A stretch of 64,000 nt of DNA, from positions 248,001 through 312,000 of the forward strand of contig NZ_PDEQ01000006.1 in assembly GCF_002554795.1 (NCBI RefSeq). Direction: 5' to 3'. The position numbers were made by a program, and so were the translations under genes. Origin of the DNA: Longibacter salinarum (GTDB lineage: Bacteria > Bacteroidota > Rhodothermia > Rhodothermales > Salinibacteraceae). Under the pieces are notes generated by a model, which had not been told where the DNA came from, did no database searches, and saw only the letters and a program-made list of their open reading frames with translations. This document shows positions 1 to 64,000 of this stretch, piece after piece (the stretch's first letter is position 1; the number at the start of each line of letters is the position of its first letter).

Positions 1-1371
1 CAGACGGCGATCGATCAGCAGGTTGAGAAACATCTCCGCGAGGAGGGACGCTGGGATAAAGCCGAGTCCGTGATCGAAGAGAAGCTCGGTGATGATCGGC
101 CCGAATACGTTCCGTACGGCCCCAACGGACGGGAAGACGAACTGCCGGAAACGCACGATGGAAGCGGCCTCGGATTGCTCGGCTGCACTGGCGCAGAGCT
201 CGTGGAGTGGGACGTTCTGGATGCCGAAACGTATGAGCGCATCAAAGAGGATACACTCAACGTCGTGCGCGGCACCGTTCAGGCCGACATCCTGAAGGAG
301 GATCAGGCTCAGAATACCTGCATCTTCTCGACAGACTTCGCCCTTCGCATGATGGGCGACATCCAGCAGTACTTCATCGATTGGAGCGTGCGCAACTTCT
401 ACTCGGTGTCGATTTCCGGGTATCACATCGCGGAGGCCGGCGCCAACCCGATCACACAGCTTGCCTTCACACTCGCCAACGGGTTTACGTACGTCGAGTA
501 CTACCTGAGCCGCGGGATGGACATCGACGACTTCGCGCCGAACCTGTCGTTCTTTTTCTCGAACGGCATGGATCCGGAGTACAGCGTCATCGGTCGCGTT
601 GCTCGCCGGATCTGGAGCGTTGCGATGCGCGAGAAATACGGCGCCAACGAGCGGAGTCAGAAGCTGAAATACCACATCCAGACCTCCGGGCGCAGTCTGC
701 ACGCGAAGGAGATTCAGTTCAACGACATCCGCACGACGCTACAGGCGCTCATGGCGGTGTATGACAACTGCAATAGCCTCCATACCAACGCGTACGACGA
801 GGCCATCACGACGCCGACGGAGGAGAGCGTGCGGCGGGCGATTGCGATCCAGATGATCATCAATCGCGAGCTCGGGATGACGAAAAACGAGAACCCGCTG
901 CAGGGTGCGTACGTCATCGAGGAGCTTACCGATCTTGTCGAGGAAGCCGTCTGGGCGGAGTTCGAACGGATCAACGACCGCGGCGGTGTTCTCGGAGCCA
1001 TGGAGTCGATGTACCAGCGCGGGAAGATCCAGCAGGAGTCGATGGTCTCCGAGGAGAAGAAGCACAGCGGCGAACGCCCGATCATCGGCGTCAACACGTT
1101 TCTACGAGAAGATGGGCAGACGGAGGAAGATCTGTCGGTCGACCTGATGCGATCGTCGGACGACGAGAAGCAGCACCAGCTTCGCGCGCTCCGTGCCTTC
1201 CAGGACCGCTACCCCGAGAAGGCGGACGATGCGATCGAGCACCTTCGCGAAGCGGCCCGCACCGGGGGTAACACGTTCGACGTTCTGATGGAGGCCGTTA
1301 AATACTGTTCGCTCGGTACGATCACACGCGTCTTGTTCGACGAAGGAGGCGAGTACCGCCGCAACATGTAA
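1..1371 (+). CDS. icmF: Fused isobutyryl-CoA mutase IcmF, C-terminal part (5' truncated by the window)
   Basis: The frame is open from the first base and encodes 456 residues. They match the substrate-binding (TIM-barrel) mutase domain of IcmF, the adenosylcobalamin enzyme that interconverts isobutyryl-CoA and n-butyryl-CoA and carries its own G-protein chaperone domain. Diagnostic stretches are [59 protein letters not shown] and the typical C-terminus YRRNM. The B12-binding and GTPase domains would lie upstream of the window. A methylmalonyl-CoA mutase large subunit is the alternative, but there B12 binding follows the barrel, whereas this protein ends with the barrel, as IcmF does. A strong terminator follows 30 bases after the stop codon. 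Confidence 0.88.
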
Positions 1372-1987
1372 TTGAGCCTCTCCACGATTGTCGTGGCATC
1401 GCGCCGTCTTCCCGATGGGAGGGCGGCGTTCTGTTTTCGGTAGTTTGACGTCGATAATACGTTTTCCGAATGATATGGTCGGGATCGCCCAACCCGTGTC
1501 CTCGTAGGGGCTCCGCGTTGAGAAGAGACCGTTTCAACGGATGTTTTTCTGCTACGGTGTGGCGCGACCGCCGAATCGAAGCCGTTGGAGACACCGGCAT
1601 TCTAAAGTCGAAACGGTATAATATTTCCGTTCCGTTGTTGCCGTCTGGCTGTGCTTTGCCGCGGTGAGCATACGGGGGGCAATCCAACGTCACCGACGAC
1701 CGAATGGGACGTGGCTTCCGGTGGCTCCGACTATGGCGCGATCGGTCGTAAGCGTGGATCACCGCGTTTCAGGCACGGTTTCCCGGCATCGTGTCAAGCA
1801 GAGACGTAAATCCCGGAAGGCAGACGGCCCGAACCGATTTGTAGCGCTGCAGGAGAAACAGCCGGGTGGCGTCTGGAATGTAGTTTCGCACGAGGTGCAT
1901 TCCGCGTGTACAAGTGCGGAGTCCGTGGAGTGCATCTATCGGGAGACAGAACATCCGAGATTACGAAGCACGCGAAACAAGGATCTC
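1372..1987. other. Gene-free stretch between icmF and the YihY-family gene
   Basis: Apart from the terminator, no supported gene is seen. A GTG codon at 1664 is in frame with the downstream gene and would add 108 residues. That extension has no recognisable domain and an Arg/Ser-rich composition unlike a coding N-terminus, so it is treated as noncoding leader. Confidence 0.5.
1402..1437 (+). terminator. Intrinsic terminator after icmF
   Basis: A 12-bp stem (arms 1402-1413 and 1417-1428, two G-T wobbles, loop GAT) is followed by the T-rich tail TTCTGTTTT. It lies 30 bases after the icmF stop. Confidence 0.85.
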
Positions 1988-3031
1988 ATGGTGCCACCGG
2001 TTCAGCGCTCTGACCGTTCATTCGCATCATCCGATGTCGAAAAGAACAAGACGCGGCGTGAGACGTCCGTCGATGTTGTGCGCGACGTACTTTCGAGTGA
2101 ACGTGCGGCCGATGTCCAGAGCGTCGTTCGACAGACGTTTTCGGAATTTGTGGATGATGACTGTCCGCGGATGGCGGCCGCCTTGGCGTACTATACCGTG
2201 TTTTCTCTGCCCCCGCTCGTCGTGATTGTTGTTACGCTGACAGGTGTTTTCCTGAGTCCAGAGACGGTCGAAAGCTGGATTCAGACGGAGGTTGGCACGG
2301 TGATCGGGTCGGGGACGGCCGAGCAGGTGCAAGAGATGGCTATGAGCGCGCAGGAACGAGTGATGGGAGGATTCTCACTCGGCCTGATCTTGTCCATCGC
2401 GGGCCTCCTCTTCGGGGCAACCGGTGCCTTTGCGCAAATGCAAAGCGCATTGAACAAAGCCTGGGAAGTTCAGCCAGACCCGAAACGAAGCGGTGTCTGG
2501 AATCTCGTGATGAAGCGGGTTCTTTCCTTTGGGATGATTCTCGTGATCGCATTCCTGCTTCTGGTCTCACTCCTTCTCAGTTCCGTCCTTGCGGCGGTAA
2601 GCGGACAAATTGGAGAGCTGTTGCCCTCCGGGCTCTCGGGTCCTTTCGTCTGGCTCATCAACGCGCTTGTTGACTTACTTGTCATTACCGCCCTGTTCGC
2701 CGCGATCTTTCGCGTTTTACCTGATGCGACGCTTTCGTGGCGGGATGTTGCGATCGGGGCGTTTGTGACGGCGCTCCTCTTCGTCGCAGGGAAGTTCTTG
2801 ATCAGTCTTTACATCGGACATAGCAATCCAGCAGAGGTGTTCGGCGCCGCGACAGCGCTCGCACTTCTACTCGTCTGGGTCTACTACTCAGCAATGATTC
2901 TCTTCCTCGGAGCTGAGTTCACGCAGGTGTGGACGCGTCGCCACGGACACGGAATACAGCCAGCAGATGGTGCTGTGAGAATTGTAACGACAACCGCAGG
3001 GGACGAAGGAGAAGAGAAACGGAAGGGCTGA
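1988..3031 (+). CDS. YihY/virulence factor BrkB family inner-membrane protein
   Basis: The 347-residue protein belongs to the YihY/BrkB family (UPF0761, once misnamed ribonuclease BN). The hallmark first helix region, DDDCPRMAAALAYYTVFSLPPLVV, is present near residue 45. It is followed by about five further hydrophobic segments and the conserved late region VFGAATALALLLVWVYYSAMILFLGAEFTQVW. The role of the family is poorly known; it is an inner-membrane protein and not a nuclease. I chose the ATG at 1988 because AAGGA lies just upstream and family homology begins soon after it. A GTG at 1664 is the longer alternative. The C-terminal tail is basic and cytoplasmic-looking. Confidence 0.8.
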   Translation: MVPPVQRSDRSFASSDVEKNKTRRETSVDVVRDVLSSERAADVQSVVRQTFSEFVDDDCPRMAAALAYYTVFSLPPLVVIVVTLTGVFLSPETVESWIQTEVGTVIGSGTAEQVQEMAMSAQERVMGGFSLGLILSIAGLLFGATGAFAQMQSALNKAWEVQPDPKRSGVWNLVMKRVLSFGMILVIAFLLLVSLLLSSVLAAVSGQIGELLPSGLSGPFVWLINALVDLLVITALFAAIFRVLPDATLSWRDVAIGAFVTALLFVAGKFLISLYIGHSNPAEVFGAATALALLLVWVYYSAMILFLGAEFTQVWTRRHGHGIQPADGAVRIVTTTAGDEGEEKRKG

Positions 3032-3205
3032 ATCAGGTGCTGGTTGATCGTCTGCATCCGGTTCGAATCATGGTTGCTGAGTGCGTTCAGACGCCCGCGC
3101 TCAGATGGATGTGCGATGACCGACTATGATTCAAAACCGAAATGAACGTGCTATCGATCACGGCCACCAAGCCATTCGATTCACACTCACGAATGAAGGT
3201 GCATT

Positions 3206-3436
3206 ATGCCATTCAATCGAATCGATCAGCTACCTGACTCCGTCCGCGACAATCTACCGAAGCACGCGCAGGAGATTTACAAGGAAGCCTACAACAGCGC
3301 GGAGGACGAGTACGACGACCCTGATAAGCGGCGTGGGGACGAATCGAAAGAAGAGACGGCCCATCGTGTAGCCTGGTCGGCTGTCAAGCAGAAGTACACG
3401 AAGAAGTACGGCGAATGGACTCGTAAGGACGAATAA
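3206..3436 (+). CDS. chaB: ChaB family protein
   Basis: A 76-residue protein with the ChaB fold signature: LPDSVRDNLPKHAQEIYKEAYNSA, an acidic middle, then ETAHRVAWSAVKQKY and a basic end. ChaB was named as a regulator of the ChaA cation antiporter in E. coli, but its real biochemical role is unsettled, and small ChaB proteins are common in salt-adapted bacteria. No chaA is present nearby. The length is typical for the family. Confidence 0.85.
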   Translation: MPFNRIDQLPDSVRDNLPKHAQEIYKEAYNSAEDEYDDPDKRRGDESKEETAHRVAWSAVKQKYTKKYGEWTRKDE

Positions 3437-3804
3437 ATCTGACGATAACTTGCGCTTGAATGCGGTCGCTCCCGGTCCATTCTAGACGCACCTCATTCCC
3501 TCATCCTTTTCTGTGGAGCACCGATCGTCGGCGTAGAACACTCGAGTGTCAGTACAACATCCATCTTCAAGCCTCTTCGGCGGATGTATCGCGAGAACGT
3601 AAGCGCAGCCGTTCATGCCTATTCATGGGCGTGACGGTCACCCGTCCGGAATGACGCAGTTGACACGGTACGCGACATGTACGGCGCCTGGTGCTGCGAG
3701 CATTGCGAGGACCGACTGACGGGAGGTCCGCACCTTTGGATAGCCGGAAACTGCTGCCAAAGAGATTCTCAAGCCTTCACCTCGACCCATACCGATCCGC
3801 ACGC
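3437..3804. other. Gene-free stretch
   Basis: No supported gene or clear regulatory element is seen between chaB and the small beta-barrel gene. A possible upstream start at 3691 for the next gene lies here but adds only residues of non-signal-peptide character. Confidence 0.4.
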
Positions 3805-4263
3805 ATGAAAGACCTAATTGGTAAAGTTGTGCTATCGATGGTTTTGAAACGCCTCAGCTGGAACGGTGAGTCGGCGGCTGCGGCCGCCGGGACATACGCG
3901 GGGTACGACGTGAAAAAGCGCTCGCTCTTTTCCGGCATTCAGGGACAACTCAATCTCAAAGGGGGGCCCGGTCGTGTGGTTACCTCGATAGAGGGAAATC
4001 CGGCAAGCGGAACGGAGCGTTGGCAGATAAACGCCGATGCCATGCACGTCTTCGGTCGCGAATCCGCCAAGGTGACACCGTATGTTGGGGCAGGGGCCTG
4101 TGTGGTCGGGCAAGAGGATGGGAAGGGAAAGCGACCCGGACTCAATCTTTTTGGTGGCAGTCGCGTGCGGCTCGGAGACATGCACTTCTTCGTTCAGATG
4201 CGGTTCACGTTTGCTGACGGTGCGCATTTCTCGATCGCTGGAGGACTGCGTCCGACGCTGTAG
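3805..4263 (+). CDS. Small predicted outer-membrane beta-barrel protein
   Basis: A 152-residue protein. From about residue 35 it shows alternating polar/hydrophobic strands and motifs typical of OmpA/opacity-like barrels: TYAGYDVKKRSLFSGIQGQ, VTPYVGAGACV, LNLFGGSRVRLGDMHFFVQMRFTF, ending AHFSIAGGLRPTL. The N-terminus, MKDLIGKVVLSMVLKRLSW, is a poor signal peptide. Either the true start has been lost or the protein is an eroded copy of a longer barrel. No function can be assigned. An ATG-less upstream extension from 3691 does not improve the signal sequence. Confidence 0.5.
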   Translation: MKDLIGKVVLSMVLKRLSWNGESAAAAAGTYAGYDVKKRSLFSGIQGQLNLKGGPGRVVTSIEGNPASGTERWQINADAMHVFGRESAKVTPYVGAGACVVGQEDGKGKRPGLNLFGGSRVRLGDMHFFVQMRFTFADGAHFSIAGGLRPTL

Positions 4264-4842
4264 GGCCAAGACATCGGGGCAATCGATACGGCTGCGACAG
4301 CACCCGCCTGTCGAGTTCAGTCGTCGAACAACGACCGACCGCTTCAACAAACGAAACCGGTCGTATGCCGCGTCGCACGTCTGAAACCCCTCGTGCGGTT
4401 TGCCCCTGCGAAGGCGACGTATGCCCAGTAGGCCGAGAACAGACTGGAGCGTTTTGTACCGTTCTGATTTCTGCAGGTAGAGGATATTACTGAACGTGCA
4501 TTTCGATTATACCCATGTAATTGTCAGGTAGAATCGATTGATTACATAATGTATGCTGTCGAGGGGCAAATCTGTTGAATCCCTGTGTCTTGGGATGGAC
4601 ACCCGCCGGGTTGGATTGTGTCACCTAGAACACGCTTTGAGCGCGTCTGGTCGGGATTATGGCCCTTAAGCGGCCGTCAAGCGGTTGTCTGATGCGATAT
4701 CGTGACAGAGCTGTGACGAGTGTGGCTCAAGTATCAAGTTTATGATGCGTGGAGCTCAGATCTGAAGGTCGGCATACGGTTTGTACTAACTATACACAGA
4801 CGAACTAACGGAGCAAGTCCGGATCATCCAGCTTTTACCGAT
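4264..4842. other. Gene-free, AT-richer stretch of about 580 bases
   Basis: No gene is supported. The stretch contains AT-rich sequence around 4485-4560 with short inverted repeats (for example ATGTAAT/ATTACAT, 26 bases start to start) and a near-palindrome TACATAATGTA. A TTGTACTAACTATAC segment near 4780 could be part of a promoter for the following gene. None is strong enough to name. Confidence 0.35.
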
Positions 4843-5208
4843 ATGCCTCTTTCGCCTGTTATCCTTGTTGTTCTCGCCGTGTGTTGGACCCTCCCTGCGG
4901 CGCTTGTTGCAATTGCCTATCAGCGCGAGCGTACACGCCAGGGAGGACCTGAATCTCCGGTGCGCACGGCTGAGATCGTGCAGCACCTGCGGATTGCCCC
5001 CCTCGAGGTCGACATCCGTGCGCAGGAGGAAGAGCAAGAGTGGTGGATGCTGTCTCCTTCAGAGCGTAAGTCGACGACGGCTGCTTCGTCTGTTGACCGC
5101 TCTGTGCAAAACGCTGCGGTGATTACACCGTATGCGGAAGTCTCCGTAACGGTCTCTGACCCAAGCGGAGAGAAGTGCGTCCGACGATGCTCGATGTGCC
5201 TGAACTAG
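4843..5208 (+). CDS. Unknown small single-pass membrane protein with C-terminal cysteine cluster
   Basis: A 121-residue protein that I do not recognise. Residues 1-24 form a hydrophobic signal-anchor (LSPVILVVLAVCWTLPAALVAIAY). A polar, Glu/Arg/Ser-rich segment follows, and the protein ends with a compact cysteine cluster, KCVRRCSMCLN (C-x3-C-x2-C). The cluster could bind a metal or be lipid- or disulfide-linked, but this is speculation. A very strong terminator 60 bases downstream supports a real transcript. A longer frame open from 4720 adds residues without features. Confidence 0.5.
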   Translation: MPLSPVILVVLAVCWTLPAALVAIAYQRERTRQGGPESPVRTAEIVQHLRIAPLEVDIRAQEEEQEWWMLSPSERKSTTAASSVDRSVQNAAVITPYAEVSVTVSDPSGEKCVRRCSMCLN

Positions 5209-5268
5209 CATTCTGCTGGTTCGGGGTGCCTAGCATCCGGACGACAGAAGTGAAGTAGCGTGGGAAGA

Positions 5269-5301
5269 CCGGGGTCGGTACGCCGACCCCGGCATTTTTT
5301 T
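5269..5301 (+). terminator. Intrinsic terminator
   Basis: A perfect 10-bp GC stem (arms 5269-5278 and 5283-5292, loop TACG) is followed by CA and seven T residues. It ends the transcript of the small cysteine-cluster protein and insulates pabBC. Confidence 0.9.
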
Positions 5302-5483
5302 GTGCCTACCTGAATGTTCTGCTTAGGCTCGTTTTGGGCTGGGACGTTATCTATTCCGTGCCTCACCACGTGGGAGTGGGGGAACCATGCGTAGCATTGG
5401 TCATGGAGGCGTCTCAAGTGAACGACAGCGCAATGTCGCGCGTACGATGGAGCACGTTTATCCCTCGCGTTCTACGTCGCTGT

Positions 5484-7409
5484 ATGCCTCAATCTGAACC
5501 CCTGCCCGCCTCCGCGTACGGTGGCGATGGCATCTTTCGACCCGACCGGCTCGACACCGCGGGAACGGTGTTTTTAGATACATCGAGGCCGCCGAGCAGT
5601 GATGATGGTGCTTCCGGCCGACGCTCACTTCTTTTCGAGCGACCTCGAAAGATTTTGCGGGCAGATGCCCGGGACGAAGTTGCTGATGTACTGCGTGCGC
5701 TGGACGCCGCACTTGCTTCAGGCTACTATGTCGCGGGAATGCTCACGTACGAAGCCGGCCTTGCTCTCTGCGACATGTCCGCACACGCACTCGACGGTCC
5801 ACTGGCCTGGTTCGGCGTCTACGAGTCGCCTGTCGAGGTGCCCCATACCGCATCCCTGGACGGCTTCAATTCGCTTCAGGAGTACCCGAGCATCGAAAAC
5901 GCTAGGTTCGATGTGTCTCGGGACATGTATCGAGACGCATTGCGCCAAATCAAATCGCTGATCCGGGAAGGCGATGTCTATCAGATCAACTACACCGGAC
6001 CGGTCCGCTTTACCTGTGCATCCCACGACCCGATTCCCCTGTATGCGCAGCTACGCAAGCGCCAGCCGGTTCCATACGGCGCCTGGCTCCGTTTCGACGA
6101 CAGACGGATCCTGTGCGCGTCTCCCGAACTTTTCGTTCGCCGCGAGGGAAAGCGGTTGGTCACCAAGCCCATGAAGGGAACCATCCGCCGGGGGATGACG
6201 CAAGCGGAAGACGAGCATCTTCGTTTTGAACTAGCGAACGATTCGAAAAGTCAGGCCGAGAACCTGATGATCGTGGATCTTCTTCGAAACGATCTGTCGA
6301 TTTGCTGTGAGCCTGGGTCGGTGAACGTTCCGTCGCTCTTTGCCACGGAGACGTACGATACCCTCACACAGATGACGTCGACGGTCGAAGGGCGGCTGAC
6401 ATCAGATACTCGGCTGTCGGACATCCTCAAGGCGCTTTATCCATGCGGCTCTGTCACCGGTGCGCCGAAGCGGCGGGCAATGCAACGAATCCACGAGCTC
6501 GAAACCGGACCGCGCGGCGTGTACTGCGGTGCAATCGGGTATGCGGCGCCGGACGACACCGCCTGCTTCAACGTCGCGATCCGGACGGTGACACTTACCG
6601 AGGACGCGTCATCTGGACACCTGCACGGAACGATGGGCACCGGTAGCGGCATCGTATGGGATTCTGATCTGGACGCAGAATACGAAGAGTGCTGTCTGAA
6701 AGCTCGCTTTCTAACGGATCCGCCGAGGGGAGAGAATCGCTCATTTCGTTTAATCGAAACGATGCGAGCCATCGACGGAGACATTCCACTCTGGTCTCGC
6801 CACTGGTCACGCTTGTCCGATTCTGCGGCGTACTTCGGCCTTCCCGTCGACCGTCAGGGCGTCGAAGTCGCCTTGCGTGACGCCATGAGGTCCACGGGAA
6901 ATCAAGAGAACGTCGTTCGGTTGACCGTGGGGCAGGCAGGCGATCCTCGGGTTGAAATAAAGGACATGCCGAGCCGTGTAGATTCCTGGTCTCTGGCAAT
7001 CGCAACCGAGCCGGCTCGACCGACCGATCCATTTTTCTATCACAAGACGACTCGGCGAGCCCCGTACACCCGGGCGCAGGCACAGGCTACCGAGGTGGGT
7101 TGCGACGAAGCGATTCTTATGACGCCAGATGGTGAGGTGACCGAGGGCGCCCGCAGTAATGTGATTATCGAGATCGGCGGTCGGTGGGTCACGCCGCCGG
7201 TGGAGGCCGGTCTGCTCGGGGGCGTCTTTCGCGCTCATCTCCTCGAAACCGAGCCCCGGCTTGAGGTCGGGCGTGTTATGATCGACGATCTCATGCACGC
7301 TGATCGTGTGTTTTGCTGCAACGCCGTGCGCGGCCTGATTCCGGCACACGTTGAGAAGGATCTAAGGCCCCCCATGCCCAAAGGCTCGGCCCTTTCCAGC
7401 TTCGCATGA
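5484..7409 (+). CDS. pabBC: Fused aminodeoxychorismate synthase component I / aminodeoxychorismate lyase (PabB-PabC)
   Basis: This protein makes p-aminobenzoate for folate. Its PabB half adds ammonia to chorismate and its PabC half (PLP class IV) eliminates pyruvate. The 641-residue protein has a chorismate-binding domain to about residue 415, with PMKGT (the Lys-containing PIKGT variant typical of PabB), NLMIVDLLRND, PCGSVTGAPK and GVYCGAIGY. The class IV aminotransferase domain then begins at SFRLIETMR, with FFYHKTTRR carrying the likely PLP lysine and DGEVTEGARSN. ATG 5484 is the last start before homology; ATG 5403 or 5433 would add a short basic extension. No pabA glutaminase is in the window, so the subunit may use TrpG from the trp operon (inference). 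Confidence 0.9.
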   Translation: MPQSEPLPASAYGGDGIFRPDRLDTAGTVFLDTSRPPSSDDGASGRRSLLFERPRKILRADARDEVADVLRALDAALASGYYVAGMLTYEAGLALCDMSAHALDGPLAWFGVYESPVEVPHTASLDGFNSLQEYPSIENARFDVSRDMYRDALRQIKSLIREGDVYQINYTGPVRFTCASHDPIPLYAQLRKRQPVPYGAWLRFDDRRILCASPELFVRREGKRLVTKPMKGTIRRGMTQAEDEHLRFELANDSKSQAENLMIVDLLRNDLSICCEPGSVNVPSLFATETYDTLTQMTSTVEGRLTSDTRLSDILKALYPCGSVTGAPKRRAMQRIHELETGPRGVYCGAIGYAAPDDTACFNVAIRTVTLTEDASSGHLHGTMGTGSGIVWDSDLDAEYEECCLKARFLTDPPRGENRSFRLIETMRAIDGDIPLWSRHWSRLSDSAAYFGLPVDRQGVEVALRDAMRSTGNQENVVRLTVGQAGDPRVEIKDMPSRVDSWSLAIATEPARPTDPFFYHKTTRRAPYTRAQAQATEVGCDEAILMTPDGEVTEGARSNVIIEIGGRWVTPPVEAGLLGGVFRAHLLETEPRLEVGRVMIDDLMHADRVFCCNAVRGLIPAHVEKDLRPPMPKGSALSSFA

Positions 7410-7426
7410 GCGCGTTCTGGAGTGAC

Positions 7427-7450
7427 CCTTCCGCACAGATATGCGGAGGG
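7427..7450 (+). other. Hairpin after pabBC without U-tract
   Basis: A 9-bp stem with one wobble (CCTTCCGCA/TGCGGAGGG) and a 6-base loop lies 17 bases past the pabBC stop. It lacks a T-run, so it is at best a weak or factor-assisted terminator or a 3'-end stabiliser. Confidence 0.4.
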
Positions 7451-7518
7451 AGGCGAGGTTGAGCACAGTCGCCGCTGACTACACGGAGACGAACGAATCG
7501 AAGAGGAGGGGGCAGCGG

Positions 7519-7547
7519 TTGACAGAAGCGATATCGATGCTTACAAT
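7519..7547 (+). promoter_or_regulatory. Sigma70-like promoter of the ArsR gene
   Basis: TTGACA at 7519-7524 and TACAAT at 7542-7547 are separated by exactly 17 bases. The start point should fall near 7554, inside the palindrome that follows. Confidence 0.65.
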
Positions 7548-7552
7548 TTTAA

Positions 7553-7570
7553 ACAATGTGAACGCATTGT
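7553..7570 (+). promoter_or_regulatory. Palindromic operator candidate for the ArsR regulator
   Basis: The perfect inverted repeat ACAATG-N6-CATTGT sits over the predicted transcription start and 48 bases before the ArsR-family gene. The size and position suit a dimeric winged-helix autorepressor. Confidence 0.55.
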
Positions 7571-7617
7571 AAATAGGTCAAGGCCGTTCTCATCCGTACG
7601 TTTTTCCGCGACCCTGC

Positions 7618-7947
7618 ATGTCCGAAACCACGAATCCGCCCTTACTTCCTGACGCCCTCATTGAGCGAGCCGCTCGCCGACTCAAGGTCATGGGGGATCC
7701 CGTGCGTCTGAAGTTATTGAACCTGCTTCGAGTGCACGAGGAGCTGTCCGTGCAGGCTCTCGTCGATGCATCCGGGCAGCGACAGGCGAACGTGTCGAAG
7801 CATCTTGGCATCATGATGCGAGAGGGACTCGTGAAACGACGAAAGGAGGGAGTGAATGCGTACTACTCGCTGGATGACCCCAGTCTCCCCGGGATTTGTC
7901 TTTTGATCTCGAACACCATCGAGGATACAGAGACCGCGTCTGAGTAG
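7618..7947 (+). CDS. ArsR-family winged-helix transcriptional regulator
   Basis: A 109-residue protein with the ArsR/SmtB fold: AARRLKVMGDPVRLKLLNLL (helices 1-2), ELSVQALVDASGQRQANVSKHLGIMMREGLVKRR (recognition helix around residues 48-72), and the wing EGVNAYYSLDD. It lacks the ELCVCD metal-binding motif on the recognition helix, so it is probably not a classical arsenic or zinc sensor; its signal is unknown. It probably represses itself through the palindrome upstream. The acetate-sensing genes begin about 60 bases downstream on the same strand, so they may be co-transcribed. Confidence 0.85.
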   Translation: MSETTNPPLLPDALIERAARRLKVMGDPVRLKLLNLLRVHEELSVQALVDASGQRQANVSKHLGIMMREGLVKRRKEGVNAYYSLDDPSLPGICLLISNTIEDTETASE

Positions 7948-8004
7948 CCGCGTTCGGTCGGTTCAACGCCGGACAAAGCATCTGCACCTGTGACGTCGTG
8001 GACC

Positions 8005-8268
8005 ATGTCTGTGTGGAAAATCATGAACACCGATAGCACGACGTATCGCCAGCGCCAGATTCTACTCTTCGCCACTGGGGCGGTCATGTTGACGGATCCG
8101 TTCCTGTCGATCTTTCGGACGGATGAAATGATCGCGGGTGTACCGGTTCTGGTCGTGGCATTGTTCAGCATCTGGGCCCTTCTCATCGTCGGAGTCGCCT
8201 GGCTCATGGAGCGCGGAGGGCCCGATCCACTGCGGACTCCACCGCCAACAGACGATTATACGGGGTAA
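8005..8268 (+). CDS. Small two-helix membrane protein ahead of the transporter/kinase fusion
   Basis: An 87-residue protein with two predicted transmembrane helices (ILLFATGAVMLTDPFLSIF and VPVLVVALFSIWALLIVGVAWLM) and a polar C-terminus. It is followed 12 bases later by the SSS-transporter/histidine-kinase gene. Small two-helix proteins of this kind commonly sit next to solute:sodium symporter genes (compare DUF4212 before the ActP gene at 16.6 kb), so it may be an accessory subunit of the sensor. ATG 8005 was chosen; ATG 8023 and GTG 7990 are alternatives. No named family was recognised with certainty. Confidence 0.65.
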   Translation: MSVWKIMNTDSTTYRQRQILLFATGAVMLTDPFLSIFRTDEMIAGVPVLVVALFSIWALLIVGVAWLMERGGPDPLRTPPPTDDYTG

Positions 8269-8280
8269 GTCTCGCACGTC

Positions 8281-11061
8281 ATGGCACCTAGCCTCGTCCT
8301 ACTTCTTGCGACCGCTTACCTCGGGCTGCTCTTTGCGGTCGCGTATTATGGTGACGAGCGAGCGGAGCGGGGTCGGTCGATTATCGCCAATCCGTACATC
8401 TACGCCCTGTCCCTGGCGGTGTACTGCACGGCGTGGACGTTCTACGGCAGTGTGGGACGGGCGGCCACGTCCGGGCTCGGTTTTCTGCCGATCTACCTGG
8501 GCCCCACGCTCATCGCCGTGGTCGGCTGGATCCTCATACGGAAAATTGTCCGTATCAGCCGGTATCAGCGTATCACGTCCATCTCTGACTTCATTGCCTC
8601 CCGCTACGGAAAAAGCGCGAGGCTTGCGGGGGTCGTCGCTGTCGTTGCTCTGATGGGAGTCGTCCCCTACATCGCGCTGCAGTTGAAGGCGATTGCAACG
8701 AGTTACACGGTTCTCGTGAGTCCGTCGGGCGGCCTGCCAGGCTCCGGTCTCGCCCCCGGCGGCGTGGACACCGCGTTCTGGATTTCCCTCTTCCTGGCCG
8801 CGTTTGCAATTCTTTTCGGCACGCGTCATCTCGATGTCACGGAGCGCCACGAAGGACTCGTCGCGGCAATCGCGTTCGAGTCCGTCGTCAAGCTGGTGGC
8901 GTTTCTAGCCGTCGGACTGTACGTCACGTTCGGGATGTTTGATGGCTTCAGCGATTTGTTCGCTGCAGGGGCGGAGGTGCCAGCGATTCGTCAGTTGTAT
9001 TCCCAAACCGACCCGGCGGAGGCATCGGAGTGGATCTGGCTCACGGGTCTATCGATGCTCGCGTTTCTGCTTTTACCCCGCCAATTTCAGGTGGCTGTCG
9101 TCGAAAACGTGGATGAACGCCACATCCGAAAAGCCACGTGGCTGTTTCCCCTCTACCTTTTCGCCATCAATCTCTTTGTCCTGCCGATCGCGGTCGGTGG
9201 GCTACTCACGTTCGGCGATGCGGCAACGGCCGATGCGTTTGTCTTGTCTTTACCTCTTTCGGCGGGCAACGAGGCGCTTGCTATGCTCGCCTTCATTGGC
9301 GGGTTGTCAGCGGCAACGGGAATGGTTATTGTCGCGACGACCGCTCTCAGCACGATGATCTGCAACGACCTGCTCATGCCCGTGCTGCTCCGGATTCCGG
9401 CGCTCCGACTGGCCGACCGGCCCCGACTTACTGGCCTCATCCTCGGACTACGCCGCGGAGCCATTATCGTCGTTTTGCTGCTCGGATACGCCTATCTCGA
9501 GACCATTGGCGAGAGCTACTCGCTCGTGTCGATCGGGCTGATTTCGTTTGTCGCGGTCGCACAATTTGCCCCGCCGTTGTTGGGCGGACTGTACTGGCGC
9601 CGCGGCACGAAGTACGGGGCGCTTGCCGGACTCCTCGCCGGGGTCGCCGTCTGGGGATACACGTTACCCCTTCCATCGCTCGCCGAAACGGGCTTTTTAC
9701 CCAACGCTTTTGTAGAGGATGGCCCGTTCGGTATCGCTCTTCTGCGGCCGTACGCGATGTTTGGTCTCGATACACTGTCTCACATTCCCCACGCTCTTTT
9801 CTGGAGCCTGTCGATCAATACCGGTTTGTACGCGGCCGTGTCGCTTTTCACCACGCCGACCGTGCTGGAGCGATCGCAGGCGCACCTCTTCGTCGAGGTA
9901 TATCGACACGCAAAGGGACACGATCCGGTCCGCCGAGCGACGGCCTCCGTTCGAGACATTCGGATGCTCCTCCAGCGCTTTCTGGGTTGGCGACGGACGG
10001 AACGGGTGATGGAGGAGTATGCCAAGGAGCATAGGAAGGACCTCGATGCTCTCGACGAAGCCGATGAAACGCTCGTCCGGCACGCCGAGACCGCACTCGC
10101 GGGGGCGATTGGTGCCTCCTCCGCTCAGGTTGCCGTGAGCTCCGTCGTGAAGGAGACACCGCTACGACTACACGAGGTATTGAGCATTCTCGACGAAGCG
10201 CAGCAGGTTCTCGCGTACAGCCGAGAACTGGAGCGGAAACAGGCCGAACTGGAAGCCACGACGCGAGACCTTCAGGCGGCCAACGAGAAGCTCAAGCAGG
10301 TCGACCGATTGAAGGACGATTTCGTGTCGACCGTGACGCATGAGCTCCGGACGCCCCTTACTGCCATTCGGGCCCTGACGGAGATCCTTCACGCCAATCC
10401 CGATCTCGGCGTGACGGAGCGCACGGAGTTTCTCGACACGATCCAGCGGGAGACCCGCCGGCTCACGCGTCTGGTCAATCAGGTGCTGGACCTGCAGCGT
10501 CTCGAGGCCGAGCGTGTCGATCTAAGCCAAACGGTGTATCTTGAGGAGGTGCTCCAGGATGCTACCTCAGCCATGCAGCAGTCCATCGAACGTGATGGAG
10601 CGCGCCTACATGTTGCAGGATTAGAGCATCAAACGCCCATCGCTGGCGAGCGTGACCGGCTCATGCAGGTCGCACTCAACCTATTATCGAATGCTGCAAA
10701 GTTTTGCAACGAGGAGATCCGAGTCCGACTCATTCCTGGCGATCCCGTCATTTTCGACGTGCAGGACGATGGGCCGGGCATCTCCGCCGATGATCAGGAT
10801 GCTATCTTCGAGAAATTCCGGCAGCTGGAGTCCGGTACCACGCCAGGAGGCGGAAGCGGGCTGGGCCTTGCTATCGCACAGAAAATCATCCACGCTCACG
10901 GCGGCGTTCTGAAGGTTGACAGCGAACCTCGCGAAGGAGCAACCTTCTCTGTCCATCTTCCAGCCGTCAAGGACAAGAAAATGGATCCTTCTGAGACCGT
11001 TGCAACGGGAAATGATGGATCCTCCAGATCTGCCTCGTTTTCAGCATCAGACCCGTCTTGA
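8281..11061 (+). CDS. Sodium:solute symporter-histidine kinase fusion (CrbS/CbrA-like sensor)
   Basis: A 926-residue sensor kinase. Residues 1 to about 520 form an SSS (PutP-type) membrane domain with some 13 helices; IYALSLAVYCTAWTFYGSVG and ITSISDFIASRYGKSARLAG are typical of the family. Then come a linker, a coiled coil around 640-675, and a complete kinase core: H-box THELRTPLTAIR with phospho-acceptor His687, N-box LMQVALNLLSNAAKF, G1 DVQDDGPGIS and G2 GGGSGLGLAIA. Known relatives (CrbS in Vibrio, MxtR in Pseudomonas) regulate acetyl-CoA synthetase through a partner response regulator. The acs gene lies 1.9 kb downstream, which supports an acetate role by context. No PAS or STAC domain was recognised in the linker. 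Confidence 0.9.
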   Translation: MAPSLVLLLATAYLGLLFAVAYYGDERAERGRSIIANPYIYALSLAVYCTAWTFYGSVGRAATSGLGFLPIYLGPTLIAVVGWILIRKIVRISRYQRITSISDFIASRYGKSARLAGVVAVVALMGVVPYIALQLKAIATSYTVLVSPSGGLPGSGLAPGGVDTAFWISLFLAAFAILFGTRHLDVTERHEGLVAAIAFESVVKLVAFLAVGLYVTFGMFDGFSDLFAAGAEVPAIRQLYSQTDPAEASEWIWLTGLSMLAFLLLPRQFQVAVVENVDERHIRKATWLFPLYLFAINLFVLPIAVGGLLTFGDAATADAFVLSLPLSAGNEALAMLAFIGGLSAATGMVIVATTALSTMICNDLLMPVLLRIPALRLADRPRLTGLILGLRRGAIIVVLLLGYAYLETIGESYSLVSIGLISFVAVAQFAPPLLGGLYWRRGTKYGALAGLLAGVAVWGYTLPLPSLAETGFLPNAFVEDGPFGIALLRPYAMFGLDTLSHIPHALFWSLSINTGLYAAVSLFTTPTVLERSQAHLFVEVYRHAKGHDPVRRATASVRDIRMLLQRFLGWRRTERVMEEYAKEHRKDLDALDEADETLVRHAETALAGAIGASSAQVAVSSVVKETPLRLHEVLSILDEAQQVLAYSRELERKQAELEATTRDLQAANEKLKQVDRLKDDFVSTVTHELRTPLTAIRALTEILHANPDLGVTERTEFLDTIQRETRRLTRLVNQVLDLQRLEAERVDLSQTVYLEEVLQDATSAMQQSIERDGARLHVAGLEHQTPIAGERDRLMQVALNLLSNAAKFCNEEIRVRLIPGDPVIFDVQDDGPGISADDQDAIFEKFRQLESGTTPGGGSGLGLAIAQKIIHAHGGVLKVDSEPREGATFSVHLPAVKDKKMDPSETVATGNDGSSRSASFSASDPS

Positions 11062-11079
11062 AATCACCCCGCTGACGCA

Positions 11080-11499
11080 ATGTCCGATCGTTCTGATACA
11101 TCCTCTTCAGATTCCGATACCGATCCCCTTAGTCGGAGCGTGCTCATCGTCGATGACGAACCGAGTATTGTGGCACCGCTCAAGTTTTTGATGCAGCAAC
11201 AGGGGCACAGCGTTCGTGTCGTGACAACGGGAGAAGAGGTCGTTCCCGCGATGGAGAAAGACCGTCCAGACCTCGTGCTACTGGATGTCATGTTGCCGGA
11301 AGTGACAGGGTATGAGCTCTGCGAAACCATCCGGGGACGAGGTGAATGGCGGGACGTGAAAATTATCATGCTCACGGTGAAGAGTCGCGAGGCAGATATT
11401 GAGAAAGGCAGAGCGCTTGGCGCTGACGCATACATCACCAAGCCGTTCGGAATTCAGGATGTCCTCGACACAGCACGTCGGCTGCTCGATCCATCCTGA
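11080..11499 (+). CDS. Stand-alone receiver-domain response regulator
   Basis: A 139-residue CheY-like protein, starting 18 bases after the kinase gene. It has the full acidic pocket (VLIVDDEPS), phospho-acceptor Asp69 in LVLLDVMLPE, the switch Thr99 (IIMLTV) and the conserved Lys121 (YITKPFG). A short Ser/Asp-rich N-terminus precedes the domain. There is no output domain, unlike the LuxR-type CrbR/ErdR partners of CrbS-like kinases. It is therefore probably a phospho-relay intermediate or acts by protein binding. It is the likely direct partner of the upstream sensor. Confidence 0.92.
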   Translation: MSDRSDTSSSDSDTDPLSRSVLIVDDEPSIVAPLKFLMQQQGHSVRVVTTGEEVVPAMEKDRPDLVLLDVMLPEVTGYELCETIRGRGEWRDVKIIMLTVKSREADIEKGRALGADAYITKPFGIQDVLDTARRLLDPS

Positions 11500-11526
11500 C
11501 GGACATCCTCTCGTCCCGCGCGTCGT

Positions 11527-12573
11527 ATGTCATCGAATCGTTTGTTATCTGTGCCTGCACACCGCTCACACGTGTCATCCTCTCCAGAAAAAATCATCGA
11601 TGCTCTCTTGCAGGCGCTGGAGGGGGCGGTGCTTGTATGTACTGCAGAAGGAACAATTTTGCAGGCTGACCGCACGGCTCAGGACTGGTTTGGTGCCGGA
11701 GCGGCGCCCGGAGGTAGCATTTTGGACACGCTGGCTCACGGTGAGGCCAGAACGTGGTTTGAACACGCACAGAATGAGGAAAGGGATGAGCTCCCATTCT
11801 CGTCGATGGTCGTGACGAATGACGGACGATGGGTGGAGGCGACGCTGCATCCTGCAGAAGATGACGAGGTGGTGCTTCAATTGAAGACAGAGATGTCGTC
11901 GACCGATGCGGCCCCCGTCCCGCACGAAGTCCTGCGGGATCTGATCGAAACGATGCGGGAACCGCTCGCCAGCGTGCGTGCTGCGGCTGAGACCATGGCG
12001 CTCTATCCATCGATGGATAGAGCGGCCACGACCCAGTTCATGAGCATCGTCGAGGAACAGACGGCCGCGCTGTCGGACCGGCTCGATGCGGCTGTAGCTG
12101 CATACGCGAGGCTGTATCGTCGTGCTGGACCGCTGCATCCGATCCATGCCGGCGAGTTTACGACGGCTCTTGCACAGCATCTCGACGACAACCTGTCAAT
12201 CGATGTGTCCGCTCAGCCCATGGCGGAGGAGGTCGACGCGCGGTTGCTCCTTGACGCTCAGGCCATCACCGAATCCCTGACATTCCTGGCGAACCGTATC
12301 GAGAATGCGGCTCGATGCACGGCGCTCCGCGTCTCCGTTGAGCGTGTCCGCTCTCTTGCGGCACTCGATCTCAGCTGGGAGGGCGGAGCCGTCACCTCCG
12401 CGCGCATCCGGGAGTGGGAGCAGTCGACGATCACGTGGGGCGACAGCATCATTAAGATGACGCTTGCGGAGATTCTCGATCACAACGATGCGCAGATGAT
12501 TATTCAGACCGATCACGGCGACAGCAGTATTCGCCTGCTGCTCCCAATTTCGGATGACATGTCAAGTCGGTAA
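11527..12573 (+). CDS. PAS protein with degenerate histidine-kinase-like domain
   Basis: A 348-residue protein. A PAS domain spans roughly residues 22-120 (ALEGAVLVCTAEGTILQADRTAQDWFG). Next is a dimerisation-like helix pair resembling HisKA (REPLASVRAAAETM), in which the position of the phospho-accepting His holds Glu141. The last 150 residues resemble a GHKL ATPase only faintly, without clear N or G boxes. From memory, the REPLASVRAAAETM-type region resembles the N-terminal part of large PAS/kinase-like proteins that carry a C-terminal 3'-5' exonuclease domain and sit beside acs/actP in Proteobacteria; here no exonuclease domain is present. It probably transmits a signal without phosphorylating. 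It starts 27 bases after the receiver gene, so it is operonic. Confidence 0.7.
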   Translation: MSSNRLLSVPAHRSHVSSSPEKIIDALLQALEGAVLVCTAEGTILQADRTAQDWFGAGAAPGGSILDTLAHGEARTWFEHAQNEERDELPFSSMVVTNDGRWVEATLHPAEDDEVVLQLKTEMSSTDAAPVPHEVLRDLIETMREPLASVRAAAETMALYPSMDRAATTQFMSIVEEQTAALSDRLDAAVAAYARLYRRAGPLHPIHAGEFTTALAQHLDDNLSIDVSAQPMAEEVDARLLLDAQAITESLTFLANRIENAARCTALRVSVERVRSLAALDLSWEGGAVTSARIREWEQSTITWGDSIIKMTLAEILDHNDAQMIIQTDHGDSSIRLLLPISDDMSSR

Positions 12574-12991
12574 GAGAATCCCCTACAGCAGATCGCGACC
12601 GTGCCCCGCACCAAGCCGGGCCCATCCCGCCGGTATAGATGTGGTTAAGGTGCGGTTATCTTCTCTGATGTGCTCGATATGACGACGTTCAAGCGCCAGA
12701 CGCTCCAGTTCGTCAGTCCGGGGATTGGACCGGGCGCCGGGAATACAGCGCCACGGCACGTCGCTGAGCACTTGACCTCCGTCTGCAGCGGTCTGCGGCC
12801 GCTTTCCTGAGTGAAAACCAAAAAGTTGGGCACAACCTTGAATCGGTGGCCTTCTTTAATTACGTTTTGGTAAACTATTCAAGAAAGCGCTTCCGGTGCA
12901 GCCACGAAACGGCGCTCTTGTCACCGTGTGCCGGCGAGATATTGCTGGATGGTAATTAAAGCAATCACCCTCACCACGATCCAAATTTGTC
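12574..12991. other. Intergenic region ahead of acs, probable acs promoter region
   Basis: These 418 bases separate the sensory genes from acs. The distal half is AT-rich (TTTAATTACG, GGTAATTAAAG) and likely holds the acs promoter, but I could not fix a -35/-10 pair or a sigma54 GG-N10-GC element. A 62-codon minus-strand frame (12583-12771) is open but unsupported. Confidence 0.4.
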
Positions 12992-14989
12992 ATGGCAGAG
13001 CAGGACACGAAAGTAACCGCGGCCTATTCGGGAAACGAAGAAGTGTATCCACCATCTGATTCGTTTCGATCGAAGGCCCACGTTGCTTCCATGGAGGAGT
13101 ACGAGGAAATGTGGCAGCGCTCCGTCGACGATCCCGAGTCATTCTGGCGAGAGAAGGCCGATCGCATCGATTGGTTTGAACCGTTCGAGACTGTAAAGAA
13201 TGTCTCGTACGAACCGCGCAACGTGAGCATTAAATGGTACGAGGAGGGCGTTCTGAACGCCTGCTACAACGCTGTCGATCGGCACCTGGATGAACGTGCG
13301 GATCAGACGGCGTTTATTTACGAGCCAAACGACCCGAATACGGAGGAAGCGCAGCACATCACGTATGCGGAGCTGCACGAAAACGTCTGCAAGTTTGCAA
13401 ACATCCTGAAGAAGAACGGCGTGAAGAAGGGGGATCGGGTGACGATCTACCTGCCGATGATTCCGGCGGCCGCGTACGCGATGCTTGCCTGTGCTCGCAT
13501 CGGTGCGCCTCACTCGGTTGTCTTCGCCGGGTTCTCGCCGGACTCACTGTCCGACCGGATCCTGGATTGTGAATCCACCTTCCTCATCACCGCCGATGAA
13601 GGCGTCCGCGCCACGAAGACGGTGCCGCTCAAGGAGAACGCGGATCAGGCGCTCGAGAAGTGCCCCGACGTGGAGACGGTTCTCGTCGTGCAGCGCACCG
13701 GTGGCGACATCGACTGGACGGAAGGTCGCGACATCTGGTACCACGAGGAGCTTAGCACGGTCGACGCGGAGTGCGAATGCGAACCGATGAATGCGGAAGA
13801 TCCGCTCTTCATCCTCTACACGTCAGGCTCGACAGGCAAGCCAAAGGGCGTTCTGCACACGACCGGTGGCTACTGCGTCTTTACCAGCCTCACGCACGAG
13901 TACGTCTTCGACTATCACGAGGGCGACGTCTTCTGGTGTACGGCGGACGTCGGGTGGATTACCGGTCATAGCTACATCGTCTACGGGCCGCTCATCAACG
14001 GCGCGACCCAGGTCTTCTTTGAGGGCACACCGACCTACCCCGATGCGTCTCGCCTATGGGACGTTGTCGACAAGCATGACGTCAACATCTTCTACACGGC
14101 CCCGACCGCGATTCGCGCGTTGATGCGGCAGGGGGATGAGTACGTCGAGAAAACGGACCGCTCCTCGCTGCGCGTCCTGGGAACGGTTGGTGAGCCCATC
14201 AATCCCGAGGCCTGGCGCTGGTATTACAACAAGGTCGGCAACGGCAAATGCCCGATTGTCGATACATGGTGGCAAACGGAAACCGGTGGAATCATGATCA
14301 CCCCGCTTCCGGGCGCCGTCGCGCAAAAGCCCGGTGCGGCCTCGAAACCTTTCTTCGGTATTCAGCCCGAAGTGGTCGACAACGCGGGTAACATCCAGGA
14401 GGGGGCGTGCGAAGGCGTCCTCACGATCGCCGACTCGTGGCCGGGACAGATGCGCACCGTCTATAAGAACCACGAGCGCTTCCAGAATACGTACTTCTCC
14501 CAGTTCCCGGGTAAGTACTTCACCGGAGACGGATGCCGTCGCGACGAAGATGGCTACTACTGGATTACCGGTCGCGTGGATGATGTGCTTAATGTAAGCG
14601 GTCACCGGATCGGCACCGCTGAACTGGAAAGTGCTCTGGTCGCTCACGACCAAGTCGCGGAGGCGGCCGTGGTTGGCTTCCCACACGAGGTGAAAGGACA
14701 GGGAATCTACGCCTACGTTACGCTTCTGAAAGACGTAGACCCGAGCGAGGAGCTTCGTGATGAACTCGTTCAGTACGTCCGCGAGCACATCGGGCCGATC
14801 GCCAAGCCGGACTTTATCCAGTTCACGCCATCGCTACCGAAGACTCGTTCGGGCAAAATCATGCGTCGCATCATCCGCAAGATTGCGGCCGGCGAGTTCG
14901 ATGATCTTGGCGATACCTCCACGCTTGCTGACCCAGGTGTTGTGGAAGAACTGATCGACGAACGCAAAGGCATGTCAAACGGATCGTAG
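12992..14989 (+). CDS. acs: Acetyl-CoA synthetase (AMP-forming)
   Basis: This enzyme activates acetate with ATP and CoA to acetyl-CoA. The 665-residue protein has the usual Acs length and every signature: the AMP-binding P-loop [15 protein letters not shown], the WWQTETGG motif, YFTGDG, the hinge and adenylate region [18 protein letters not shown], and the C-terminal [10 protein letters not shown], whose Lys622 is the residue acetylated by Pat-type enzymes in other bacteria. The N-terminus is acidic, as in halophilic proteins. It lies downstream of a CrbS-like sensor and upstream of a porin and the ActP symporter, which forms a coherent acetate uptake and activation locus. Confidence 0.97.
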
Positions 14990-15004
14990 GGGGAAGGCCG
15001 TCGC

Positions 15005-15030
15005 GGGTCTCCGGTTGCCGCCGGAGGCCC
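15005..15030 (+). other. GC-rich hairpin just after acs
   Basis: A 10-bp stem (GGGTCTCCGG/CCGGAGGCCC, one wobble, loop TTGCCG) lies 15 bases after the acs stop. There is no U-tract, so it is a candidate 3'-end or processing hairpin and not a proven terminator. Confidence 0.5.
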
Positions 15031-15055
15031 CTCGGCGCGCCGATGACCCTTGTGC

Positions 15056-15105
15056 AAAAAAAGAACGCCTCGTCCCAGGTGTTGAGCCAGTAGGACGAAG
15101 CGTTC
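15056..15105 (-). terminator. Terminator-like hairpin reading on the minus strand
   Basis: A 13-bp inverted repeat with a single mismatch (15063-15075 and 15093-15105, 17-base loop) is flanked on its left by seven A residues. Read on the minus strand, this is a hairpin followed by TTTTTTT. No minus-strand protein gene leads into it. A second inverted repeat lies at 15131-15161. Confidence 0.5.
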
Positions 15106-15130
15106 CATGTTCGAAGCCCTCTCATATATC

Positions 15131-15161
15131 GCCGACGGATGCGTTGCCGCGCATCGTCGGC
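15131..15161. repeat. Inverted repeat between acs and the porin gene
   Basis: GCCGACGGATGCG and CGCATCGTCGGC pair around a 6-base loop with one bulged base. It would form a stable stem in RNA from either strand. It could be part of the porin mRNA leader or of a minus-strand transcript ending at 15056. Confidence 0.5.
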
Positions 15162-15220
15162 CGGCGAGAGGGTCAGAAGCCCACTCATATGTTTCTCGGA
15201 CAAACCGATACTAGCACGAT

Positions 15221-16531
15221 ATGGACTCGCTACAGATACGAACGCCCGCTGTGGGGGGCGGTTTCGCGGCCGTACTCGTCATTCTGCTCTTCTTCCTGCC
15301 TCAATCATCTCTCGCGCAGGAATCCGATGACGGGCCTTCCCTGAACGTCAGCGGCTTCATCAAGAGCTCGTACTTTTACGACTCGCGGGACGTTATCACC
15401 GCGCGGAACGAGGACTTCCTCCTGTATCCGGCACCGGACGCCAATCCCGATGGGGATGACGCGAGCGATACCGACAACCTATCTGCGTTCCAGCTTTTCT
15501 CCCGACTCCGTCTCAGCATCGGCAATCTACCGGATGCGCTCGGGGCCGACGTGACCGGTTACATGGAGGCGGACTTTTTCGGTCCGGGGACGGTCACGGA
15601 CGCGGTCGGCCAAGAGAATATTTTTCGCCTCCGCCGCGCGTTTGCCAACATGTCCTGGGACAATCGAGAAGTGAAGTTCGGACTGGAGTGGTCTCCGCTC
15701 TTCACGCTCGGCGCGTACCCGCACACGGTGGCGACGGAGGCCGGAGCGCCGTACAACCCGTTCGCTCGCCAGCCCATGATCAAGTTGACGCTGAAGCCCG
15801 GAAATCTTCGGCTTATCGGCATCACGTCGTGGCAGTTTGATGCCTTCCGGGAGGCGGACTTCCTGGGCGTGAACGGCATCGATTTGCAGCAGCAATCTGC
15901 ACTCCCTGGCCTGCACGGGCATGCTCAGTATGTCGGCGACAACGGCTTCCTTATTGGGGCCGGTGGCTATCTTCGCTGGCTCCGTCCGGTTGCCACGGGG
16001 GACCGTGTCCCTCTTGGGGCGGGAACGGCATACCTGGCGTATTCGACCGACGCGATGGCACTCCGTGCAAAAGGCGTATACGGCAGCACGCGTGATCACG
16101 TGATGCCGGGCGGATTCATTTACGACCCTGGCGCGGATGACATCGAGAACGGACAGCCGCAGTACGTGACGGATGCATTCTCGCAGCTGAACACGGCATC
16201 CGGCTGGCTTGAGATCGAGAAAAAGGGGACGGTTGCTCCCGGGCTCTTCATCGGTTACCTGAAAGCGCTTGGCTCGTCCGACGACATCACGAATTTCGGC
16301 AGTGTCGGGACGACCAATATCATCGGAGCGACCCGTAGCCCCAACCTGGAGAGTGTCTTCGATATCTCTCCGCGTCTGGCATTCAACTACGGAGCGCTCC
16401 GGCTCGCGCTTGAAGCACAGTTTACCAGCGCAACGTACGCTGCGTCACTCGACGAGAACTACGCCCCGAACGGCGATACCGATTCTGTTCTCAACGTCCG
16501 CGGCAATTTCACGGTCTTTCTCTTCTTCTAA
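15221..16531 (+). CDS. Predicted outer-membrane porin (DcaP-like) in the acetate locus
   Basis: A 436-residue protein with a signal peptide; the hydrophobic core VLVILLFFLPQSSLA suggests cleavage after Ala32. Many amphipathic beta-strands follow. The pattern LRLSIGNLPDALGADVTGYMEADFFG, then FRLRRAFANMSW, VKFGLEWSPLF and a C-terminal aromatic strand (GNFTVFLFF) fits a 16-18-strand porin, and the first part resembles DcaP-like porins for organic acids. The position between acs and the acetate symporter suggests that it admits acetate or related acids through the outer membrane (inference). Confidence 0.7.
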   Translation: MDSLQIRTPAVGGGFAAVLVILLFFLPQSSLAQESDDGPSLNVSGFIKSSYFYDSRDVITARNEDFLLYPAPDANPDGDDASDTDNLSAFQLFSRLRLSIGNLPDALGADVTGYMEADFFGPGTVTDAVGQENIFRLRRAFANMSWDNREVKFGLEWSPLFTLGAYPHTVATEAGAPYNPFARQPMIKLTLKPGNLRLIGITSWQFDAFREADFLGVNGIDLQQQSALPGLHGHAQYVGDNGFLIGAGGYLRWLRPVATGDRVPLGAGTAYLAYSTDAMALRAKGVYGSTRDHVMPGGFIYDPGADDIENGQPQYVTDAFSQLNTASGWLEIEKKGTVAPGLFIGYLKALGSSDDITNFGSVGTTNIIGATRSPNLESVFDISPRLAFNYGALRLALEAQFTSATYAASLDENYAPNGDTDSVLNVRGNFTVFLFF

Positions 16532-16596
16532 ACGCCTCCACGGACGGCACACCGTCTCCAACCGAACCCTTCCGTCGTATAGCATCCGTCAAGACC

Positions 16597-16893
16597 ATGT
16601 CTGAACCCACGATTGACCGCGTCACCTACTGGCGCACCCAAATCCGGCGAACCGCGATCCTTCTCGGGGTCTGGTTCGTGGTCGGATTCGTCCTCAGCAT
16701 TTTTCTCGCCGAGCCGCTCAACAGCTTCAGTTTCGGCGGGGTGCCATTCGGTTTCTGGATGGCCCAGCAGGGCAGCATCTTCGTTTTTGTCAGCTTGATT
16801 CTGATTTACACGCTCGCCTCGAACCAGCTCGACCGCGAAGCGGGCGTCGAGGAAGCCGAAGGCAGCACGTCCTCTGCCGGTCAGGGTCACTGA
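16597..16893 (+). CDS. DUF4212 small membrane protein, partner of the acetate symporter
   Basis: A 98-residue protein with the DUF4212 pattern: an N-terminal YWRTQIRRTAILLGVWFVVGFVLSIFLAEPLN helix, then FGGVPFGFWMAQQGSIFVFVSLILIYTLASNQLD. It has two transmembrane helices. DUF4212 genes almost always precede an SSS-family symporter of the VC_2705/ActP type, and the proteins are thought to be small subunits of it. Here the symporter gene starts 51 bases later. Confidence 0.9.
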   Translation: MSEPTIDRVTYWRTQIRRTAILLGVWFVVGFVLSIFLAEPLNSFSFGGVPFGFWMAQQGSIFVFVSLILIYTLASNQLDREAGVEEAEGSTSSAGQGH

Positions 16894-16944
16894 CCAATGC
16901 ATTTGTCTCCCCGCCATTTGTATCACCTGAAGCGATAACATCTC

Positions 16945-18681
16945 ATGGGTATTTTAGGCTGGACCGCCGTCTGGGTGGTCATCACATTCTCAATCTACAT
17001 CGGCATCGCTATCTGGAGTCGCGTTGCCGATACAAGAGGCTTCTACGTCGCCAGTCAGGGTGTGCCTGCCGTTGCAAACGGCATGGCTGTGGGTGCGGAT
17101 TGGATGAGTGCTGCCTCGTTTATCTCGCTCGCCGGGATCGTTTCGTTCATCGGATTTGACGGTTCTGTCTACCTGATGGGCTGGACGGGCGGTTACGTGC
17201 TCCTCGCGTTGCTCCTCGCCCCGTACCTTCGCAAGTTTGGCGAATACACGGTACCGGACTTCGTCGCCCGACGCTACTACTCGAAAACCGCCCGCGTCGT
17301 GGCGGCTGTAGCCGCCCTCTTCGTCTCGTTCACATACGTCGCCGGCCAGATGAGAGGCGTTGGCGTCGTGTTTAGCCGCTTCCTCGGCGATTTTCTAGCG
17401 CCGTTCGCAACTGCAATCGGTGTCGAGGTCGTCACGATAGGTGTGACCATCGGTATGATCATCGTCGCGCTCTACGCCGTTCTGGGTGGCATGAAGGGCG
17501 TGACATGGACGCAGGTCGCGCAGTACTGCGTGCTCATTATCGCCTATCTGATTCCTGCAGTCGCCATTGCGGCGGAATTGACCGGGAACCCGATTCCACA
17601 GGGTGCTATTGGCGACGTGGTGCCCGTGTTGAATCAGCTTTCGGCTGATCTGGGGCTCGACATGTACACCGGTCCATTCAGCAATCTGAGTATGCTGAAT
17701 GTCTTTTGTATTACGTTCGTGCTCATGGCGGGCACGGCGGGGCTTCCGCACGTGATCGTCCGGTTCTATACGGTGAAAACCGTTCGGGATGCGCGCTGGT
17801 CGGCGTTCTGGGCCATCGTGTTTATCGGCATTCTGTACACGGTTGCGCCGGCGATAGCCATGTTCTCCCGTCTGGAAATCCTGCAGTCGTTCAACGAACT
17901 CGGTGCGCAGGGTATGGCGCAACAGCTTGGCTGGGTGCAGAACTGGACCCAGGCTGGTCTGATCGAGTCGTCAGGCTGGACCGCGGATACGACCGTCCAG
18001 CAGATGCTCGGCGGCATCGACCGCGACATCATCGTGCTCGCCACGCCGGAACTGGCCGGGCTCTCCGCCTGGGTCGTCGGACTCGTCGCGGCCGGTGGTC
18101 TCGCTGCTGCCCTTTCGACGGCGTCCGGTCTGATGATCGTGATCAGCTCGTCGCTTGCGCACGACATCTACGGTGAGGTCATCAACCCGGATGCGTCGGA
18201 GCAGAAGCGACTGCGCGTGGGACGTCAGGCGATCTTTGTCGGCGTCATCGTTGCCGGTCTCGCGGGGATCTACCCGCCGGGCTTCGTGGCTGAAGTGGTC
18301 GCATTCGCGTTCGGTCTCGCGGCTGCCAGTTTCTTCCCGATCCTGGTTCTCGGCATCTTCTGGAAGCGATGCAACCGTCAGGGTGCCGTTGCCGGCATGA
18401 TCGCCGGCCTTACGTTTACCTTTGTGATGATCGTCCTCATGCGGATCCACATCATCACCAGAGGCGCCATCGCCGAGCCGTTTATCGATTCCTTCCTCGG
18501 AATCAACGCGCAGGGAATCGGCATTATCGGCATGCTAATCAACTTTGCGCTTACGATCGGGATCTCCCTGAACACGCCCGCACCGCCGCAGAAAGTTCAG
18601 GATCTGGTGGAGCAGGTTCGCTATCCACGCGAACTGACACCGGACGAGCTGAAAGAGGCTGTTGCCGAGGCACGTGGCTAA
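16945..18681 (+). CDS. actP: Sodium:solute symporter, acetate permease (ActP/VC_2705 type)
   Basis: A 578-residue SSS-family transporter with about 13 helices. Family features are GFYVASQGVPAVANGMAVGADWMSAASFISLAGIVSFIGFDG near the start, the sodium-site region ITFVLMAGTAGLPHVIVRFYTVKTVRDAR, LAAALSTASGLMIVISSSLAHD, and EVVAFAFGLAAASFFPILVLGIFWKRCNRQGA. The neighbouring DUF4212, porin and acs genes make acetate, or another short monocarboxylate, the most likely substrate. A strong terminator follows and closes the locus. Confidence 0.9.
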   Translation: MGILGWTAVWVVITFSIYIGIAIWSRVADTRGFYVASQGVPAVANGMAVGADWMSAASFISLAGIVSFIGFDGSVYLMGWTGGYVLLALLLAPYLRKFGEYTVPDFVARRYYSKTARVVAAVAALFVSFTYVAGQMRGVGVVFSRFLGDFLAPFATAIGVEVVTIGVTIGMIIVALYAVLGGMKGVTWTQVAQYCVLIIAYLIPAVAIAAELTGNPIPQGAIGDVVPVLNQLSADLGLDMYTGPFSNLSMLNVFCITFVLMAGTAGLPHVIVRFYTVKTVRDARWSAFWAIVFIGILYTVAPAIAMFSRLEILQSFNELGAQGMAQQLGWVQNWTQAGLIESSGWTADTTVQQMLGGIDRDIIVLATPELAGLSAWVVGLVAAGGLAAALSTASGLMIVISSSLAHDIYGEVINPDASEQKRLRVGRQAIFVGVIVAGLAGIYPPGFVAEVVAFAFGLAAASFFPILVLGIFWKRCNRQGAVAGMIAGLTFTFVMIVLMRIHIITRGAIAEPFIDSFLGINAQGIGIIGMLINFALTIGISLNTPAPPQKVQDLVEQVRYPRELTPDELKEAVAEARG

Positions 18682-18712
18682 TCTTCGCGAATAGATTCGC
18701 GACAACGTAGAT

Positions 18713-18752
18713 CGTAGCGGGGTCCGCTCGGCGGGCTCCGCTACGTTTGTCT
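18713..18752 (+). terminator. Intrinsic terminator closing the acetate locus
   Basis: A 15-bp stem (18713-18727 and 18731-18745, loop TCG, two wobbles) is followed by TTTGTCTT. A second small hairpin (TCGCGAAT/ATTCGCGA) lies between the actP stop and this terminator. Confidence 0.85.
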
Positions 18753-18885
18753 TGCAAAAGCACCGGCGTGCCTTTTCCCGAACGAACCATTATTCTTCAT
18801 CGGGTACGGCGCGATTGCACCTCGCATAGCAGAACGACGATCTCCGTTCGCTCAACTGACAGTTTTCCACAGTACAGACGTTTAG

Positions 18886-20166
18886 ATGAATAACTTCTGG
18901 CGATATCTGGCGCTCGCTTTCGTTCTATTCGTTGCTGCCCTGGCATTCATTGCCGTCCGAAACTGGGATACCGTTTCGCTTGCCTGGGACAACGCGACCG
19001 CACTTCAAGAGGGACGTCAGGAGGCGGCAAACATTCAGACGCCGGACGCGCTCGCCGAATACCTGGGAAATCACCCGGAGAAAGTATCTTTGGCCGTTCT
19101 ATCTGCGTCGGGGGAAGTGAAAGACACCGTTCACGCAACGGTGGACCGCCCGCTTCATCGTCTCCCGATGATCGCGTTACTCACGGATGCCTCGCGAATG
19201 ATGGACGAAGGGGCCCTGGATTCTACGGAGCAGATCCCGATCTCGGAGATCGGTCGATTTGCTCTCCCCGGGCTGACTGCCTCCGGTCATGAGCGAATGG
19301 TGGACTCTCTTTCCGTAAGCGGTGCGATCCATGACGGAGCCATCGCACTCGGTGATCTTTTCGAGGCAATCCACATATTTGAGAATCAGGCTGCAGCGGA
19401 CTGGCTGATGATGCGAATGGGACGCGACGCAATGACGTCCTTGCCGGATCGTCTGAGTCTATCTGGAAGCATGGCGCCCCAGCCGTACAGCGCGACGTAT
19501 CTGACGTGGATGCAGGCTGTTCGGGATTCATCGGCCGGCAAACGTCCACCTGTGGACTCATTTCTCGGAATGGAGGCCAGAGCATACCGGGATCGGGTCT
19601 ACTCAATCGCCGATCGACTTTCGAGCGATGGCGCCTACCGAACGGAGAAAAAAGAGGAGTTGACGACGCGGGGCACGGACCTGAGCGTTCGGCAGCAGCG
19701 TGACTACGCCATGGCGACGTTGCCGCGGGGGACGGCCCTCGACTACGCCCGGCTCATGGCAAACATTCGGTCCACACCAGGTGATGGATGGCCACGGCTC
19801 CGATCGGTTCTGGAACGTCCGGTCGGATCGACGGATCGCTTGACAACCGCCGCCGGGGCCGATACACTTCGTCCCGATACGATGGACGTAGCCTTTGACG
19901 CTGCGAGCGTTCGCGTTGTTGCAGACGTAGCAGGAGCGCACCCGGGCATGCTAACCCTTGCCGGCTACGCGAGAACGAATGCGGACGATCGTGCTCGCGT
20001 TGTCGTGTTGACGCTTCACGATCTGCCGATCGCCGTCTTTTACCAGCTCGCTCAGACAGGGATTGACAAGGGTCTTTTTCTCGAGTTACTCCTCGATGAG
20101 CAGGCGACGCAGCGCTTCATGAGAACCGTTGATCATGGAAACGATGAATCAGCGCCGACGCGGTGA
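18886..20166 (+). CDS. Membrane-anchored beta-lactamase-like protein without catalytic residues
   Basis: A 426-residue protein with an N-terminal signal-anchor (LALAFVLFVAALAFIAVRNW). Residues 50 to about 200 resemble the class A beta-lactamase/D-Ala-D-Ala peptidase fold: HRLPMIALLTDASRMMDEGALD takes the place of the SxxK helix and ENQAAADWLMMRMGRDAM that of the SDN region. The active Ser and Lys are replaced (PLHR), so it should not hydrolyse beta-lactams and may instead bind peptidoglycan or a protein. It ends 10 bases from the end of the oppositely oriented penicillin-acylase-like gene. Fold assignment by eye only. Confidence 0.55.
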   Translation: MNNFWRYLALAFVLFVAALAFIAVRNWDTVSLAWDNATALQEGRQEAANIQTPDALAEYLGNHPEKVSLAVLSASGEVKDTVHATVDRPLHRLPMIALLTDASRMMDEGALDSTEQIPISEIGRFALPGLTASGHERMVDSLSVSGAIHDGAIALGDLFEAIHIFENQAAADWLMMRMGRDAMTSLPDRLSLSGSMAPQPYSATYLTWMQAVRDSSAGKRPPVDSFLGMEARAYRDRVYSIADRLSSDGAYRTEKKEELTTRGTDLSVRQQRDYAMATLPRGTALDYARLMANIRSTPGDGWPRLRSVLERPVGSTDRLTTAAGADTLRPDTMDVAFDAASVRVVADVAGAHPGMLTLAGYARTNADDRARVVVLTLHDLPIAVFYQLAQTGIDKGLFLELLLDEQATQRFMRTVDHGNDESAPTR

Positions 20167-20176
20167 ACAGGTGCGG

Positions 20177-22363
20177 CTATCGTTCATCGTCAGAGGGTAG
20201 AAGGCGCGTGCGCTGGATTTTCTCTTGCTCCCGTTCGATCGACGTCTCGACCGTTTCTGAGCCCGGCGTGAGGGGGAGAGTGGGAGGAATGTCGCGGCGG
20301 AGGAAGGGACGGGAAAAAAATTCGTCGACATCGAACGCATATCTTCGCACGAAGAGGTGGTCCCGCCGACCGGAGGTCCACGAAACCCACGTCGTTGGAG
20401 ACCGCGCGGGTTCGGTTGGCGCAACGATTGACGGCCCCCCTGGAGGCGTGGACGGATGCCCCGTTGCCGGCATGTCGATCGGGGCATATCGGGTCGACGC
20501 CAGTTCGGAAAGGTTGCTGCTGACGAGACTGTCAGCAGACCATACGGGGAAATACCGACGGTTTGGTGCGACGCGCTCCCAGCGCCACTGCTTCAGGTCG
20601 GGTCCGTGCGACTCTCTTAGTCTCCGAACGGCGCGACGAAAGGCTTGCCGCTGGCGATGAGCCGCGAAGTAAGTGGTGTCGGGTGACAGCGAATCTGCCC
20701 GCAATGAGCTCACGCGACACGGCCTTGATGTGAGATACGGGATTGTGCCGATGTCGCGTCGATACTCGTCCATCCACGTTTCGAACAGGGACGCACCGAT
20801 GCTGGCGCGCTCGTAATTGGCGTCCCAGTTCCGAAGGTACGTGAGGGCTTCCCGTAAGTACGGTGACGTCGGGCGAAGGACACGCAGGTTCGGCAGGGCA
20901 TCACGCATCACGTGCCCGGCCCAGGCGCTCGTATCGCTCTGGGTTTCCACCATCGCTCGTCGATCCCGCTGATTCCCCAGTGCATGGGCGACGGTGTGGG
21001 TCCATGCTGAGCGACCGACGACGTGTAGAGACGTGTCCGGCGTACGGTTGCGAATGTCGAACGGCGGCGATCCAATGACCGACACGGAGTCCTTGTCGTC
21101 CACGCGGAGGCCGGCCGGTTCGTGCAGAGCGAAGGCGCTGCTGTCCGACGTGCGAGCGCTGCGCCACGTCCGGATGTCGGTAGCCGGATCGAGCCCGGAC
21201 CAGTCGAGCACCCAAACGGAGTCGACGGGAATCGAGTCGGGTGGGACGGCACGAGCAGAGACGGTATCCGTGCCGGCTGTATCCCGTCGCACCGGTTGGG
21301 GTTCTTCGGCCGAATCGTTTGCCTTTTCATTTCCGTCATCCCAGGGTCCCGAACCGATCGGCACGGTGGTGCCTTCTCCGGATGGGCGGGTGCGAACGAG
21401 GCGAACAAGCTGTTCGTCGGCATTGCGCGGGCTCAACCGGACAAAGTCGATACGATAGGGTAGGGAGTCAGAAGCAACTCGTCGTAGATTGGGTGCGTGG
21501 CCCGGTAGCAGGCTCCACGCTGCGCCGCGGCGGCCGGATCGACGAACCGTGCCGGAGAGTAGAAATGGCGTACCGGGAAGGCTTCCGCCGGTAATCCGAG
21601 TGCGATCCCCCACGTCGATGACAACATCCTGGAGCATGGGGCGGGCGGTGGCACCCGTCACGAGTCGGGTCGCGAGGGTTGTGCTTGAGTCCTGCCGCGC
21701 CCATGCCACGCTGCGGTGCAACCCGTGAACGTGCAGGAATCGGCGTAGCAGGGCGTCGTCTTCGGCGAAGCGTGCGAGCGAAGAGTCGGCCTTCGTTGGC
21801 CTGTGTGTGCTGGTAAGAGGTTCGGTCGACAGCCAGGAGAAGAGACGCTCGACGGCGAGGGTGTGCCAGGGGTGCCAGTTCTCCGGTTTCAGGTCCAGAG
21901 CAAGAAGAGGGGCACGGTTCGAGACGGACCGTGTCGAAAGCGCCGCATTGACGCCGGCCGTATATGCGGATAGACGCTGCCGGGTCGAGTCGGACACTCG
22001 CTCGATCATGGCGCGAGACGTCGCGGGGATCCGCAAACGGTGAACGTGGCGGTCCAGTGGTACACTCGCCTCGCCAAACCATTCTGAAAGGCGTCCTTCC
22101 GCCGCCTGGCGCCAGAGAAGCATGGTCCACGTTCGTCGGACGCCATGGATATACCCCAGAATGAAGTCCTCATCCCGTGCAGAGGAAATCGATGCGGCGG
22201 CGAGTCCCGACGGATGCCACTCGATGGTAGCTCGCCCATCGAGGGCCGGAACGACCTGTTCTTCGGGCGCTACGCTCTGCGATGACGACATCGACCACAG
22301 AAGCGCGACGCTCACGAAGAGCAAGATGGCGACGCCGATGGGGAGGAGGGTCGGTCGATCCAC
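20177..22363 (-). CDS. Penicillin acylase-like (Ntn-hydrolase superfamily) protein, degenerate
   Basis: A 728-residue protein with an N-terminal membrane anchor (LLPIGVAILLFVSVALLWSM). It shows the alpha-chain pattern of penicillin acylase-type enzymes (DEDFILGYIHGVRRTWTMLLWRQAAEGRLSEWFG, RLSAYTAGVNA) and later LRNWDANYERASIGASLFETWM. In active family members the beta chain starts with a Ser in GSNNW...SG. The corresponding region here appears to be PGTPFLLSG, so the nucleophile would be Thr or absent. It is about the family's usual length or slightly shorter. Substrate unknown. It may be an extracytoplasmic amidase relic or a binding protein. Confidence 0.65.
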   Translation of the reverse strand: MDRPTLLPIGVAILLFVSVALLWSMSSSQSVAPEEQVVPALDGRATIEWHPSGLAAASISSARDEDFILGYIHGVRRTWTMLLWRQAAEGRLSEWFGEASVPLDRHVHRLRIPATSRAMIERVSDSTRQRLSAYTAGVNAALSTRSVSNRAPLLALDLKPENWHPWHTLAVERLFSWLSTEPLTSTHRPTKADSSLARFAEDDALLRRFLHVHGLHRSVAWARQDSSTTLATRLVTGATARPMLQDVVIDVGDRTRITGGSLPGTPFLLSGTVRRSGRRGAAWSLLPGHAPNLRRVASDSLPYRIDFVRLSPRNADEQLVRLVRTRPSGEGTTVPIGSGPWDDGNEKANDSAEEPQPVRRDTAGTDTVSARAVPPDSIPVDSVWVLDWSGLDPATDIRTWRSARTSDSSAFALHEPAGLRVDDKDSVSVIGSPPFDIRNRTPDTSLHVVGRSAWTHTVAHALGNQRDRRAMVETQSDTSAWAGHVMRDALPNLRVLRPTSPYLREALTYLRNWDANYERASIGASLFETWMDEYRRDIGTIPYLTSRPCRVSSLRADSLSPDTTYFAAHRQRQAFRRAVRRLRESHGPDLKQWRWERVAPNRRYFPVWSADSLVSSNLSELASTRYAPIDMPATGHPSTPPGGPSIVAPTEPARSPTTWVSWTSGRRDHLFVRRYAFDVDEFFSRPFLRRDIPPTLPLTPGSETVETSIEREQEKIQRTRLLPSDDER

Positions 22364-22415
22364 GGACAGCAGGGCACGAAAACGGGACGGGAGAGCGAGA
22401 GCCGGTGTTACGGTG

Positions 22416-24140
22416 CTACGCAGGGCGGCGTGCCGTCAACCATGCCTCAAATTCGTCGAGCGACTTCGCGTTCAGGCAATGCTCGGCCGTGAGCCAGCCT
22501 TTCCGCGCGACCTCGACGCCCCAGCGAACGTTTTCCAGTTCGATCATCGCGTGAGCATCTGGATTGATGGAAATGAGCACGCCTTTCTCAATCGCGCGCT
22601 TTATATAACGCCAGTCAATGTCTAGACGGTACGGGTTCGCGTTCAACTCGATCGCTACGTTGTTGGAAGCGCAGGCGTCGATGACCCGATCGTGGTCGAT
22701 CTCATACCCTTCCCGAACAAGCAGAAGACGCCCGGTCGGGTGGCCGAGAATCGACGTGTACGGATTCTCGACGGCCGTGATGATCCGTTCGGTCGCCTCG
22801 TTCACGGTCATGTTGAATCCGGAGTGGATGCTGGCAACGATGAAGTCAAAGGAGGCGAGAATCTCGTCGTCGTAGTCGAGAGAGCCATCCCGCAAGATGT
22901 CGCTCTCGATCCCAGAGAAAATGCGGAATGGTGATTCTGTATTCTCGGCGTATTCCTCATTCAGAGAGCGAATCTCATCCTGCTGCCGCTCTACTTCGTC
23001 GGGTTTCATGCCGCTTGCGACCTGAAGCGACTGGCTGTGATCGCAGATGCCGAAGTACGAAAGCCCCATCGAGCGGGCCTTTTCTGCCATCTGGCGAAGA
23101 GAGTGAGACCCGTCGCTGTAGGTGGAGTGATTATGAACGGTTCCCTGCAGGTCGTCGACGGAGATCAGGTTAGGCAGATGTCCGTCGGTTGCGGCCTCCC
23201 ATTCGCCATCGTCTTCCCGCAGCTCCGGCGGGACGACATCCACGCCGGCGCCCTCGAATATAGCTGCTTCAGTCGCATGCATCCCCGGGTCGCCGTGCTC
23301 GCGAATGTACGTCGCGACATGGTCCTTACTGCCTGTCGTTCGCCACAGCGTTGTGCCGAACGCGTCAGGTGTGCAGACGAAGAGTCGGAGCGACAAGCCG
23401 CTCGTGAGCGGCGTTTCCACGAGAGCATCCGCGTCCTCGACCTCCGTTGTGACCGAAATCGTGTCGGGGTCGAAGGGAGCCGTGTCGTCCGCCTCCTGCA
23501 GGAACTGAATTACGTGGTCCGCGCCGTCGCTCGTGGCAACGACCATGTCGAGGGCCTGAACCGTCTCGACCTTGCGCCGCAACTCACCCGTGAATACGAC
23601 CCGATCGAAGGCATCTCCGTCCGTGAGGACAGTGTGGACCTCGCGCGCCGCTCGAATTGCGTCTGCGAATCGACGGCGATTGCTGTAGGCACGTAGCAGG
23701 GCAACATTCTCGATGATGTTCTCCTGCGTCTTTTTCCCAAACCCGCTCAGTGACCGAACCTGATCGGCCCGTGCAGCCTCATCGAGTTCGTCGAGTGACG
23801 TGATGCCCAACTCTTGCCAGAGCGTGCGGACTTTCTTCGTGCCCAGGCCTTTGACTTTTAGTACGTCGAGCAGTCCCGTCGGTACAGCGCTCAGCAATTC
23901 GTCCCGCAGATCGAACGAGCCACGCTGAAGCAAGTCCTGGATTTGCTCCGACAGACCGTCCCCGATTCCGTTGACAGACGTCAACTCATCGTCCTGAACG
24001 AGATCTGTGACGGCGTCCTCCAGGCCTCGAATGGTCCGTGCGGCTCGGCCGAACGCGTTGGCCCTGTACGGATTACCGCCCGTCAGTTCGATCAGGTCTC
24101 CCGTCTGGCGAAGGGCGCTTGCAATTTCCTTGTTGGTCAT
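22416..24140 (-). CDS. polX: Family X DNA polymerase with PHP domain (PolX)
   Basis: A 574-residue bacterial PolX: DNA repair polymerase plus 3'-5' exonuclease. The N-terminal 8-kDa-like and thumb regions contain helix-hairpin-helix motifs (TSVNGIGDGLSEQIQ, LKVKGLGTKKVRTL, LSGFGKKTQENI). The PHP nuclease domain begins near residue 330 with VHNHSTYSDGSHSLRQMAEKA and includes GICDHSQSL, GIESDIL, IVASIHSGF, LGHPTGRLL, and NPDAH near the end. ATG 24140 (MTNKEIASALRQTG) matches the family start; starts at 24215 or 24233 would add a featureless extension. In the polymerase palm I do not see the canonical GS..RG..GDID motif, so polymerase activity may be weak. Confidence 0.88.
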   Translation of the reverse strand: MTNKEIASALRQTGDLIELTGGNPYRANAFGRAARTIRGLEDAVTDLVQDDELTSVNGIGDGLSEQIQDLLQRGSFDLRDELLSAVPTGLLDVLKVKGLGTKKVRTLWQELGITSLDELDEAARADQVRSLSGFGKKTQENIIENVALLRAYSNRRRFADAIRAAREVHTVLTDGDAFDRVVFTGELRRKVETVQALDMVVATSDGADHVIQFLQEADDTAPFDPDTISVTTEVEDADALVETPLTSGLSLRLFVCTPDAFGTTLWRTTGSKDHVATYIREHGDPGMHATEAAIFEGAGVDVVPPELREDDGEWEAATDGHLPNLISVDDLQGTVHNHSTYSDGSHSLRQMAEKARSMGLSYFGICDHSQSLQVASGMKPDEVERQQDEIRSLNEEYAENTESPFRIFSGIESDILRDGSLDYDDEILASFDFIVASIHSGFNMTVNEATERIITAVENPYTSILGHPTGRLLLVREGYEIDHDRVIDACASNNVAIELNANPYRLDIDWRYIKRAIEKGVLISINPDAHAMIELENVRWGVEVARKGWLTAEHCLNAKSLDEFEAWLTARRPA

Positions 24141-24418
24141 GCGGCGGGAGGGAATGGCTGTTGAAAAGGGGGAAGGAAAGGGGAGTGCATCCGGTGCGGA
24201 TGTGGTAGCATCCATGCGAGCAATTGTTCGCAACGTCAGCCGGTTCCCGTGAGCGCACCGGCGCAGAGGATCCGCGCAGAGAAAATTGAAGCTCCGTAGG
24301 TATCGACGGGGTCAACTGTGGATCTAATCGGGGACGGACCGGGTACGGATTCCAAGGAGCGGGCAAAGCATTCATGGTGCCCGCGATTTTCGTCTTTCTC
24401 AAACGGTACCACCCGCGA

Positions 24419-26083
24419 ATGCAGCGCACCGTTTTTGTCGTCCTCGGCAGTCTCTTATTGCTGGGGGCTGGACTGCTTGGAGGCATCTGGCTGAGTGAGT
24501 TTCGACTTTCACGATCGACTCCAGACGAATATCGCCTGGTGGAAGAGGCCGTCCAGGCGATCGAGAGTGCGTATGTTGATTCCGTAGCGCGCGACCGCCT
24601 GTCCGGTTACGCCATCGAGGGGTTTTTGACGTCGCTAGACCCCCATTCCGTCTACATCGGCCCGGAACGTATGAAAGCGGTACGGGAGCAGTTCAACGCC
24701 TCGTTTGAGGGGATTGGCGTAACATATGAGCTGATCGATGGACCAACCGACCGCGATACCATCGGTGTCCTTTCTGTTTTACCGGACGGACCCAGTGAGG
24801 AAGCCGGCATCTGGGCTGGCGACCGGATTGTTGCGATCAATGGTGACCCCGCTGTGGGACTGTCGCACGAAACGATACAGAATCGCCTCAAGGGACCGGA
24901 GGGATCGACGGTCGAATTGACGCTTCGTCGGCCCGGGCGATCGGATCTCGTGCAGGTGGCTGTCACTCGCGACGACGTTCCGATTGCTACGCTCGACGCC
25001 GCGTACATGCTGGATGGCACGACGGGCTATATCAAAATCAACCGGTTCGCGCAGACGACGTATCGCGAGTTCTCGCATGCGCTTTCACGTCTTGAGACGC
25101 GCGGCATGCAACGCCTTGTGCTGGATCTTCGAGGCAACGCGGGCGGCTACATGCAGATGGCGGAGCGGATCGCGGACGATTTTCTAAAAGAAGGTCAGGT
25201 CATCGTCTCGGCGCGGAGCCGTCATAAAAAGTATACCCAGACCACCGAAGCCAGTAGTGGAGGTGCGTTCGAAGACCGCCCTTTGACCGTGCTCGTTGAT
25301 GAGCACTCGGCGTCGGCGAGCGAGATTGTGGCTGGCGCCCTCCAGGATCATGATCGTGCGCTGATTATCGGGCGCAGAACCTTCGGGAAGGGCCTGGTTC
25401 AGCGCGAATTCCGGCTCGAAGATGGCAGCGGATTGCGCGTGACAATAGCGCGGTTTTATACGCCGACGGGTCGTCTTATACAGACGGATTACGCAAACGG
25501 GCGACGTGACTATTACGAACGGAAAGCGAAGCGCCTTTCACGCGACACGATCCGGAGCCGCGAGGAACTTGTTGCCACGATGCCGGACTCACTCAAATAC
25601 CGAACGGATGCCGGTCGCGTCGTTCTGGGAGGCGGCGGGATTATTCCCGATCACATTGTACCGCCGGACACCTCGCTGCACCCGTTTATTGGTGATATCA
25701 TGCGGGGGGGTGTGATGCGAGACTTTGCCCGCGAGTGGGTGGATGGACGAACGAGCGAACTCAGGACCGCCTGGGGGGACCGGCCCGAGGCCTTCGCTCG
25801 TGAGTACACGGTTCCGGAGACCGCCTTCCCAGCTCTCGTTCAGTACGCCCGTAGTCGTGGTATTACCGAGACCGTCAATCCTGCACCCGAAGACGATCTC
25901 CTCGCCAACGCACCGGTAGGGATGTACGCAGACGCCCTTCTTAAAAGCTATGTCGGGCGACGACTCTTTGGGATGGAAATGTGGATCCGAGTTCGAAACG
26001 AGATCGATCCGGTTGTTCATGAGGCCCGGAAGTCGTGGGGCGATGCAGAGCTACTGGCGTCGCGATATCCGGTGAACAGGTAG
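24419..26083 (+). CDS. C-terminal processing peptidase (S41 family)
   Basis: A 554-residue periplasmic serine protease with an N-terminal signal-anchor (VFVVLGSLLLLGAGLLGGIWL). A tail-processing N-domain (SAYVDSVARDRL, SLDPHSVYI) is followed by a PDZ domain (VLSVLPDGPSEEAGIWAGDRIVAINGD) and the S41 core. The core holds LVLDLRGNAGGYM, SASASEIVAGALQDH with the catalytic Ser, and RTFGKGLVQ with the catalytic Lys. A further 170-residue C-terminal region has no recognised domain. The family trims C-termini of envelope proteins and lytic enzymes. ATG 24374 is an alternative start. Confidence 0.92.
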   Translation: MQRTVFVVLGSLLLLGAGLLGGIWLSEFRLSRSTPDEYRLVEEAVQAIESAYVDSVARDRLSGYAIEGFLTSLDPHSVYIGPERMKAVREQFNASFEGIGVTYELIDGPTDRDTIGVLSVLPDGPSEEAGIWAGDRIVAINGDPAVGLSHETIQNRLKGPEGSTVELTLRRPGRSDLVQVAVTRDDVPIATLDAAYMLDGTTGYIKINRFAQTTYREFSHALSRLETRGMQRLVLDLRGNAGGYMQMAERIADDFLKEGQVIVSARSRHKKYTQTTEASSGGAFEDRPLTVLVDEHSASASEIVAGALQDHDRALIIGRRTFGKGLVQREFRLEDGSGLRVTIARFYTPTGRLIQTDYANGRRDYYERKAKRLSRDTIRSREELVATMPDSLKYRTDAGRVVLGGGGIIPDHIVPPDTSLHPFIGDIMRGGVMRDFAREWVDGRTSELRTAWGDRPEAFAREYTVPETAFPALVQYARSRGITETVNPAPEDDLLANAPVGMYADALLKSYVGRRLFGMEMWIRVRNEIDPVVHEARKSWGDAELLASRYPVNR

Positions 26084-26866
26084 GTAAAACAGGTTTAAAC
26101 GAGAATTTCGAATATCCGCTTTTAGACTTGAGCGCCGAGAGATGCTCGCACGGGCACGGCGTGCCAAGGAGGTGGGTTTACGCCCGTTTAAGGTACAGAG
26201 CGGAAATGCCGCCGATGTGCCGAAAACAGCGTGCCGTTCGTGCGAGGTACAGGTTGGATTTCCAAAAGAATGGACGAATGTAAACGAAAAGGCTTCGCAG
26301 AGGCGATTTCGACTTGCGTATGGATTCGAGATTTTGGTACGTGTACAGATGTCGTCGGAACTCTGTCGTAACGCTGTTGTGAACCGACGCAAGCCGAGAG
26401 GCTGTTCATTCCTTTGACACGCTGAGCGCTGGCGTGTATATTAATTGGATGTGACACCATCTTGAAAAGAGTCCGATTGGGTCTACCGAGATGATCGGAC
26501 GTTTGGAGTAGTTGACTGGCGTCTCGGTTGCCTTTCCGCTTCATCGCGGTTGGCTATGGTAGCGTCTTTCTTCTCAGCGGACGCACCATCCCCACGGACT
26601 TTTTGATATGCGCTGCGCGAACGTTGATTTTCGGCGACAGCGCAAGAGTAACACCGAGGTACCCACACGTTGTCGCGATTTGCTCGCTCACCCACGCGAC
26701 CTGCGAGGCGGATGTGGTTTTTAGACGGCTGAGGACGGCACCCCGGATCGTGCGCTCTGCGCACACCGCGTGCCTGATGCATCCCAGAGCGGGCCTGCCA
26801 CAGGCGCCGCGCTTCTGATCGCTTCGACTGCACATTGCAACTGACCCCACTGAGGAAAAGCCACCT
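26084..26866. other. 783-base stretch without a supported gene, upstream of exbB
   Basis: Overlapping frames exist on both strands, but none has a recognisable protein. The stretch is less GC-rich than its neighbours and contains a near-consensus promoter at 26414-26442, which gives exbB a leader of about 415 bases or drives a noncoding RNA. No terminator for the upstream protease gene was identified. Confidence 0.45.
26414..26442 (+). promoter_or_regulatory. Near-consensus sigma70 promoter upstream of exbB
   Basis: TTGACA (26414-26419), a 17-base spacer and TATATT (26437-26442). The next gene starts 424 bases downstream. Confidence 0.6.
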
Positions 26867-27607
26867 ATGGTGATTTTGAATAAGTTGACGGTTACGCTCC
26901 TTCTGATGCTGCCCCAGCAGGGCGGAGGAAGCCCCATCAATGCTCTCGTAGAGCGTTTCAACGAGGGTGGCGGCTGGATGTGGCCGGTGCTCATCTGCTT
27001 GATCATCGGTCTCGCCATCGCGTTTGAGCGTATCATCTCGCTCAACCGCGCGGACATCAACACCCGCGAATTCCTGCAGCGTGTTCGCGTGGCCCTCGAC
27101 GAAGGCGGCATCCCCGCGGCTGAAGAAGAGTGTGCCAATACCCGCGGCCCCGTCGCGTCCGTCTTCCAGGCTGGACTGCTTCGCGCCGACGAAGGTATCG
27201 AAGCTGTCGAGAAAGCCGTCGTATCGTACGGCTCGATCGAAATGAGCTTTCTCGAGCGCGGCCTTGTATGGCTCTCGCTCTTCATTAGCGTCGCCCCGAT
27301 GCTCGGATTCCTCGGGACGGTGATCGGTATGATCCAGGCGTTCGATGCTATTGAGAACGCGGGTGACATTTCGCCGCGACTCGTTGCCGGCGGTATTAAG
27401 GTCGCCCTGCTGACGACCGCCTTCGGTCTGATCGTCGCCGTGATCCTGCAGTTCTTCTACAACTACGCCGTGTCGAAAATCGACCGGATCGTTGCGGAAA
27501 TGGAAGATGCTTCTATCGAACTCATCGATGCGCTCGTGCTTCTGCGCGAAGGCCGCAAAGTGAGTGGCGAAGAGAAGGCAATTCCGGAAAACGTCGGGGG
27601 TAAGTAA
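26867..27607 (+). CDS. exbB: MotA/TolQ/ExbB proton channel family protein
   Basis: A 246-residue inner-membrane protein with three helices: WMWPVLICLIIGLAIAFERI, then LVWLSLFISVAPMLGFLGTVIGMIQAF (the conserved GLLGTVxGM-type signature), and IKVALLTTAFGLIVAVILQFFYNYAV. It forms the pentameric channel that uses proton (or sodium) flow with ExbD to energise TonB-type or gliding systems. It leads a cluster with a small membrane protein and two ExbD paralogs, which is typical of Bacteroidota. A perfect hairpin follows its stop codon. Confidence 0.93.
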   Translation: MVILNKLTVTLLLMLPQQGGGSPINALVERFNEGGGWMWPVLICLIIGLAIAFERIISLNRADINTREFLQRVRVALDEGGIPAAEEECANTRGPVASVFQAGLLRADEGIEAVEKAVVSYGSIEMSFLERGLVWLSLFISVAPMLGFLGTVIGMIQAFDAIENAGDISPRLVAGGIKVALLTTAFGLIVAVILQFFYNYAVSKIDRIVAEMEDASIELIDALVLLREGRKVSGEEKAIPENVGGK

Positions 27608-27626
27608 CTCAGTTGCTCTGCGCAGA

Positions 27627-27654
27627 GGCCGGATCGGGGGATCCTGATCCGGCC
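27627..27654 (+). other. Intercistronic hairpin after exbB
   Basis: Perfect 9-bp arms GGCCGGATC and GATCCGGCC enclose a 10-base loop. There is no U-tract, so it could be a partial terminator or an mRNA-stabilising 3' end that favours ExbB over the downstream ExbD proteins. Confidence 0.6.
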
Positions 27655-27730
27655 GGGATGCGCATCAACCTCGCCTCGGCGAGCTCCCTGACTTAATCGC
27701 TGCATCTGTCACCGACACCCCTCTGTTCTC

Positions 27731-28009
27731 ATGGGAAGCAATCCCGTCCTCATGATCTCGATCTATCTTGCGATCGGGATCACCGGCCTTAGCCTCCTCG
27801 CCCTCGTCGGGTTTGGCATCCGCAACCTGACCTACGGGAAGGTGGAGCCTCTCACGATCGGCGCGATCGCCGTTCCCTTCGTGCTGCTGGGCATCATGCT
27901 CGTCGCTATGCCGACAGCGGCTGAAGCCGGCATTATGACTTTGATTATCATGTTCGCGCTGAGCCTGCTCGGCCTCGTCTACACGGGCGTGAAGAACCTG
28001 ATCTGGTAG
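27731..28009 (+). CDS. Small three-helix membrane protein in the exb cluster
   Basis: A 92-residue hydrophobic protein with about three predicted transmembrane helices: VLMISIYLAIGITGLSLLALVGFGI, LTIGAIAVPFVLLGIMLVAMP and AGIMTLIIMFALSLLGLVYTGV. I do not recognise a named family. Its place between exbB and exbD, and the short spacing, suggest an accessory subunit of the energy-coupling complex. The 85 bases after it contain only GC-rich sequence. Confidence 0.65.
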   Translation: MGSNPVLMISIYLAIGITGLSLLALVGFGIRNLTYGKVEPLTIGAIAVPFVLLGIMLVAMPTAAEAGIMTLIIMFALSLLGLVYTGVKNLIW

Positions 28010-28093
28010 CGCTCCACGACGCTGCGCTCGACCTTGGCGCTCCGGCACCCCCGGGGCGCACGCCGACACGTTTCACTGTGCCCCGACACTCAC

Positions 28094-28699
28094 ATGGCTG
28101 GACTGCTTGATAAACGACGCGAGGGCCGAGATGACGTGGAGATTCCAACCGCCTCCATGGCGGATATCGCGTTTCTCCTCCTCATCTTTTTCCTCGTCAC
28201 GACGACGATCAATGTCGATACCGGCATTGGTATGACCCTCCCTCCGAAGCTTGACCAGGAGCAGCAACCGCCTCCTGTGAAGGAGCGCAACCTGTTCAAG
28301 ATTCTCGTCAACTCGCAGGGAGATGTGCTCATCGAAGGGGAGCTGGCTTCCCTCGACGCGATTCGGGACCGCGTGAAGGAACAGGTCCTGAACTACGGTA
28401 GCAACCCGGATCTTTCCGAGAACCCCTCGAAGTCCGTGATCTCCATCAAAACGGACGCCGAGACGCCGTATCGCATCTACGTGAAAGCCCTCGACGAAGT
28501 CATGATGGGCTTTCGGGAGATTTACGATAGCGTCGCTCGAAGCGGTAATGCTCCGAGCGGAGACCAGGTTCTGCAACAGACGTACTCGAGTTACCAGGAG
28601 TATCGCACGGGACTCGAACCTGAAGAGGAAGACCAGATCCGCGAAGCCATCCCGCGCAACATCTCGATCGCGGAGCCGGACCTTGGCGACCAGCAGTAG
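28094..28699 (+). CDS. exbD: ExbD/TolR family protein (first paralog)
   Basis: A 201-residue protein with a cytoplasmic stub, a single helix and a periplasmic domain. The segment VEIPTASMADIAFLLLIFFLVTTTI contains the essential Asp at the helix start. The later region (FKILVNSQGDVLIEG, VISIKTDAETPYRIYVKALDEVM) is the ExbD periplasmic domain. A C-terminal extension of about 60 acidic residues exceeds the usual ExbD length. ATG 28094 is chosen; an upstream frame to 28034 adds non-conserved residues. Confidence 0.9.
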   Translation: MAGLLDKRREGRDDVEIPTASMADIAFLLLIFFLVTTTINVDTGIGMTLPPKLDQEQQPPPVKERNLFKILVNSQGDVLIEGELASLDAIRDRVKEQVLNYGSNPDLSENPSKSVISIKTDAETPYRIYVKALDEVMMGFREIYDSVARSGNAPSGDQVLQQTYSSYQEYRTGLEPEEEDQIREAIPRNISIAEPDLGDQQ

Positions 28700-28778
28700 T
28701 TCTCGCCTCACTTGAGACGGGCCCTGACGCCCGAATCTCCGGTTTCGCCGCTCGATACGCACCTACGCCCCAGACGAT

Positions 28779-29231
28779 ATGTCTACTCACTTTCAAAAAC
28801 GATCCTCCGACACGGAGCCGGGCTTCACGACGGCATCCCTACCGGACATCGTTTTCATGCTCCTGATCTTCTTCATGGTGTCGACCGTTCTGCGGGAGAC
28901 GGACCTTAAGGTCCAGACCTCGCTGCCTTCGGCTGAGGCCCTGACGAAGATCGACCAGAAGCGACTCATCTCGGCCGTGTATATCGGTCCCATTAAGCAA
29001 GGAGAAAAGCAGGGCCAGACCGCGGTACAGATCGATGACGCGCTCATCGAGAACACCTCGGCGATTCGTAACATCATGTACGGCAAGCTCCAGGAGCAGC
29101 CGAAGCTGATTGTCTCGCTGAAGGTCGACCGCGAGTCGCAGATGAAAATTGTGAACGAGGTTCAGCAGGAACTTCGCGAAGCGGGTACACTGCGAATTAA
29201 CTACTCTTCGACGCGCGAAGGCCCGAGATAA
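28779..29231 (+). CDS. exbD: ExbD/TolR family protein (second paralog)
   Basis: A 150-residue ExbD homologue: short N-terminus, TASLPDIVFMLLIFFMVSTVLRETDLK with the conserved Asp, and the periplasmic domain ending VSLKVDRESQMKIVNEVQQELREAGTLRINYS. Together with the first ExbD it probably forms a heterodimeric stator inside the ExbB pentamer, as in Bacteroidota systems with two ExbD genes. A terminator 31 bases after the stop closes the operon. Confidence 0.9.
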   Translation: MSTHFQKRSSDTEPGFTTASLPDIVFMLLIFFMVSTVLRETDLKVQTSLPSAEALTKIDQKRLISAVYIGPIKQGEKQGQTAVQIDDALIENTSAIRNIMYGKLQEQPKLIVSLKVDRESQMKIVNEVQQELREAGTLRINYSSTREGPR

Positions 29232-29262
29232 TGGGCCTTACGTCTACGTTTTGTATGGAAAG

Positions 29263-29290
29263 AGCTCTGTCACCACGACAGGGCTTTTTT
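29263..29290 (+). terminator. Intrinsic terminator of the exb operon
   Basis: A 9-bp stem AGCTCTGTC/GACAGGGCT (one wobble, loop ACCAC) runs directly into six T residues. Confidence 0.88.
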
Positions 29291-29447
29291 CATACCTGAC
29301 ACGAAAAGAGCCACCGACCCGTCTAGCGGAAATATCCACGAAGCCCGAACGGGAGTCGGCTCGATACGTAGCGCTCAATCCCGGTCGAGTCCTCTTCGCT
29401 GACGACCGGTCCGATTCACTTTTGCGACCTATTCTTGCGACGCATCC

Positions 29448-29873
29448 ATGATCCAGCGTATCCAAACCGTCTATCTCGCTCTTGCCGCGATCGCCCTGGC
29501 CGCCACAGGCTTCTTCAATGATCCATGGGCGAGCGACGCCGCCACACAGTTCGGATGGTTCGTCCCTGCGCTCATCGCTTCGCTTTCACTCGCCGCGCTG
29601 ACAGGGCTCGGATCCATCTCGATGTACAGCAACCGGAAGAAGCAACGCAAAATCGTCGTATGGGCGCAGGTGCTCACGGTCGTATATCTGGTTGTCTTGT
29701 ATACCGGCTTTTATTTAAGTGGTGAACTTGTGCTACGGACCCAAGATGGAATTGAATGGGAAACGACGATCGTCCTACTCTTACCGGTCCTCGCCTACAT
29801 TCTGTTTTACCTGGCACGCCGAGCAATTACGAGCGACATCGAGCTCGTGAAATCGATGGACCGACTCCGGTAA
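29448..29873 (+). CDS. DUF4293 family membrane protein
   Basis: A 141-residue protein with four predicted transmembrane helices. The start MIQRIQTVYLALAAIALAATGFF is the signature of DUF4293, a family of unknown function largely restricted to Bacteroidota. Other helices are LIASLSLAALTGLGSISMY, VVWAQVLTVVYLVVLYTGFYL and TTIVLLLPVLAYILFYLARRAI. It ends with a short polar tail. It is transcribed apart from the exb operon because a terminator lies between them. Confidence 0.85.
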   Translation: MIQRIQTVYLALAAIALAATGFFNDPWASDAATQFGWFVPALIASLSLAALTGLGSISMYSNRKKQRKIVVWAQVLTVVYLVVLYTGFYLSGELVLRTQDGIEWETTIVLLLPVLAYILFYLARRAITSDIELVKSMDRLR

Positions 29874-29938
29874 CGACGGCAGTAGGTTGTTGCTATGACC
29901 GGAGTCTATCGTCATCGTCTGTACTTTACCCGCTCGAT

Positions 29939-30853
29939 ATGCCGGATGCTCGTTCGCCGCGTGTGCTGCTCATTCTGGCACTAGGTGTCATAAGCTTTAC
30001 GTTCGCGCCGATCCTGGTCCGGTGGGCGAATGATGCTCCTGGACTGGCCATTGCCGCTTGGCGCAACATCCTTGCGGTGGCTCTTCTCGCCCCCGTCGCT
30101 CTCGTGAAGATCGGGGACGAGGTCCGAAGCTTCGATCGCAGGGATACCATTTTGATTGCGAGCGCAGGGCTCTTTCTCGGGCTGCATTTCATCACGTGGA
30201 TCGAGTCGCTCTACCACACGACCGTAGCGAGCGCGTCCGTTCTCGTCACGACAAGTCCCATCTTCCTCGCAGCCCTCGGCTATGTTGTTCTCGGCGAACG
30301 ACTTGCCTGGCGGACCCTTGCGGGTGTGGGCGTGGCTGTGTCCGGTGCCATTTTGATCGGATGGGGTGATGCTGCCGCCGGGGCGAACGTCCCGGTTCTG
30401 GGAGATGGTGCCCTCTGGGGGAATTCGCTCGCCCTGTCGGCGTCGCTCCTCGTGAGCGTGTATCTGCTCATCGGTCGTGTGGTGCGACAGAAGGTGTCCT
30501 GGCTGGCGTATGTCTTTCCGCTGTATGCCGTCTCAGCGCTCACGACGCTGGTGGCGGCCTGGGCGGCGGGTGTGCCACTGATGGGCTACGACGCGTCGTT
30601 CTATGCCCTCTGTGGCGCGATGGCACTCGGTCCGCAGGTAATCGGTCACGGAGCGTTCAACTATGGCGTGCAATTCCTTCCAGCAACGGTCGTTGGAATG
30701 CTCGCTCTGCTCGAGCCCGTTGGTGCTTCGGCGCTCGCGTACGTCTTCTTCTCGGAGGTGCCGCCGCTGATAGCCATTGCCGGAATGCTGGTTGTCCTCG
30801 CAGGTGTGGCCCTGGTTATCTGGACGCGACGGGCGAAGAAGGAGTCTGCCTGA
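29939..30853 (+). CDS. EamA/DMT family permease
   Basis: A 304-residue transporter with ten helices and two EamA repeats: LILALGVISFTFAPILVRWANDAPGLAIAAWRNILAV opens the first and LWGNSLALSASLLVSVYLLIGRVVRQKVSWLAYVFPLYAVSAL the second. The end, ALLEPVGASALAYVFFSEVPPLIAIAGMLVVLAGVALVIW, is the typical EamA C-terminal signature. Substrate unknown; relatives export amino acids or metabolites. ATG 29939 is chosen since an in-frame extension to 29756 overlaps the DUF4293 gene. Confidence 0.9.
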   Translation: MPDARSPRVLLILALGVISFTFAPILVRWANDAPGLAIAAWRNILAVALLAPVALVKIGDEVRSFDRRDTILIASAGLFLGLHFITWIESLYHTTVASASVLVTTSPIFLAALGYVVLGERLAWRTLAGVGVAVSGAILIGWGDAAAGANVPVLGDGALWGNSLALSASLLVSVYLLIGRVVRQKVSWLAYVFPLYAVSALTTLVAAWAAGVPLMGYDASFYALCGAMALGPQVIGHGAFNYGVQFLPATVVGMLALLEPVGASALAYVFFSEVPPLIAIAGMLVVLAGVALVIWTRRAKKESA

Positions 30854-30872
30854 CAGGTAGATTGGACAAGGC

Positions 30873-31907
30873 TTAGTCGAACCAGCCCGGGACAAACGCA
30901 TCCCGAGGGAGTTGGCCGAACGTTGACCGATTCCTCAGAAAATAGTCGACGGCAATCAGACCTCGATAGGGCGGCTGCACGCGCGTTTCCTTTGGGCGCA
31001 TCCCGTCATACGCCGTCTTCATGCGGTGCGCGTCGCGATAGGCGCGAACGATGGCTTTGGCCTCCTCAATGTTACCGTTGGCGAGCGTGCGGAGACCGGC
31101 TGCAGTATCCATCGCCACCCGCTGGGCAAACACACGCCGCCAGTCTGCCGGCGCGAGGTTCTTGTAGAGCATGAGCAGACTGTTGCGGAAGTTGTAGTAC
31201 GTTTTCCGCGGATTGCCTTTCGGTAGTGATCCTCCGCCGATATGATAGACGGTGCTGTCCGGGGCAACGCGAATCCGATACCCCGCACGTTGCAGGCGCC
31301 AGCAGAGGTCGATTTCCTCCATGTGCATTTCGAATCGCTCATCGAGGGTGCCGACATCGTCCAGGGCCGTTCGGCGGAGCATGAGTGCGGCACCGGTCGC
31401 CCAGAAAACGTCGCGGGCGTCGTCGTACTGCCCTTCGTCTACTTCCATGGTGTCGAAGACCCGGCCTCGCGTGAAGGGGTAGCCGAGCCGGTCGATGAAT
31501 CCGCCGCAGGCGCCAGCGTATTCGAATCGGTTTCGGTCATCGTACTGACGGAGTTTGGGCTGCACAGCGCCGACATCATCCGCCTCCATTTCCCGAACGA
31601 GTGGGTGAAGCCAGTCAGGTTCGACTTCCACGTCGTTGTTTAGCAAGACGATGTAGTCGCCCGTCGCATGGGGAAGGGCGAGGTTGTTACCTCGGCAAAA
31701 GAGACCGTTTTCTTGATGACGAACGATGACGACGTCTGGAAACTCCGCAGCAACCCAGGCGGCTGAGCCGTCGGTCGAGGCGTTATCCGCGAGAATGATC
31801 TCGAAATCGGGATAGTCGGTCTCGACCACCGAAGGAAGGCACGTCTTCAGGAGGGGCAACGCGTTCCAGGATACGATAACGATCGAAACGCGGGGAGCGG
31901 AAGGCAT
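30873..31907 (-). CDS. Glycosyltransferase family 2
   Basis: A 344-residue GT-A fold enzyme. It begins VSIVIVSWNALPLLKTCLPSV, followed by the UDP-sugar site region EIILADNASTDGSAAWV, GLFCRGNNLAL, the metal-binding DxD-like LLNNDVEV, and EEIDLCWRLQRAGYRI near residue 205, typical of rhamnosyl- and galactosyl-transferase-like GT2 proteins. The acceptor is unknown; it probably acts in cell-surface polysaccharide or lipid glycosylation. It lies tail to tail with the EamA gene and divergent from recQ. Confidence 0.92.
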   Translation of the reverse strand: MPSAPRVSIVIVSWNALPLLKTCLPSVVETDYPDFEIILADNASTDGSAAWVAAEFPDVVIVRHQENGLFCRGNNLALPHATGDYIVLLNNDVEVEPDWLHPLVREMEADDVGAVQPKLRQYDDRNRFEYAGACGGFIDRLGYPFTRGRVFDTMEVDEGQYDDARDVFWATGAALMLRRTALDDVGTLDERFEMHMEEIDLCWRLQRAGYRIRVAPDSTVYHIGGGSLPKGNPRKTYYNFRNSLLMLYKNLAPADWRRVFAQRVAMDTAAGLRTLANGNIEEAKAIVRAYRDAHRMKTAYDGMRPKETRVQPPYRGLIAVDYFLRNRSTFGQLPRDAFVPGWFD

Positions 31908-32108
31908 AAGTAGAGTGGGTGGGTGGAAGGCAGCCGCATCGTAAAGTACGATCGATTGGGACCGTTCCCGACCGCCCGGTTTCAGAAGAATGAGTTGTCG
32001 GTGATGATCGCGAGGCCCTGACCATGCGTTTGTTCAGGCCGAATCCTTTCCTCCGGTGCAGCGGTACATGTGACCGTCTTTTTTCATCCGTGAACCTGAC
32101 CATCACGA

Positions 32109-34058
32109 ATGCCAGACTCTGCCCCGTCGCTTGAGGACGCCCGCGCCATACTGCAGGATACGTGGGGCTACACGGATTTTCGGCCGGGTCAAGACGAGAT
32201 TATTGAGGCGGTGCTTGAAAAACGCGACGTGCTCGGCGTGTTGCCGACGGGCGGAGGTAAATCGATCTGCTACCAGGTGCCGTCCTTGCTCGGTGATGGC
32301 TTTACGATGGTGATCTCGCCGCTCATCGCCCTGATGCAGGACCAGGTCGCAGGGCTCAAAGCACGCGGGATCGAAGCGGCCTTCATCAACAGCACGCTCT
32401 CGCATCGGGAGATTGACCAGAGGTGGACGGATGCCGAGCATGGACGCTATCGGCTTCTCTATGTCGCGCCCGAGCGCCTCGAAAGCGACATGTTCGAGGC
32501 GCGTGCGAGCCGCCTGAACGTCTCGCTTCTTGCTGTTGACGAGGCCCACTGCGTCAGTGAATGGGGCCACCACTTCCGCCCGGCGTATCTCAAGATCCCG
32601 GAGGGACGCGAGCTCCTGGACAATCCGCCCACGATTGCGGTGACAGCGACCGCGACCCCGTACGTCAGAAAAGACGTCATTGAGCATCTGGAACTCGACG
32701 ACCCGCTGGAGCTTGTTCACGGCTTCGATCGGCCCAACATCGTGTGGTCGGTCTTTCGGACGGAAAGCAAGAAGCAGAAGGTCAGCGACGTCCTGGGCGG
32801 AGTGGTCGGCAGCGGAATTGTCTACGCCTCGACGCGCCGCGGTGTGAACACGTGGACACGGTGGCTGGAAGCCCAGGGTGTGAGCGCTGCCGGTTATCAC
32901 GGCGGTTTGGAAAGCTCCGAGCGCTCGCGAATTCAGGACGAATGGGTCGAGGGGGCGACGCGTGTAATCGTGGCCACCAATGCTTTCGGGATGGGGATCG
33001 ATAAGTCCGACGTGCGGTTCGTCGTTCATGTCGACCTCCCGGATTCGATTGAGGCGTACTATCAGGAGGCCGGTCGTGGGGGACGGGACGGAAAGCCTTC
33101 GTACGCCGTTCTGCTTTTTCAGCCACCAGACGCCGAGACCCAGGAGGCGCTGATCGAATCCGCACATCCTTCAGGAAAAGAAGTGCGTACGGTGTACGAT
33201 GCGATCTGCAACGCCGGGCAGGTGCCGATTGGGTCAGAGCCGGATGGCCCGGTTGTGGTGAACGAGGAGGTGGTTATGAAGCTCACGGACCTGAGCCGCG
33301 GCAAAATCAAGACATCGATTGAACTATTGGAGCGACAGGATGCAATTCGCGTCCTACCTCGACGACGTCACGACGGGCTGATTCGGTTCGAGGAGCCGGC
33401 GAATGCCCTTCGAAACTACGCACATCAACTGGAGAATCGCCGCCTGGCAACCTTCGTGCAGGACCTGCTACGGACCGTCCACGCCGATGCGTTTTCCGGT
33501 TGGTGGCGTCTCGACCTGCGTCGGCTCGTCCGTCGGACCGAGCTGGAGCGCGAACGTGTCTCCAGGGGACTGGAATATCTCGCCGAGCGTGGATTGCTGA
33601 CATGGCACCCGCCGGGGGACGCGCTCCGCGTCGAACTGACGATACCACGCGCGCAGAAGCTACCCGTCGACGACAGGGGGGTGACGACGGCGAAGAAGCG
33701 CGCAGCCAAACGACTGAAGTACATGCTGCGCTACGCACGCTCGTCGACCTGTCGGCGCCGGTTCCTGCTGACCTATTTCGGCGAAACGGCATCGGAGACG
33801 TGTGGGACGTGTGACGTCTGCCTGGGCCGGCACGAGGTTCAGCCCGTCACACCGGAAGACGAAGAGACGCTTCGTCACATTCTGAAGAGCGTCGCGGAAG
33901 GGGAGGAGCGTGACTCGTGGTTCGACGACCCGGGCGAGCGCGTTCGCTACCAGGTAGACCGACTCGTGGACTGGCTCGTGCGACATGACTACCTCAGCCT
34001 GAAGGACCCGCTCGACGAACGCTACGTGGTGACGGAGAAGGCGAGTCGCTTTCTCTGA
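32109..34058 (+). CDS. recQ: RecQ-family ATP-dependent DNA helicase
   Basis: A 649-residue 3'-5' DNA helicase for recombination repair. Motif 0/I: FRPGQDEIIEAVLE and LPTGGGKSICYQVPSLL; motif II: VDEAHCVSEWGHHFRPAY; III: VTATATPYVR; V/VI: VATNAFGMGIDKSDVRFVVH and YYQEAGRGGRDG. The RecQ-C-terminal zinc site is visible as STCRRRFLLTYF followed by ETCGTCDVC. No HRDC domain is recognised; the protein ends with a winged-helix-like region. The 200 bases upstream are shared with the divergent glycosyltransferase gene. Confidence 0.93.
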   Translation: MPDSAPSLEDARAILQDTWGYTDFRPGQDEIIEAVLEKRDVLGVLPTGGGKSICYQVPSLLGDGFTMVISPLIALMQDQVAGLKARGIEAAFINSTLSHREIDQRWTDAEHGRYRLLYVAPERLESDMFEARASRLNVSLLAVDEAHCVSEWGHHFRPAYLKIPEGRELLDNPPTIAVTATATPYVRKDVIEHLELDDPLELVHGFDRPNIVWSVFRTESKKQKVSDVLGGVVGSGIVYASTRRGVNTWTRWLEAQGVSAAGYHGGLESSERSRIQDEWVEGATRVIVATNAFGMGIDKSDVRFVVHVDLPDSIEAYYQEAGRGGRDGKPSYAVLLFQPPDAETQEALIESAHPSGKEVRTVYDAICNAGQVPIGSEPDGPVVVNEEVVMKLTDLSRGKIKTSIELLERQDAIRVLPRRRHDGLIRFEEPANALRNYAHQLENRRLATFVQDLLRTVHADAFSGWWRLDLRRLVRRTELERERVSRGLEYLAERGLLTWHPPGDALRVELTIPRAQKLPVDDRGVTTAKKRAAKRLKYMLRYARSSTCRRRFLLTYFGETASETCGTCDVCLGRHEVQPVTPEDEETLRHILKSVAEGEERDSWFDDPGERVRYQVDRLVDWLVRHDYLSLKDPLDERYVVTEKASRFL

Positions 34059-34128
34059 GTTTGACAACGCAGAACTGGAATCCAGCCTCCAGCAATGAGT
34101 CCGGTCCCTTCAAGGTCGTTCCCTATAC

Positions 34129-34596
34129 TCATTTTGGAGGAAGTGCGCCGTGAGGGGGATTTTCAATCAAAGACTTGAGTATCGAGGTGTCGCGCTCAGC
34201 ACGGGAGAGTTCCACTCGCATGGCGTTCAGCGAGTCCACGACAGCGGTGTACATCTCCTGGTACCGATCTGGATTCCCTGCGTAGAGGTTCATCATTGTC
34301 TCCAGTTCACGTTGTGTGATGCCACGCCGCGCAAAGATCGTGTCTCGGACGGCCCGCATGGAGTCCGGAATCTCCTGACTTTCTCGGAATGTGGATCGAG
34401 CACGGAGCAAATGTAGATCGATGAACAGTTGCACCATCGTACTGTCTGCGACGGGGCCCTCCGTACCATCTTCGTCAGAGCAGCCCGTCGCGGTTGCCAG
34501 AAACAGAAGGGCAACCGCAAGACTCAGGACGCCGCAGAGTCGGCGCGCGGGACGTGGTAAAACGGACAATGTCATCGGAAGGAGAGCACGGGCCAT
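34129..34596 (-). CDS. Lipoprotein, DUF4296-like
   Basis: A 155-residue protein with a signal peptide and lipobox (LATATGC, Cys39). The following domain, DSTMVQLFIDLHLLRARS with IFARRGITQRELETMMNLYAGNPDRYQEMYTAVVDSLNAM, fits DUF4296, a small helical lipoprotein family of Bacteroidota with unknown role. Its start lies 22 bases after the DUF4837 gene, so the two are probably co-transcribed. ATG 34575 gives an equally good signal peptide. Confidence 0.75.
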   Translation of the reverse strand: MARALLPMTLSVLPRPARRLCGVLSLAVALLFLATATGCSDEDGTEGPVADSTMVQLFIDLHLLRARSTFRESQEIPDSMRAVRDTIFARRGITQRELETMMNLYAGNPDRYQEMYTAVVDSLNAMRVELSRAERDTSILKSLIENPPHGALPPK

Positions 34597-34617
34597 TCTC
34601 GAAGTGCGTACGCCAGG

Positions 34618-35811
34618 CTACGGGGTCGACGTTATCATCGCCGGGGCCTCACCGTCTGGTGCAGTTTCCACCTCGCGTTCCGTCTTAAACGTTCGCGCGA
34701 TCACCTCCATCTGGCGGAGGAATTGCAACTTGTCGTATGTCGGCGCAAACACGGACCCGTCGATCATGTAGACGCGGCCCGACGGCTGGTCGTAAAACGT
34801 GTAATTGACGAACGGTCCACCGCCTCCCATCTCAACGTATTCCTGGTTGCTGTAATCGCCCTCGATATCCACGCTATCCGGGTCAGCGACGAGATGCCAG
34901 AGGCCTTCCGTCTGGTAGCCGTACCGACCGAGGAAATCAGCCTCTTTGGTGTCAAGCTCGCGTCGTTTGTCAATTCTGGCAAATCCGGCCACGTTACCGC
35001 GGATATATTCGCGTGTGAGTGAGTCGCGCGTACTGACGATCCACTCCGGCGTGATGAGGCTGGGCGAAGCATCTTCGACGTAATGGACAATGAGGTCGCG
35101 TCGCGTGTCGGACAGGATCCGCGCGAGCCACACGCTACCTTCTGGTCCCGTCGTGTCCTGTGAGGCGATCCGGTAGTCGTGCTGGACCTTTACCATGAAG
35201 TCGTGTAGCTCGAGGAGTGAATCCTCGAGAGCGAACTGGCGCTCCTTCTCAAACATCTCGCGCTCCATGCGCTGGAGCGTGATTTCTTGGAAGGTGTCTC
35301 GCATCTGCTGCCCCTGATTCTCGAGCGTTGAGATCAGTTCTTCCGGCGTTGCAGCGGTGACGTAAAACACGCGCTGACTTTTTCGCCACAGGTTGGGGCG
35401 TGGAACGACAATGTTTCGACCGCTCTGAACAGCCTCTCGAACGTCACTCGACAGGCGATCCCGGAGAAAATTAGCTTCGTTCGTTGAGTCGCTCAACGGA
35501 GCGATGAAAACGACATTTTTCTGCTCCTGAACCCGGTCGTACGTCGACTGTGAGTTGAGGTCGATCTGCCGGAGGTCGAACATGCGCTCCGGTTGAGGCA
35601 GCGTATTGATGTACGGGGCGACGTTGGCCCGGAACGCTTCGCCGACGGGGCCCTGCCAGCTCGTACTGTCCATCACGACGGTGACCTGGCCCTCGACGCC
35701 AACTGCGCGGGGACGAAAGTCACCTTCGCAACCGAGGAGCGATACGGAAACAATGAACCCGGCAACTAAGAGCGCGACGACGGCCGGCGCGGTACGCGAG
35801 GGGATAAGCAT
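34618..35811 (-). CDS. Lipoprotein, DUF4837 family
   Basis: A 397-residue lipoprotein with signal peptide and lipobox SLLGC (Cys28 from this start). It matches DUF4837, an uncharacterised Bacteroidota family: VTVVMDSTSWQGPVGEAFR, NVVFIAPLSDST, PRPNLWRKSQRVFYVTAATPEELISTL, YTFYDQPSGRVYMIDGSVFAP. It follows trpA by 85 bases on the same strand with no terminator visible between them, so it may be read as the tail of the trp transcript. ATG 35838 is an alternative start. Confidence 0.82.
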   Translation of the reverse strand: MLIPSRTAPAVVALLVAGFIVSVSLLGCEGDFRPRAVGVEGQVTVVMDSTSWQGPVGEAFRANVAPYINTLPQPERMFDLRQIDLNSQSTYDRVQEQKNVVFIAPLSDSTNEANFLRDRLSSDVREAVQSGRNIVVPRPNLWRKSQRVFYVTAATPEELISTLENQGQQMRDTFQEITLQRMEREMFEKERQFALEDSLLELHDFMVKVQHDYRIASQDTTGPEGSVWLARILSDTRRDLIVHYVEDASPSLITPEWIVSTRDSLTREYIRGNVAGFARIDKRRELDTKEADFLGRYGYQTEGLWHLVADPDSVDIEGDYSNQEYVEMGGGGPFVNYTFYDQPSGRVYMIDGSVFAPTYDKLQFLRQMEVIARTFKTEREVETAPDGEAPAMITSTP

Positions 35812-35896
35812 TGACGCGGGAAGAGGGGTCTGTATCACGAGCGAACAAATAGCACGTCTCTACACGGAGATGCAGGGAAATTGCTCCCAGAGAAAA

Positions 35897-36715
35897 TTAC
35901 GCCGGTTCAGCTTCCGTTCCATATTTTAGCTTGCGAGCGAATGAGCGAACGGAGGCAAGCCGTTCTTCATCAGACAAGGACGGGGCGTCCCACAGGTCTG
36001 CACAGTGGTTGATCAGCGCCGATCCGACGATAAAGCCGTCCGTGTGCTGCGAAAGCTCCATGGCATCCTCATGCGTCTTAATACCGAAGCCAACGAGGAG
36101 AGCGTTGTCTGTGACGAGGTTACGGGCACGGTGCAGGTACGCGTCGACGTCGCCGGACAGGGAGCTTCCGGTGAGCCCGGTCACGCTAACGGCGTAGACG
36201 AAGCCGCTGGCGAGTTTGTCGATACGCTGAATCCGTTCGTCGCTCGTGTTTGGCGCGATAAGGAAGACGATATCCAGGTCGTGCCTCTGCGCCGCGTCCG
36301 TGATAAACCGGGCTTCTTCCGGGGGGACATCCGGAAGGATCACGCCGTCAACCCCGGCTTCGCTCGCCCGCTCGCAGAACCGCTCCGCTCCGTACTTCAA
36401 GACCGGGTTGACGTATCCCATGAGCAGCAGCGGGGTGTCACTCTCTTCGCGAAAGGCGGCCGCCGTTTCGAACGCGTCGTCCATGGTGACGCCGTGTGAC
36501 AGGGCGCGCTCACTCGAGCGTTGAATGGGGAGACCTTCGGCGAGAGGGTCGCTGAACGGCATTCCGAGTTCGACAAAGTCGACGCCCGCTTCGTCAATGG
36601 CTCGAAGGATCGGAAGCGTCGCATCCGGGTTGGGGAATCCGTTCGTCAGGAACAGTCCCATCGCCTTTTCCCCGCGATCACGGAGGTCAGCAAATGTTTT
36701 ATCGAGTCGGGACAT
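35897..36715 (-). CDS. trpA: Tryptophan synthase alpha chain
   Basis: A 272-residue TIM-barrel subunit that cleaves indole-3-glycerol phosphate and passes indole to TrpB. The signature [19 protein letters not shown] contains catalytic Glu49, but position 60, normally Asp in the LADG motif, is Glu. Other conserved segments are [41 protein letters not shown] (loop 6) and [13 protein letters not shown]. It is the last trp gene, 110 bases after trpB. Confidence 0.95.
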
Positions 36716-36825
36716 AGGTGGAGCAGATCGAAATGGAGAGGGCGAAAGGCGAAGTATGGGTGTAGCCGGTGGCTGTGACGTGGAATCTGTACCAGTCGGG
36801 AGGCGTCCCGGAGCCTGAACAGATC

Positions 36826-38121
36826 TTACCGGTGCTTGGCGATGGTTTCCATGTCTTTGTCGCCACGACCGGAGCAGTTGAACACGATGACAGCATCTTC
36901 ACCGAGTTGGTCGGCGAGCGTCGGTAGCAAGTGGACAGCATGCGCCGTCTCAAGTGCCGGAATGATGCCTTCCGTTTGCGAGAGAAGTTCGACGCCGTGA
37001 AGTGCTTCCTCGTCCGTGACGGGGTGGTACTGTGCGCGGTCGAGGTCGCGGAGGTGGGCGTGCTCTGGCCCGATGCCCGGGTAGTCGAGTCCGGCCGACA
37101 CACTGTGCGCGATTTCGACCTGTCCGGAGTGATCCTGGAGCATGACACTCATCGCTCCATGCAAAACGCCTGGCGTGCCCTTGGCGAGCGTTGCGGCGTG
37201 ACGTCCGTTGAGTCCCTCACCAGCGGCCTCTGCGCCGTGGAGCTGTACGTCTTTATCGTTGATAAATGGATACCAGATGCCGATCGCATTGGAACCGCCA
37301 CCAACGCAGGCGACGATTGCATCCGGCGTCTCACGCCCCTCTTTTTCCAGAAGCTGGGCGCGGGTCTCATTCCCGATCACGCGATGGAAGTCGCGAACCA
37401 TCATCGGATACGGATGAGGGCCCACGACGGAGCCGATGATGTAGAACGTGTCGATCGGATTCGAGACCCAGTCTCGAATCGCCTCGTTCGTAGCATCTTT
37501 GAGCGTCTGGCTTCCGCTGGTGGCGGGGCGGACTTCCGCTCCGAGGAGCTCCATTCGTTCCACGTTCAGCCGCTGTCGCTCAATGTCCTCCGACCCCATG
37601 TAGACGATGCAGTCCAGACCGAATTTGGCGCAGACCGTCGCCGTCGCAACACCGTGCTGGCCAGCTCCCGTCTCGGCAATGATACGCGTCTTGCCCATGC
37701 GCTGGGCGAGAAGGATTTGCCCGATCGTGTTGTTGATCTTGTGGGCACCGGTGTGGCACAGGTCTTCTCGCTTGGCGTAAATCTTGGCTCCGCCGAGTTC
37801 GGTCGTCAGCCGGTCGCAGAACGAGAGCGGCGTCGGTCGGCCTACGTACTCCCGGAGGAGATCGCGGTATTGCTTATCGAATTCAGGATCGACCCGGGCT
37901 TCCGCATAGGCAGATTTTAGTTCCTCCAGAACCGGATACAGGATTTCCGGGACGAAGGCGCCGCCGTACGTGCCAAAATGGCCGGTGGCGTCCGGGGCGT
38001 CGTAGCGTTCGGTGGATGCGATGTTCGGATTGTTCGTCATGGAGGGGGCAGGTGCGCCGTCGCCCGTTGCCGAAGAGTCTGCGGACCGAGAAGACGCCGA
38101 AGCGTCAGAAGAGGTAGGCAT
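36826..38121 (-). CDS. trpB: Tryptophan synthase beta chain
   Basis: A 431-residue PLP enzyme that joins indole to serine. [13 protein letters not shown] opens the conserved part; [13 protein letters not shown] carries the PLP lysine. [36 protein letters not shown] (phosphate loop) and the end [16 protein letters not shown] are all present. The first 45 residues are a Ser/Ala/Asp-rich extension, perhaps a halophilic trait, or the true start may be ATG 38040. Classic TrpB1 type, matching the adjacent trpA. Confidence 0.97.
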
Positions 38122-38213
38122 GGTCGTGAAGGTCTGCGTGCAGGTAGGCAGAAAGTGGAATCGGCGGTACGGGCCGGAGGAAAAAACGGAATGACGGAGA
38201 AAGAGAGGGGTCG

Positions 38214-38894
38214 CTATGACGCCATATCGGTTTCCGACGGATTGCTTTCGTCGCTCATTTTTTTGTTGACGCGTCGAAACGTTTCGAGGAAGGCATCGAC
38301 TTTTTCAAAGCTCTTCTGGCCGGGAGCACTTTCGACGCCGCTGGATAGATCGATAGCGTACGGACGCATCGTCTTGACGGCTCGCTCGACATTGCTGTCG
38401 TCTATGCCACCTGCTAGGAAAAGGGAGTATTCGTTTGATAAATCGCGTGCAAGGCGCCAGTTAAAAGACTCGCCCGTTCCTCCCCACACGCTCGAGTTGT
38501 GCGTGTCGAGCAGGAAGTGGTCGACGAGATCCTCGTAGCGCTCCATGATCGCTCGAAGCTGATCCGATGACGCGTCGTGACGGACGCGAATCGCTTTGAT
38601 GATCGGTCGCTCGATCGCCTTACAGGTTTCTGGCGACTCCTCTCCATGGAGTTGCACGTAGTCGAACCCGGCGGTGTCGGCGATAGCGTTGACCTCGTCG
38701 GCACTCTTGTTAACGAACACGCCGACCGATTCCGGGCCGTAGAGCCACTCGAGCATATCGCTCACGAGCGATGGGACGACGTACCGCGGGCTGTCTTCGT
38801 GTTGGACGAAGCCGAGGTAGTCGACTCCCTCACCGGCGAGGTAGCGGGCGTCGGCGAGGTCGGTGATGCCGCAGATTTTGAGCTTGGTGCGCAT
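38214..38894 (-). CDS. trpF: Phosphoribosylanthranilate isomerase
   Basis: A 226-residue beta/alpha barrel that converts phosphoribosylanthranilate to CdRP. Conserved motifs: [25 protein letters not shown] (active Cys), [60 protein letters not shown], and [16 protein letters not shown]. It sits between trpC and trpB with short spacers. The final 20 residues are a polar tail beyond the usual length. Confidence 0.95.
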
Positions 38895-38945
38895 AGAGAG
38901 CGGAGTCGGAGGGAAAACGTCTAGTTGAAAAAAGAACTTAGCGGA

Positions 38946-39755
38946 TCAGGCCTGCTGCATGGCGATCTCTTTGGCCTCGTTGCGGAGGTCGTCGAGCGCT
39001 TGTCCCGGATCTTCTGCGCGCATGAAGTGCTCGCCGATCAGAACACCGTTCACGCCGTTCTGCCGAAGTCGAACGAGTGTTGCCGGATCGCTCAAACCGC
39101 TCTCCGAAACGCGACCAACGTTGCGAGGGACGTGCTCAAAGATTCGGAGCGAGTTGTCTACATCGACTTCGAACGTGTTCAGGTCGCGGTTATTGACGCC
39201 GAGGATCGAGACCTGGTCGAAATCGATCTTATCCAGGTCGTCGAGCGCGTAGACCTCAACGAGGCAGTCGAGTCCGAGGTCGGTGGCTGCTTGATGCAGG
39301 TGGCGAAGCTGGCGGGCGTCGAGAGCCGTTGCAATGAGAAGGACCGCATCCGCGCCGACCGCACGAGCTTCGACTAATTGATACGGGTCGATGATGAAGT
39401 CCTTCCTCATCAGCGGGACATCTTCGACGTGCGCTCGGATCCAGGCAAGGTTCTGAAGTGAGCCCTGGAAGTGATTCGGCTCCGTCAGGACGCTGATCGC
39501 GTTGGCGCCATGCTTCACGTACGACTGCGCGATCTGTGCCGGCCTAAACGGCTCCCGGATGACTCCTTTCGACGGCGACGCTTTTTTTACTTCGCAAATG
39601 AACGACATCCCTCGCGATTTCAGTGCTTCGACGAGGGAGAGCGGCTCCCGGTCGGTGTAGAACGGCCGTTGCTCCAGTTCCTGTACCGGCGTCTCCTTCT
39701 TCCGCGTCGCGACAAGCTCACGGGTGTCGTCAATGATCTGGTCGAGAATACTCAT
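38946..39755 (-). CDS. trpC: Indole-3-glycerol phosphate synthase
   Basis: A 269-residue barrel enzyme that closes the indole ring. The motifs FICEVKKASPSKGVI (catalytic Glu and Lys), ISVLTEPNHFQGSL, LMRKDFIIDPYQLVEARAVGADAVLLI, LGVNNRDLNTFEVD, and VSESGLSDPATL are all present. Monofunctional, not fused to TrpF, whose gene is next. The 87-base spacer from trpD contains no hairpin with a U-tract. Confidence 0.96.
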   Translation of the reverse strand: MSILDQIIDDTRELVATRKKETPVQELEQRPFYTDREPLSLVEALKSRGMSFICEVKKASPSKGVIREPFRPAQIAQSYVKHGANAISVLTEPNHFQGSLQNLAWIRAHVEDVPLMRKDFIIDPYQLVEARAVGADAVLLIATALDARQLRHLHQAATDLGLDCLVEVYALDDLDKIDFDQVSILGVNNRDLNTFEVDVDNSLRIFEHVPRNVGRVSESGLSDPATLVRLRQNGVNGVLIGEHFMRAEDPGQALDDLRNEAKEIAMQQA

Positions 39756-39842
39756 GGCGAGTGGAAGCGTAGAAGGAGGGAAGAGTCAAGAGGGAGAAAC
39801 GTGTCTCCCGGTCTGGTAGGTTGGGGAGTGAAGTCGATCGAG

Positions 39843-40877
39843 TCAGCCTTTCGGGGCATCTTGGGAGACTTCGATCAGGCGATCGAGCGTCCGGCTAGCG
39901 TTGCCGCTGTCGATGCTGTCGTTGGCGGCCTCGATGCACGCGTCGATGTCCTCAAATTTGCCGCTTGTTTGGAGCGCGTAGGCGGCGTTCAGAACGGCGA
40001 CATGTCGGCGGGGACCCTTGTCATCGCCGGACAGAATGTTGCGGAGAATAGCCGCGTTGTCGGCAGCGGTGCCGCCGGCCAGTGCGGAGATCGGCGCCCG
40101 ATTGATTTCATGCTGTTCTGGCCCAACTTCGCGGCTCCGCGGGACGCCGTCGCCATGTACGTTGTCGTACTCAAACACCGTCGTAGAGGCTGACACCGAC
40201 ACCTCGTCGAGCCCATCCTGCGCGTGGAGGGTTACGACGTGCTCCGCATCGAGGTGCGACAGGATGCGCACCATCATCTGCGCGGTCTTCGTGTTGAAGG
40301 CGCCGACGAGCTGACGTTTGACCCCGGCCGGATTGCAGAGCGGCCCGAGAATGTTGAAGAACGTTCGCACGCCGAGCGACTTGCGAACGGGCATGACGTG
40401 ACGCATTGCCGGGTGAAAGTAGGGCGCGAATAGAAAGGCAATGCCGACTTCGTCCAGGCAATGTTCCACGCCGGCCTTCTGGAGTTCGATCTCTACGCCC
40501 AGGTGTTCGAGAACATCCGCGGAGCCGGATTTTGAGGATACGGAGCGGTTGCCGTGCTTGGCCACGGTCGCGCCGGCGCCGGCAGCGATGATTGCGGCCG
40601 TTGTCGAAATATTAAAGGTGGAAGCGCCGTCACCGCCCGTGCCGCAGAGGTCAATCGTGTGAGGGTCGTCAACATCTACGGAAATGGCGAACTCGCGCAT
40701 CACTTTCGTGAAGCCAACGAGCTCGTCGAGCTGTTCTCCGCGGGCGCGGAGTCCCATGAGGAGAGCAGCCACGTGCTCGGGCAAAGCGTCACCCGTCATC
40801 ATGATGCGCATGGCAGACTCAGCCTGCTCGCGCGTGAGTGGGTGTCCGTCGGCAATCGCGTTCAGATACTCCTTCAT
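39843..40877 (-). CDS. trpD: Anthranilate phosphoribosyltransferase
   Basis: A 344-residue enzyme that transfers phosphoribose from PRPP to anthranilate. Signatures: DLCGTGGDGASTFNISTTAA (PRPP loop), AKHGNRSVSSKSGSADVLEHLG, FLFAPYFHPAMRHV, GVRTFFNILGPLCNPA and HAQDGLDEVSVSAST. Monofunctional; the glutaminase TrpG is encoded separately just upstream. Usual length. Confidence 0.97.
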   Translation of the reverse strand: MKEYLNAIADGHPLTREQAESAMRIMMTGDALPEHVAALLMGLRARGEQLDELVGFTKVMREFAISVDVDDPHTIDLCGTGGDGASTFNISTTAAIIAAGAGATVAKHGNRSVSSKSGSADVLEHLGVEIELQKAGVEHCLDEVGIAFLFAPYFHPAMRHVMPVRKSLGVRTFFNILGPLCNPAGVKRQLVGAFNTKTAQMMVRILSHLDAEHVVTLHAQDGLDEVSVSASTTVFEYDNVHGDGVPRSREVGPEQHEINRAPISALAGGTAADNAAILRNILSGDDKGPRRHVAVLNAAYALQTSGKFEDIDACIEAANDSIDSGNASRTLDRLIEVSQDAPKG

Positions 40878-40943
40878 TCGGCGGGGTGGTGCGGTGAGGG
40901 GAGAGGACAGCGTGTCGTTCGGAGCGTAAAGCTCAGGCGACGA

Positions 40944-41543
40944 TCAGGATGATCGTGCAGGATCGAGGTCGATGGAGCCAATGGACCGGAGCCAGTTCGC
41001 GATGATGCGCGGACCGGCCTTCGTGAGGACGCTCTCTGGATGAAACTGAATGCTTTCGATCGGATGGTCTCGGTGGCGCAGGCCCATCACGGTGCCGTCG
41101 TCGGTCTCGGCGGTGATTTCGAGCACGTCCGGGATGGATTCGCGGTCAACGACGAGCGAATGGTATCGTGTCGCCTCGAAATTCTGCTCGACACCGTCGA
41201 AGACCGAGTGGCCGTCGTGGGTCACCGTGCTTGTTTTGCCGTGCATCAGTTCTCGAGCGTGCGTAATTGACCCGCCAAACACTTCGCCAATCGCTTGATG
41301 GCCGAGGCACACGCCGAAAATCGGAATGTCTGCGCCGAGGTGCTCGATGATGCCCTCCGTAATGCCCGCCTCGCGCGGCCGTCCAGGTCCCGGAGAAATC
41401 AGAATGCCGTCGGGAGCCATGTCGCGAACCTCCTCGAGCGTCCGGTCATCATTGCGAATGACCTCCAGGTCGTCGGTATGCCGCCCCACCAGGTGCACCA
41501 GGTTGTACGTAAAGCTGTCGTAGTTATCGATGATGAGGATCAT
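40944..41543 (-). CDS. trpG: Anthranilate synthase glutamine amidotransferase subunit
   Basis: A 199-residue class I glutaminase. It supplies ammonia to TrpE. It begins MILIIDNYDSFTYNLVHLVG, carries the nucleophile Cys in GVCLGHQAIGEVFGG, the oxyanion SPGPGRP, and the His-Glu pair in SIQFHPESVL. An open frame extends 36 codons upstream into the low-complexity (ACACTTC) tract and is not coding. Because pabBC elsewhere in the window has no glutaminase partner, this may serve both synthases, as TrpG/PabA does in some bacteria (inference). Confidence 0.96.
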   Translation of the reverse strand: MILIIDNYDSFTYNLVHLVGRHTDDLEVIRNDDRTLEEVRDMAPDGILISPGPGRPREAGITEGIIEHLGADIPIFGVCLGHQAIGEVFGGSITHARELMHGKTSTVTHDGHSVFDGVEQNFEATRYHSLVVDRESIPDVLEITAETDDGTVMGLRHRDHPIESIQFHPESVLTKAGPRIIANWLRSIGSIDLDPARSS

Positions 41544-41565
41544 TGGGGCAACCCGTTTGGAGGTT

Positions 41566-41615
41566 CGGAAGTGTGGAAGGGTGGAAGTGTCGAAGTGTGA
41601 ATGTGTGAAAGTGGG
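41566..41615. repeat. Low-complexity GAAGTGTG-type repeat tract
   Basis: Degenerate copies of GAAGTGTG / GGAAGTGT are tandemly arranged between trpG and the four-helix-bundle gene. A shorter related sequence in the opposite sense (TTCACACGTCCATACCTTC) lies on the other side of that gene near 42088. Confidence 0.6.
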
Positions 41616-41620
41616 GGAGG

Positions 41621-42004
41621 TTACTTGTCGTCGTTTTGGGTATGGCACCATTTGTCGGCGTTTACCTTCATTTTGACCAGGCCGCCGATGATCGAACGAT
41701 ATCGTGATTCGAAATTATCGACTTCGTTTGAGACGTATCCATGCTCAGCGGCCAGATCGAGCCAGACGATCGTTTCCGATGCTTCGCTGAGCGCGTCTGA
41801 CAGTTTGCTCGAAAAGTGTTTGGGATAGTCTCGTTTGAACCATGCTTCGCCAATGTTGGCGCACACCGACCGTGATGCTCTCCGAATTTGGTCGGTCATG
41901 GAGTACCGCTCGCTCGGAGGCCAGTCGGTCGAAAGTCTAAAAATCTCACTTGCGCAAGCGAATGCCTGCTCGTAAACACGAAGGTCTTTAAAATCCCTCA
42001 CCAT
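41621..42004 (-). CDS. Four-helix-bundle protein (S23 / bAvd-like family)
   Basis: A 127-residue helical protein with the family's hallmark: MVRDFKDLRVYEQAFACASEIFRLS, then ERYSMTDQIRRASRSVCANIGEAW and a C-terminal helix ending in VNADKW. Relatives are encoded in 23S rRNA intervening sequences of spirochaetes and as accessory proteins of diversity-generating retroelements, but most are of unknown function. It interrupts the trp operon between trpS and trpG, is AT-richer than its neighbours, and is bordered by repeat tracts and a palindrome, which suggests a recently inserted islet. Confidence 0.88.
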   Translation of the reverse strand: MVRDFKDLRVYEQAFACASEIFRLSTDWPPSERYSMTDQIRRASRSVCANIGEAWFKRDYPKHFSSKLSDALSEASETIVWLDLAAEHGYVSNEVDNFESRYRSIIGGLVKMKVNADKWCHTQNDDK

Positions 42005-42027
42005 GGGCCTTCTACTGAGTCTGTATC

Positions 42028-42071
42028 ATTTATTGTGTCTTGTTAATAGTAGTACAAACAACACAATAAAT
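42028..42071. repeat. AT-rich inverted repeat upstream of the four-helix-bundle gene
   Basis: Perfect 11-bp arms ATTTATTGTGT (42028-42038) and ACACAATAAAT (42061-42071) enclose a 22-base AT-rich loop that allows a few further pairs. It lies 24 bases upstream of the small gene's start and could be its promoter/operator or a relic of its insertion. Confidence 0.7.
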
Positions 42072-42104
42072 AAACTACATTCATCCGTTCACACGTCCAT
42101 ACCT

Positions 42105-43154
42105 TCAAACGTGGGGCGCTAGCCCCACAGCTTCGCGGGCCTTCTCCATAACCGGTGCGACTCGGGCTCGGGCTCGGTCGGCGCCTTGCTGGAGGACGTC
42201 GTGCACGTAGTCCGGGCGGGACGCGAGGTCCTTGCGTCGGGCGCGGGCCTCGGCGAAGTTCTCGGTGATGAGCTGCAGGAGTTCTTTCTTGGCGTGGCCG
42301 TAGCCGTAGCCGCCTGCGCGGTATTTTGCAGCGATCTCCGCCTGCGTCTCGTCGTCGGCGAAGAGCTTGATCAGCGCGAACACGTTGCAGCTCTCTGGAT
42401 CCTTCGGCTCATCGAGCGGCGTGGAGTCGGTCACGATGCTCATGACCTTTTTCTTCAGCTCCTTGCCTTCGTCGAAAATGCCGATCGTGTTGCCGTAGCT
42501 CTTCGACATCTTCTGCCCATCGATACCGGGTACGACGGCGACGTCGTCGAGGATGTACGGCTCGGGAATGGGGAAGAGTGGGTCATCCGGCGTGTAGGTC
42601 TGATTGAACCACCGAGCGCAGTCGCGCGCGATCTCGAGGTTTTGCTTCTGGTCGGCGCCGACCGGGACGCGTGTGCCAAGGTAAGCCAAAATGTCGGCTG
42701 CCTGGAGCACGGGGTAGGTAAACAAGCCGGCGTTCGGTGTGAGACCGGCGTTGACCTTTTCCTTGTATGAGACGCCTTTTTCGAGCCGACTCGTCGGGAT
42801 CAGGTTGAGCAGCATCCACATCAGCTCCGTCACTTCCGGCACGTCGCTCTGGCAGAAAAGTGCAGATTCGTCCGGGTCGAAGCCTAGAGCGAGGTAGTCG
42901 AGGGCTACGTCCAGCGTATGCTGCCGCAGCGTATCCGCGTCCTGCACGGTCGTCATCGCGTGGTAGTTCACGATGAAGTAGAACGACTCGTGCTCCGTGT
43001 GCAGGTCGATGTGCTGGCGGAGAGCCCCGAAATAATTGCCGAAGTGAAGTCGGCCGGAGGGCTGGATGCCGGACACGACGACGGTGTCGAAGTCCTTCTC
43101 GGGGGCGTCGTCCTCGTGGGATGCGGCGTCGGTGGTGGGCGCGTCGGTAGGCAT
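42105..43154 (-). CDS. trpS: Tryptophanyl-tRNA synthetase
   Basis: A 349-residue class I synthetase that charges tRNA-Trp. The HIGH-equivalent is GIQPSGRLHFGNYFGALRQ; VPVGADQKQNLEIARD and the KMSKS loop GQKMSKSYGNTIGIF follow. The C-terminal anticodon-binding part is complete. About 25 acidic residues precede the conserved start. Its place inside the trp operon, downstream of a Trp-codon attenuator, would link charging capacity to tryptophan supply. Confidence 0.96.
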   Translation of the reverse strand: MPTDAPTTDAASHEDDAPEKDFDTVVVSGIQPSGRLHFGNYFGALRQHIDLHTEHESFYFIVNYHAMTTVQDADTLRQHTLDVALDYLALGFDPDESALFCQSDVPEVTELMWMLLNLIPTSRLEKGVSYKEKVNAGLTPNAGLFTYPVLQAADILAYLGTRVPVGADQKQNLEIARDCARWFNQTYTPDDPLFPIPEPYILDDVAVVPGIDGQKMSKSYGNTIGIFDEGKELKKKVMSIVTDSTPLDEPKDPESCNVFALIKLFADDETQAEIAAKYRAGGYGYGHAKKELLQLITENFAEARARRKDLASRPDYVHDVLQQGADRARARVAPVMEKAREAVGLAPHV

Positions 43155-43221
43155 GCGTGTTCAGAAAACAGAAGTCGGAGCGAACGGGGTGTGGGGCCGG
43201 CCGGAGCCAGGCAACCAGGGG

Positions 43222-43701
43222 TTAGCGGCGGGTGAGCTGGCTCTTCATTTTCTCTAGCCCTTTCAACCGATCGTGACTGTTTGACGCGACGAGTTCGAGA
43301 ATGGCACGGGTACGCATCTGGTGCTCGATGTCCTCGCGCTCCGTCTCGACCGTCGTTTTGAAATCGCGCTCTTGCTCGATGAGCGAGTTGACGATCTCAA
43401 GGCCGTCGTTCCCAAGGTCGTATTGATCCGGCTCAAGGTCGGTACCGTTGTAGGCAGCACCACCCGCACTGAAGATGGTCTCTGACAGCTTGCCCACGTC
43501 CATCCGTGATGTCCGCTGCATCTCACGAAGTGCTTCGACCATGTCTTGACGGCCGAGCGAACGGATGGCGGCCTCGTAGTTGTGGTTGAGTACGATATGC
43601 TCCTTGACAATGGGGTTGAGACGCTCAACGGTTTCCGCACGCGTGATCGTGCGACCCGCCCAGCCTCTGCCAAGAAGCAGTTCTTTCAGTTTGTTCGGCA
43701 T
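43222..43701 (-). CDS. Unknown helical protein in the trp operon
   Basis: A 159-residue, almost entirely helical, soluble protein that I cannot place in a named family. Notable stretches are VKEHIVLNHNYEAAIRSLGR, MVEALREMQRTSRMDVGKLSETIF and LIEQERDFKTTVETEREDIEHQMRTRAILELV. The Glu/His spacing is vaguely ferritin-like, but no clear di-iron ligand set is visible. It lies between trpE and trpS on the same strand, 67 bases before trpS, so it should be made under the same attenuator. No signal peptide or membrane helix. Confidence 0.7.
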   Translation of the reverse strand: MPNKLKELLLGRGWAGRTITRAETVERLNPIVKEHIVLNHNYEAAIRSLGRQDMVEALREMQRTSRMDVGKLSETIFSAGGAAYNGTDLEPDQYDLGNDGLEIVNSLIEQERDFKTTVETEREDIEHQMRTRAILELVASNSHDRLKGLEKMKSQLTRR

Positions 43702-43889
43702 CGGAAAAAGGAGTCAGAGAGGTCAGATTGCGAGAGGGTACGGCTCGGTCGGAAGGTGAATGATCTTCCGAAGTGAGACTAGTACGTGATAACGGTCAGA
43801 TCGGGGCGAGGTTTGCCCTTCAACCCGTCTCCAAGAAGCATTTGCAAGGGTCTATCGTGTTCGTTTCGTTCAGTGGCGAAAAAAGGTGT

Positions 43890-45395
43890 CTAGAGCAACC
43901 CATCGGATGCTACGCGCATGGCCTCGCGCAGTGCAGCGGCCTTGTTGCGCGTCTCTTCGTACTCGGCCGTTGGGTCGCTGTCGGCGACAATGCCTGCACC
44001 GGCCTGCACATAGATGGAGTCGTCTCGGACGACCATCGTGCGGATCGCGATACACGTGTCGAGGGTCCCGTTGAAGTCGATGTAGCCGACCGCTCCGGCA
44101 TAGACGCCCCGGCGGCTGGGTTCAAGTTCGTCGATGATCTCCATCGCTCGGACTTTCGGTGCACCGCTCACCGTGCCGGCCGGGAAGCAGGCCGCGAGCA
44201 CATCGAGTGGACCCTCGTCGTCGGATACGGTGCCGGCGACGGATGAGACGATGTGCATCACGTGCGAGTACCGCTCGATGAACGCGTACCGTTCCACCTC
44301 GACCGAGTCGTACGAGCATACGCGTCCGAGGTCGTTGCGGCCGAGATCGACAAGCATCAGGTGTTCGGCGCGCTCCTTCGGGTCGGCGAGAAGTTCGTCG
44401 GCCAGGTCGGCGTCCTCTTGTTCATCCGCGCCTCGCGGCCGGGTGCCGGCAATCGGGAGTACCTCTGCGCGGTTGTCTTCGACGCGAACGAGGACCTCAG
44501 GAGACGAGCCGACGAGAGCGATGTCGTCGAAGTCGAGGTAGAAGAGGTAGGGGGAAGGGTTGACCTGCCGGAGGGCACGGTACAGATTGAAGCGGTCGCC
44601 GTCGAATGCCATTTCGAACCGCTGCGACAGAACGACCTGGAAGATGTCGCCATCGTACACGTACTGCTGTGCGGTGCGGACGGCATCCTCGAACGCGTCC
44701 TGGTCAAAGTTCGATGTCATGCCGTCGCCCGTGAGTCGCACGGGTGCACCGCTCATCGGGGGCTGCACGAGATCGGCCTCGAGCCGTCGGAGTCGACGTT
44801 GAGCTTCCTGGTAGGCCGCATCTGGGTCCGTGTCCGGATCGACGAACGCGTGGGCGATCATAACCACCTGATGTCGCACGTGGTCGAAGGCGGTCACCGT
44901 ATCGTAGAACGCCCAGATCGCATCCGGCACGTCCAGGTCGTCGGGCGGGGCATCTGGAAGATCCTCGATCAGGCGAACGGTGTCGTACCCCATGTAGCCC
45001 ACGGCCCCTCCAGTGAGTCGGGGGAGGCCGGGTACATCGACCTCGTCGTACCGATCCATCAAATCGGCCATGACGTTGAAAATGTCCCCTGTCGGCTCGT
45101 CTCGCAGCGCTTCGCCGGGGACGCGGCGGGTGTTGATCGAAACCGTCGCGCCGTCATCCTGGGCCTGGATGATGCGGTAGGGATTGCGACCGATGAACGA
45201 ATAGCGCGCGAGCTTTTCACCACCTTCAACGCTTTCCAGAAGAAAGCAAAAGGGCGCATCCTGCCGGAGGGACAGGAACGCGGACACCGGCGTGAGCAAA
45301 TCTGCAGACCGGCGAACGGGAACGGGTACGACGACGTGGTCGGAACCGTCGGCGCGCGCAGCCTGAACGATGGAAACAAACTCCTCTTGCGTCAT
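43890..45395 (-). CDS. trpE: Anthranilate synthase component I
   Basis: A 501-residue chorismate-using enzyme. The N-terminal allosteric motif for tryptophan feedback is recognisable (FCFLLESVEGGEKLARYSFIG, the LLES element). The catalytic part has IFQVVLSQRFE, LVGSSPEVLVRVE, the PIAGTRPRG motif typical of TrpE, LMLVDLGRNDLGRV, FPAGTVSGAPKVRAMEIIDELE and the end GAGIVADSDPTAEYEET. ATG 45395 (MTQEEFVSIVQ) is the homologous start; ATG 45440 would overlap the attenuator terminator. A complete attenuation leader precedes it. Confidence 0.97.
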   Translation of the reverse strand: MTQEEFVSIVQAARADGSDHVVVPVPVRRSADLLTPVSAFLSLRQDAPFCFLLESVEGGEKLARYSFIGRNPYRIIQAQDDGATVSINTRRVPGEALRDEPTGDIFNVMADLMDRYDEVDVPGLPRLTGGAVGYMGYDTVRLIEDLPDAPPDDLDVPDAIWAFYDTVTAFDHVRHQVVMIAHAFVDPDTDPDAAYQEAQRRLRRLEADLVQPPMSGAPVRLTGDGMTSNFDQDAFEDAVRTAQQYVYDGDIFQVVLSQRFEMAFDGDRFNLYRALRQVNPSPYLFYLDFDDIALVGSSPEVLVRVEDNRAEVLPIAGTRPRGADEQEDADLADELLADPKERAEHLMLVDLGRNDLGRVCSYDSVEVERYAFIERYSHVMHIVSSVAGTVSDDEGPLDVLAACFPAGTVSGAPKVRAMEIIDELEPSRRGVYAGAVGYIDFNGTLDTCIAIRTMVVRDDSIYVQAGAGIVADSDPTAEYEETRNKAAALREAMRVASDGLL

Positions 45396-45442
45396 GAACA
45401 GCGAGTGGGAGAGAGGGCGGGGAAAGATCAGTGAGGCCAAAT

Positions 45443-45474
45443 AAAAAACCCACTGCCTCGGGGAAGCAGCGGGT
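45443..45474 (-). terminator. Attenuator terminator of the trp operon
   Basis: On the minus strand, a 12-bp stem (45474-45463 with 45459-45448, loop CCC, three wobbles) runs into TTTTTTATTT. It lies between the Trp-rich leader peptide and trpE. Its 5' arm overlaps the antiterminator arm, so the two structures are mutually exclusive. Confidence 0.92.
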
Positions 45475-45543
45475 CAAGGGGCATCCTTCTAAAAGTCGAT
45501 GCTATTCAGACGCGAGGTGGAAGCACGCGCAGCCCTTGACCCG
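45470..45543 (-). promoter_or_regulatory. Antiterminator (2:3) pairing of the trp leader
   Basis: CGGGTCAAGGG inside the leader-peptide reading frame (45543-45533) is the exact reverse complement of CCCTTGACCCG (45480-45470), an 11-bp pairing. The second arm shares ACCCG with the terminator stem. A ribosome stalled at the upstream Trp codons would leave the first arm free to pair, which would prevent termination. An alternative hairpin, CCTGGACT with GGTCAAGG, can sequester the first arm. Confidence 0.88.
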
Positions 45544-45594
45544 GAGTCCAGGCCACCACCAGCGCCACGTCGTGTTGTTGATCGCGTTTGCCAT
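45502..45594 (-). CDS. trpL: trp operon leader peptide
   Basis: A 30-codon reading frame, starting ATG GCA AAC and ending GAA TAG. It encodes MANAINNTTWRWWWPG followed by 14 more residues: four Trp in five positions (10, 12, 13, 14). In a random sequence of this length one Trp would already be uncommon. It is followed by mutually exclusive antiterminator and terminator stems and then by trpE. This is a classical ribosome-mediated attenuator, in which scarce charged tRNA-Trp stalls the ribosome and lets transcription continue. Confidence 0.93.
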   Translation of the reverse strand: MANAINNTTWRWWWPGLRVKGCACFHLASE

Positions 45595-45603
45595 AGCAAC
45601 TTC

Positions 45604-45632
45604 ACTATACACAACCGCACCGTATCCTGCAA
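45604..45632 (-). promoter_or_regulatory. Promoter of the trp operon
   Basis: On the minus strand, TTGCAG (45632-45627), a 17-base spacer and TATAGT (45609-45604). The expected start lies only a few bases before the leader-peptide ATG at 45594, so the leader mRNA would be nearly leaderless. Confidence 0.6.
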
Positions 45633-45708
45633 CCGGTGGGACCTTGAAAAAGAAATGATGTACCGTCCTCGTCAAATTCGGCTGCGCGTCAGGATGCTAG
45701 TCGTCATT

Positions 45709-46614
45709 TCATTCGTGTGAGATTCGTTGGTTCTGGGCCGGAGGCACGGAGTCGGAGGATGAGATCCGGTACGTCGGGTAGGCAATGTGTATTTCTTCAT
45801 GCTCCTGAAAGCGGCGTAGGATTTCCGAGATGAGGTCGTGCCGTACGCTTCGGCGCCCGCGTGCTGCCGTTAAATGTCGCAGTGTGAGCTTGACGCCGTG
45901 ATCGGCGAGCGAAACATAGACATATGGGGTGAGGACGTTCATTTGAACGAGATACTCGCTCGTCATCTGGCGGAGCTGTCGCCGAGCCGGTTCTTCGCAG
46001 TTCGGGACCGTCGCGTCGGCGATCTCGAGAATGATCTCCCGTGCCTCTTCCCAGTCGGATTCGAAGGTGACCACGACAGACTGCTCGAACCAGAGATATT
46101 CAAACCCTTCCGTGTAGTTCTTGACGCCGTGCGTATACAACCAGCCGTTCGGCACGTGGACCAGTCGACCGGTGCTCTGGTGGGCCTCGACCCACTCGCC
46201 GACCTCCAGCATGGTTGTCTGGGTGAGGCCGACATCGACGACGTCCCCCCGAACATTGTTAACCTCGATGCGGTCGCCGCGTCGGTAGGGCGGGTGGAGC
46301 TGCAGGTGGATCCAGCCGACAAAGCTGAGGAGCACGTCCCTCAACGCAACGGCCAGACCCGCACCGATGATTGTCAGAACGGTAATCAGCTGGCTCGCGT
46401 TGGGCGACCAGAGTGCGATCGTCAGCACGATCGCGATGAGCCACAGCCCGCGCGACAGCCACTTGGACGCCATGTACTGCCGCTCCTGCTCGTCGAACGT
46501 CGCCAGAGCAATGCGGCGAGCGATCGCTGAGAGAACGATCGTCGCGATAATAACGATGAGCGTCCCGATCAGGCGTCGAACCAGGACCGGATTCAGTGCG
46601 ATAAACTCGTCCAC
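45709..46614 (-). CDS. Small-conductance mechanosensitive channel (MscS family)
   Basis: A 301-residue membrane protein. Three N-terminal helices end in the pore helix ITVLTIIGAGLAVALRDVLLSFVGWIHLQLHPPYRRGDRIEV, the MscS signature. The beta domain (GDVVDVGLTQTTMLEVGEW, VHVPNGWLYTHGVKNYT) and the C-terminal cytoplasmic domain follow. It releases solutes on hypo-osmotic shock, which suits a salt-living bacterium. It ends 77 bases upstream of the trp promoter on the same strand; the trp attenuator would also check read-through from this gene. Confidence 0.92.
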   Translation of the reverse strand: MDEFIALNPVLVRRLIGTLIVIIATIVLSAIARRIALATFDEQERQYMASKWLSRGLWLIAIVLTIALWSPNASQLITVLTIIGAGLAVALRDVLLSFVGWIHLQLHPPYRRGDRIEVNNVRGDVVDVGLTQTTMLEVGEWVEAHQSTGRLVHVPNGWLYTHGVKNYTEGFEYLWFEQSVVVTFESDWEEAREIILEIADATVPNCEEPARRQLRQMTSEYLVQMNVLTPYVYVSLADHGVKLTLRHLTAARGRRSVRHDLISEILRRFQEHEEIHIAYPTYRISSSDSVPPAQNQRISHE

Positions 46615-46677
46615 GTTAGAGAGAGGCTGGGAAGCGACGGAATGGAATGCAAACCTACGTCGAAGGATGGATGCATT

Positions 46678-47415
46678 TCAAACGTGGACGGCGCGTAAGA
46701 GATGGCTCGCAAGACCCACGTTCCGGGTCCGGAGCGACTCAGCGACCTGCCATCCAGCATTTTGCAATGCCGTAGTGAGGTCGGTTGGTTTTCCGCCGCC
46801 GAGTGCAATAGGTACTGCGCGCACGAGGAGGTCCCAGAGTCGCTCGTCCGCGCGTTCCGGTAGGGCCGGTGTGATCGTAACGATCCGAGCTCCCGGTTTG
46901 GAAACGCGCTTCATCTCATGCAAGGCGTCGACACGCCGGGGAGGTCGGAGGAGGTCGAGAACGTATGCGGAAAGAATCGCGTCGAAGCTGCCGGTCTCGA
47001 AAGGAAGGGAGAGAATGTCTGCCTGTTGTAGCGTCACGTTTGGTTTCCCTGTCGCACGACGCCGTGCCCGGCGGAGCATCGCTTTTGATCGGTCGACGCC
47101 GGTAATACGGACGGCGGGCCGCTTGTTGGGGAGAAGCGGAATGGAGAGCCCCGTTCCGCAACCGGCGATAAGAACGGCGTCCCCATCCTGAACATTCAGT
47201 AATTCGGTTGCTCTACGTCGGGCCTCCCGGGAGACACGCTGTGCGAATCCGTCGTAGAATGGCGCGAGCGCAGTGTAGAGGGTCGGCGTCCATTCGGGGG
47301 GAATGTACCAGGTCACGTGAGCGGAGGGAAGCGGGGTGGGTGGTGAGGGGGAACTTAACGGATCGTGGGGTCTTGTGTCCCACGGTTGGCGTCCGGGCGT
47401 TGCCTTAGACTGCAT
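46678..47415 (-). CDS. Class I SAM-dependent methyltransferase
   Basis: A 245-residue protein with the Rossmann SAM-binding fold: motif I AVLIAGCGTGLSIPLL, motif II ITGVDRSKAMLRRAR, LQQADILSLPFETGSFDAILSAYVLDLL (motif III/IV) and LHEMKRVSKPGARIV. The C-terminal end resembles UbiE/COQ5-like methyltransferases, but the substrate cannot be told. The first 35 residues are Pro-rich and not conserved. Its start lies only 28 bases from the divergent membrane-protein gene; the MscS gene follows after 63 bases. Confidence 0.85.
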   Translation of the reverse strand: MQSKATPGRQPWDTRPHDPLSSPSPPTPLPSAHVTWYIPPEWTPTLYTALAPFYDGFAQRVSREARRRATELLNVQDGDAVLIAGCGTGLSIPLLPNKRPAVRITGVDRSKAMLRRARRRATGKPNVTLQQADILSLPFETGSFDAILSAYVLDLLRPPRRVDALHEMKRVSKPGARIVTITPALPERADERLWDLLVRAVPIALGGGKPTDLTTALQNAGWQVAESLRTRNVGLASHLLRAVHV

Positions 47416-47443
47416 TTGCCAATTTTTCTAGGATCCAGTCTGC

Positions 47444-48142
47444 ATGTCCTTTCGCGCATTACTTCTGTATGTATCCGCGTACCGCCCCGTTATGGAGCGG
47501 ACAATCGTCGTGTCGTCGTTGGCCGGGATCGTGGTTATCATGCATCTCGGACTGCAGATGGCCGTCGGGTTTCCCAACGGATGCCTCGGGTTGATGCTCG
47601 TACCTGGAGACCTGGCATCCTGTGGACGCATGGTTCACGGTGGATTGCCGGTTGTTGCGGGAATGCCTGTCGTTTCAGTGATGACGGGCCTTCTTGCTGC
47701 AATTGCGGGAACGAGCATAGCCTTTTTCGTTGTCGCCTACCTTGCACCGCCGCTTGGGCGCTGGGTCGCTCTGGTACGGCTCGGTGTGATATCGATGGCC
47801 GCAGGCGTTACGACCTACTACGTCATCGCATCATCAATCGCGTCAGGTGGTGCCGGTGCGATTGCTGCCGTGATGTCGGTCATGACGGGCATTAGCCTGC
47901 TTTTCGCTCTCGCGTCCACGCTCATCTCGCCGCGTACACCCAGCGCGATCATGAGCTCGCAGTCGCTGTCTGATCGCACCTTTAAGCGGGAAACCGCCTT
48001 CGTGATTTACCTCGTCGCGCTGGCGATCGTGCTCGTCGGGGCTGATTACGCGGCATACGACGCGTTGTCGACCGGGGGAGGAGAGCCGGGCAGGACGACA
48101 TCCTTGCTGGGAGGAAAAGCGGCTTTGTCTACCGGCGAATGA
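47444..48142 (+). CDS. Unknown multi-pass membrane protein
   Basis: A 232-residue protein with about five or six predicted transmembrane helices, for example IVVSSLAGIVVIMHLGLQMAVGF, MTGLLAAIAGTSIAFFVVAYLA, LVRLGVISMAAGVTTYYVIASS and FVIYLVALAIVLVGADYAAY. The residues between helices are short. It carries two Cys in a periplasmic-looking loop (NGCLGL...LASCGRM). I do not recognise a family. It is transcribed divergently from the methyltransferase. Confidence 0.65.
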   Translation: MSFRALLLYVSAYRPVMERTIVVSSLAGIVVIMHLGLQMAVGFPNGCLGLMLVPGDLASCGRMVHGGLPVVAGMPVVSVMTGLLAAIAGTSIAFFVVAYLAPPLGRWVALVRLGVISMAAGVTTYYVIASSIASGGAGAIAAVMSVMTGISLLFALASTLISPRTPSAIMSSQSLSDRTFKRETAFVIYLVALAIVLVGADYAAYDALSTGGGEPGRTTSLLGGKAALSTGE

Positions 48143-48545
48143 TACGGACCCAGCGAGCATATCTCGTTCGGTCTGAGTGCTCTGTGTCGATGGGGGCATG
48201 GGCGTGCGTTGGAGAAGGACTGAGCGATCACTTTGGCTGAGTCGAGGGTCATGGGCTCTCATGAATTCGAGTAGCGAGGGGAGAGACGAGATTGTCGATG
48301 GACGGCCTGCCGGGGCAGGTGGAGTAGCGCCTTCATCCCCATTTGATTGTATTTTTTGGAAACGCGCTGTATCGGAGGTTCGCGAATTCCTTTATTGCTG
48401 TATGCGGACGCGGATCGTAGTCCCGCTATCCGCATTTGGCAGCTTTCCTCCTGCTGTACCGAAATGTTTTACGCCGATCGGCGATGCCGCGACTGCCGTT
48501 CGAGCGAATCCGTGATCTCCCGCCTTTCGTTTCCGCTTCTGCCAC
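48143..48545. other. Gene-free stretch upstream of transketolase
   Basis: 403 bases without a supported gene. An AT-rich tract (ATTTGATTGTATTTTTTGG near 48340) is the most likely promoter zone for tkt. It contains a near match (one base too long) to the Bacteroidota -7 element TAnnTTTG, but I could not define a clear promoter. Confidence 0.4.
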
Positions 48546-50588
48546 ATGCCTGACGCATCCACGCTGGACCTGATTCAGCCGACTGACCTCGACGAGCGCA
48601 CCATTAACACCATCCGCTTCCTGGCTGTGGATGCGGTGGAAAAGGCCAACAGCGGCCACCCCGGTATGCCGATGGGTGCAGCCCCGATGGCCTACGTGCT
48701 CTGGAGCCGTCACCTACGTCACAACCCAACCGATCCGCACTGGGTTGACCGTGACCGCTTCGTCCTCAGCGCGGGCCATGGCTCGATGCTACTGTACGCG
48801 CTGCTGCACCTGACGGGGTATGATCTTTCGCTGGAGGAAATCAAGAACTTTCGCCAGTGGGACAGCCTGACGCCCGGGCATCCCGAAGTACACCACACGC
48901 CCGGTGTCGAAACGACCACCGGCCCCCTTGGGCAGGGCTTCGGAAATGGAGTCGGAATGGCTATTGCTGAGCGATACCTGGCCGCGCACTTCAACGATGA
49001 GCCCGGAGCAAATGATGAACTCATCGACCACTATACGTACGGCATCGTCAGTGATGGCGACCTGATGGAAGGCGTGGCGTCCGAAGCCGCATCGCTCGCC
49101 GGACACCTGGGGCTCGGCAAGCTGATCTATCTGTACGACGACAACGAGATTTCCATCGATGGCTCAACGGACCTCGCGTTCACTGAGGATGTCCAGCAGC
49201 GGTTCGAAGCGTACGACTGGCACGTCATCACGGTGGAGGATGGAAATGACCTGGAAGCAATCGACCGGGCCATTATCGAAGCCAAAGCGGAAACGGATCG
49301 ACCGTCGCTGATCGAAGTCAAGACGCACATCGGATACGGAAGTCCGAACCAGCAGAATACCGCCGCCGCCCATGGCTCCCCGCTCGGAGCGGATGAGGTC
49401 GAGCTGACGAAGGAGAATCTCGGCTGGGAGGAGGACGAGTCGTTCTACATTCCGGACGACGTGCTTGAGCACATGCGGGAGTCCATCGACCAGGGCGCTG
49501 CGCTCCAGGCCGAATGGAACGGCCGCTACCAGCAGTTCCGCGTGGAAAGCCCGGAGGCTGCGGATCGATTTGATTCGTGGATGGCCGGGGAGCTGCCCGA
49601 TGACCTCGACGATGCTCTGCCGGACTTCGAGGCAGGCGACGAACTCGCGACGCGCAAGGCAAGCGGGAAAACGCTGTCTGCACTCGTCCCGGTCGTTGGG
49701 GACATGCTCATTGGCGGGTCTGCCGACCTCAGTGGGTCGAACAAGACCGAGGTCGACGGCCGAACAGACTTTCAAAAGGACAACCCGGGAGGGCAGTACT
49801 TCCGCTTTGGTGTTCGTGAGCATGCCATGGCCGCCGCCGCGAACGGGATGGCCTTGCACGGAGGGGTTCGCCCGTACGTCGCCACCTTCCTGATCTTCAG
49901 CGATTATCTGCGGCCTTCGTTGCGTCTCAGCGCGCTGATGGAGCAGCCCGTCATCTACGTGTTCACACACGACAGCATCGGGCTCGGCGAGGACGGCCCG
50001 ACGCACCAGCCGATCGAGCACCTGGCGGCGCTTCGCGCAATTCCGAACGTGACGCTATTCCGCCCGGCCGATGCGGCGGAGACCGCGCAGGCATGGGTCG
50101 CCGCGCTCCGCAACACGGATGGACCGACGGCCTTCGCCCTGACGCGGCAGACCGTGCCTACATTCGACCGGTCGGTTATGGGGCCGGCAGAAGGCGTTCA
50201 TCGGGGCGGATATATCCTCTCCGACGACGACGGTACCCCCGACATCATCCTCATGGGGAGCGGTAGCGAGGTCCAGCACGCCGTTGCCGCCGCCGATACG
50301 CTGCGCAAGGACGGGATCAACGTTCGGGTCATCAGCATGCCCTCGTTCGAGCTGTTCGACCAGCAGGATGAGGCATACCGGAACAAGGTGCTGCCGCCGG
50401 AGGTGACGGCACGCGTATCGATCGAGGCTGGTGTGACCTACGGCTGGGAGCGATTCGTCGGGCCGGAAGGACGGTCTATCGGAATCAACCGCTTCGGCTC
50501 GTCTGCTCCTGGCAGCATCAACATGGAGAAATTTGGCTTCACACCAGAGAACGTGGTGGGAATGGCCCGCGACGTCCTAAATCAGTGA
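48546..50588 (+). CDS. tkt: Transketolase
   Basis: A 680-residue thiamine-diphosphate enzyme of the pentose phosphate pathway. Full-length signatures: [52 protein letters not shown], the ThDP/metal site [83 protein letters not shown] and the C-terminal [11 protein letters not shown]. Monocistronic as judged from the hairpin that follows. Confidence 0.97.
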
Positions 50589-50932
50589 GCAACGTTGATT
50601 GACGCTTGAGAGCCTGCACGATGGGGCGACTTCCACGCGGAGGTCGCCCCGTCCTGCTTTACGACGGGATACACGGGCCACGGCAGGAATCAGACGGTCG
50701 TCGCATGGATTTGAATGGCTGGATGGACACAGGGCATCACGCGAACTTTCGTTTGTCTAACTGGCGAGGATCTCAGTGTCTGATTCGGCGTCAATCCAGA
50801 AAATGCTGCGAAACCGCCCTGTAGGCTGTGCCCCGTCGCGATCCGGTCTTGCGTCACCGGGTTCGTGCATCTATCCTGTGACCGCTCTGTTTAGAACGCT
50901 GAATGTATTTTCCCCTGTTTCCCGCGATCCCT
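50589..50932. other. Gene-free stretch between tkt and a small lipoprotein gene
   Basis: It contains the tkt terminator hairpin at 50620-50653. No other gene, RNA or clear promoter is seen. Confidence 0.4.
50620..50662 (+). terminator. Terminator hairpin after tkt
   Basis: A 15-bp stem (50620-50634 with 50639-50653, two wobbles, loop ACGC) lies 31 bases after the stop. The tail is only weakly T-rich (CTGCTTTA), so termination efficiency is uncertain. Confidence 0.7.
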
Positions 50933-51088
50933 ATGAAACGTATCGCTGCCGCCCTCGCGATTATCTTTGCCATCGGATTCTCGTCCTGCCAGTGCTCGTA
51001 CAAGCCACCGGTTCCCCCCGTGGAAGACGATAAGGTTGCTGTCGTCGTCCCGGACGCCCCTGTTGCTCCGAACGGGATTCGCGCGTAG
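50933..51088 (+). CDS. Short predicted lipoprotein
   Basis: A 51-residue product. A signal peptide (MKRIAAALAIIFAIGFSSC) ends in a lipobox with Cys19, followed by a short mature part rich in Pro, Val and Asp (YKPPVPPVEDDKVAVVVPDAP). It would be a tiny outer-membrane or inner-membrane lipoprotein of unknown role, similar in size to entericidin-type or Lpp-like small lipoproteins but not homologous by eye. The start is well defined by the signal peptide. Confidence 0.55.
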   Translation: MKRIAAALAIIFAIGFSSCQCSYKPPVPPVEDDKVAVVVPDAPVAPNGIRA

Positions 51089-51271
51089 CCCTAGTTACAG
51101 CGCCAGCGCGTCGGGCGAGCTGAACGACGGATTATCCAGGTGCTGTCTCGGCAGCCAGCCGGCTTGTCAACTGCTACTCTCGGTTAGCGCGTAGAGAGGA
51201 TCTGCGGCGCGCACACGTCGTACACATAACCCTATCTGAGGAGACGTGCTGCGCCCAGAAATCGTGCATCC

Positions 51272-53341
51272 ATGGCGATCCCGGATCACAAACTTGAGGA
51301 AGTTCGCGATGTCGCGGATGTGGTCGATGTAATCAACGATTACGTCAACCTGAAGCGGAGCGGATCCCGCTTCAAGGGGTTGTGCCCGTTTCACGATGAG
51401 AACACGCCTTCGTTCAGCGTCGATCCGGAGAAGAATCTCTACTACTGCTTCGGTTGTCAGCGTGGCGGAGACGTCTTCAAGTTCGTCCAGGAAATCGAAG
51501 GCGTTGGGTTTCTCGAAAGTGTACGCATGCTCGCCGAGCGGTTCGGCGTTCCGCTGCCGGATGACGAGATCAATCCGGAAGCGGCGAGCGAGAAGGAAGC
51601 GATTTTCCACGCGCTTCGGTGGGCCGCCCGGTGGTTTTACAACCAGTTAACGGACACGAACGGCGGATACGAGGCGATGGAGTACCTGCACGACCGCGGG
51701 TTTCAAGACCGGACGATTGCCCGATTTGGTCTTGGCTGGGCACCCGATCGGTGGGACGGCCTACTCAAGGCTGCGAAGGAGGAGCAAATTGACGAAGAGA
51801 TTCTTCAACGCGCCGGTCTCATTATCGAGCGAAATGACGGCAGCGGCTATTACGATCGCTACCGTGGGCGCGTGATTTTTCCGATCCTCTCGCACGTGGG
51901 GAAGGTGCTCGGCTTTGGTGGCCGTATTCTGGATGCCGACGCCGATCAGCCCAAATACATCAACTCTCCGGAGACGGAGGTCTACGACAAGAGCCGCGTC
52001 CTGTACGGTCTCCGGCAGGCTAAGCAGGCCATTCGGAGTGAAGAAGAAGTGCTTCTGGTGGAAGGCTACACGGACGTTATCTCCCTTTACCAGGCGGGGG
52101 TCGAAAACGTCGTTGCATCCAGCGGGACGTCTCTCACGGACGGCCAGGTGCAGACGCTCGATCGATACGCCAAACGCATCGTCCTCCTGTACGATGCCGA
52201 CGAGGCCGGATCCCGAGCCGCCGTCCGCGCGATGAACCTCGTTCTCCAGAACGGGCTTGGCGCCTACGCGGTCGAGCTTCCCAATGGCGAAGATCCGGAC
52301 TCTTTCGTTCGTGCCGAAGATGCACAGACGTTCGCTGCCTACATCGAAGAGCACCGGCAGGACTTGCCAGAGTTTGCGTATCGCCGTGCCCGCAGAGAAG
52401 GCCGTTTCGACACGCCGGAAGACCGCGTGGAGGTGCAGCGTGAAATCGTGAACGCCGTCGCTCAGATTCCAGATCGGAATCTGCGTCGTGAGTACGTGCG
52501 GCGAACAAGCGATGTCCTGAATGTACCGGATTCAGACCTTTTCCGGATGTTGGAGGAAGAGGTAGAGAAGGTCAAACGACAAGATCAGCGACGCGCACGG
52601 CGGAAACAGCGACGGCAGCAGCGCGACAACAGCTCGGGGGGAGCGTCCGTGAACGAGCCCCAGGGGCGCCCCGTGGCTCCGCCCGATGCCCGCGATGGGT
52701 CATCAGGTTCGACCGCCAATGCCAGCTCCAGCAATGATGCCCCGCCTCCTCACACCGACGCCGACTACCAGGGCGACGAATCCGACGGGAATGAAGATGC
52801 AGGAGAAGGTGCTCAAGAAGCGCGCTCCGCATCGCAACGCAGACCGCCGCTCCCGGAAGAGAAGGTTCTGCTCCGTCTGATGCTCGATAGCGGGACGCCG
52901 ATGGTCGAATTCATCCTCGGCAACATGTCGCTGGGTGAGTTTACGGAAGGCCCGGCGCGCGATATGGTGGAAGTGTTCATCGATATGTACAGCGATGATG
53001 CTGTAAAGCCGACCCGGATCACGGACGGCGAATTCGGCGCTGAATTGCAGAGCCTCGCCGCATCTGTTATGGTTGACAAATACACGCCCTCGGAAAACTG
53101 GCGTCAGCGTCAGAATATTTCCGTTCCGAGGTTCAATCAGGAGCCGTACGAAGCGGGCGCGAGCGCCATGACGCTGCTCAAACTCGATCGTGTGGATGAG
53201 GCGATCACTCGGACCAAGGAGAAAATGTTTGAAGCTTCTCGATCCGCAACCGGAAATGTCGGCGAGCTCCAGAAAGAGATGATGCAACTCTACGACCTTC
53301 GCAAGCAAATTCGGAGGCGGGAGTTTTTAGACTGGGAGTAG
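51272..53341 (+). CDS. dnaG: DNA primase
   Basis: A 689-residue replication primase that lays RNA primers. The N-terminal zinc ribbon is clear (CPFHDENTPSFSVDPEKN then YYCFGC). The catalytic TOPRIM domain has VLLVEGYTDVISLYQAG and VLLYDADEAGSRAA with the acidic metal ligands, preceded by the RNA polymerase-like fold (FGGRILDADADQPKYINSPETEVYDKSRVLYGL). An 80-residue acidic, Gly/Ser/Asn-rich linker (about 440-525) separates the C-terminal DnaB-binding helical domain. Usual family length is near 600, and the linker explains the excess. Confidence 0.96.
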   Translation: MAIPDHKLEEVRDVADVVDVINDYVNLKRSGSRFKGLCPFHDENTPSFSVDPEKNLYYCFGCQRGGDVFKFVQEIEGVGFLESVRMLAERFGVPLPDDEINPEAASEKEAIFHALRWAARWFYNQLTDTNGGYEAMEYLHDRGFQDRTIARFGLGWAPDRWDGLLKAAKEEQIDEEILQRAGLIIERNDGSGYYDRYRGRVIFPILSHVGKVLGFGGRILDADADQPKYINSPETEVYDKSRVLYGLRQAKQAIRSEEEVLLVEGYTDVISLYQAGVENVVASSGTSLTDGQVQTLDRYAKRIVLLYDADEAGSRAAVRAMNLVLQNGLGAYAVELPNGEDPDSFVRAEDAQTFAAYIEEHRQDLPEFAYRRARREGRFDTPEDRVEVQREIVNAVAQIPDRNLRREYVRRTSDVLNVPDSDLFRMLEEEVEKVKRQDQRRARRKQRRQQRDNSSGGASVNEPQGRPVAPPDARDGSSGSTANASSSNDAPPPHTDADYQGDESDGNEDAGEGAQEARSASQRRPPLPEEKVLLRLMLDSGTPMVEFILGNMSLGEFTEGPARDMVEVFIDMYSDDAVKPTRITDGEFGAELQSLAASVMVDKYTPSENWRQRQNISVPRFNQEPYEAGASAMTLLKLDRVDEAITRTKEKMFEASRSATGNVGELQKEMMQLYDLRKQIRRREFLDWE

Positions 53342-53476
53342 GATGTCCTACGGACGCGCCAGCATCCCAGCAGCGCATTATCGGAGTGTTTAGTCGGACC
53401 TGGCGACGAGTCTGGTCGTTTTTTCTCGGGACAGCCCCGAACCCTCGCATGTCTTCGACACTCGACGTTGTCTTCC

Positions 53477-55873
53477 ATGGCTTCTGATTCTGATCATTCG
53501 CTGGACCCGCCCGCCCCGGAAGATTCACCTTCCGATCTACGTCCTGCCGGCTCCACAAATCCACGCGAGACTTCATCACCCGAATCAGATGGATCGGAGT
53601 TGGAAACGGACCAGCGCGACGGCAGCGCCGATGTTGTTACCGCCGTGGAGTCGACGAGTCTAACGGACGATGACGCAGGCCTTTCTGCGAATGAGAGGGT
53701 GGAGAACGCGCGCAAAACAGCCATGCATGAGCCGTGTCGGCCGTTCGTCACGTCCGAAAGTCCTCTGGCTCGGGCCGTTCAGCCGCAACGGGTGCCGGAA
53801 GAGGCAGACGTTGATCATCCGAGCCTTTTCTTCAATCGAGAGCTAAGCTGGCTCGACTTTAACTGGCGCGTTCTGCAGATGGCGCGGGATGACAGAACGC
53901 CCTTGCTGGAGCGTCTGCGATTTCTCAGCATTACGGCGCAAAACCTGGATGGGTTCATTCGGAAGCGGATCGGTGGTCTGAAGCGGCAGGCGGCCGCCGG
54001 CGTGACGACACTTTCGCCGGATGGCCGGACCCCGGAAGAGCAGCTTGCGCACATCGTTCGGGCCGTACGGCCGATGTACAGTGCGCTCGGGCATACGTGG
54101 GATCAGCTCGAGCCGGCAATGGAAGAAGAGATCGGGCTCCGCATCCGGGATTACGCGGACCTCGGAGATGCGCAAAAACAAAAACTTGCGGCGTACTTCA
54201 GGAAAAATATCTTTCCGATTCTTACGCCGCTTGCCGTCGACCCGGGGCGGCCGTTCCCATTCATTTCCAACATGAGCCTGTCGCTCGCCGTCTTGCTGCG
54301 GCACCCGGACCGCGGTACACAACACTTCGCGCGTGTCAAGGTACCCACGAGTCGCGCTCGTTGGCTCTCCCTCGACGAACCGCTCCACTTTGTGCCGATC
54401 GAGCAAGTGATCGCGCATCACGTCAACGAGCTGTTTCGTGGGATGACGGTGGAAGGCGTCTACGCGTTCAGGGTGACGCGGAACGCCGACGTCCGGCGTG
54501 ACGAGGAGGAGGCCGATGACCTCATTGAAATGATTTCTGAGCGTCTCCGCGAACGGCGCTTTGCGCCCGTCGTCCGCCTGGAGGTAGACCGCGACATGCC
54601 GGAATCCGTTCGGTCCTTTCTGATGGAGAAGCTCTCCATCGGGCCGGAGGATGTCTATGTCGCCGAAAGGGTGATCGACTTCACGGACGTGCGGGTCCTG
54701 GCCGATCTCCACGTTCCGGACGATCGATACCGAAAGGATCTTCGATTTTCAAAGTGGACGCCGCTGACGCCACCACGACTCCGTCGAGGCGTGGGGCGCG
54801 AATCAGGCGACATTTTCTCCGTGATCCGCGACAACGACCTGCTCGTTCATCATCCGTACGACTCGTTCGAAGAGAGCGTCCAGCGGTTTATCGAGGAGGC
54901 TGCGGCAGATCCTCAGGTTCTGGCGATCAAGCAGACGCTGTACCGCACGTCCGAGGACTCGCCCATCGTGGATGCGCTGATCGACGCGGCTGAAAGTGGC
55001 AAACAGGTCGCGGTGCTCGTCGAGGTCAAGGCGCGATTCGACGAGGAGAAGAACATTGCCTGGGGGCGCAAGCTGGAGGACGCCGGCGTGCACGTCGCCT
55101 ATGGCCTCGTCGGGTTGAAGACGCACGCGCAGGCCGCTGTCGTCGTCCGGCGCGAGGACGATGGACTCCGGACGTACGTCCACGCCTCCACCGGCAATTA
55201 CAATACGCAGACGGCGCGGCAGTACACCGATTATGGGCTACTGACCTGCGATCGAAACATCGGGTACGACTTTACGAATCTCTTTCACTACCTCACGGGC
55301 TACGCACCGGAGCAGTCGTATCGAGAGGTTGTGGTTGCGCCCCAGGAGATGCGCGACCACTTTTTGGAGATGATCCGTCGTGAGGTGCGGCACCAAGAGG
55401 AGCACGGCAACGGGCACATCATGGTGAAGATCAATGAACTCGGCGATTCGAAGATTATCAGTGAGCTTTACCGTGCCTCGCAGGCGGGCGTCCAGATTGA
55501 CCTTGCGATTCGTAGTCACTGTCGCCTTCGTCCGGGGCTCGATGGCTACAGCGACTCCATTCGGGTCGTGAGCATCGTTGGTCGGTTTCTGGAGCACGAC
55601 CGTGCGTTCTACTTCCACAACAACGGCGACCCTGCCGTTTACATCGGCAGTGCCGACTGGCAGCGAAGCCGGCTGGACGACCGCGTCGAAGCAGCGGTCC
55701 CGATCACCGACGAGACGCAGCGGCAGCGGGTCATTCATACTCTCAAACGTGCTATGAACGATCCTCGCACCGCCTGGGAATTGCAGTCCGACGGTCGGTA
55801 CGTTCAGCGCGTGCCGGATGAGGGTGAGCTGGGGTATCAGGAGCAGCTGATGGCGGCCGCCCGGAATCGTTAA
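53477..55873 (+). CDS. ppk1: Polyphosphate kinase 1
   Basis: A 798-residue enzyme that makes inorganic polyphosphate from ATP. After about 110 residues of acidic, Ser/Pro-rich, probably disordered sequence, the PPK1 core begins: SLFFNRELSWLDFNWRVLQMA. The catalytic region holds IKQTLYRTSEDSPIVDALIDAAESGKQVAVLVEVKARFDE and GLKTHAQAAVVVRRE with the phospho-accepting His. Later come IRSHCRLRPG, IVGRFLEHDRAFYF and GSADWQRSRLDDRVEAAVPI. ATG 53477 is used; TTG 53468 is possible. No ppx gene is adjacent. Confidence 0.95.
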   Translation: MASDSDHSLDPPAPEDSPSDLRPAGSTNPRETSSPESDGSELETDQRDGSADVVTAVESTSLTDDDAGLSANERVENARKTAMHEPCRPFVTSESPLARAVQPQRVPEEADVDHPSLFFNRELSWLDFNWRVLQMARDDRTPLLERLRFLSITAQNLDGFIRKRIGGLKRQAAAGVTTLSPDGRTPEEQLAHIVRAVRPMYSALGHTWDQLEPAMEEEIGLRIRDYADLGDAQKQKLAAYFRKNIFPILTPLAVDPGRPFPFISNMSLSLAVLLRHPDRGTQHFARVKVPTSRARWLSLDEPLHFVPIEQVIAHHVNELFRGMTVEGVYAFRVTRNADVRRDEEEADDLIEMISERLRERRFAPVVRLEVDRDMPESVRSFLMEKLSIGPEDVYVAERVIDFTDVRVLADLHVPDDRYRKDLRFSKWTPLTPPRLRRGVGRESGDIFSVIRDNDLLVHHPYDSFEESVQRFIEEAAADPQVLAIKQTLYRTSEDSPIVDALIDAAESGKQVAVLVEVKARFDEEKNIAWGRKLEDAGVHVAYGLVGLKTHAQAAVVVRREDDGLRTYVHASTGNYNTQTARQYTDYGLLTCDRNIGYDFTNLFHYLTGYAPEQSYREVVVAPQEMRDHFLEMIRREVRHQEEHGNGHIMVKINELGDSKIISELYRASQAGVQIDLAIRSHCRLRPGLDGYSDSIRVVSIVGRFLEHDRAFYFHNNGDPAVYIGSADWQRSRLDDRVEAAVPITDETQRQRVIHTLKRAMNDPRTAWELQSDGRYVQRVPDEGELGYQEQLMAAARNR

Positions 55874-55914
55874 GCGGAACGGGCGTGTACCCAACGGTTC
55901 GAACGAACGCATAA

Positions 55915-55950
55915 CCGCCGGCGATGGGACTCGATCCCTGTCGCCGGCGG
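55915..55950. terminator. Bidirectional hairpin between converging ppk1 and the transglycosylase-like gene
   Basis: Arms CCGCCGGCGA and TCGCCGGCGG (perfect 10 bp) plus inner GGG/CCC pairs form a very stable stem 42 bases after ppk1. There is no run of T on either strand, so it may end transcription only weakly or act as a barrier between converging transcripts. Confidence 0.5.
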
Positions 55951-56027
55951 TTCTATGTCTGCTAAAATGTAGAGCGTGGCCCGGATGCTACGTCGCTCGC
56001 TTTGGGCCGGACCCGCGGTGCTTCAGG

Positions 56028-57866
56028 TTATTTCGAGTCGAGCGACCGGGTGTAATCGTCGAGCGGATGCGTGTCCAGCGTCTCCGGCGGTTGCGGGCGC
56101 ATGCGCATCTTGCCGGTCGCGAGAGTCGCGGCATCGGACAGTGTCTCCCACGGATTCGATAGCCAGATCCGGCGATGCGTCTGAATCACGTCGAGCTGCG
56201 TCTGCCGGTAATGCGTTGGGTTCGTCTCCGCGAGGCGTTCGAACGCATCGTAGATCGTAAGGAGGCGCTCGCGATTCTCTTTGGTAAATCCGAACCGCTT
56301 GATGTCGTCGACCAGGCTATCGTAGCGACGATCCCAGGCAGTGCGCTGCTCATCAGATGGAAGACGGTAGGTGTCATCATCGAACCGGAAGGTGGCTCGA
56401 CTGTCCAGCGCGGTGATTCCCGCATCTTCGAGCGCTTTCGATCCGCCGGTGGGGAGGAAGAACCGAACGGCTTTTCCGTCGACGCTCGACACGAAGCGGA
56501 CATTCGCAGAAGGCGTGAGTTCGCCGTCGTCCGTTTCGGGAAGGTCCAGGTGAGGGTTGAGTCCGCGGAAGCGTTCGTATGTGCTTGGCCGGTCGGCGAC
56601 CATGCTCCAGTTGAGGGCCGATGTCGAGCCGTCCAGCACTCGCAGGATGTCAGCCAGCATTAGTGTCTCGCCCGGTTCAAGCTGGACGCGCTCTGCACGG
56701 ACCGTATTGGAGAGGTCAATCGGGCGGTCGTCGATTGCGCGCAGCGATCCGTACGCCGATGCAACGTATCCGCGAGAGTAGGGGCCGAAGGTGGAGTTCT
56801 CGCTGACGGTCTCGAAGCCGTCGGTAATGGCCCACATGTAGGCGTCCATCACCGTGGACCCGGTGTCGAAGGCTCCGGATTGAGTGAAGAACTTTCGATA
56901 GAGCTTGTAGATGTTGCCCGGACCGGTATGGTACGCGGAGATACCGGGAATCTCATGGCCGACCGCGTTCACATAGCCTCGGAGTAGGCGGAAGGCGGGC
57001 TCCATCGTGAGGAGGGGATGCAGGTCTTCGCTGACCTCCACCCACGAACTCTCCTCCGTCCGCAGACTGTATTGGTGCACTCCGCTACGACGCAGGATAA
57101 AGGGCATCATCTGGTATCGGCTGCGCGCACCGACGTGGGACCGGAGGTCGTCCTGGTTGAACGTCTCCACGGTACCAATCTCGGTTGGAAGCAGGCTAAG
57201 GCCGAGATAGTTCGTCAGGCGAAGCTCGTAGGCGAGAAAGGGCCGGTCGCGCTCGTGTGCTTCGTCGATCTGGTTGGAGCGCCCCCACTTCACCGTGATC
57301 TCTTCCCGCGGGACGCCGCGCTCTTCCCATTTGTCCACGAGCCGGCGAGTGTGAACGCGCCGCTTCGCATCGATCGTAGGCCACTCGACGTCCGCGCCAT
57401 TGTTGTAGCGCCGTCGGTCTTCTTTCAGAACGTAGACTTCCAGAAGTTCGTGGGTGTCATCACGGGCGACGCGGATCGTAAAGTTGTCATCCACTCTTTG
57501 CCGCTTATGATAGAGGTCGAGGAGGGCCTGGAAGTCCTGGTGCAGTTCGCCACGCCGGTCGGTCGGCGTCGCTCCAGCGCTCGCGTAGAGCTCGGGAGAG
57601 AAATACTCGCTGTGCACGGCGTCCGGATGCGTTGGCAGGTCGCGCAGCGTGAAGAGCCGGGACGGGACGAACGAAGACGTGGTGTCCGGCGACGAGACGG
57701 AGACCGGCACACGGAAGGTGCCCATGACTTCTTTCGCCATCGTGGTCAGGTGGCCGGACACGGTGAGTCCGATACCGATGCCGGCCAAGAGAACGATGGT
57801 AGCCGCGACGACGTGCCGCGGCTCAGCATGGTGCGAAGATGGAGACGGGGGCTGGGAGTGAGACAT
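56028..57866 (-). CDS. Membrane-anchored lytic transglycosylase-like protein
   Basis: A 612-residue protein with an N-terminal anchor (HVVAATIVLLAGIGIGLTVSGHL). The middle has an SLT-like domain: LSLLPTEIGTVETFNQDDLRSHVGARSRYQMMPF, with a likely catalytic Glu, and NAVGHEIPGISAYHTGPGNIYKLYRKF, matching the conserved AYNxGxG motif. The C-terminal 200 residues contain LEPGETLMLADILRVLDGST and RVSSVDGKAVRFFLPTG-like segments reminiscent of a LysM-type or muramidase-binding module, but not clearly so. It probably cleaves or binds peptidoglycan in the periplasm. Confidence 0.7.
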   Translation of the reverse strand: MSHSQPPSPSSHHAEPRHVVAATIVLLAGIGIGLTVSGHLTTMAKEVMGTFRVPVSVSSPDTTSSFVPSRLFTLRDLPTHPDAVHSEYFSPELYASAGATPTDRRGELHQDFQALLDLYHKRQRVDDNFTIRVARDDTHELLEVYVLKEDRRRYNNGADVEWPTIDAKRRVHTRRLVDKWEERGVPREEITVKWGRSNQIDEAHERDRPFLAYELRLTNYLGLSLLPTEIGTVETFNQDDLRSHVGARSRYQMMPFILRRSGVHQYSLRTEESSWVEVSEDLHPLLTMEPAFRLLRGYVNAVGHEIPGISAYHTGPGNIYKLYRKFFTQSGAFDTGSTVMDAYMWAITDGFETVSENSTFGPYSRGYVASAYGSLRAIDDRPIDLSNTVRAERVQLEPGETLMLADILRVLDGSTSALNWSMVADRPSTYERFRGLNPHLDLPETDDGELTPSANVRFVSSVDGKAVRFFLPTGGSKALEDAGITALDSRATFRFDDDTYRLPSDEQRTAWDRRYDSLVDDIKRFGFTKENRERLLTIYDAFERLAETNPTHYRQTQLDVIQTHRRIWLSNPWETLSDAATLATGKMRMRPQPPETLDTHPLDDYTRSLDSK

Positions 57867-58029
57867 GAGTCAGTCGGCGGCGTTCGTGCGAAGGGGGCAG
57901 CAAGGCGGTATGGAGCAGGCCGCGATGCTGGGAGAGAGCACGGTGTTAAACGCGTGGAGACCGTCGGGGACACGGTCGCAGCGTAGGGCCTGTTACGTCG
58001 GTCGGGCGAGGTGGAACGAGGCGGCGCGG

Positions 58030-58728
58030 TTAGGCGGGTGAGGCGGCTCGGGCGGTGCGGGCCTGTTCCACGAACATACGGAAGAGAGGCATCATCGTCT
58101 CCCGCATTCGCTCGGGATGAAACTGTAAGCCAAGAATCCTGCCGTTTTCATGTTCGATGGCCTCGATGGTACCATCGGGTGCGGTTGCCGTTATGCGAAA
58201 TCCCTCGCCCACAGTTGCGATCGCCTGTAGATGCCTTGTATTTACAGACGTGCGTTGGGTGCGAAGAGCGTCGTAAAGCCGGGAGTCGTGTTCGATCTGG
58301 ATGAGATGGTTCGCAGCACCACGTTTCTGACTGTGGGTCAGCGCACCCTCCACCTCGACCTCCACGTCGCCGTAAATGGTTCCGCCGGCGCGGGCGTTAA
58401 GTAACTGCATCCCGTAGCAAATACCGATGATGGGTAGCCTTGCCGTATCGCAGAGATCGATCCAGTGTTTGTCGGCCGTCAGGCGAAGGGGATCGGTCGT
58501 TCCCAGATCGTCCGGCAGGTGGCCGACGAGACCATCCGTGACAGCGGGACCGCCCGTCACCATGAGCCCGTCAAGTGTTTCGACAAAGGCTCTTCGTGTC
58601 TCACCAGCGCTGACCATGGGGCAGGGGCAGGGAAGCCCGCCCGCCTCTTCGATGGCGAGCACATATTCCCTCCGAAGTCGTTGCTCACCATCAACGAAAG
58701 ACGGAGTAATGCCAATCCGTGGGATCAT
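58030..58728 (-). CDS. Class I glutamine amidotransferase-like peptidase C26 (PuuD-like)
   Basis: A 232-residue protein of the gamma-glutamyl-GABA hydrolase / C26 family. It starts IPRIGITPSFVDGEQRLRREYVLAIEEAGGLP; the nucleophile Cys104 is in IIGICYGMQLLNARAGGTIYGD and the catalytic His-Glu pair in LGLQFHPERM. The family hydrolyses gamma-glutamyl amides of polyamines or polyglutamates. Substrate unknown; no polyamine gene cluster is adjacent. The start lies opposite the GNAT gene across a 177-base divergent spacer. Confidence 0.88.
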   Translation of the reverse strand: MIPRIGITPSFVDGEQRLRREYVLAIEEAGGLPCPCPMVSAGETRRAFVETLDGLMVTGGPAVTDGLVGHLPDDLGTTDPLRLTADKHWIDLCDTARLPIIGICYGMQLLNARAGGTIYGDVEVEVEGALTHSQKRGAANHLIQIEHDSRLYDALRTQRTSVNTRHLQAIATVGEGFRITATAPDGTIEAIEHENGRILGLQFHPERMRETMMPLFRMFVEQARTARAASPA

Positions 58729-58905
58729 AGCGCCGCGTGCTTGAGGGATCCGTTGTGTAAATTTACCAGATCGCTAGGAGAAAACGAGTCTCCCTGTGTT
58801 TTTTACACTTCCCTTATGCAGTAATTGTTGCCTGTTCGTGCTGAGTTGCTCCATCTCTCAATCTGGCGTCCACCAAAACTCCCGTATCGGTTCCGGTACA
58901 GACTC

Positions 58906-59532
58906 ATGGCTATGTCCCGTCTCCCTCCGTTTCATCTGCCGGTTGAAGTGAATGCTCAAAATGTGCGTGTGAGGATCCGACCGATTACGCCTGCAGATCG
59001 TGAGCGTGTGCTCCGGGGCCTGCGCCAAATCTCGAAAGAGACATCGTACCACCGGTTCTTTACCCCTCGTTTCGTGCCTAGCGAGGCTCAGTTGCGGTAC
59101 CTCACGGAGGTGGACGGCGATCGCCACGTGGCCCTTGCGGCCGTGAATGCGGACGATCCATCGGAGCCGGGACTCGGCGCAGCACGGTACGTGCGGCTAA
59201 AGGAGGAGCCGGATGTCGCGGAGGCAGCCATTCTGGTAATCGACGAGTACCAGCGACACGGTGTTGGTGCGCTCCTGATGGCAGCGCTCAGTCGGCATGC
59301 GTACGAGAACGGCGTGCGAGCTTTTCGAGCGTATGTGATGCAGGAGAACGACGCCTTTCTGGACTATCTTCGGAGCCTGGGAGCAACCCGCGAAATCGTG
59401 AACATGGGGGTTGTGGAAATTGACCTTCCCGTGTACGCGAACGCGGAGGATTTTCCGGAGACGCCCGTTCACGACCGGGTGCGCTGGGCATGGCGGGCGC
59501 TCAATGAAGCGCTCGTCGAGAAAGAGGTGTAG
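58906..59532 (+). CDS. GNAT family N-acetyltransferase
   Basis: A 208-residue protein with the GNAT fold: VRIRPITPADRERVLRGLRQISKETSYHRFF at the start and EAAILVIDEYQRHGVGALLMAALSRHAYENGV, the acetyl-CoA pyrophosphate loop (Q/RxxGxG/A). NDAFLDYLRSLGA follows. The first part (SKETSYHRFFTPR) is typical of GNAT domains also found fused to acyl-CoA synthetases and in protein-acetylating Pat enzymes, so it may acetylate proteins such as Acs (speculative). ATG 58906 or 58912 are equivalent choices. Confidence 0.85.
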   Translation: MAMSRLPPFHLPVEVNAQNVRVRIRPITPADRERVLRGLRQISKETSYHRFFTPRFVPSEAQLRYLTEVDGDRHVALAAVNADDPSEPGLGAARYVRLKEEPDVAEAAILVIDEYQRHGVGALLMAALSRHAYENGVRAFRAYVMQENDAFLDYLRSLGATREIVNMGVVEIDLPVYANAEDFPETPVHDRVRWAWRALNEALVEKEV

Positions 59533-59690
59533 GGTGGTATCAGAACCGAGCGGCGAAGGGGGACTGAGTATGCCGTTATTGCAAAAAAGAGTCGGTAGTT
59601 AAGTACACATCGCCCGCTTTCTCCGAGTCGCGGCATGGAATCGAGGAGCCGCGTGTAATTTGCACGTAGCGTTCGAAGCGAACAGTGCCA

Positions 59691-60017
59691 CTACCACACG
59701 TCGAGGAGCCGGATGGGCGTAGGGTCGGTCGACGCGGTGAGATCGAGTGAGAGGGTGAAGTAGCTCCGCTGCTTCATGACGTGAACGTGGCCACCGACGA
59801 GCATTCCGCGATCTAGCAAGCGATACAGAGCGGACTTGATCGTCCGCCGCCCCGCTCCACTTGTTGATGAGCCGTGAATGACCTTCAAACTAGCTCGTCC
59901 CCGGTCTTGCGCCAGTCGGAGCGTGTCGTACGTAACCTCAATCGCGTCATCAACCCTGAGCCCATGCAAGTCGAGCGTGACCATCGATCCGTCGTCCTTG
60001 ATTTTTGGGCCGGGCAT
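59691..60017 (-). CDS. Smr-domain protein
   Basis: A 108-residue protein consisting mostly of a small MutS-related (Smr) domain: VTLDLHGLRVDDAIEVTYDTLRLAQ and LKVIHGSSTSGAGRRTIKSALYRLL are the two conserved motifs (LDLHG and xxIHG). Smr domains nick DNA or RNA; stand-alone forms occur in many bacteria and some cleave mRNA at stalled ribosomes. The start at 60017 fits the domain; an open frame to 60119 adds non-conserved residues and would overlap the next gene by 4 bases. Confidence 0.85.
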   Translation of the reverse strand: MPGPKIKDDGSMVTLDLHGLRVDDAIEVTYDTLRLAQDRGRASLKVIHGSSTSGAGRRTIKSALYRLLDRGMLVGGHVHVMKQRSYFTLSLDLTASTDPTPIRLLDVW

Positions 60018-60115
60018 GGCAGGAGGTGGACTGGGTGGGAAAGAAAAAAGAGGACGTGATCCGCGTCCGTAAGATACTAAACGCCCTCGCCGGATCGGTT
60101 TCCGGCCGGTGGCAA

Positions 60116-60613
60116 TCAACGAAATCCGTCCGTTCGCTGGCCTGAATCGCGATCGTCCGCCAAGATCGACCGGCCAACTCGATAGGCTTCAAGCTCAAGG
60201 GGAGCGGCACGATACCCATGGACGGTGATCTGCCGAATGTACTGATCCACAAATGCGGAGAGTGAGCCGAGACGTTCGACCTGGGCAACGTGACAGCACT
60301 CGTGGGCGAGTACTTCCAGGTCTGACTGAACGCTCGGTTTCAGGTAGATGGAGTGATCGAGCGTGAGTCCCAGTGTTTGATCGCCCAAGAGCCCGTTTTC
60401 GCGACAGAGCCGGGCCAATAGCGGATCGTTGGGGAATGGCACGTGCTCGGTCTCAATGATGCGGATGTTCGTTACGTCTGAAACGCCCGCTGACCGTGCA
60501 ATGGAGATTTCGTCCTGGCGAAGCGCGCGTCCCGTTCGTGCCCCCCGGTCCGCTTCCGTGCGTGCCCAGCGAGCGGCACGTTCAATGATGATATCGATGG
60601 GCTCTTGATTCAT
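60116..60613 (-). CDS. Putative HExxH metallopeptidase-like protein
   Basis: A 165-residue soluble protein. The segment LEVLAHECCHVAQVERLGSL holds an HExxH zinc motif (His104, Glu105, His108). A downstream Glu in RAAPLELEAYRVG could be the third ligand. This pattern resembles gluzincin-like domains such as DUF4157. It has no signal sequence, so the target is likely intracellular. I cannot name a substrate. It is immediately upstream of the Smr gene on the minus strand. Confidence 0.65.
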   Translation of the reverse strand: MNQEPIDIIIERAARWARTEADRGARTGRALRQDEISIARSAGVSDVTNIRIIETEHVPFPNDPLLARLCRENGLLGDQTLGLTLDHSIYLKPSVQSDLEVLAHECCHVAQVERLGSLSAFVDQYIRQITVHGYRAAPLELEAYRVGRSILADDRDSGQRTDGFR

Positions 60614-60812
60614 ATCACCGTCGGAAACGTGGGCGTACGATCACGTGAGGGTGCGCCAGCGGAAGATAGCATTTGAGGCGGTCATGCGATACTTTCCAAG
60701 GACGTTGGCGCGGCACGACAAAGATGACGAATCGCCGGAAGCAATCCATCGCTGTCGGTCTGCGACGTCAGAGAGATCGGATATATTCTTACCACTTGCC
60801 CACTTGAATCCG

Positions 60813-61727
60813 ATGGACACGTTCCCACCCCTCCCATACGAAGAATGGATATCAACTCGAATCGGGCTTCATCTTCGACTCCAGATTATCGGTAAAATTC
60901 GGCTTGCTTTGATGCCGAAGCGCAACCACTGGTGGCACGTACCGCTCTACGTTTCCACCTCGGGGTTCACGACCCGTCCGATGCCATGTGATGGGAGCCG
61001 GCTGCTCGAAATTGAAATCAACGTTCTCCTCGACCGTGTTCGGCTGCGGACGACCGACGGTGAGATTGTTCACGTCTCGATGCACGACGGTCAGTCGATC
61101 AGCGAGTTTTATCGGGAAATCGACCATGCGCTGTCGTCGCTCGGGGTGAAAAACCCGATCTCGCATCCGTCTCCGTTCGATGCGCCGAGCTCGATTCCGT
61201 TTGCGGATGATGACCAGCACGATGGGTATGACGGAGACGCCGTGCGCCGATTCTGGAGAGTGACGACGCAGATCCAGCCGATCTTCCAGGAGTTTCAGGG
61301 CCAGTTCCTCGGCAAGGATACGCCGGTCCACCTCTTCTGGCATAGCTTCGACCTCGCCTACACTCGATTCTCCGGTCGAGAAGCGCCACCGATGCCTGAT
61401 GCCGATCCGGTGACGCGCGAAGCGTACTCCCACGAGGTCATCAGCTTCGGATTCTGGGCCGGAGATGAAACGACGCCGGAAGCCGGATTTTACTCGTATA
61501 CATTTCCAGAGCCAGACGGACTCACACGGGTTCATATCGATCCTGAAGCCGCGGCGTGGGTCACGCAGGATACCGGCTCGATGGCGTTTCTCCCGTACGA
61601 AGCCGTGCGGCGATCAGCGACCGCACGTGAGGACATCCTGACCTTTTTGAACTCGACCTATGAGGCGGGAGCGAAGCTCGCAGAATGGCCCGCCGGGCTC
61701 GTAAGGCAACCGGTACAACCGAGTTGA
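60813..61727 (+). CDS. DUF5996 family protein
   Basis: A 304-residue protein with the family's strong signature: FPPLPYEEWISTRIGLHLRLQIIGKIRLALMPKRNHWWHVPLYVSTSGFTTRPM, then TPVHLFWHSFDLAYTRFSGREAPP, HEVISFGFWAGD and FYSYTFPEPDGL. DUF5996 proteins are widespread single-domain proteins of unknown function. The conserved Trp/His residues suggest ligand binding. ATG 60813 matches the homologous start; an open frame from 60645 adds 56 non-conserved residues. Confidence 0.88.
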   Translation: MDTFPPLPYEEWISTRIGLHLRLQIIGKIRLALMPKRNHWWHVPLYVSTSGFTTRPMPCDGSRLLEIEINVLLDRVRLRTTDGEIVHVSMHDGQSISEFYREIDHALSSLGVKNPISHPSPFDAPSSIPFADDDQHDGYDGDAVRRFWRVTTQIQPIFQEFQGQFLGKDTPVHLFWHSFDLAYTRFSGREAPPMPDADPVTREAYSHEVISFGFWAGDETTPEAGFYSYTFPEPDGLTRVHIDPEAAAWVTQDTGSMAFLPYEAVRRSATAREDILTFLNSTYEAGAKLAEWPAGLVRQPVQPS

Positions 61728-61782
61728 CAGAGGTCATCACCCTCATCGAACGAGGGGCACGTCGCCGGGGCGAGCCGGTTGG

Positions 61783-63600
61783 CTAGACCAATTTCTTCAT
61801 CATCTTGCAGCGCCGGAGCCATTTTTTCTTGTTTTCCAGCTGCTGGATGCTCATTTCCGATTGCGCGACGTTGAAACGGCGCTTTGCCGCGGCGTGCACG
61901 TCCCGGATCGAGACATCCTTCCCGCGATCCTGCAGCAAGTACGCCAACTCGGTCGCATCCTCGGACAGCTCCTTGCGAAGCTCTTCTTCTCGCGCTGAAA
62001 CGTCCATCGCGGACGGATCTGGACGCTTATACGGCTGCCGACTCACCTGCAGGGCAGAGTCGGTGCCCCGGCGGTTCAGTTCGAGGCGGTGCGTTTCGAA
62101 CTCGCTCTCGCTGACCGACGTCACTGCCCACTTCGAGCGTTCGCTGGGGCTTTTCGGCTCGGCCGGATCCTTCGGCGGGGACTTTTCCTTTCGCGTGCGA
62201 ATGCCTTCCTGAACCTCGCGCGTGACCCAGTCGAGCGTTTGCTCCAGCCCAAGGTCTCCACTGGTATAAACGTCACACACGTTCGCGTCCTCGTCCCACG
62301 GCGAAAAGTAGCGCATGCCGCGGAAGATCTGCTGCAGCGTTTTGGACTTCGCGCTGACGAGGTCGAGCTTGGCGATGACGCTGATCGTTTTAATATCGGT
62401 GCCTTCCCCGATCATGTCTACCTGGACCATCACGTCGTATGCGCCATTCCGGTACGCCTCAAGTCGCTTTTCACGCTCCTCTCGCGGGACATCCTGTCCG
62501 ATTCGAGTCGACGACAACCACCCGTACCGGCGCTGCATAAAATCCAGCACCTCGGCGGCGTGGCGGTTGCTCATGCAGATGACGAGCATCTGGTGATTGC
62601 GTCCATCGCCGTCCATTTTGCGCAGCGTTCCCTTCATTTGCGCGCGTTTGGACTGAAACCGCGCGACAGCCGGCCCCAGGAGGGAGTCGAGGTAGACGTC
62701 GTGGAAGCGAAGGCGGCGGCGGGCAAAATACCGATCGATGTCGGCATCCTCTCGCTTGATGTCCTTCAGTTCTTTGAGCGTAAACTCGACCTCGCGCCCG
62801 GAGTCTTCCTCAACCATCGTGATTGAGTAGTCGATGACGTGGGCCTCCACGCGCTTGAGAATGCCGCCTTCAGCATGCGCCTGACGGAGTGTAACCTCAT
62901 GAAGTGCCCGGTAGAACTGGTCCTCGGAGCCGTCGTCGCGCGTAATTGTATCGTGCGGGACACCGAAGAGCGGTTGCCCGTCGCTTCGAATCGGAGTTCC
63001 GGAGAGCCCGACCAGCGAATTGTATGGTAGATTGTCGACCGCAGCCGACCATGCGCCTTCTTCGGGCAAATGGTGGATCTCATCGAGAACGAAGAGCGGC
63101 TTGCCTTGCTTGCAGTAGCGCTTCAGGTCTCGATTTCCCGAATCGCCGCAGGCATACTGGTACGTGGCGATAACGATGGGAATCGACGAGTTCTTGAGAT
63201 ACACCCGGCTGCTGTCCGCCACGCAGAAGGGGAGCGGCGGCTGGCCGATCCACTGGAGCATCCGCGCCATCTCCTCCGGGTCGGCGTACTGGTCGCGAAG
63301 GTTGCCGCGGGGAACGAAGACCACGAGCCGGTCACAGATGCCCATCGAGCGCGCGACCGCGAAGGAGCCGAGCGCCGTCAACGTTTTTCCGTATCCCGGA
63401 ACGAACACCCCGAGGTGGTCGCGCTGGCCGTTGTCATAGGCTTTCGCGAGACGGTCGAGAAAGACGTGTTGACCATCTCGAAACGAGAAACCCGGCGCGG
63501 GATCAATGCCGGGGATGGCAGCGGCGGGACGAACATCGTCGGCCACTGGCGTTTCGGTGCCGGACGAGCGAGATGCTTCGGAGGGGCGCGACGAACTCAT
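61783..63600 (-). CDS. Superfamily 2 DEAD/DEAH-box helicase
   Basis: A 605-residue helicase of the restriction-subunit/XPB-like group. Walker A is FVPGYGKTLTALG, motif II is FVLDEIHHLPEE, motif III LSGTPIRSD, and C-terminal motifs are QVDMIGEGTDIKTIS and LQQIFRGMRYFSP (arginine finger). After position 460 comes a basic, Glu-rich helical region with KKKWLRRCKMMKKLV at the end. No methylase, nuclease or specificity gene is beside it, so it is not a visible restriction system. A RadD-like repair or accessory role is possible; the N-terminus is Ser-rich. Confidence 0.85.
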   Translation of the reverse strand: MSSSRPSEASRSSGTETPVADDVRPAAAIPGIDPAPGFSFRDGQHVFLDRLAKAYDNGQRDHLGVFVPGYGKTLTALGSFAVARSMGICDRLVVFVPRGNLRDQYADPEEMARMLQWIGQPPLPFCVADSSRVYLKNSSIPIVIATYQYACGDSGNRDLKRYCKQGKPLFVLDEIHHLPEEGAWSAAVDNLPYNSLVGLSGTPIRSDGQPLFGVPHDTITRDDGSEDQFYRALHEVTLRQAHAEGGILKRVEAHVIDYSITMVEEDSGREVEFTLKELKDIKREDADIDRYFARRRLRFHDVYLDSLLGPAVARFQSKRAQMKGTLRKMDGDGRNHQMLVICMSNRHAAEVLDFMQRRYGWLSSTRIGQDVPREEREKRLEAYRNGAYDVMVQVDMIGEGTDIKTISVIAKLDLVSAKSKTLQQIFRGMRYFSPWDEDANVCDVYTSGDLGLEQTLDWVTREVQEGIRTRKEKSPPKDPAEPKSPSERSKWAVTSVSESEFETHRLELNRRGTDSALQVSRQPYKRPDPSAMDVSAREEELRKELSEDATELAYLLQDRGKDVSIRDVHAAAKRRFNVAQSEMSIQQLENKKKWLRRCKMMKKLV

Positions 63601-64000
63601 GCAGCGAGGGGGGAATCACTTCGATGCGGCAGCTTGGGGGCGTGCGAGATCACGCACTCTGTCAAGCGACGGAGGCACTTCGATACCGACGTGACGCAGA
63701 TTTATACCGCGGTCGTCGGTCGGCTCATCTCAACACGACTGACTAATGTACGGCAGGAGACAGGAGACGGTAAAGCTTCCTACGTGACGCTTTCGCGAAG
63801 CCGCGAGTACGGAGAGAGTGAACTGCCCAGAGGTCAGGGAAAGCGACATTAATGGACGGGTGCGTCACGAGACCGTGCTGCGTTCCTGGAGTTCGTTCCG
63901 GTTGTCCCATCTCATCGATCCTCTGAGGTCCAGGCGTCCAGTCGATCGATCATGGAAAGGGCGTCATCAGAAAATGAAGGAGCGCTCGGATGGCTCTTCG
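63601..64000. other. Gene-free end of the window upstream of the helicase
   Basis: It probably holds the helicase promoter (minus strand); none could be fixed. At the very end, a minus-strand frame from about 63998 to a TGA at 63912 reads SHPSAPSFSDDALSMIDRL and ends TSEDR. It looks protein-like and might be the C-terminus of a gene entering from the right. Confidence 0.35.
63912..64000 (-). CDS. Possible C-terminal fragment of a gene entering from the right edge
   Basis: Only 28 codons are visible, so no family can be assigned. The composition (acidic, Ser-rich, helical end) resembles the proteins in this genome. It is included with low confidence because nothing but composition supports it. 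Confidence 0.25.
   Translation of the reverse strand, partial: KSHPSAPSFSDDALSMIDRLDAWTSEDR

Follow-up and report, generated by a model that had tools for sequence, protein, structure and literature searches.

Ribosome-mediated attenuation of trp operons is a textbook mechanism, and nothing in the mechanism itself is new here. In Escherichia coli trpL, as at the locus described below, Trp codons lie in a leader peptide, the antiterminator and the terminator share a segment, and trpE lies downstream. E. coli also has an attenuator before a synthetase gene, in pheST. In Sinorhizobium meliloti, the trpL leader RNA (rnTrpL) starts at the AUG, and is thus leaderless, and trp is controlled by ribosome-mediated attenuation, as we propose here; the S. 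meliloti system differs in that it controls trpE(G) only, belongs to a different phylum and has a known role in trans (PMC7298713). The trp attenuators of Corynebacterium and Streptomyces combine UGG runs with alternative hairpins, again as here, and a separate attenuator has been predicted before trpS2 in Streptomyces avermitilis (PMC1262725).

According to a 2010 survey, Proteobacteria and Actinobacteria were the only groups with demonstrated leader-peptide systems, apart from the survey's own case in Firmicutes and the atypical ermC leader (PMC2965389). Within the Bacteroidota, a 2021 transcriptome of Flavobacterium psychrophilum gave strong clues of leader-peptide attenuation before amino-acid operons; it differs from the present case in that trp is unnamed in the main text, and only 5.5% of the mapped mRNAs were leaderless (PMC9723704). 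Rfam describes the same kind of element as Trp_leader (RF00513), but the leader studied here scores 14.4 bits, below the gathering score of 41, and is not matched; a search of the window returned nothing at gathering and only weak, mixed matches at E<=10. Some attenuators in Bacteroidetes may already have been predicted by Lopatovskaya et al. (2010).

By the window we mean the whole stretch of 64,000 nucleotides of Longibacter salinarum DNA that was analysed. The original prediction was that a full Trp-codon attenuator lies ahead of trpE, and direct reading of the minus strand confirmed its parts to within one or two bases. A promoter, a 30-codon ORF, an antiterminator and an intrinsic terminator, followed by trpE, are all found on the minus strand of 45443-45632:

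45627..45632, minus strand: -35-like element TTGCAG, from the sequence and from a TTG-type hexamer that most of 80 relatives have equally far from the leader ATG
45604..45609, minus strand: -10-like element TATAGT, 9 nt 5' of the leader ATG, from the sequence and the conserved TANNNT spacing
45502..45594, minus strand: Trp leader peptide ORF MANAINNTTWRWWWPGLRVKGCACFHLASE, 30 codons and TAG, without a Shine-Dalgarno sequence, from the sequence and relatives
45553..45567, minus strand: control codons Trp-Arg-Trp-Trp-Trp, from the sequence, with WWW or similar kept across the class
45537..45555, minus strand: 1:2 stem UGGCCUGG / CCGGGUCA, overlapping the last Trp codon and segment 2, an 8-bp hairpin in the minimum free energy (MFE) fold of the window's leader
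45532..45543, minus strand: antiterminator 5' arm (segment 2) CGGGTCAAGGGC, within the leader ORF, from duplex, masking and swap tests
45470..45482, minus strand: antiterminator 3' arm (segment 3) GCCCCTTGACCCG, overlapping the terminator 5' arm, from duplex, masking and swap tests
45447..45475, minus strand: intrinsic terminator hairpin (segments 3:4), 13 pairs including G-U with a loop of 3, from a terminator scan and family conservation
45443..45448, minus strand: U-tract U6, the predicted premature 3' end, from the sequence and a terminator scan

The -35-like and -10-like elements are separated by a spacer of 17 nt. The leader, which had been predicted as a 30-codon peptide with Trp-Arg-Trp-Trp-Trp, is present as described; it runs from an ATG at 45594-45592 to a TAG at 45504-45502, and TGG occupies codons 10, 12, 13 and 14, that is, four of the five codons 10-14. 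The last Trp codon starts 12 nt upstream of the start of segment 2, and CGGGTCAAGGGC pairs with GCCCCTTGACCCG over 11-12 bp to form the antiterminator. Two details of the prediction needed correction. The terminator is there, but it was scored as 13 pairs including G-U rather than as 12 bp, and the segment common to antiterminator and terminator is GACCCG rather than ACCCG. Downstream of the U6 tract, the trpE ATG lies at 45395-45393. Unlike E. coli trpL, this leader has no Shine-Dalgarno sequence, almost no 5' UTR and a stop codon far past segment 2, and the operon behind it contains trpS.

This arrangement is not due to chance. We scanned both strands of the window for a short ORF with at least three Trp codons within six, followed by a terminator, and this leader was the only match. 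Across 0.76 Mb, made up of the window and control loci, the same rule produced two spurious matches, both of them one locus fetched twice, which gives a stray-match rate of about one locus per 0.7 Mb. The antiterminator duplex of the window had a z of -5.3 relative to shuffles (p = 0.005, the shuffle floor). The MFE of the whole leader was unremarkable (z -1.6), as is expected for a switch.

The leader is also not confined to this genome. We compared 103 trpE upstream regions from the same family, order and class together with two named MAG records, one from Balneolaceae. Among named records, the TrpE sequences nearest to that of the window come from an uncultured Bacteroidetes MAG and a Balneolaceae MAG, in agreement with the Rhodothermota/Bacteroidota lineage suggested from the sequence at the outset. 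A Trp-run ORF followed by a terminator stands ahead of trpE in 80 of the 103 regions under relaxed rules and in 60 under strict rules, and the leader recurs across most sampled families of the class Rhodothermia. The WWW or WxWWW run is kept across the class, and the remaining peptide sequence drifts widely. The motif GCAGTGGG in segment 2 recurs in different reading frames, giving the peptides AVGR and GSGI. Thus, it is the RNA and not the peptide that is conserved at segment 2.

About a fifth of the 103 regions have no recognisable leader. Some of those that the rules scored as lacking one contain two spaced Trp codons or imperfect hairpins, which the rules missed (for instance L131, L183, L187 and L188). 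Some genera of the family f12 (L125, L133, L146, L148, L153 and L158) have no leader, and an mscS-like gene abuts trpE; the sequences suggest that attenuation has been lost in these members. In the family f13 (L155 and L156), trpE is separated from the rest of the trp genes; no Trp-run leader precedes it, though a terminator is still found upstream. No His, Phe, Thr or Leu leaders were found in the family beside hisG, pheA, thrA and leuA, within flanks of at most about 1.5 kb, which is short for thrA.

The antiterminator pairing was better than that of shuffles (p<0.05) in 57 of the 80 leaders and overlapped the 5' arm of the terminator in every case. The W-ORF scan counted all Trp codons of the longest ORF; an extra W near segment 2 was therefore included in L004, L005 and L009, and the wrong antiterminator was chosen there. 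Within the close family, the antiterminator is paired in 87% of cells and the terminator in 100% (14 family members for the terminator count), but covariation was not above shuffles for either stem because the sequences are too alike. As there was too little variation within the close family, we adopted a cross-lineage swap test. Segment 2 pairs with its own segment 3 at -14.7 kcal/mol and with the partner from another lineage at -11.5 kcal/mol (p=8e-11), and none of 20,000 permutations was as good as the own pairing. For the terminator arms, the corresponding values are -18.1 and -12.5 kcal/mol (p=9e-15). At the level of sequence and comparison, the elements, their conservation and their co-variation are documented. 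Conservation of the Trp codons and of both alternative stems in related leaders had been named beforehand as one of two checks that could refute the prediction, and it was strongly borne out.

We also folded the leaders with the ribosome masked to 11 nt beyond the first base of the A-site codon. With the mask at the last Trp codon of the window, the antiterminator is predicted to form, and the hairpin that is left is shorter and stands back from the U-tract. With the mask at the stop codon, the full terminator forms. In the 80 leaders, upstream pairing of the terminator 5' arm, measured just after this arm is transcribed, was 0.70 at the last Trp codon, 0.24 at the stop codon and 0.48 in shuffles (p of order 1e-13). 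For the window alone, occupancy of the 5' arm at the last Trp codon was 0.46, no higher than that of its shuffles (0.47). Additionally, when the ribosome was placed at the first Trp codon of the window, termination was predicted once the terminator was complete, and this counts against the model.

Attenuators of this kind usually, though not necessarily, place segment 2 under a ribosome that has reached the stop codon. In the window such a ribosome leaves segment 2 uncovered, because the distance from the last Trp codon to the stop codon is 17 codons; it is shorter in most relatives, often 12-13 codons. Termination in the window must thus depend on either the 1:2 stem or timing, and the 1:2 stem may take over the role of the ribosome. 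We do not regard coverage of segment 2 from the stop codon as a defining feature of ribosome-mediated trp attenuators.

A generic sigma-70 promoter scan of the window leader gave no match, and we assigned the promoter from the spacing that is conserved in relatives. When the distance to the Trp run is the sole basis for choosing the leader ATG, TANNNT ends 6-10 nt 5' of this ATG in 71 of the 80 leaders, and the TTG hexamer mostly ends 30-34 nt 5' of it. Sequences resembling Shine-Dalgarno tetramers are nearly absent ahead of the leader ATG in the same set. In E. coli, the distance from the -10 element to the start site is usually 6-8 nt. With such a distance, the RNA would start at the AUG or within a few bases of it, and the leader mRNA is probably leaderless.

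Downstream of the leader, the window contains the following genes:

43890..45395, minus strand: trpE, anthranilate synthase component I
43222..43701, minus strand: gene X, 159 aa, between trpE and trpS, conserved through the order in relatives' loci
42105..43154, minus strand: trpS, tryptophanyl-tRNA synthetase
41621..42004, minus strand: 23S rRNA-IVP-like four-helix protein (PF05635)
40944..41651, minus strand: trpG
39843..40877, minus strand: trpD
38946..39755, minus strand: trpC
38214..38894, minus strand: trpF
36826..38121, minus strand: trpB
35897..36715, minus strand: trpA

The order trpE-(X)-trpS-trpG-trpD-trpC-trpF-trpB-trpA is found in nearly all wide loci, and trpS lies within the trp operon throughout the class. 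Gene X belongs to the trp operon but is uncharacterised, with no Pfam or NCBIfam match. The position of the 23S rRNA-IVP-like gene varies by genus (the window, L159, L162, L163 and L210), between trpS and trpG, trpG and trpD, or trpB and trpA. In this genome, trpS is the only tryptophanyl-tRNA synthetase gene that was found. Its place inside the attenuated trp operon, as the sole copy found, distinguishes this system from the actinobacterial attenuators, which also belong to a different phylum (PMC1262725). In the literature searched, we found no description of a trp operon under attenuation that contains a genome's sole trpS.

Based on these data, we consider it very probable that the locus controls the trp operon by classical ribosome-mediated attenuation of transcription, as the original prediction had it, and the sequence comparisons support that reading. 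A Trp-run ORF lies upstream of the trp genes, a terminator lies between this ORF and the first structural gene, and folding and comparison indicate an antiterminator that would exclude the terminator and would be left free by a ribosome at the Trp codons. From these elements we infer where transcription starts, that the leader is translated, that ribosomes stall on it, and that read-through occurs and the system responds to Trp. Transcription would start almost at the leader AUG, and a ribosome would begin the 30-codon peptide. If charged tRNA-Trp is low, the ribosome would stall at the Trp codons; when it stalls at the last one, the 5' arm of the 1:2 stem would be covered and segment 2 would be free to pair with segment 3. 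This pairing would occupy the 5' arm of the terminator, so that RNA polymerase continues into trpE-X-trpS-trpG-D-C-F-B-A. Conversely, if charged tRNA is ample, the ribosome would pass, and either the 1:2 stem would form or the ribosome would cover segment 2. The terminator would then fold, and transcription would stop near 45443.

We have weighed other explanations of the same elements. The same strand carries an mscS-like gene whose end lies about 260 nt upstream, and the hairpin could be the terminator of this gene, with the Trp-rich ORF a coincidence. This is highly improbable, as many relatives without an mscS-like gene in the fetched upstream stretch still keep both the leader and the terminator, whereas in the inspected relatives where mscS abuts trpE both are absent; moreover, the Trp run, the promoter spacing and the antiterminator are conserved together. 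It is equally improbable that tryptophan is sensed by another kind of attenuator, either a T-box that responds to uncharged tRNA or a protein like TRAP, and that the short ORF is incidental. Both T-box and TRAP regulation do act on trp genes through terminators, but a translatable run of Trp codons, which neither requires, is the best conserved feature here, and no T-box or other Rfam family matched the window at the gathering score.

A further proposal would add to attenuation in cis, namely that the terminated leader RNA (about 150 nt, with an AUG start) or the peptide also acts in trans. The layout is that of rnTrpL and peTrpL in S. meliloti, where an RNA runs from at or near the AUG to the attenuator terminator (PMC7298713). 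By analogy such a role is conceivable, but we regard it as unlikely; the wide variation between relatives in the peptide outside the Trp run argues against a conserved peptide function.

In other families of Bacteroidota, a Trp-run ORF and a terminator were found in 12 of 20 regions. No significant antiterminator in the Rhodothermia geometry was detected in these 20 regions, and we therefore do not claim the full switch there. Trp-run leaders occur in L248, L249 and L252-L261, many of them with a different terminator, CCCTTC...GAAGGG, before trpE. Perhaps these leaders switch in another way.

Three results go beyond the original prediction: the recurrence of the leader across the class, its probable leaderless start, and an operon that carries the only trpS. 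Judged from the sequences, what is unusual about this attenuator is the apparently leaderless start and the captive trpS. If there is no internal promoter, the essential TrpRS would be governed by a switch that reads charged tRNA-Trp. As the only TrpRS gene found lies in the operon, the switch would set both the Trp supply and tRNA charging, the quantity that it reads. We lean slightly towards the view that this is a class-wide, ancestral and leaderless trp attenuator, which controls the only TrpRS together with Trp synthesis, so that one switch would both sense and set tRNA-Trp charging.

The attenuator can be traced across most sampled families of the class, with the same operon behind it, in a group where such control is barely documented. 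The class would offer a natural experiment in the co-evolution of antiterminator, terminator and leader, in how leaderless translation may feed an attenuator, and in how an essential tRNA synthetase may be placed under a switch that reads its own product. Annotation pipelines would also gain a family that the Trp_leader model of Rfam misses.
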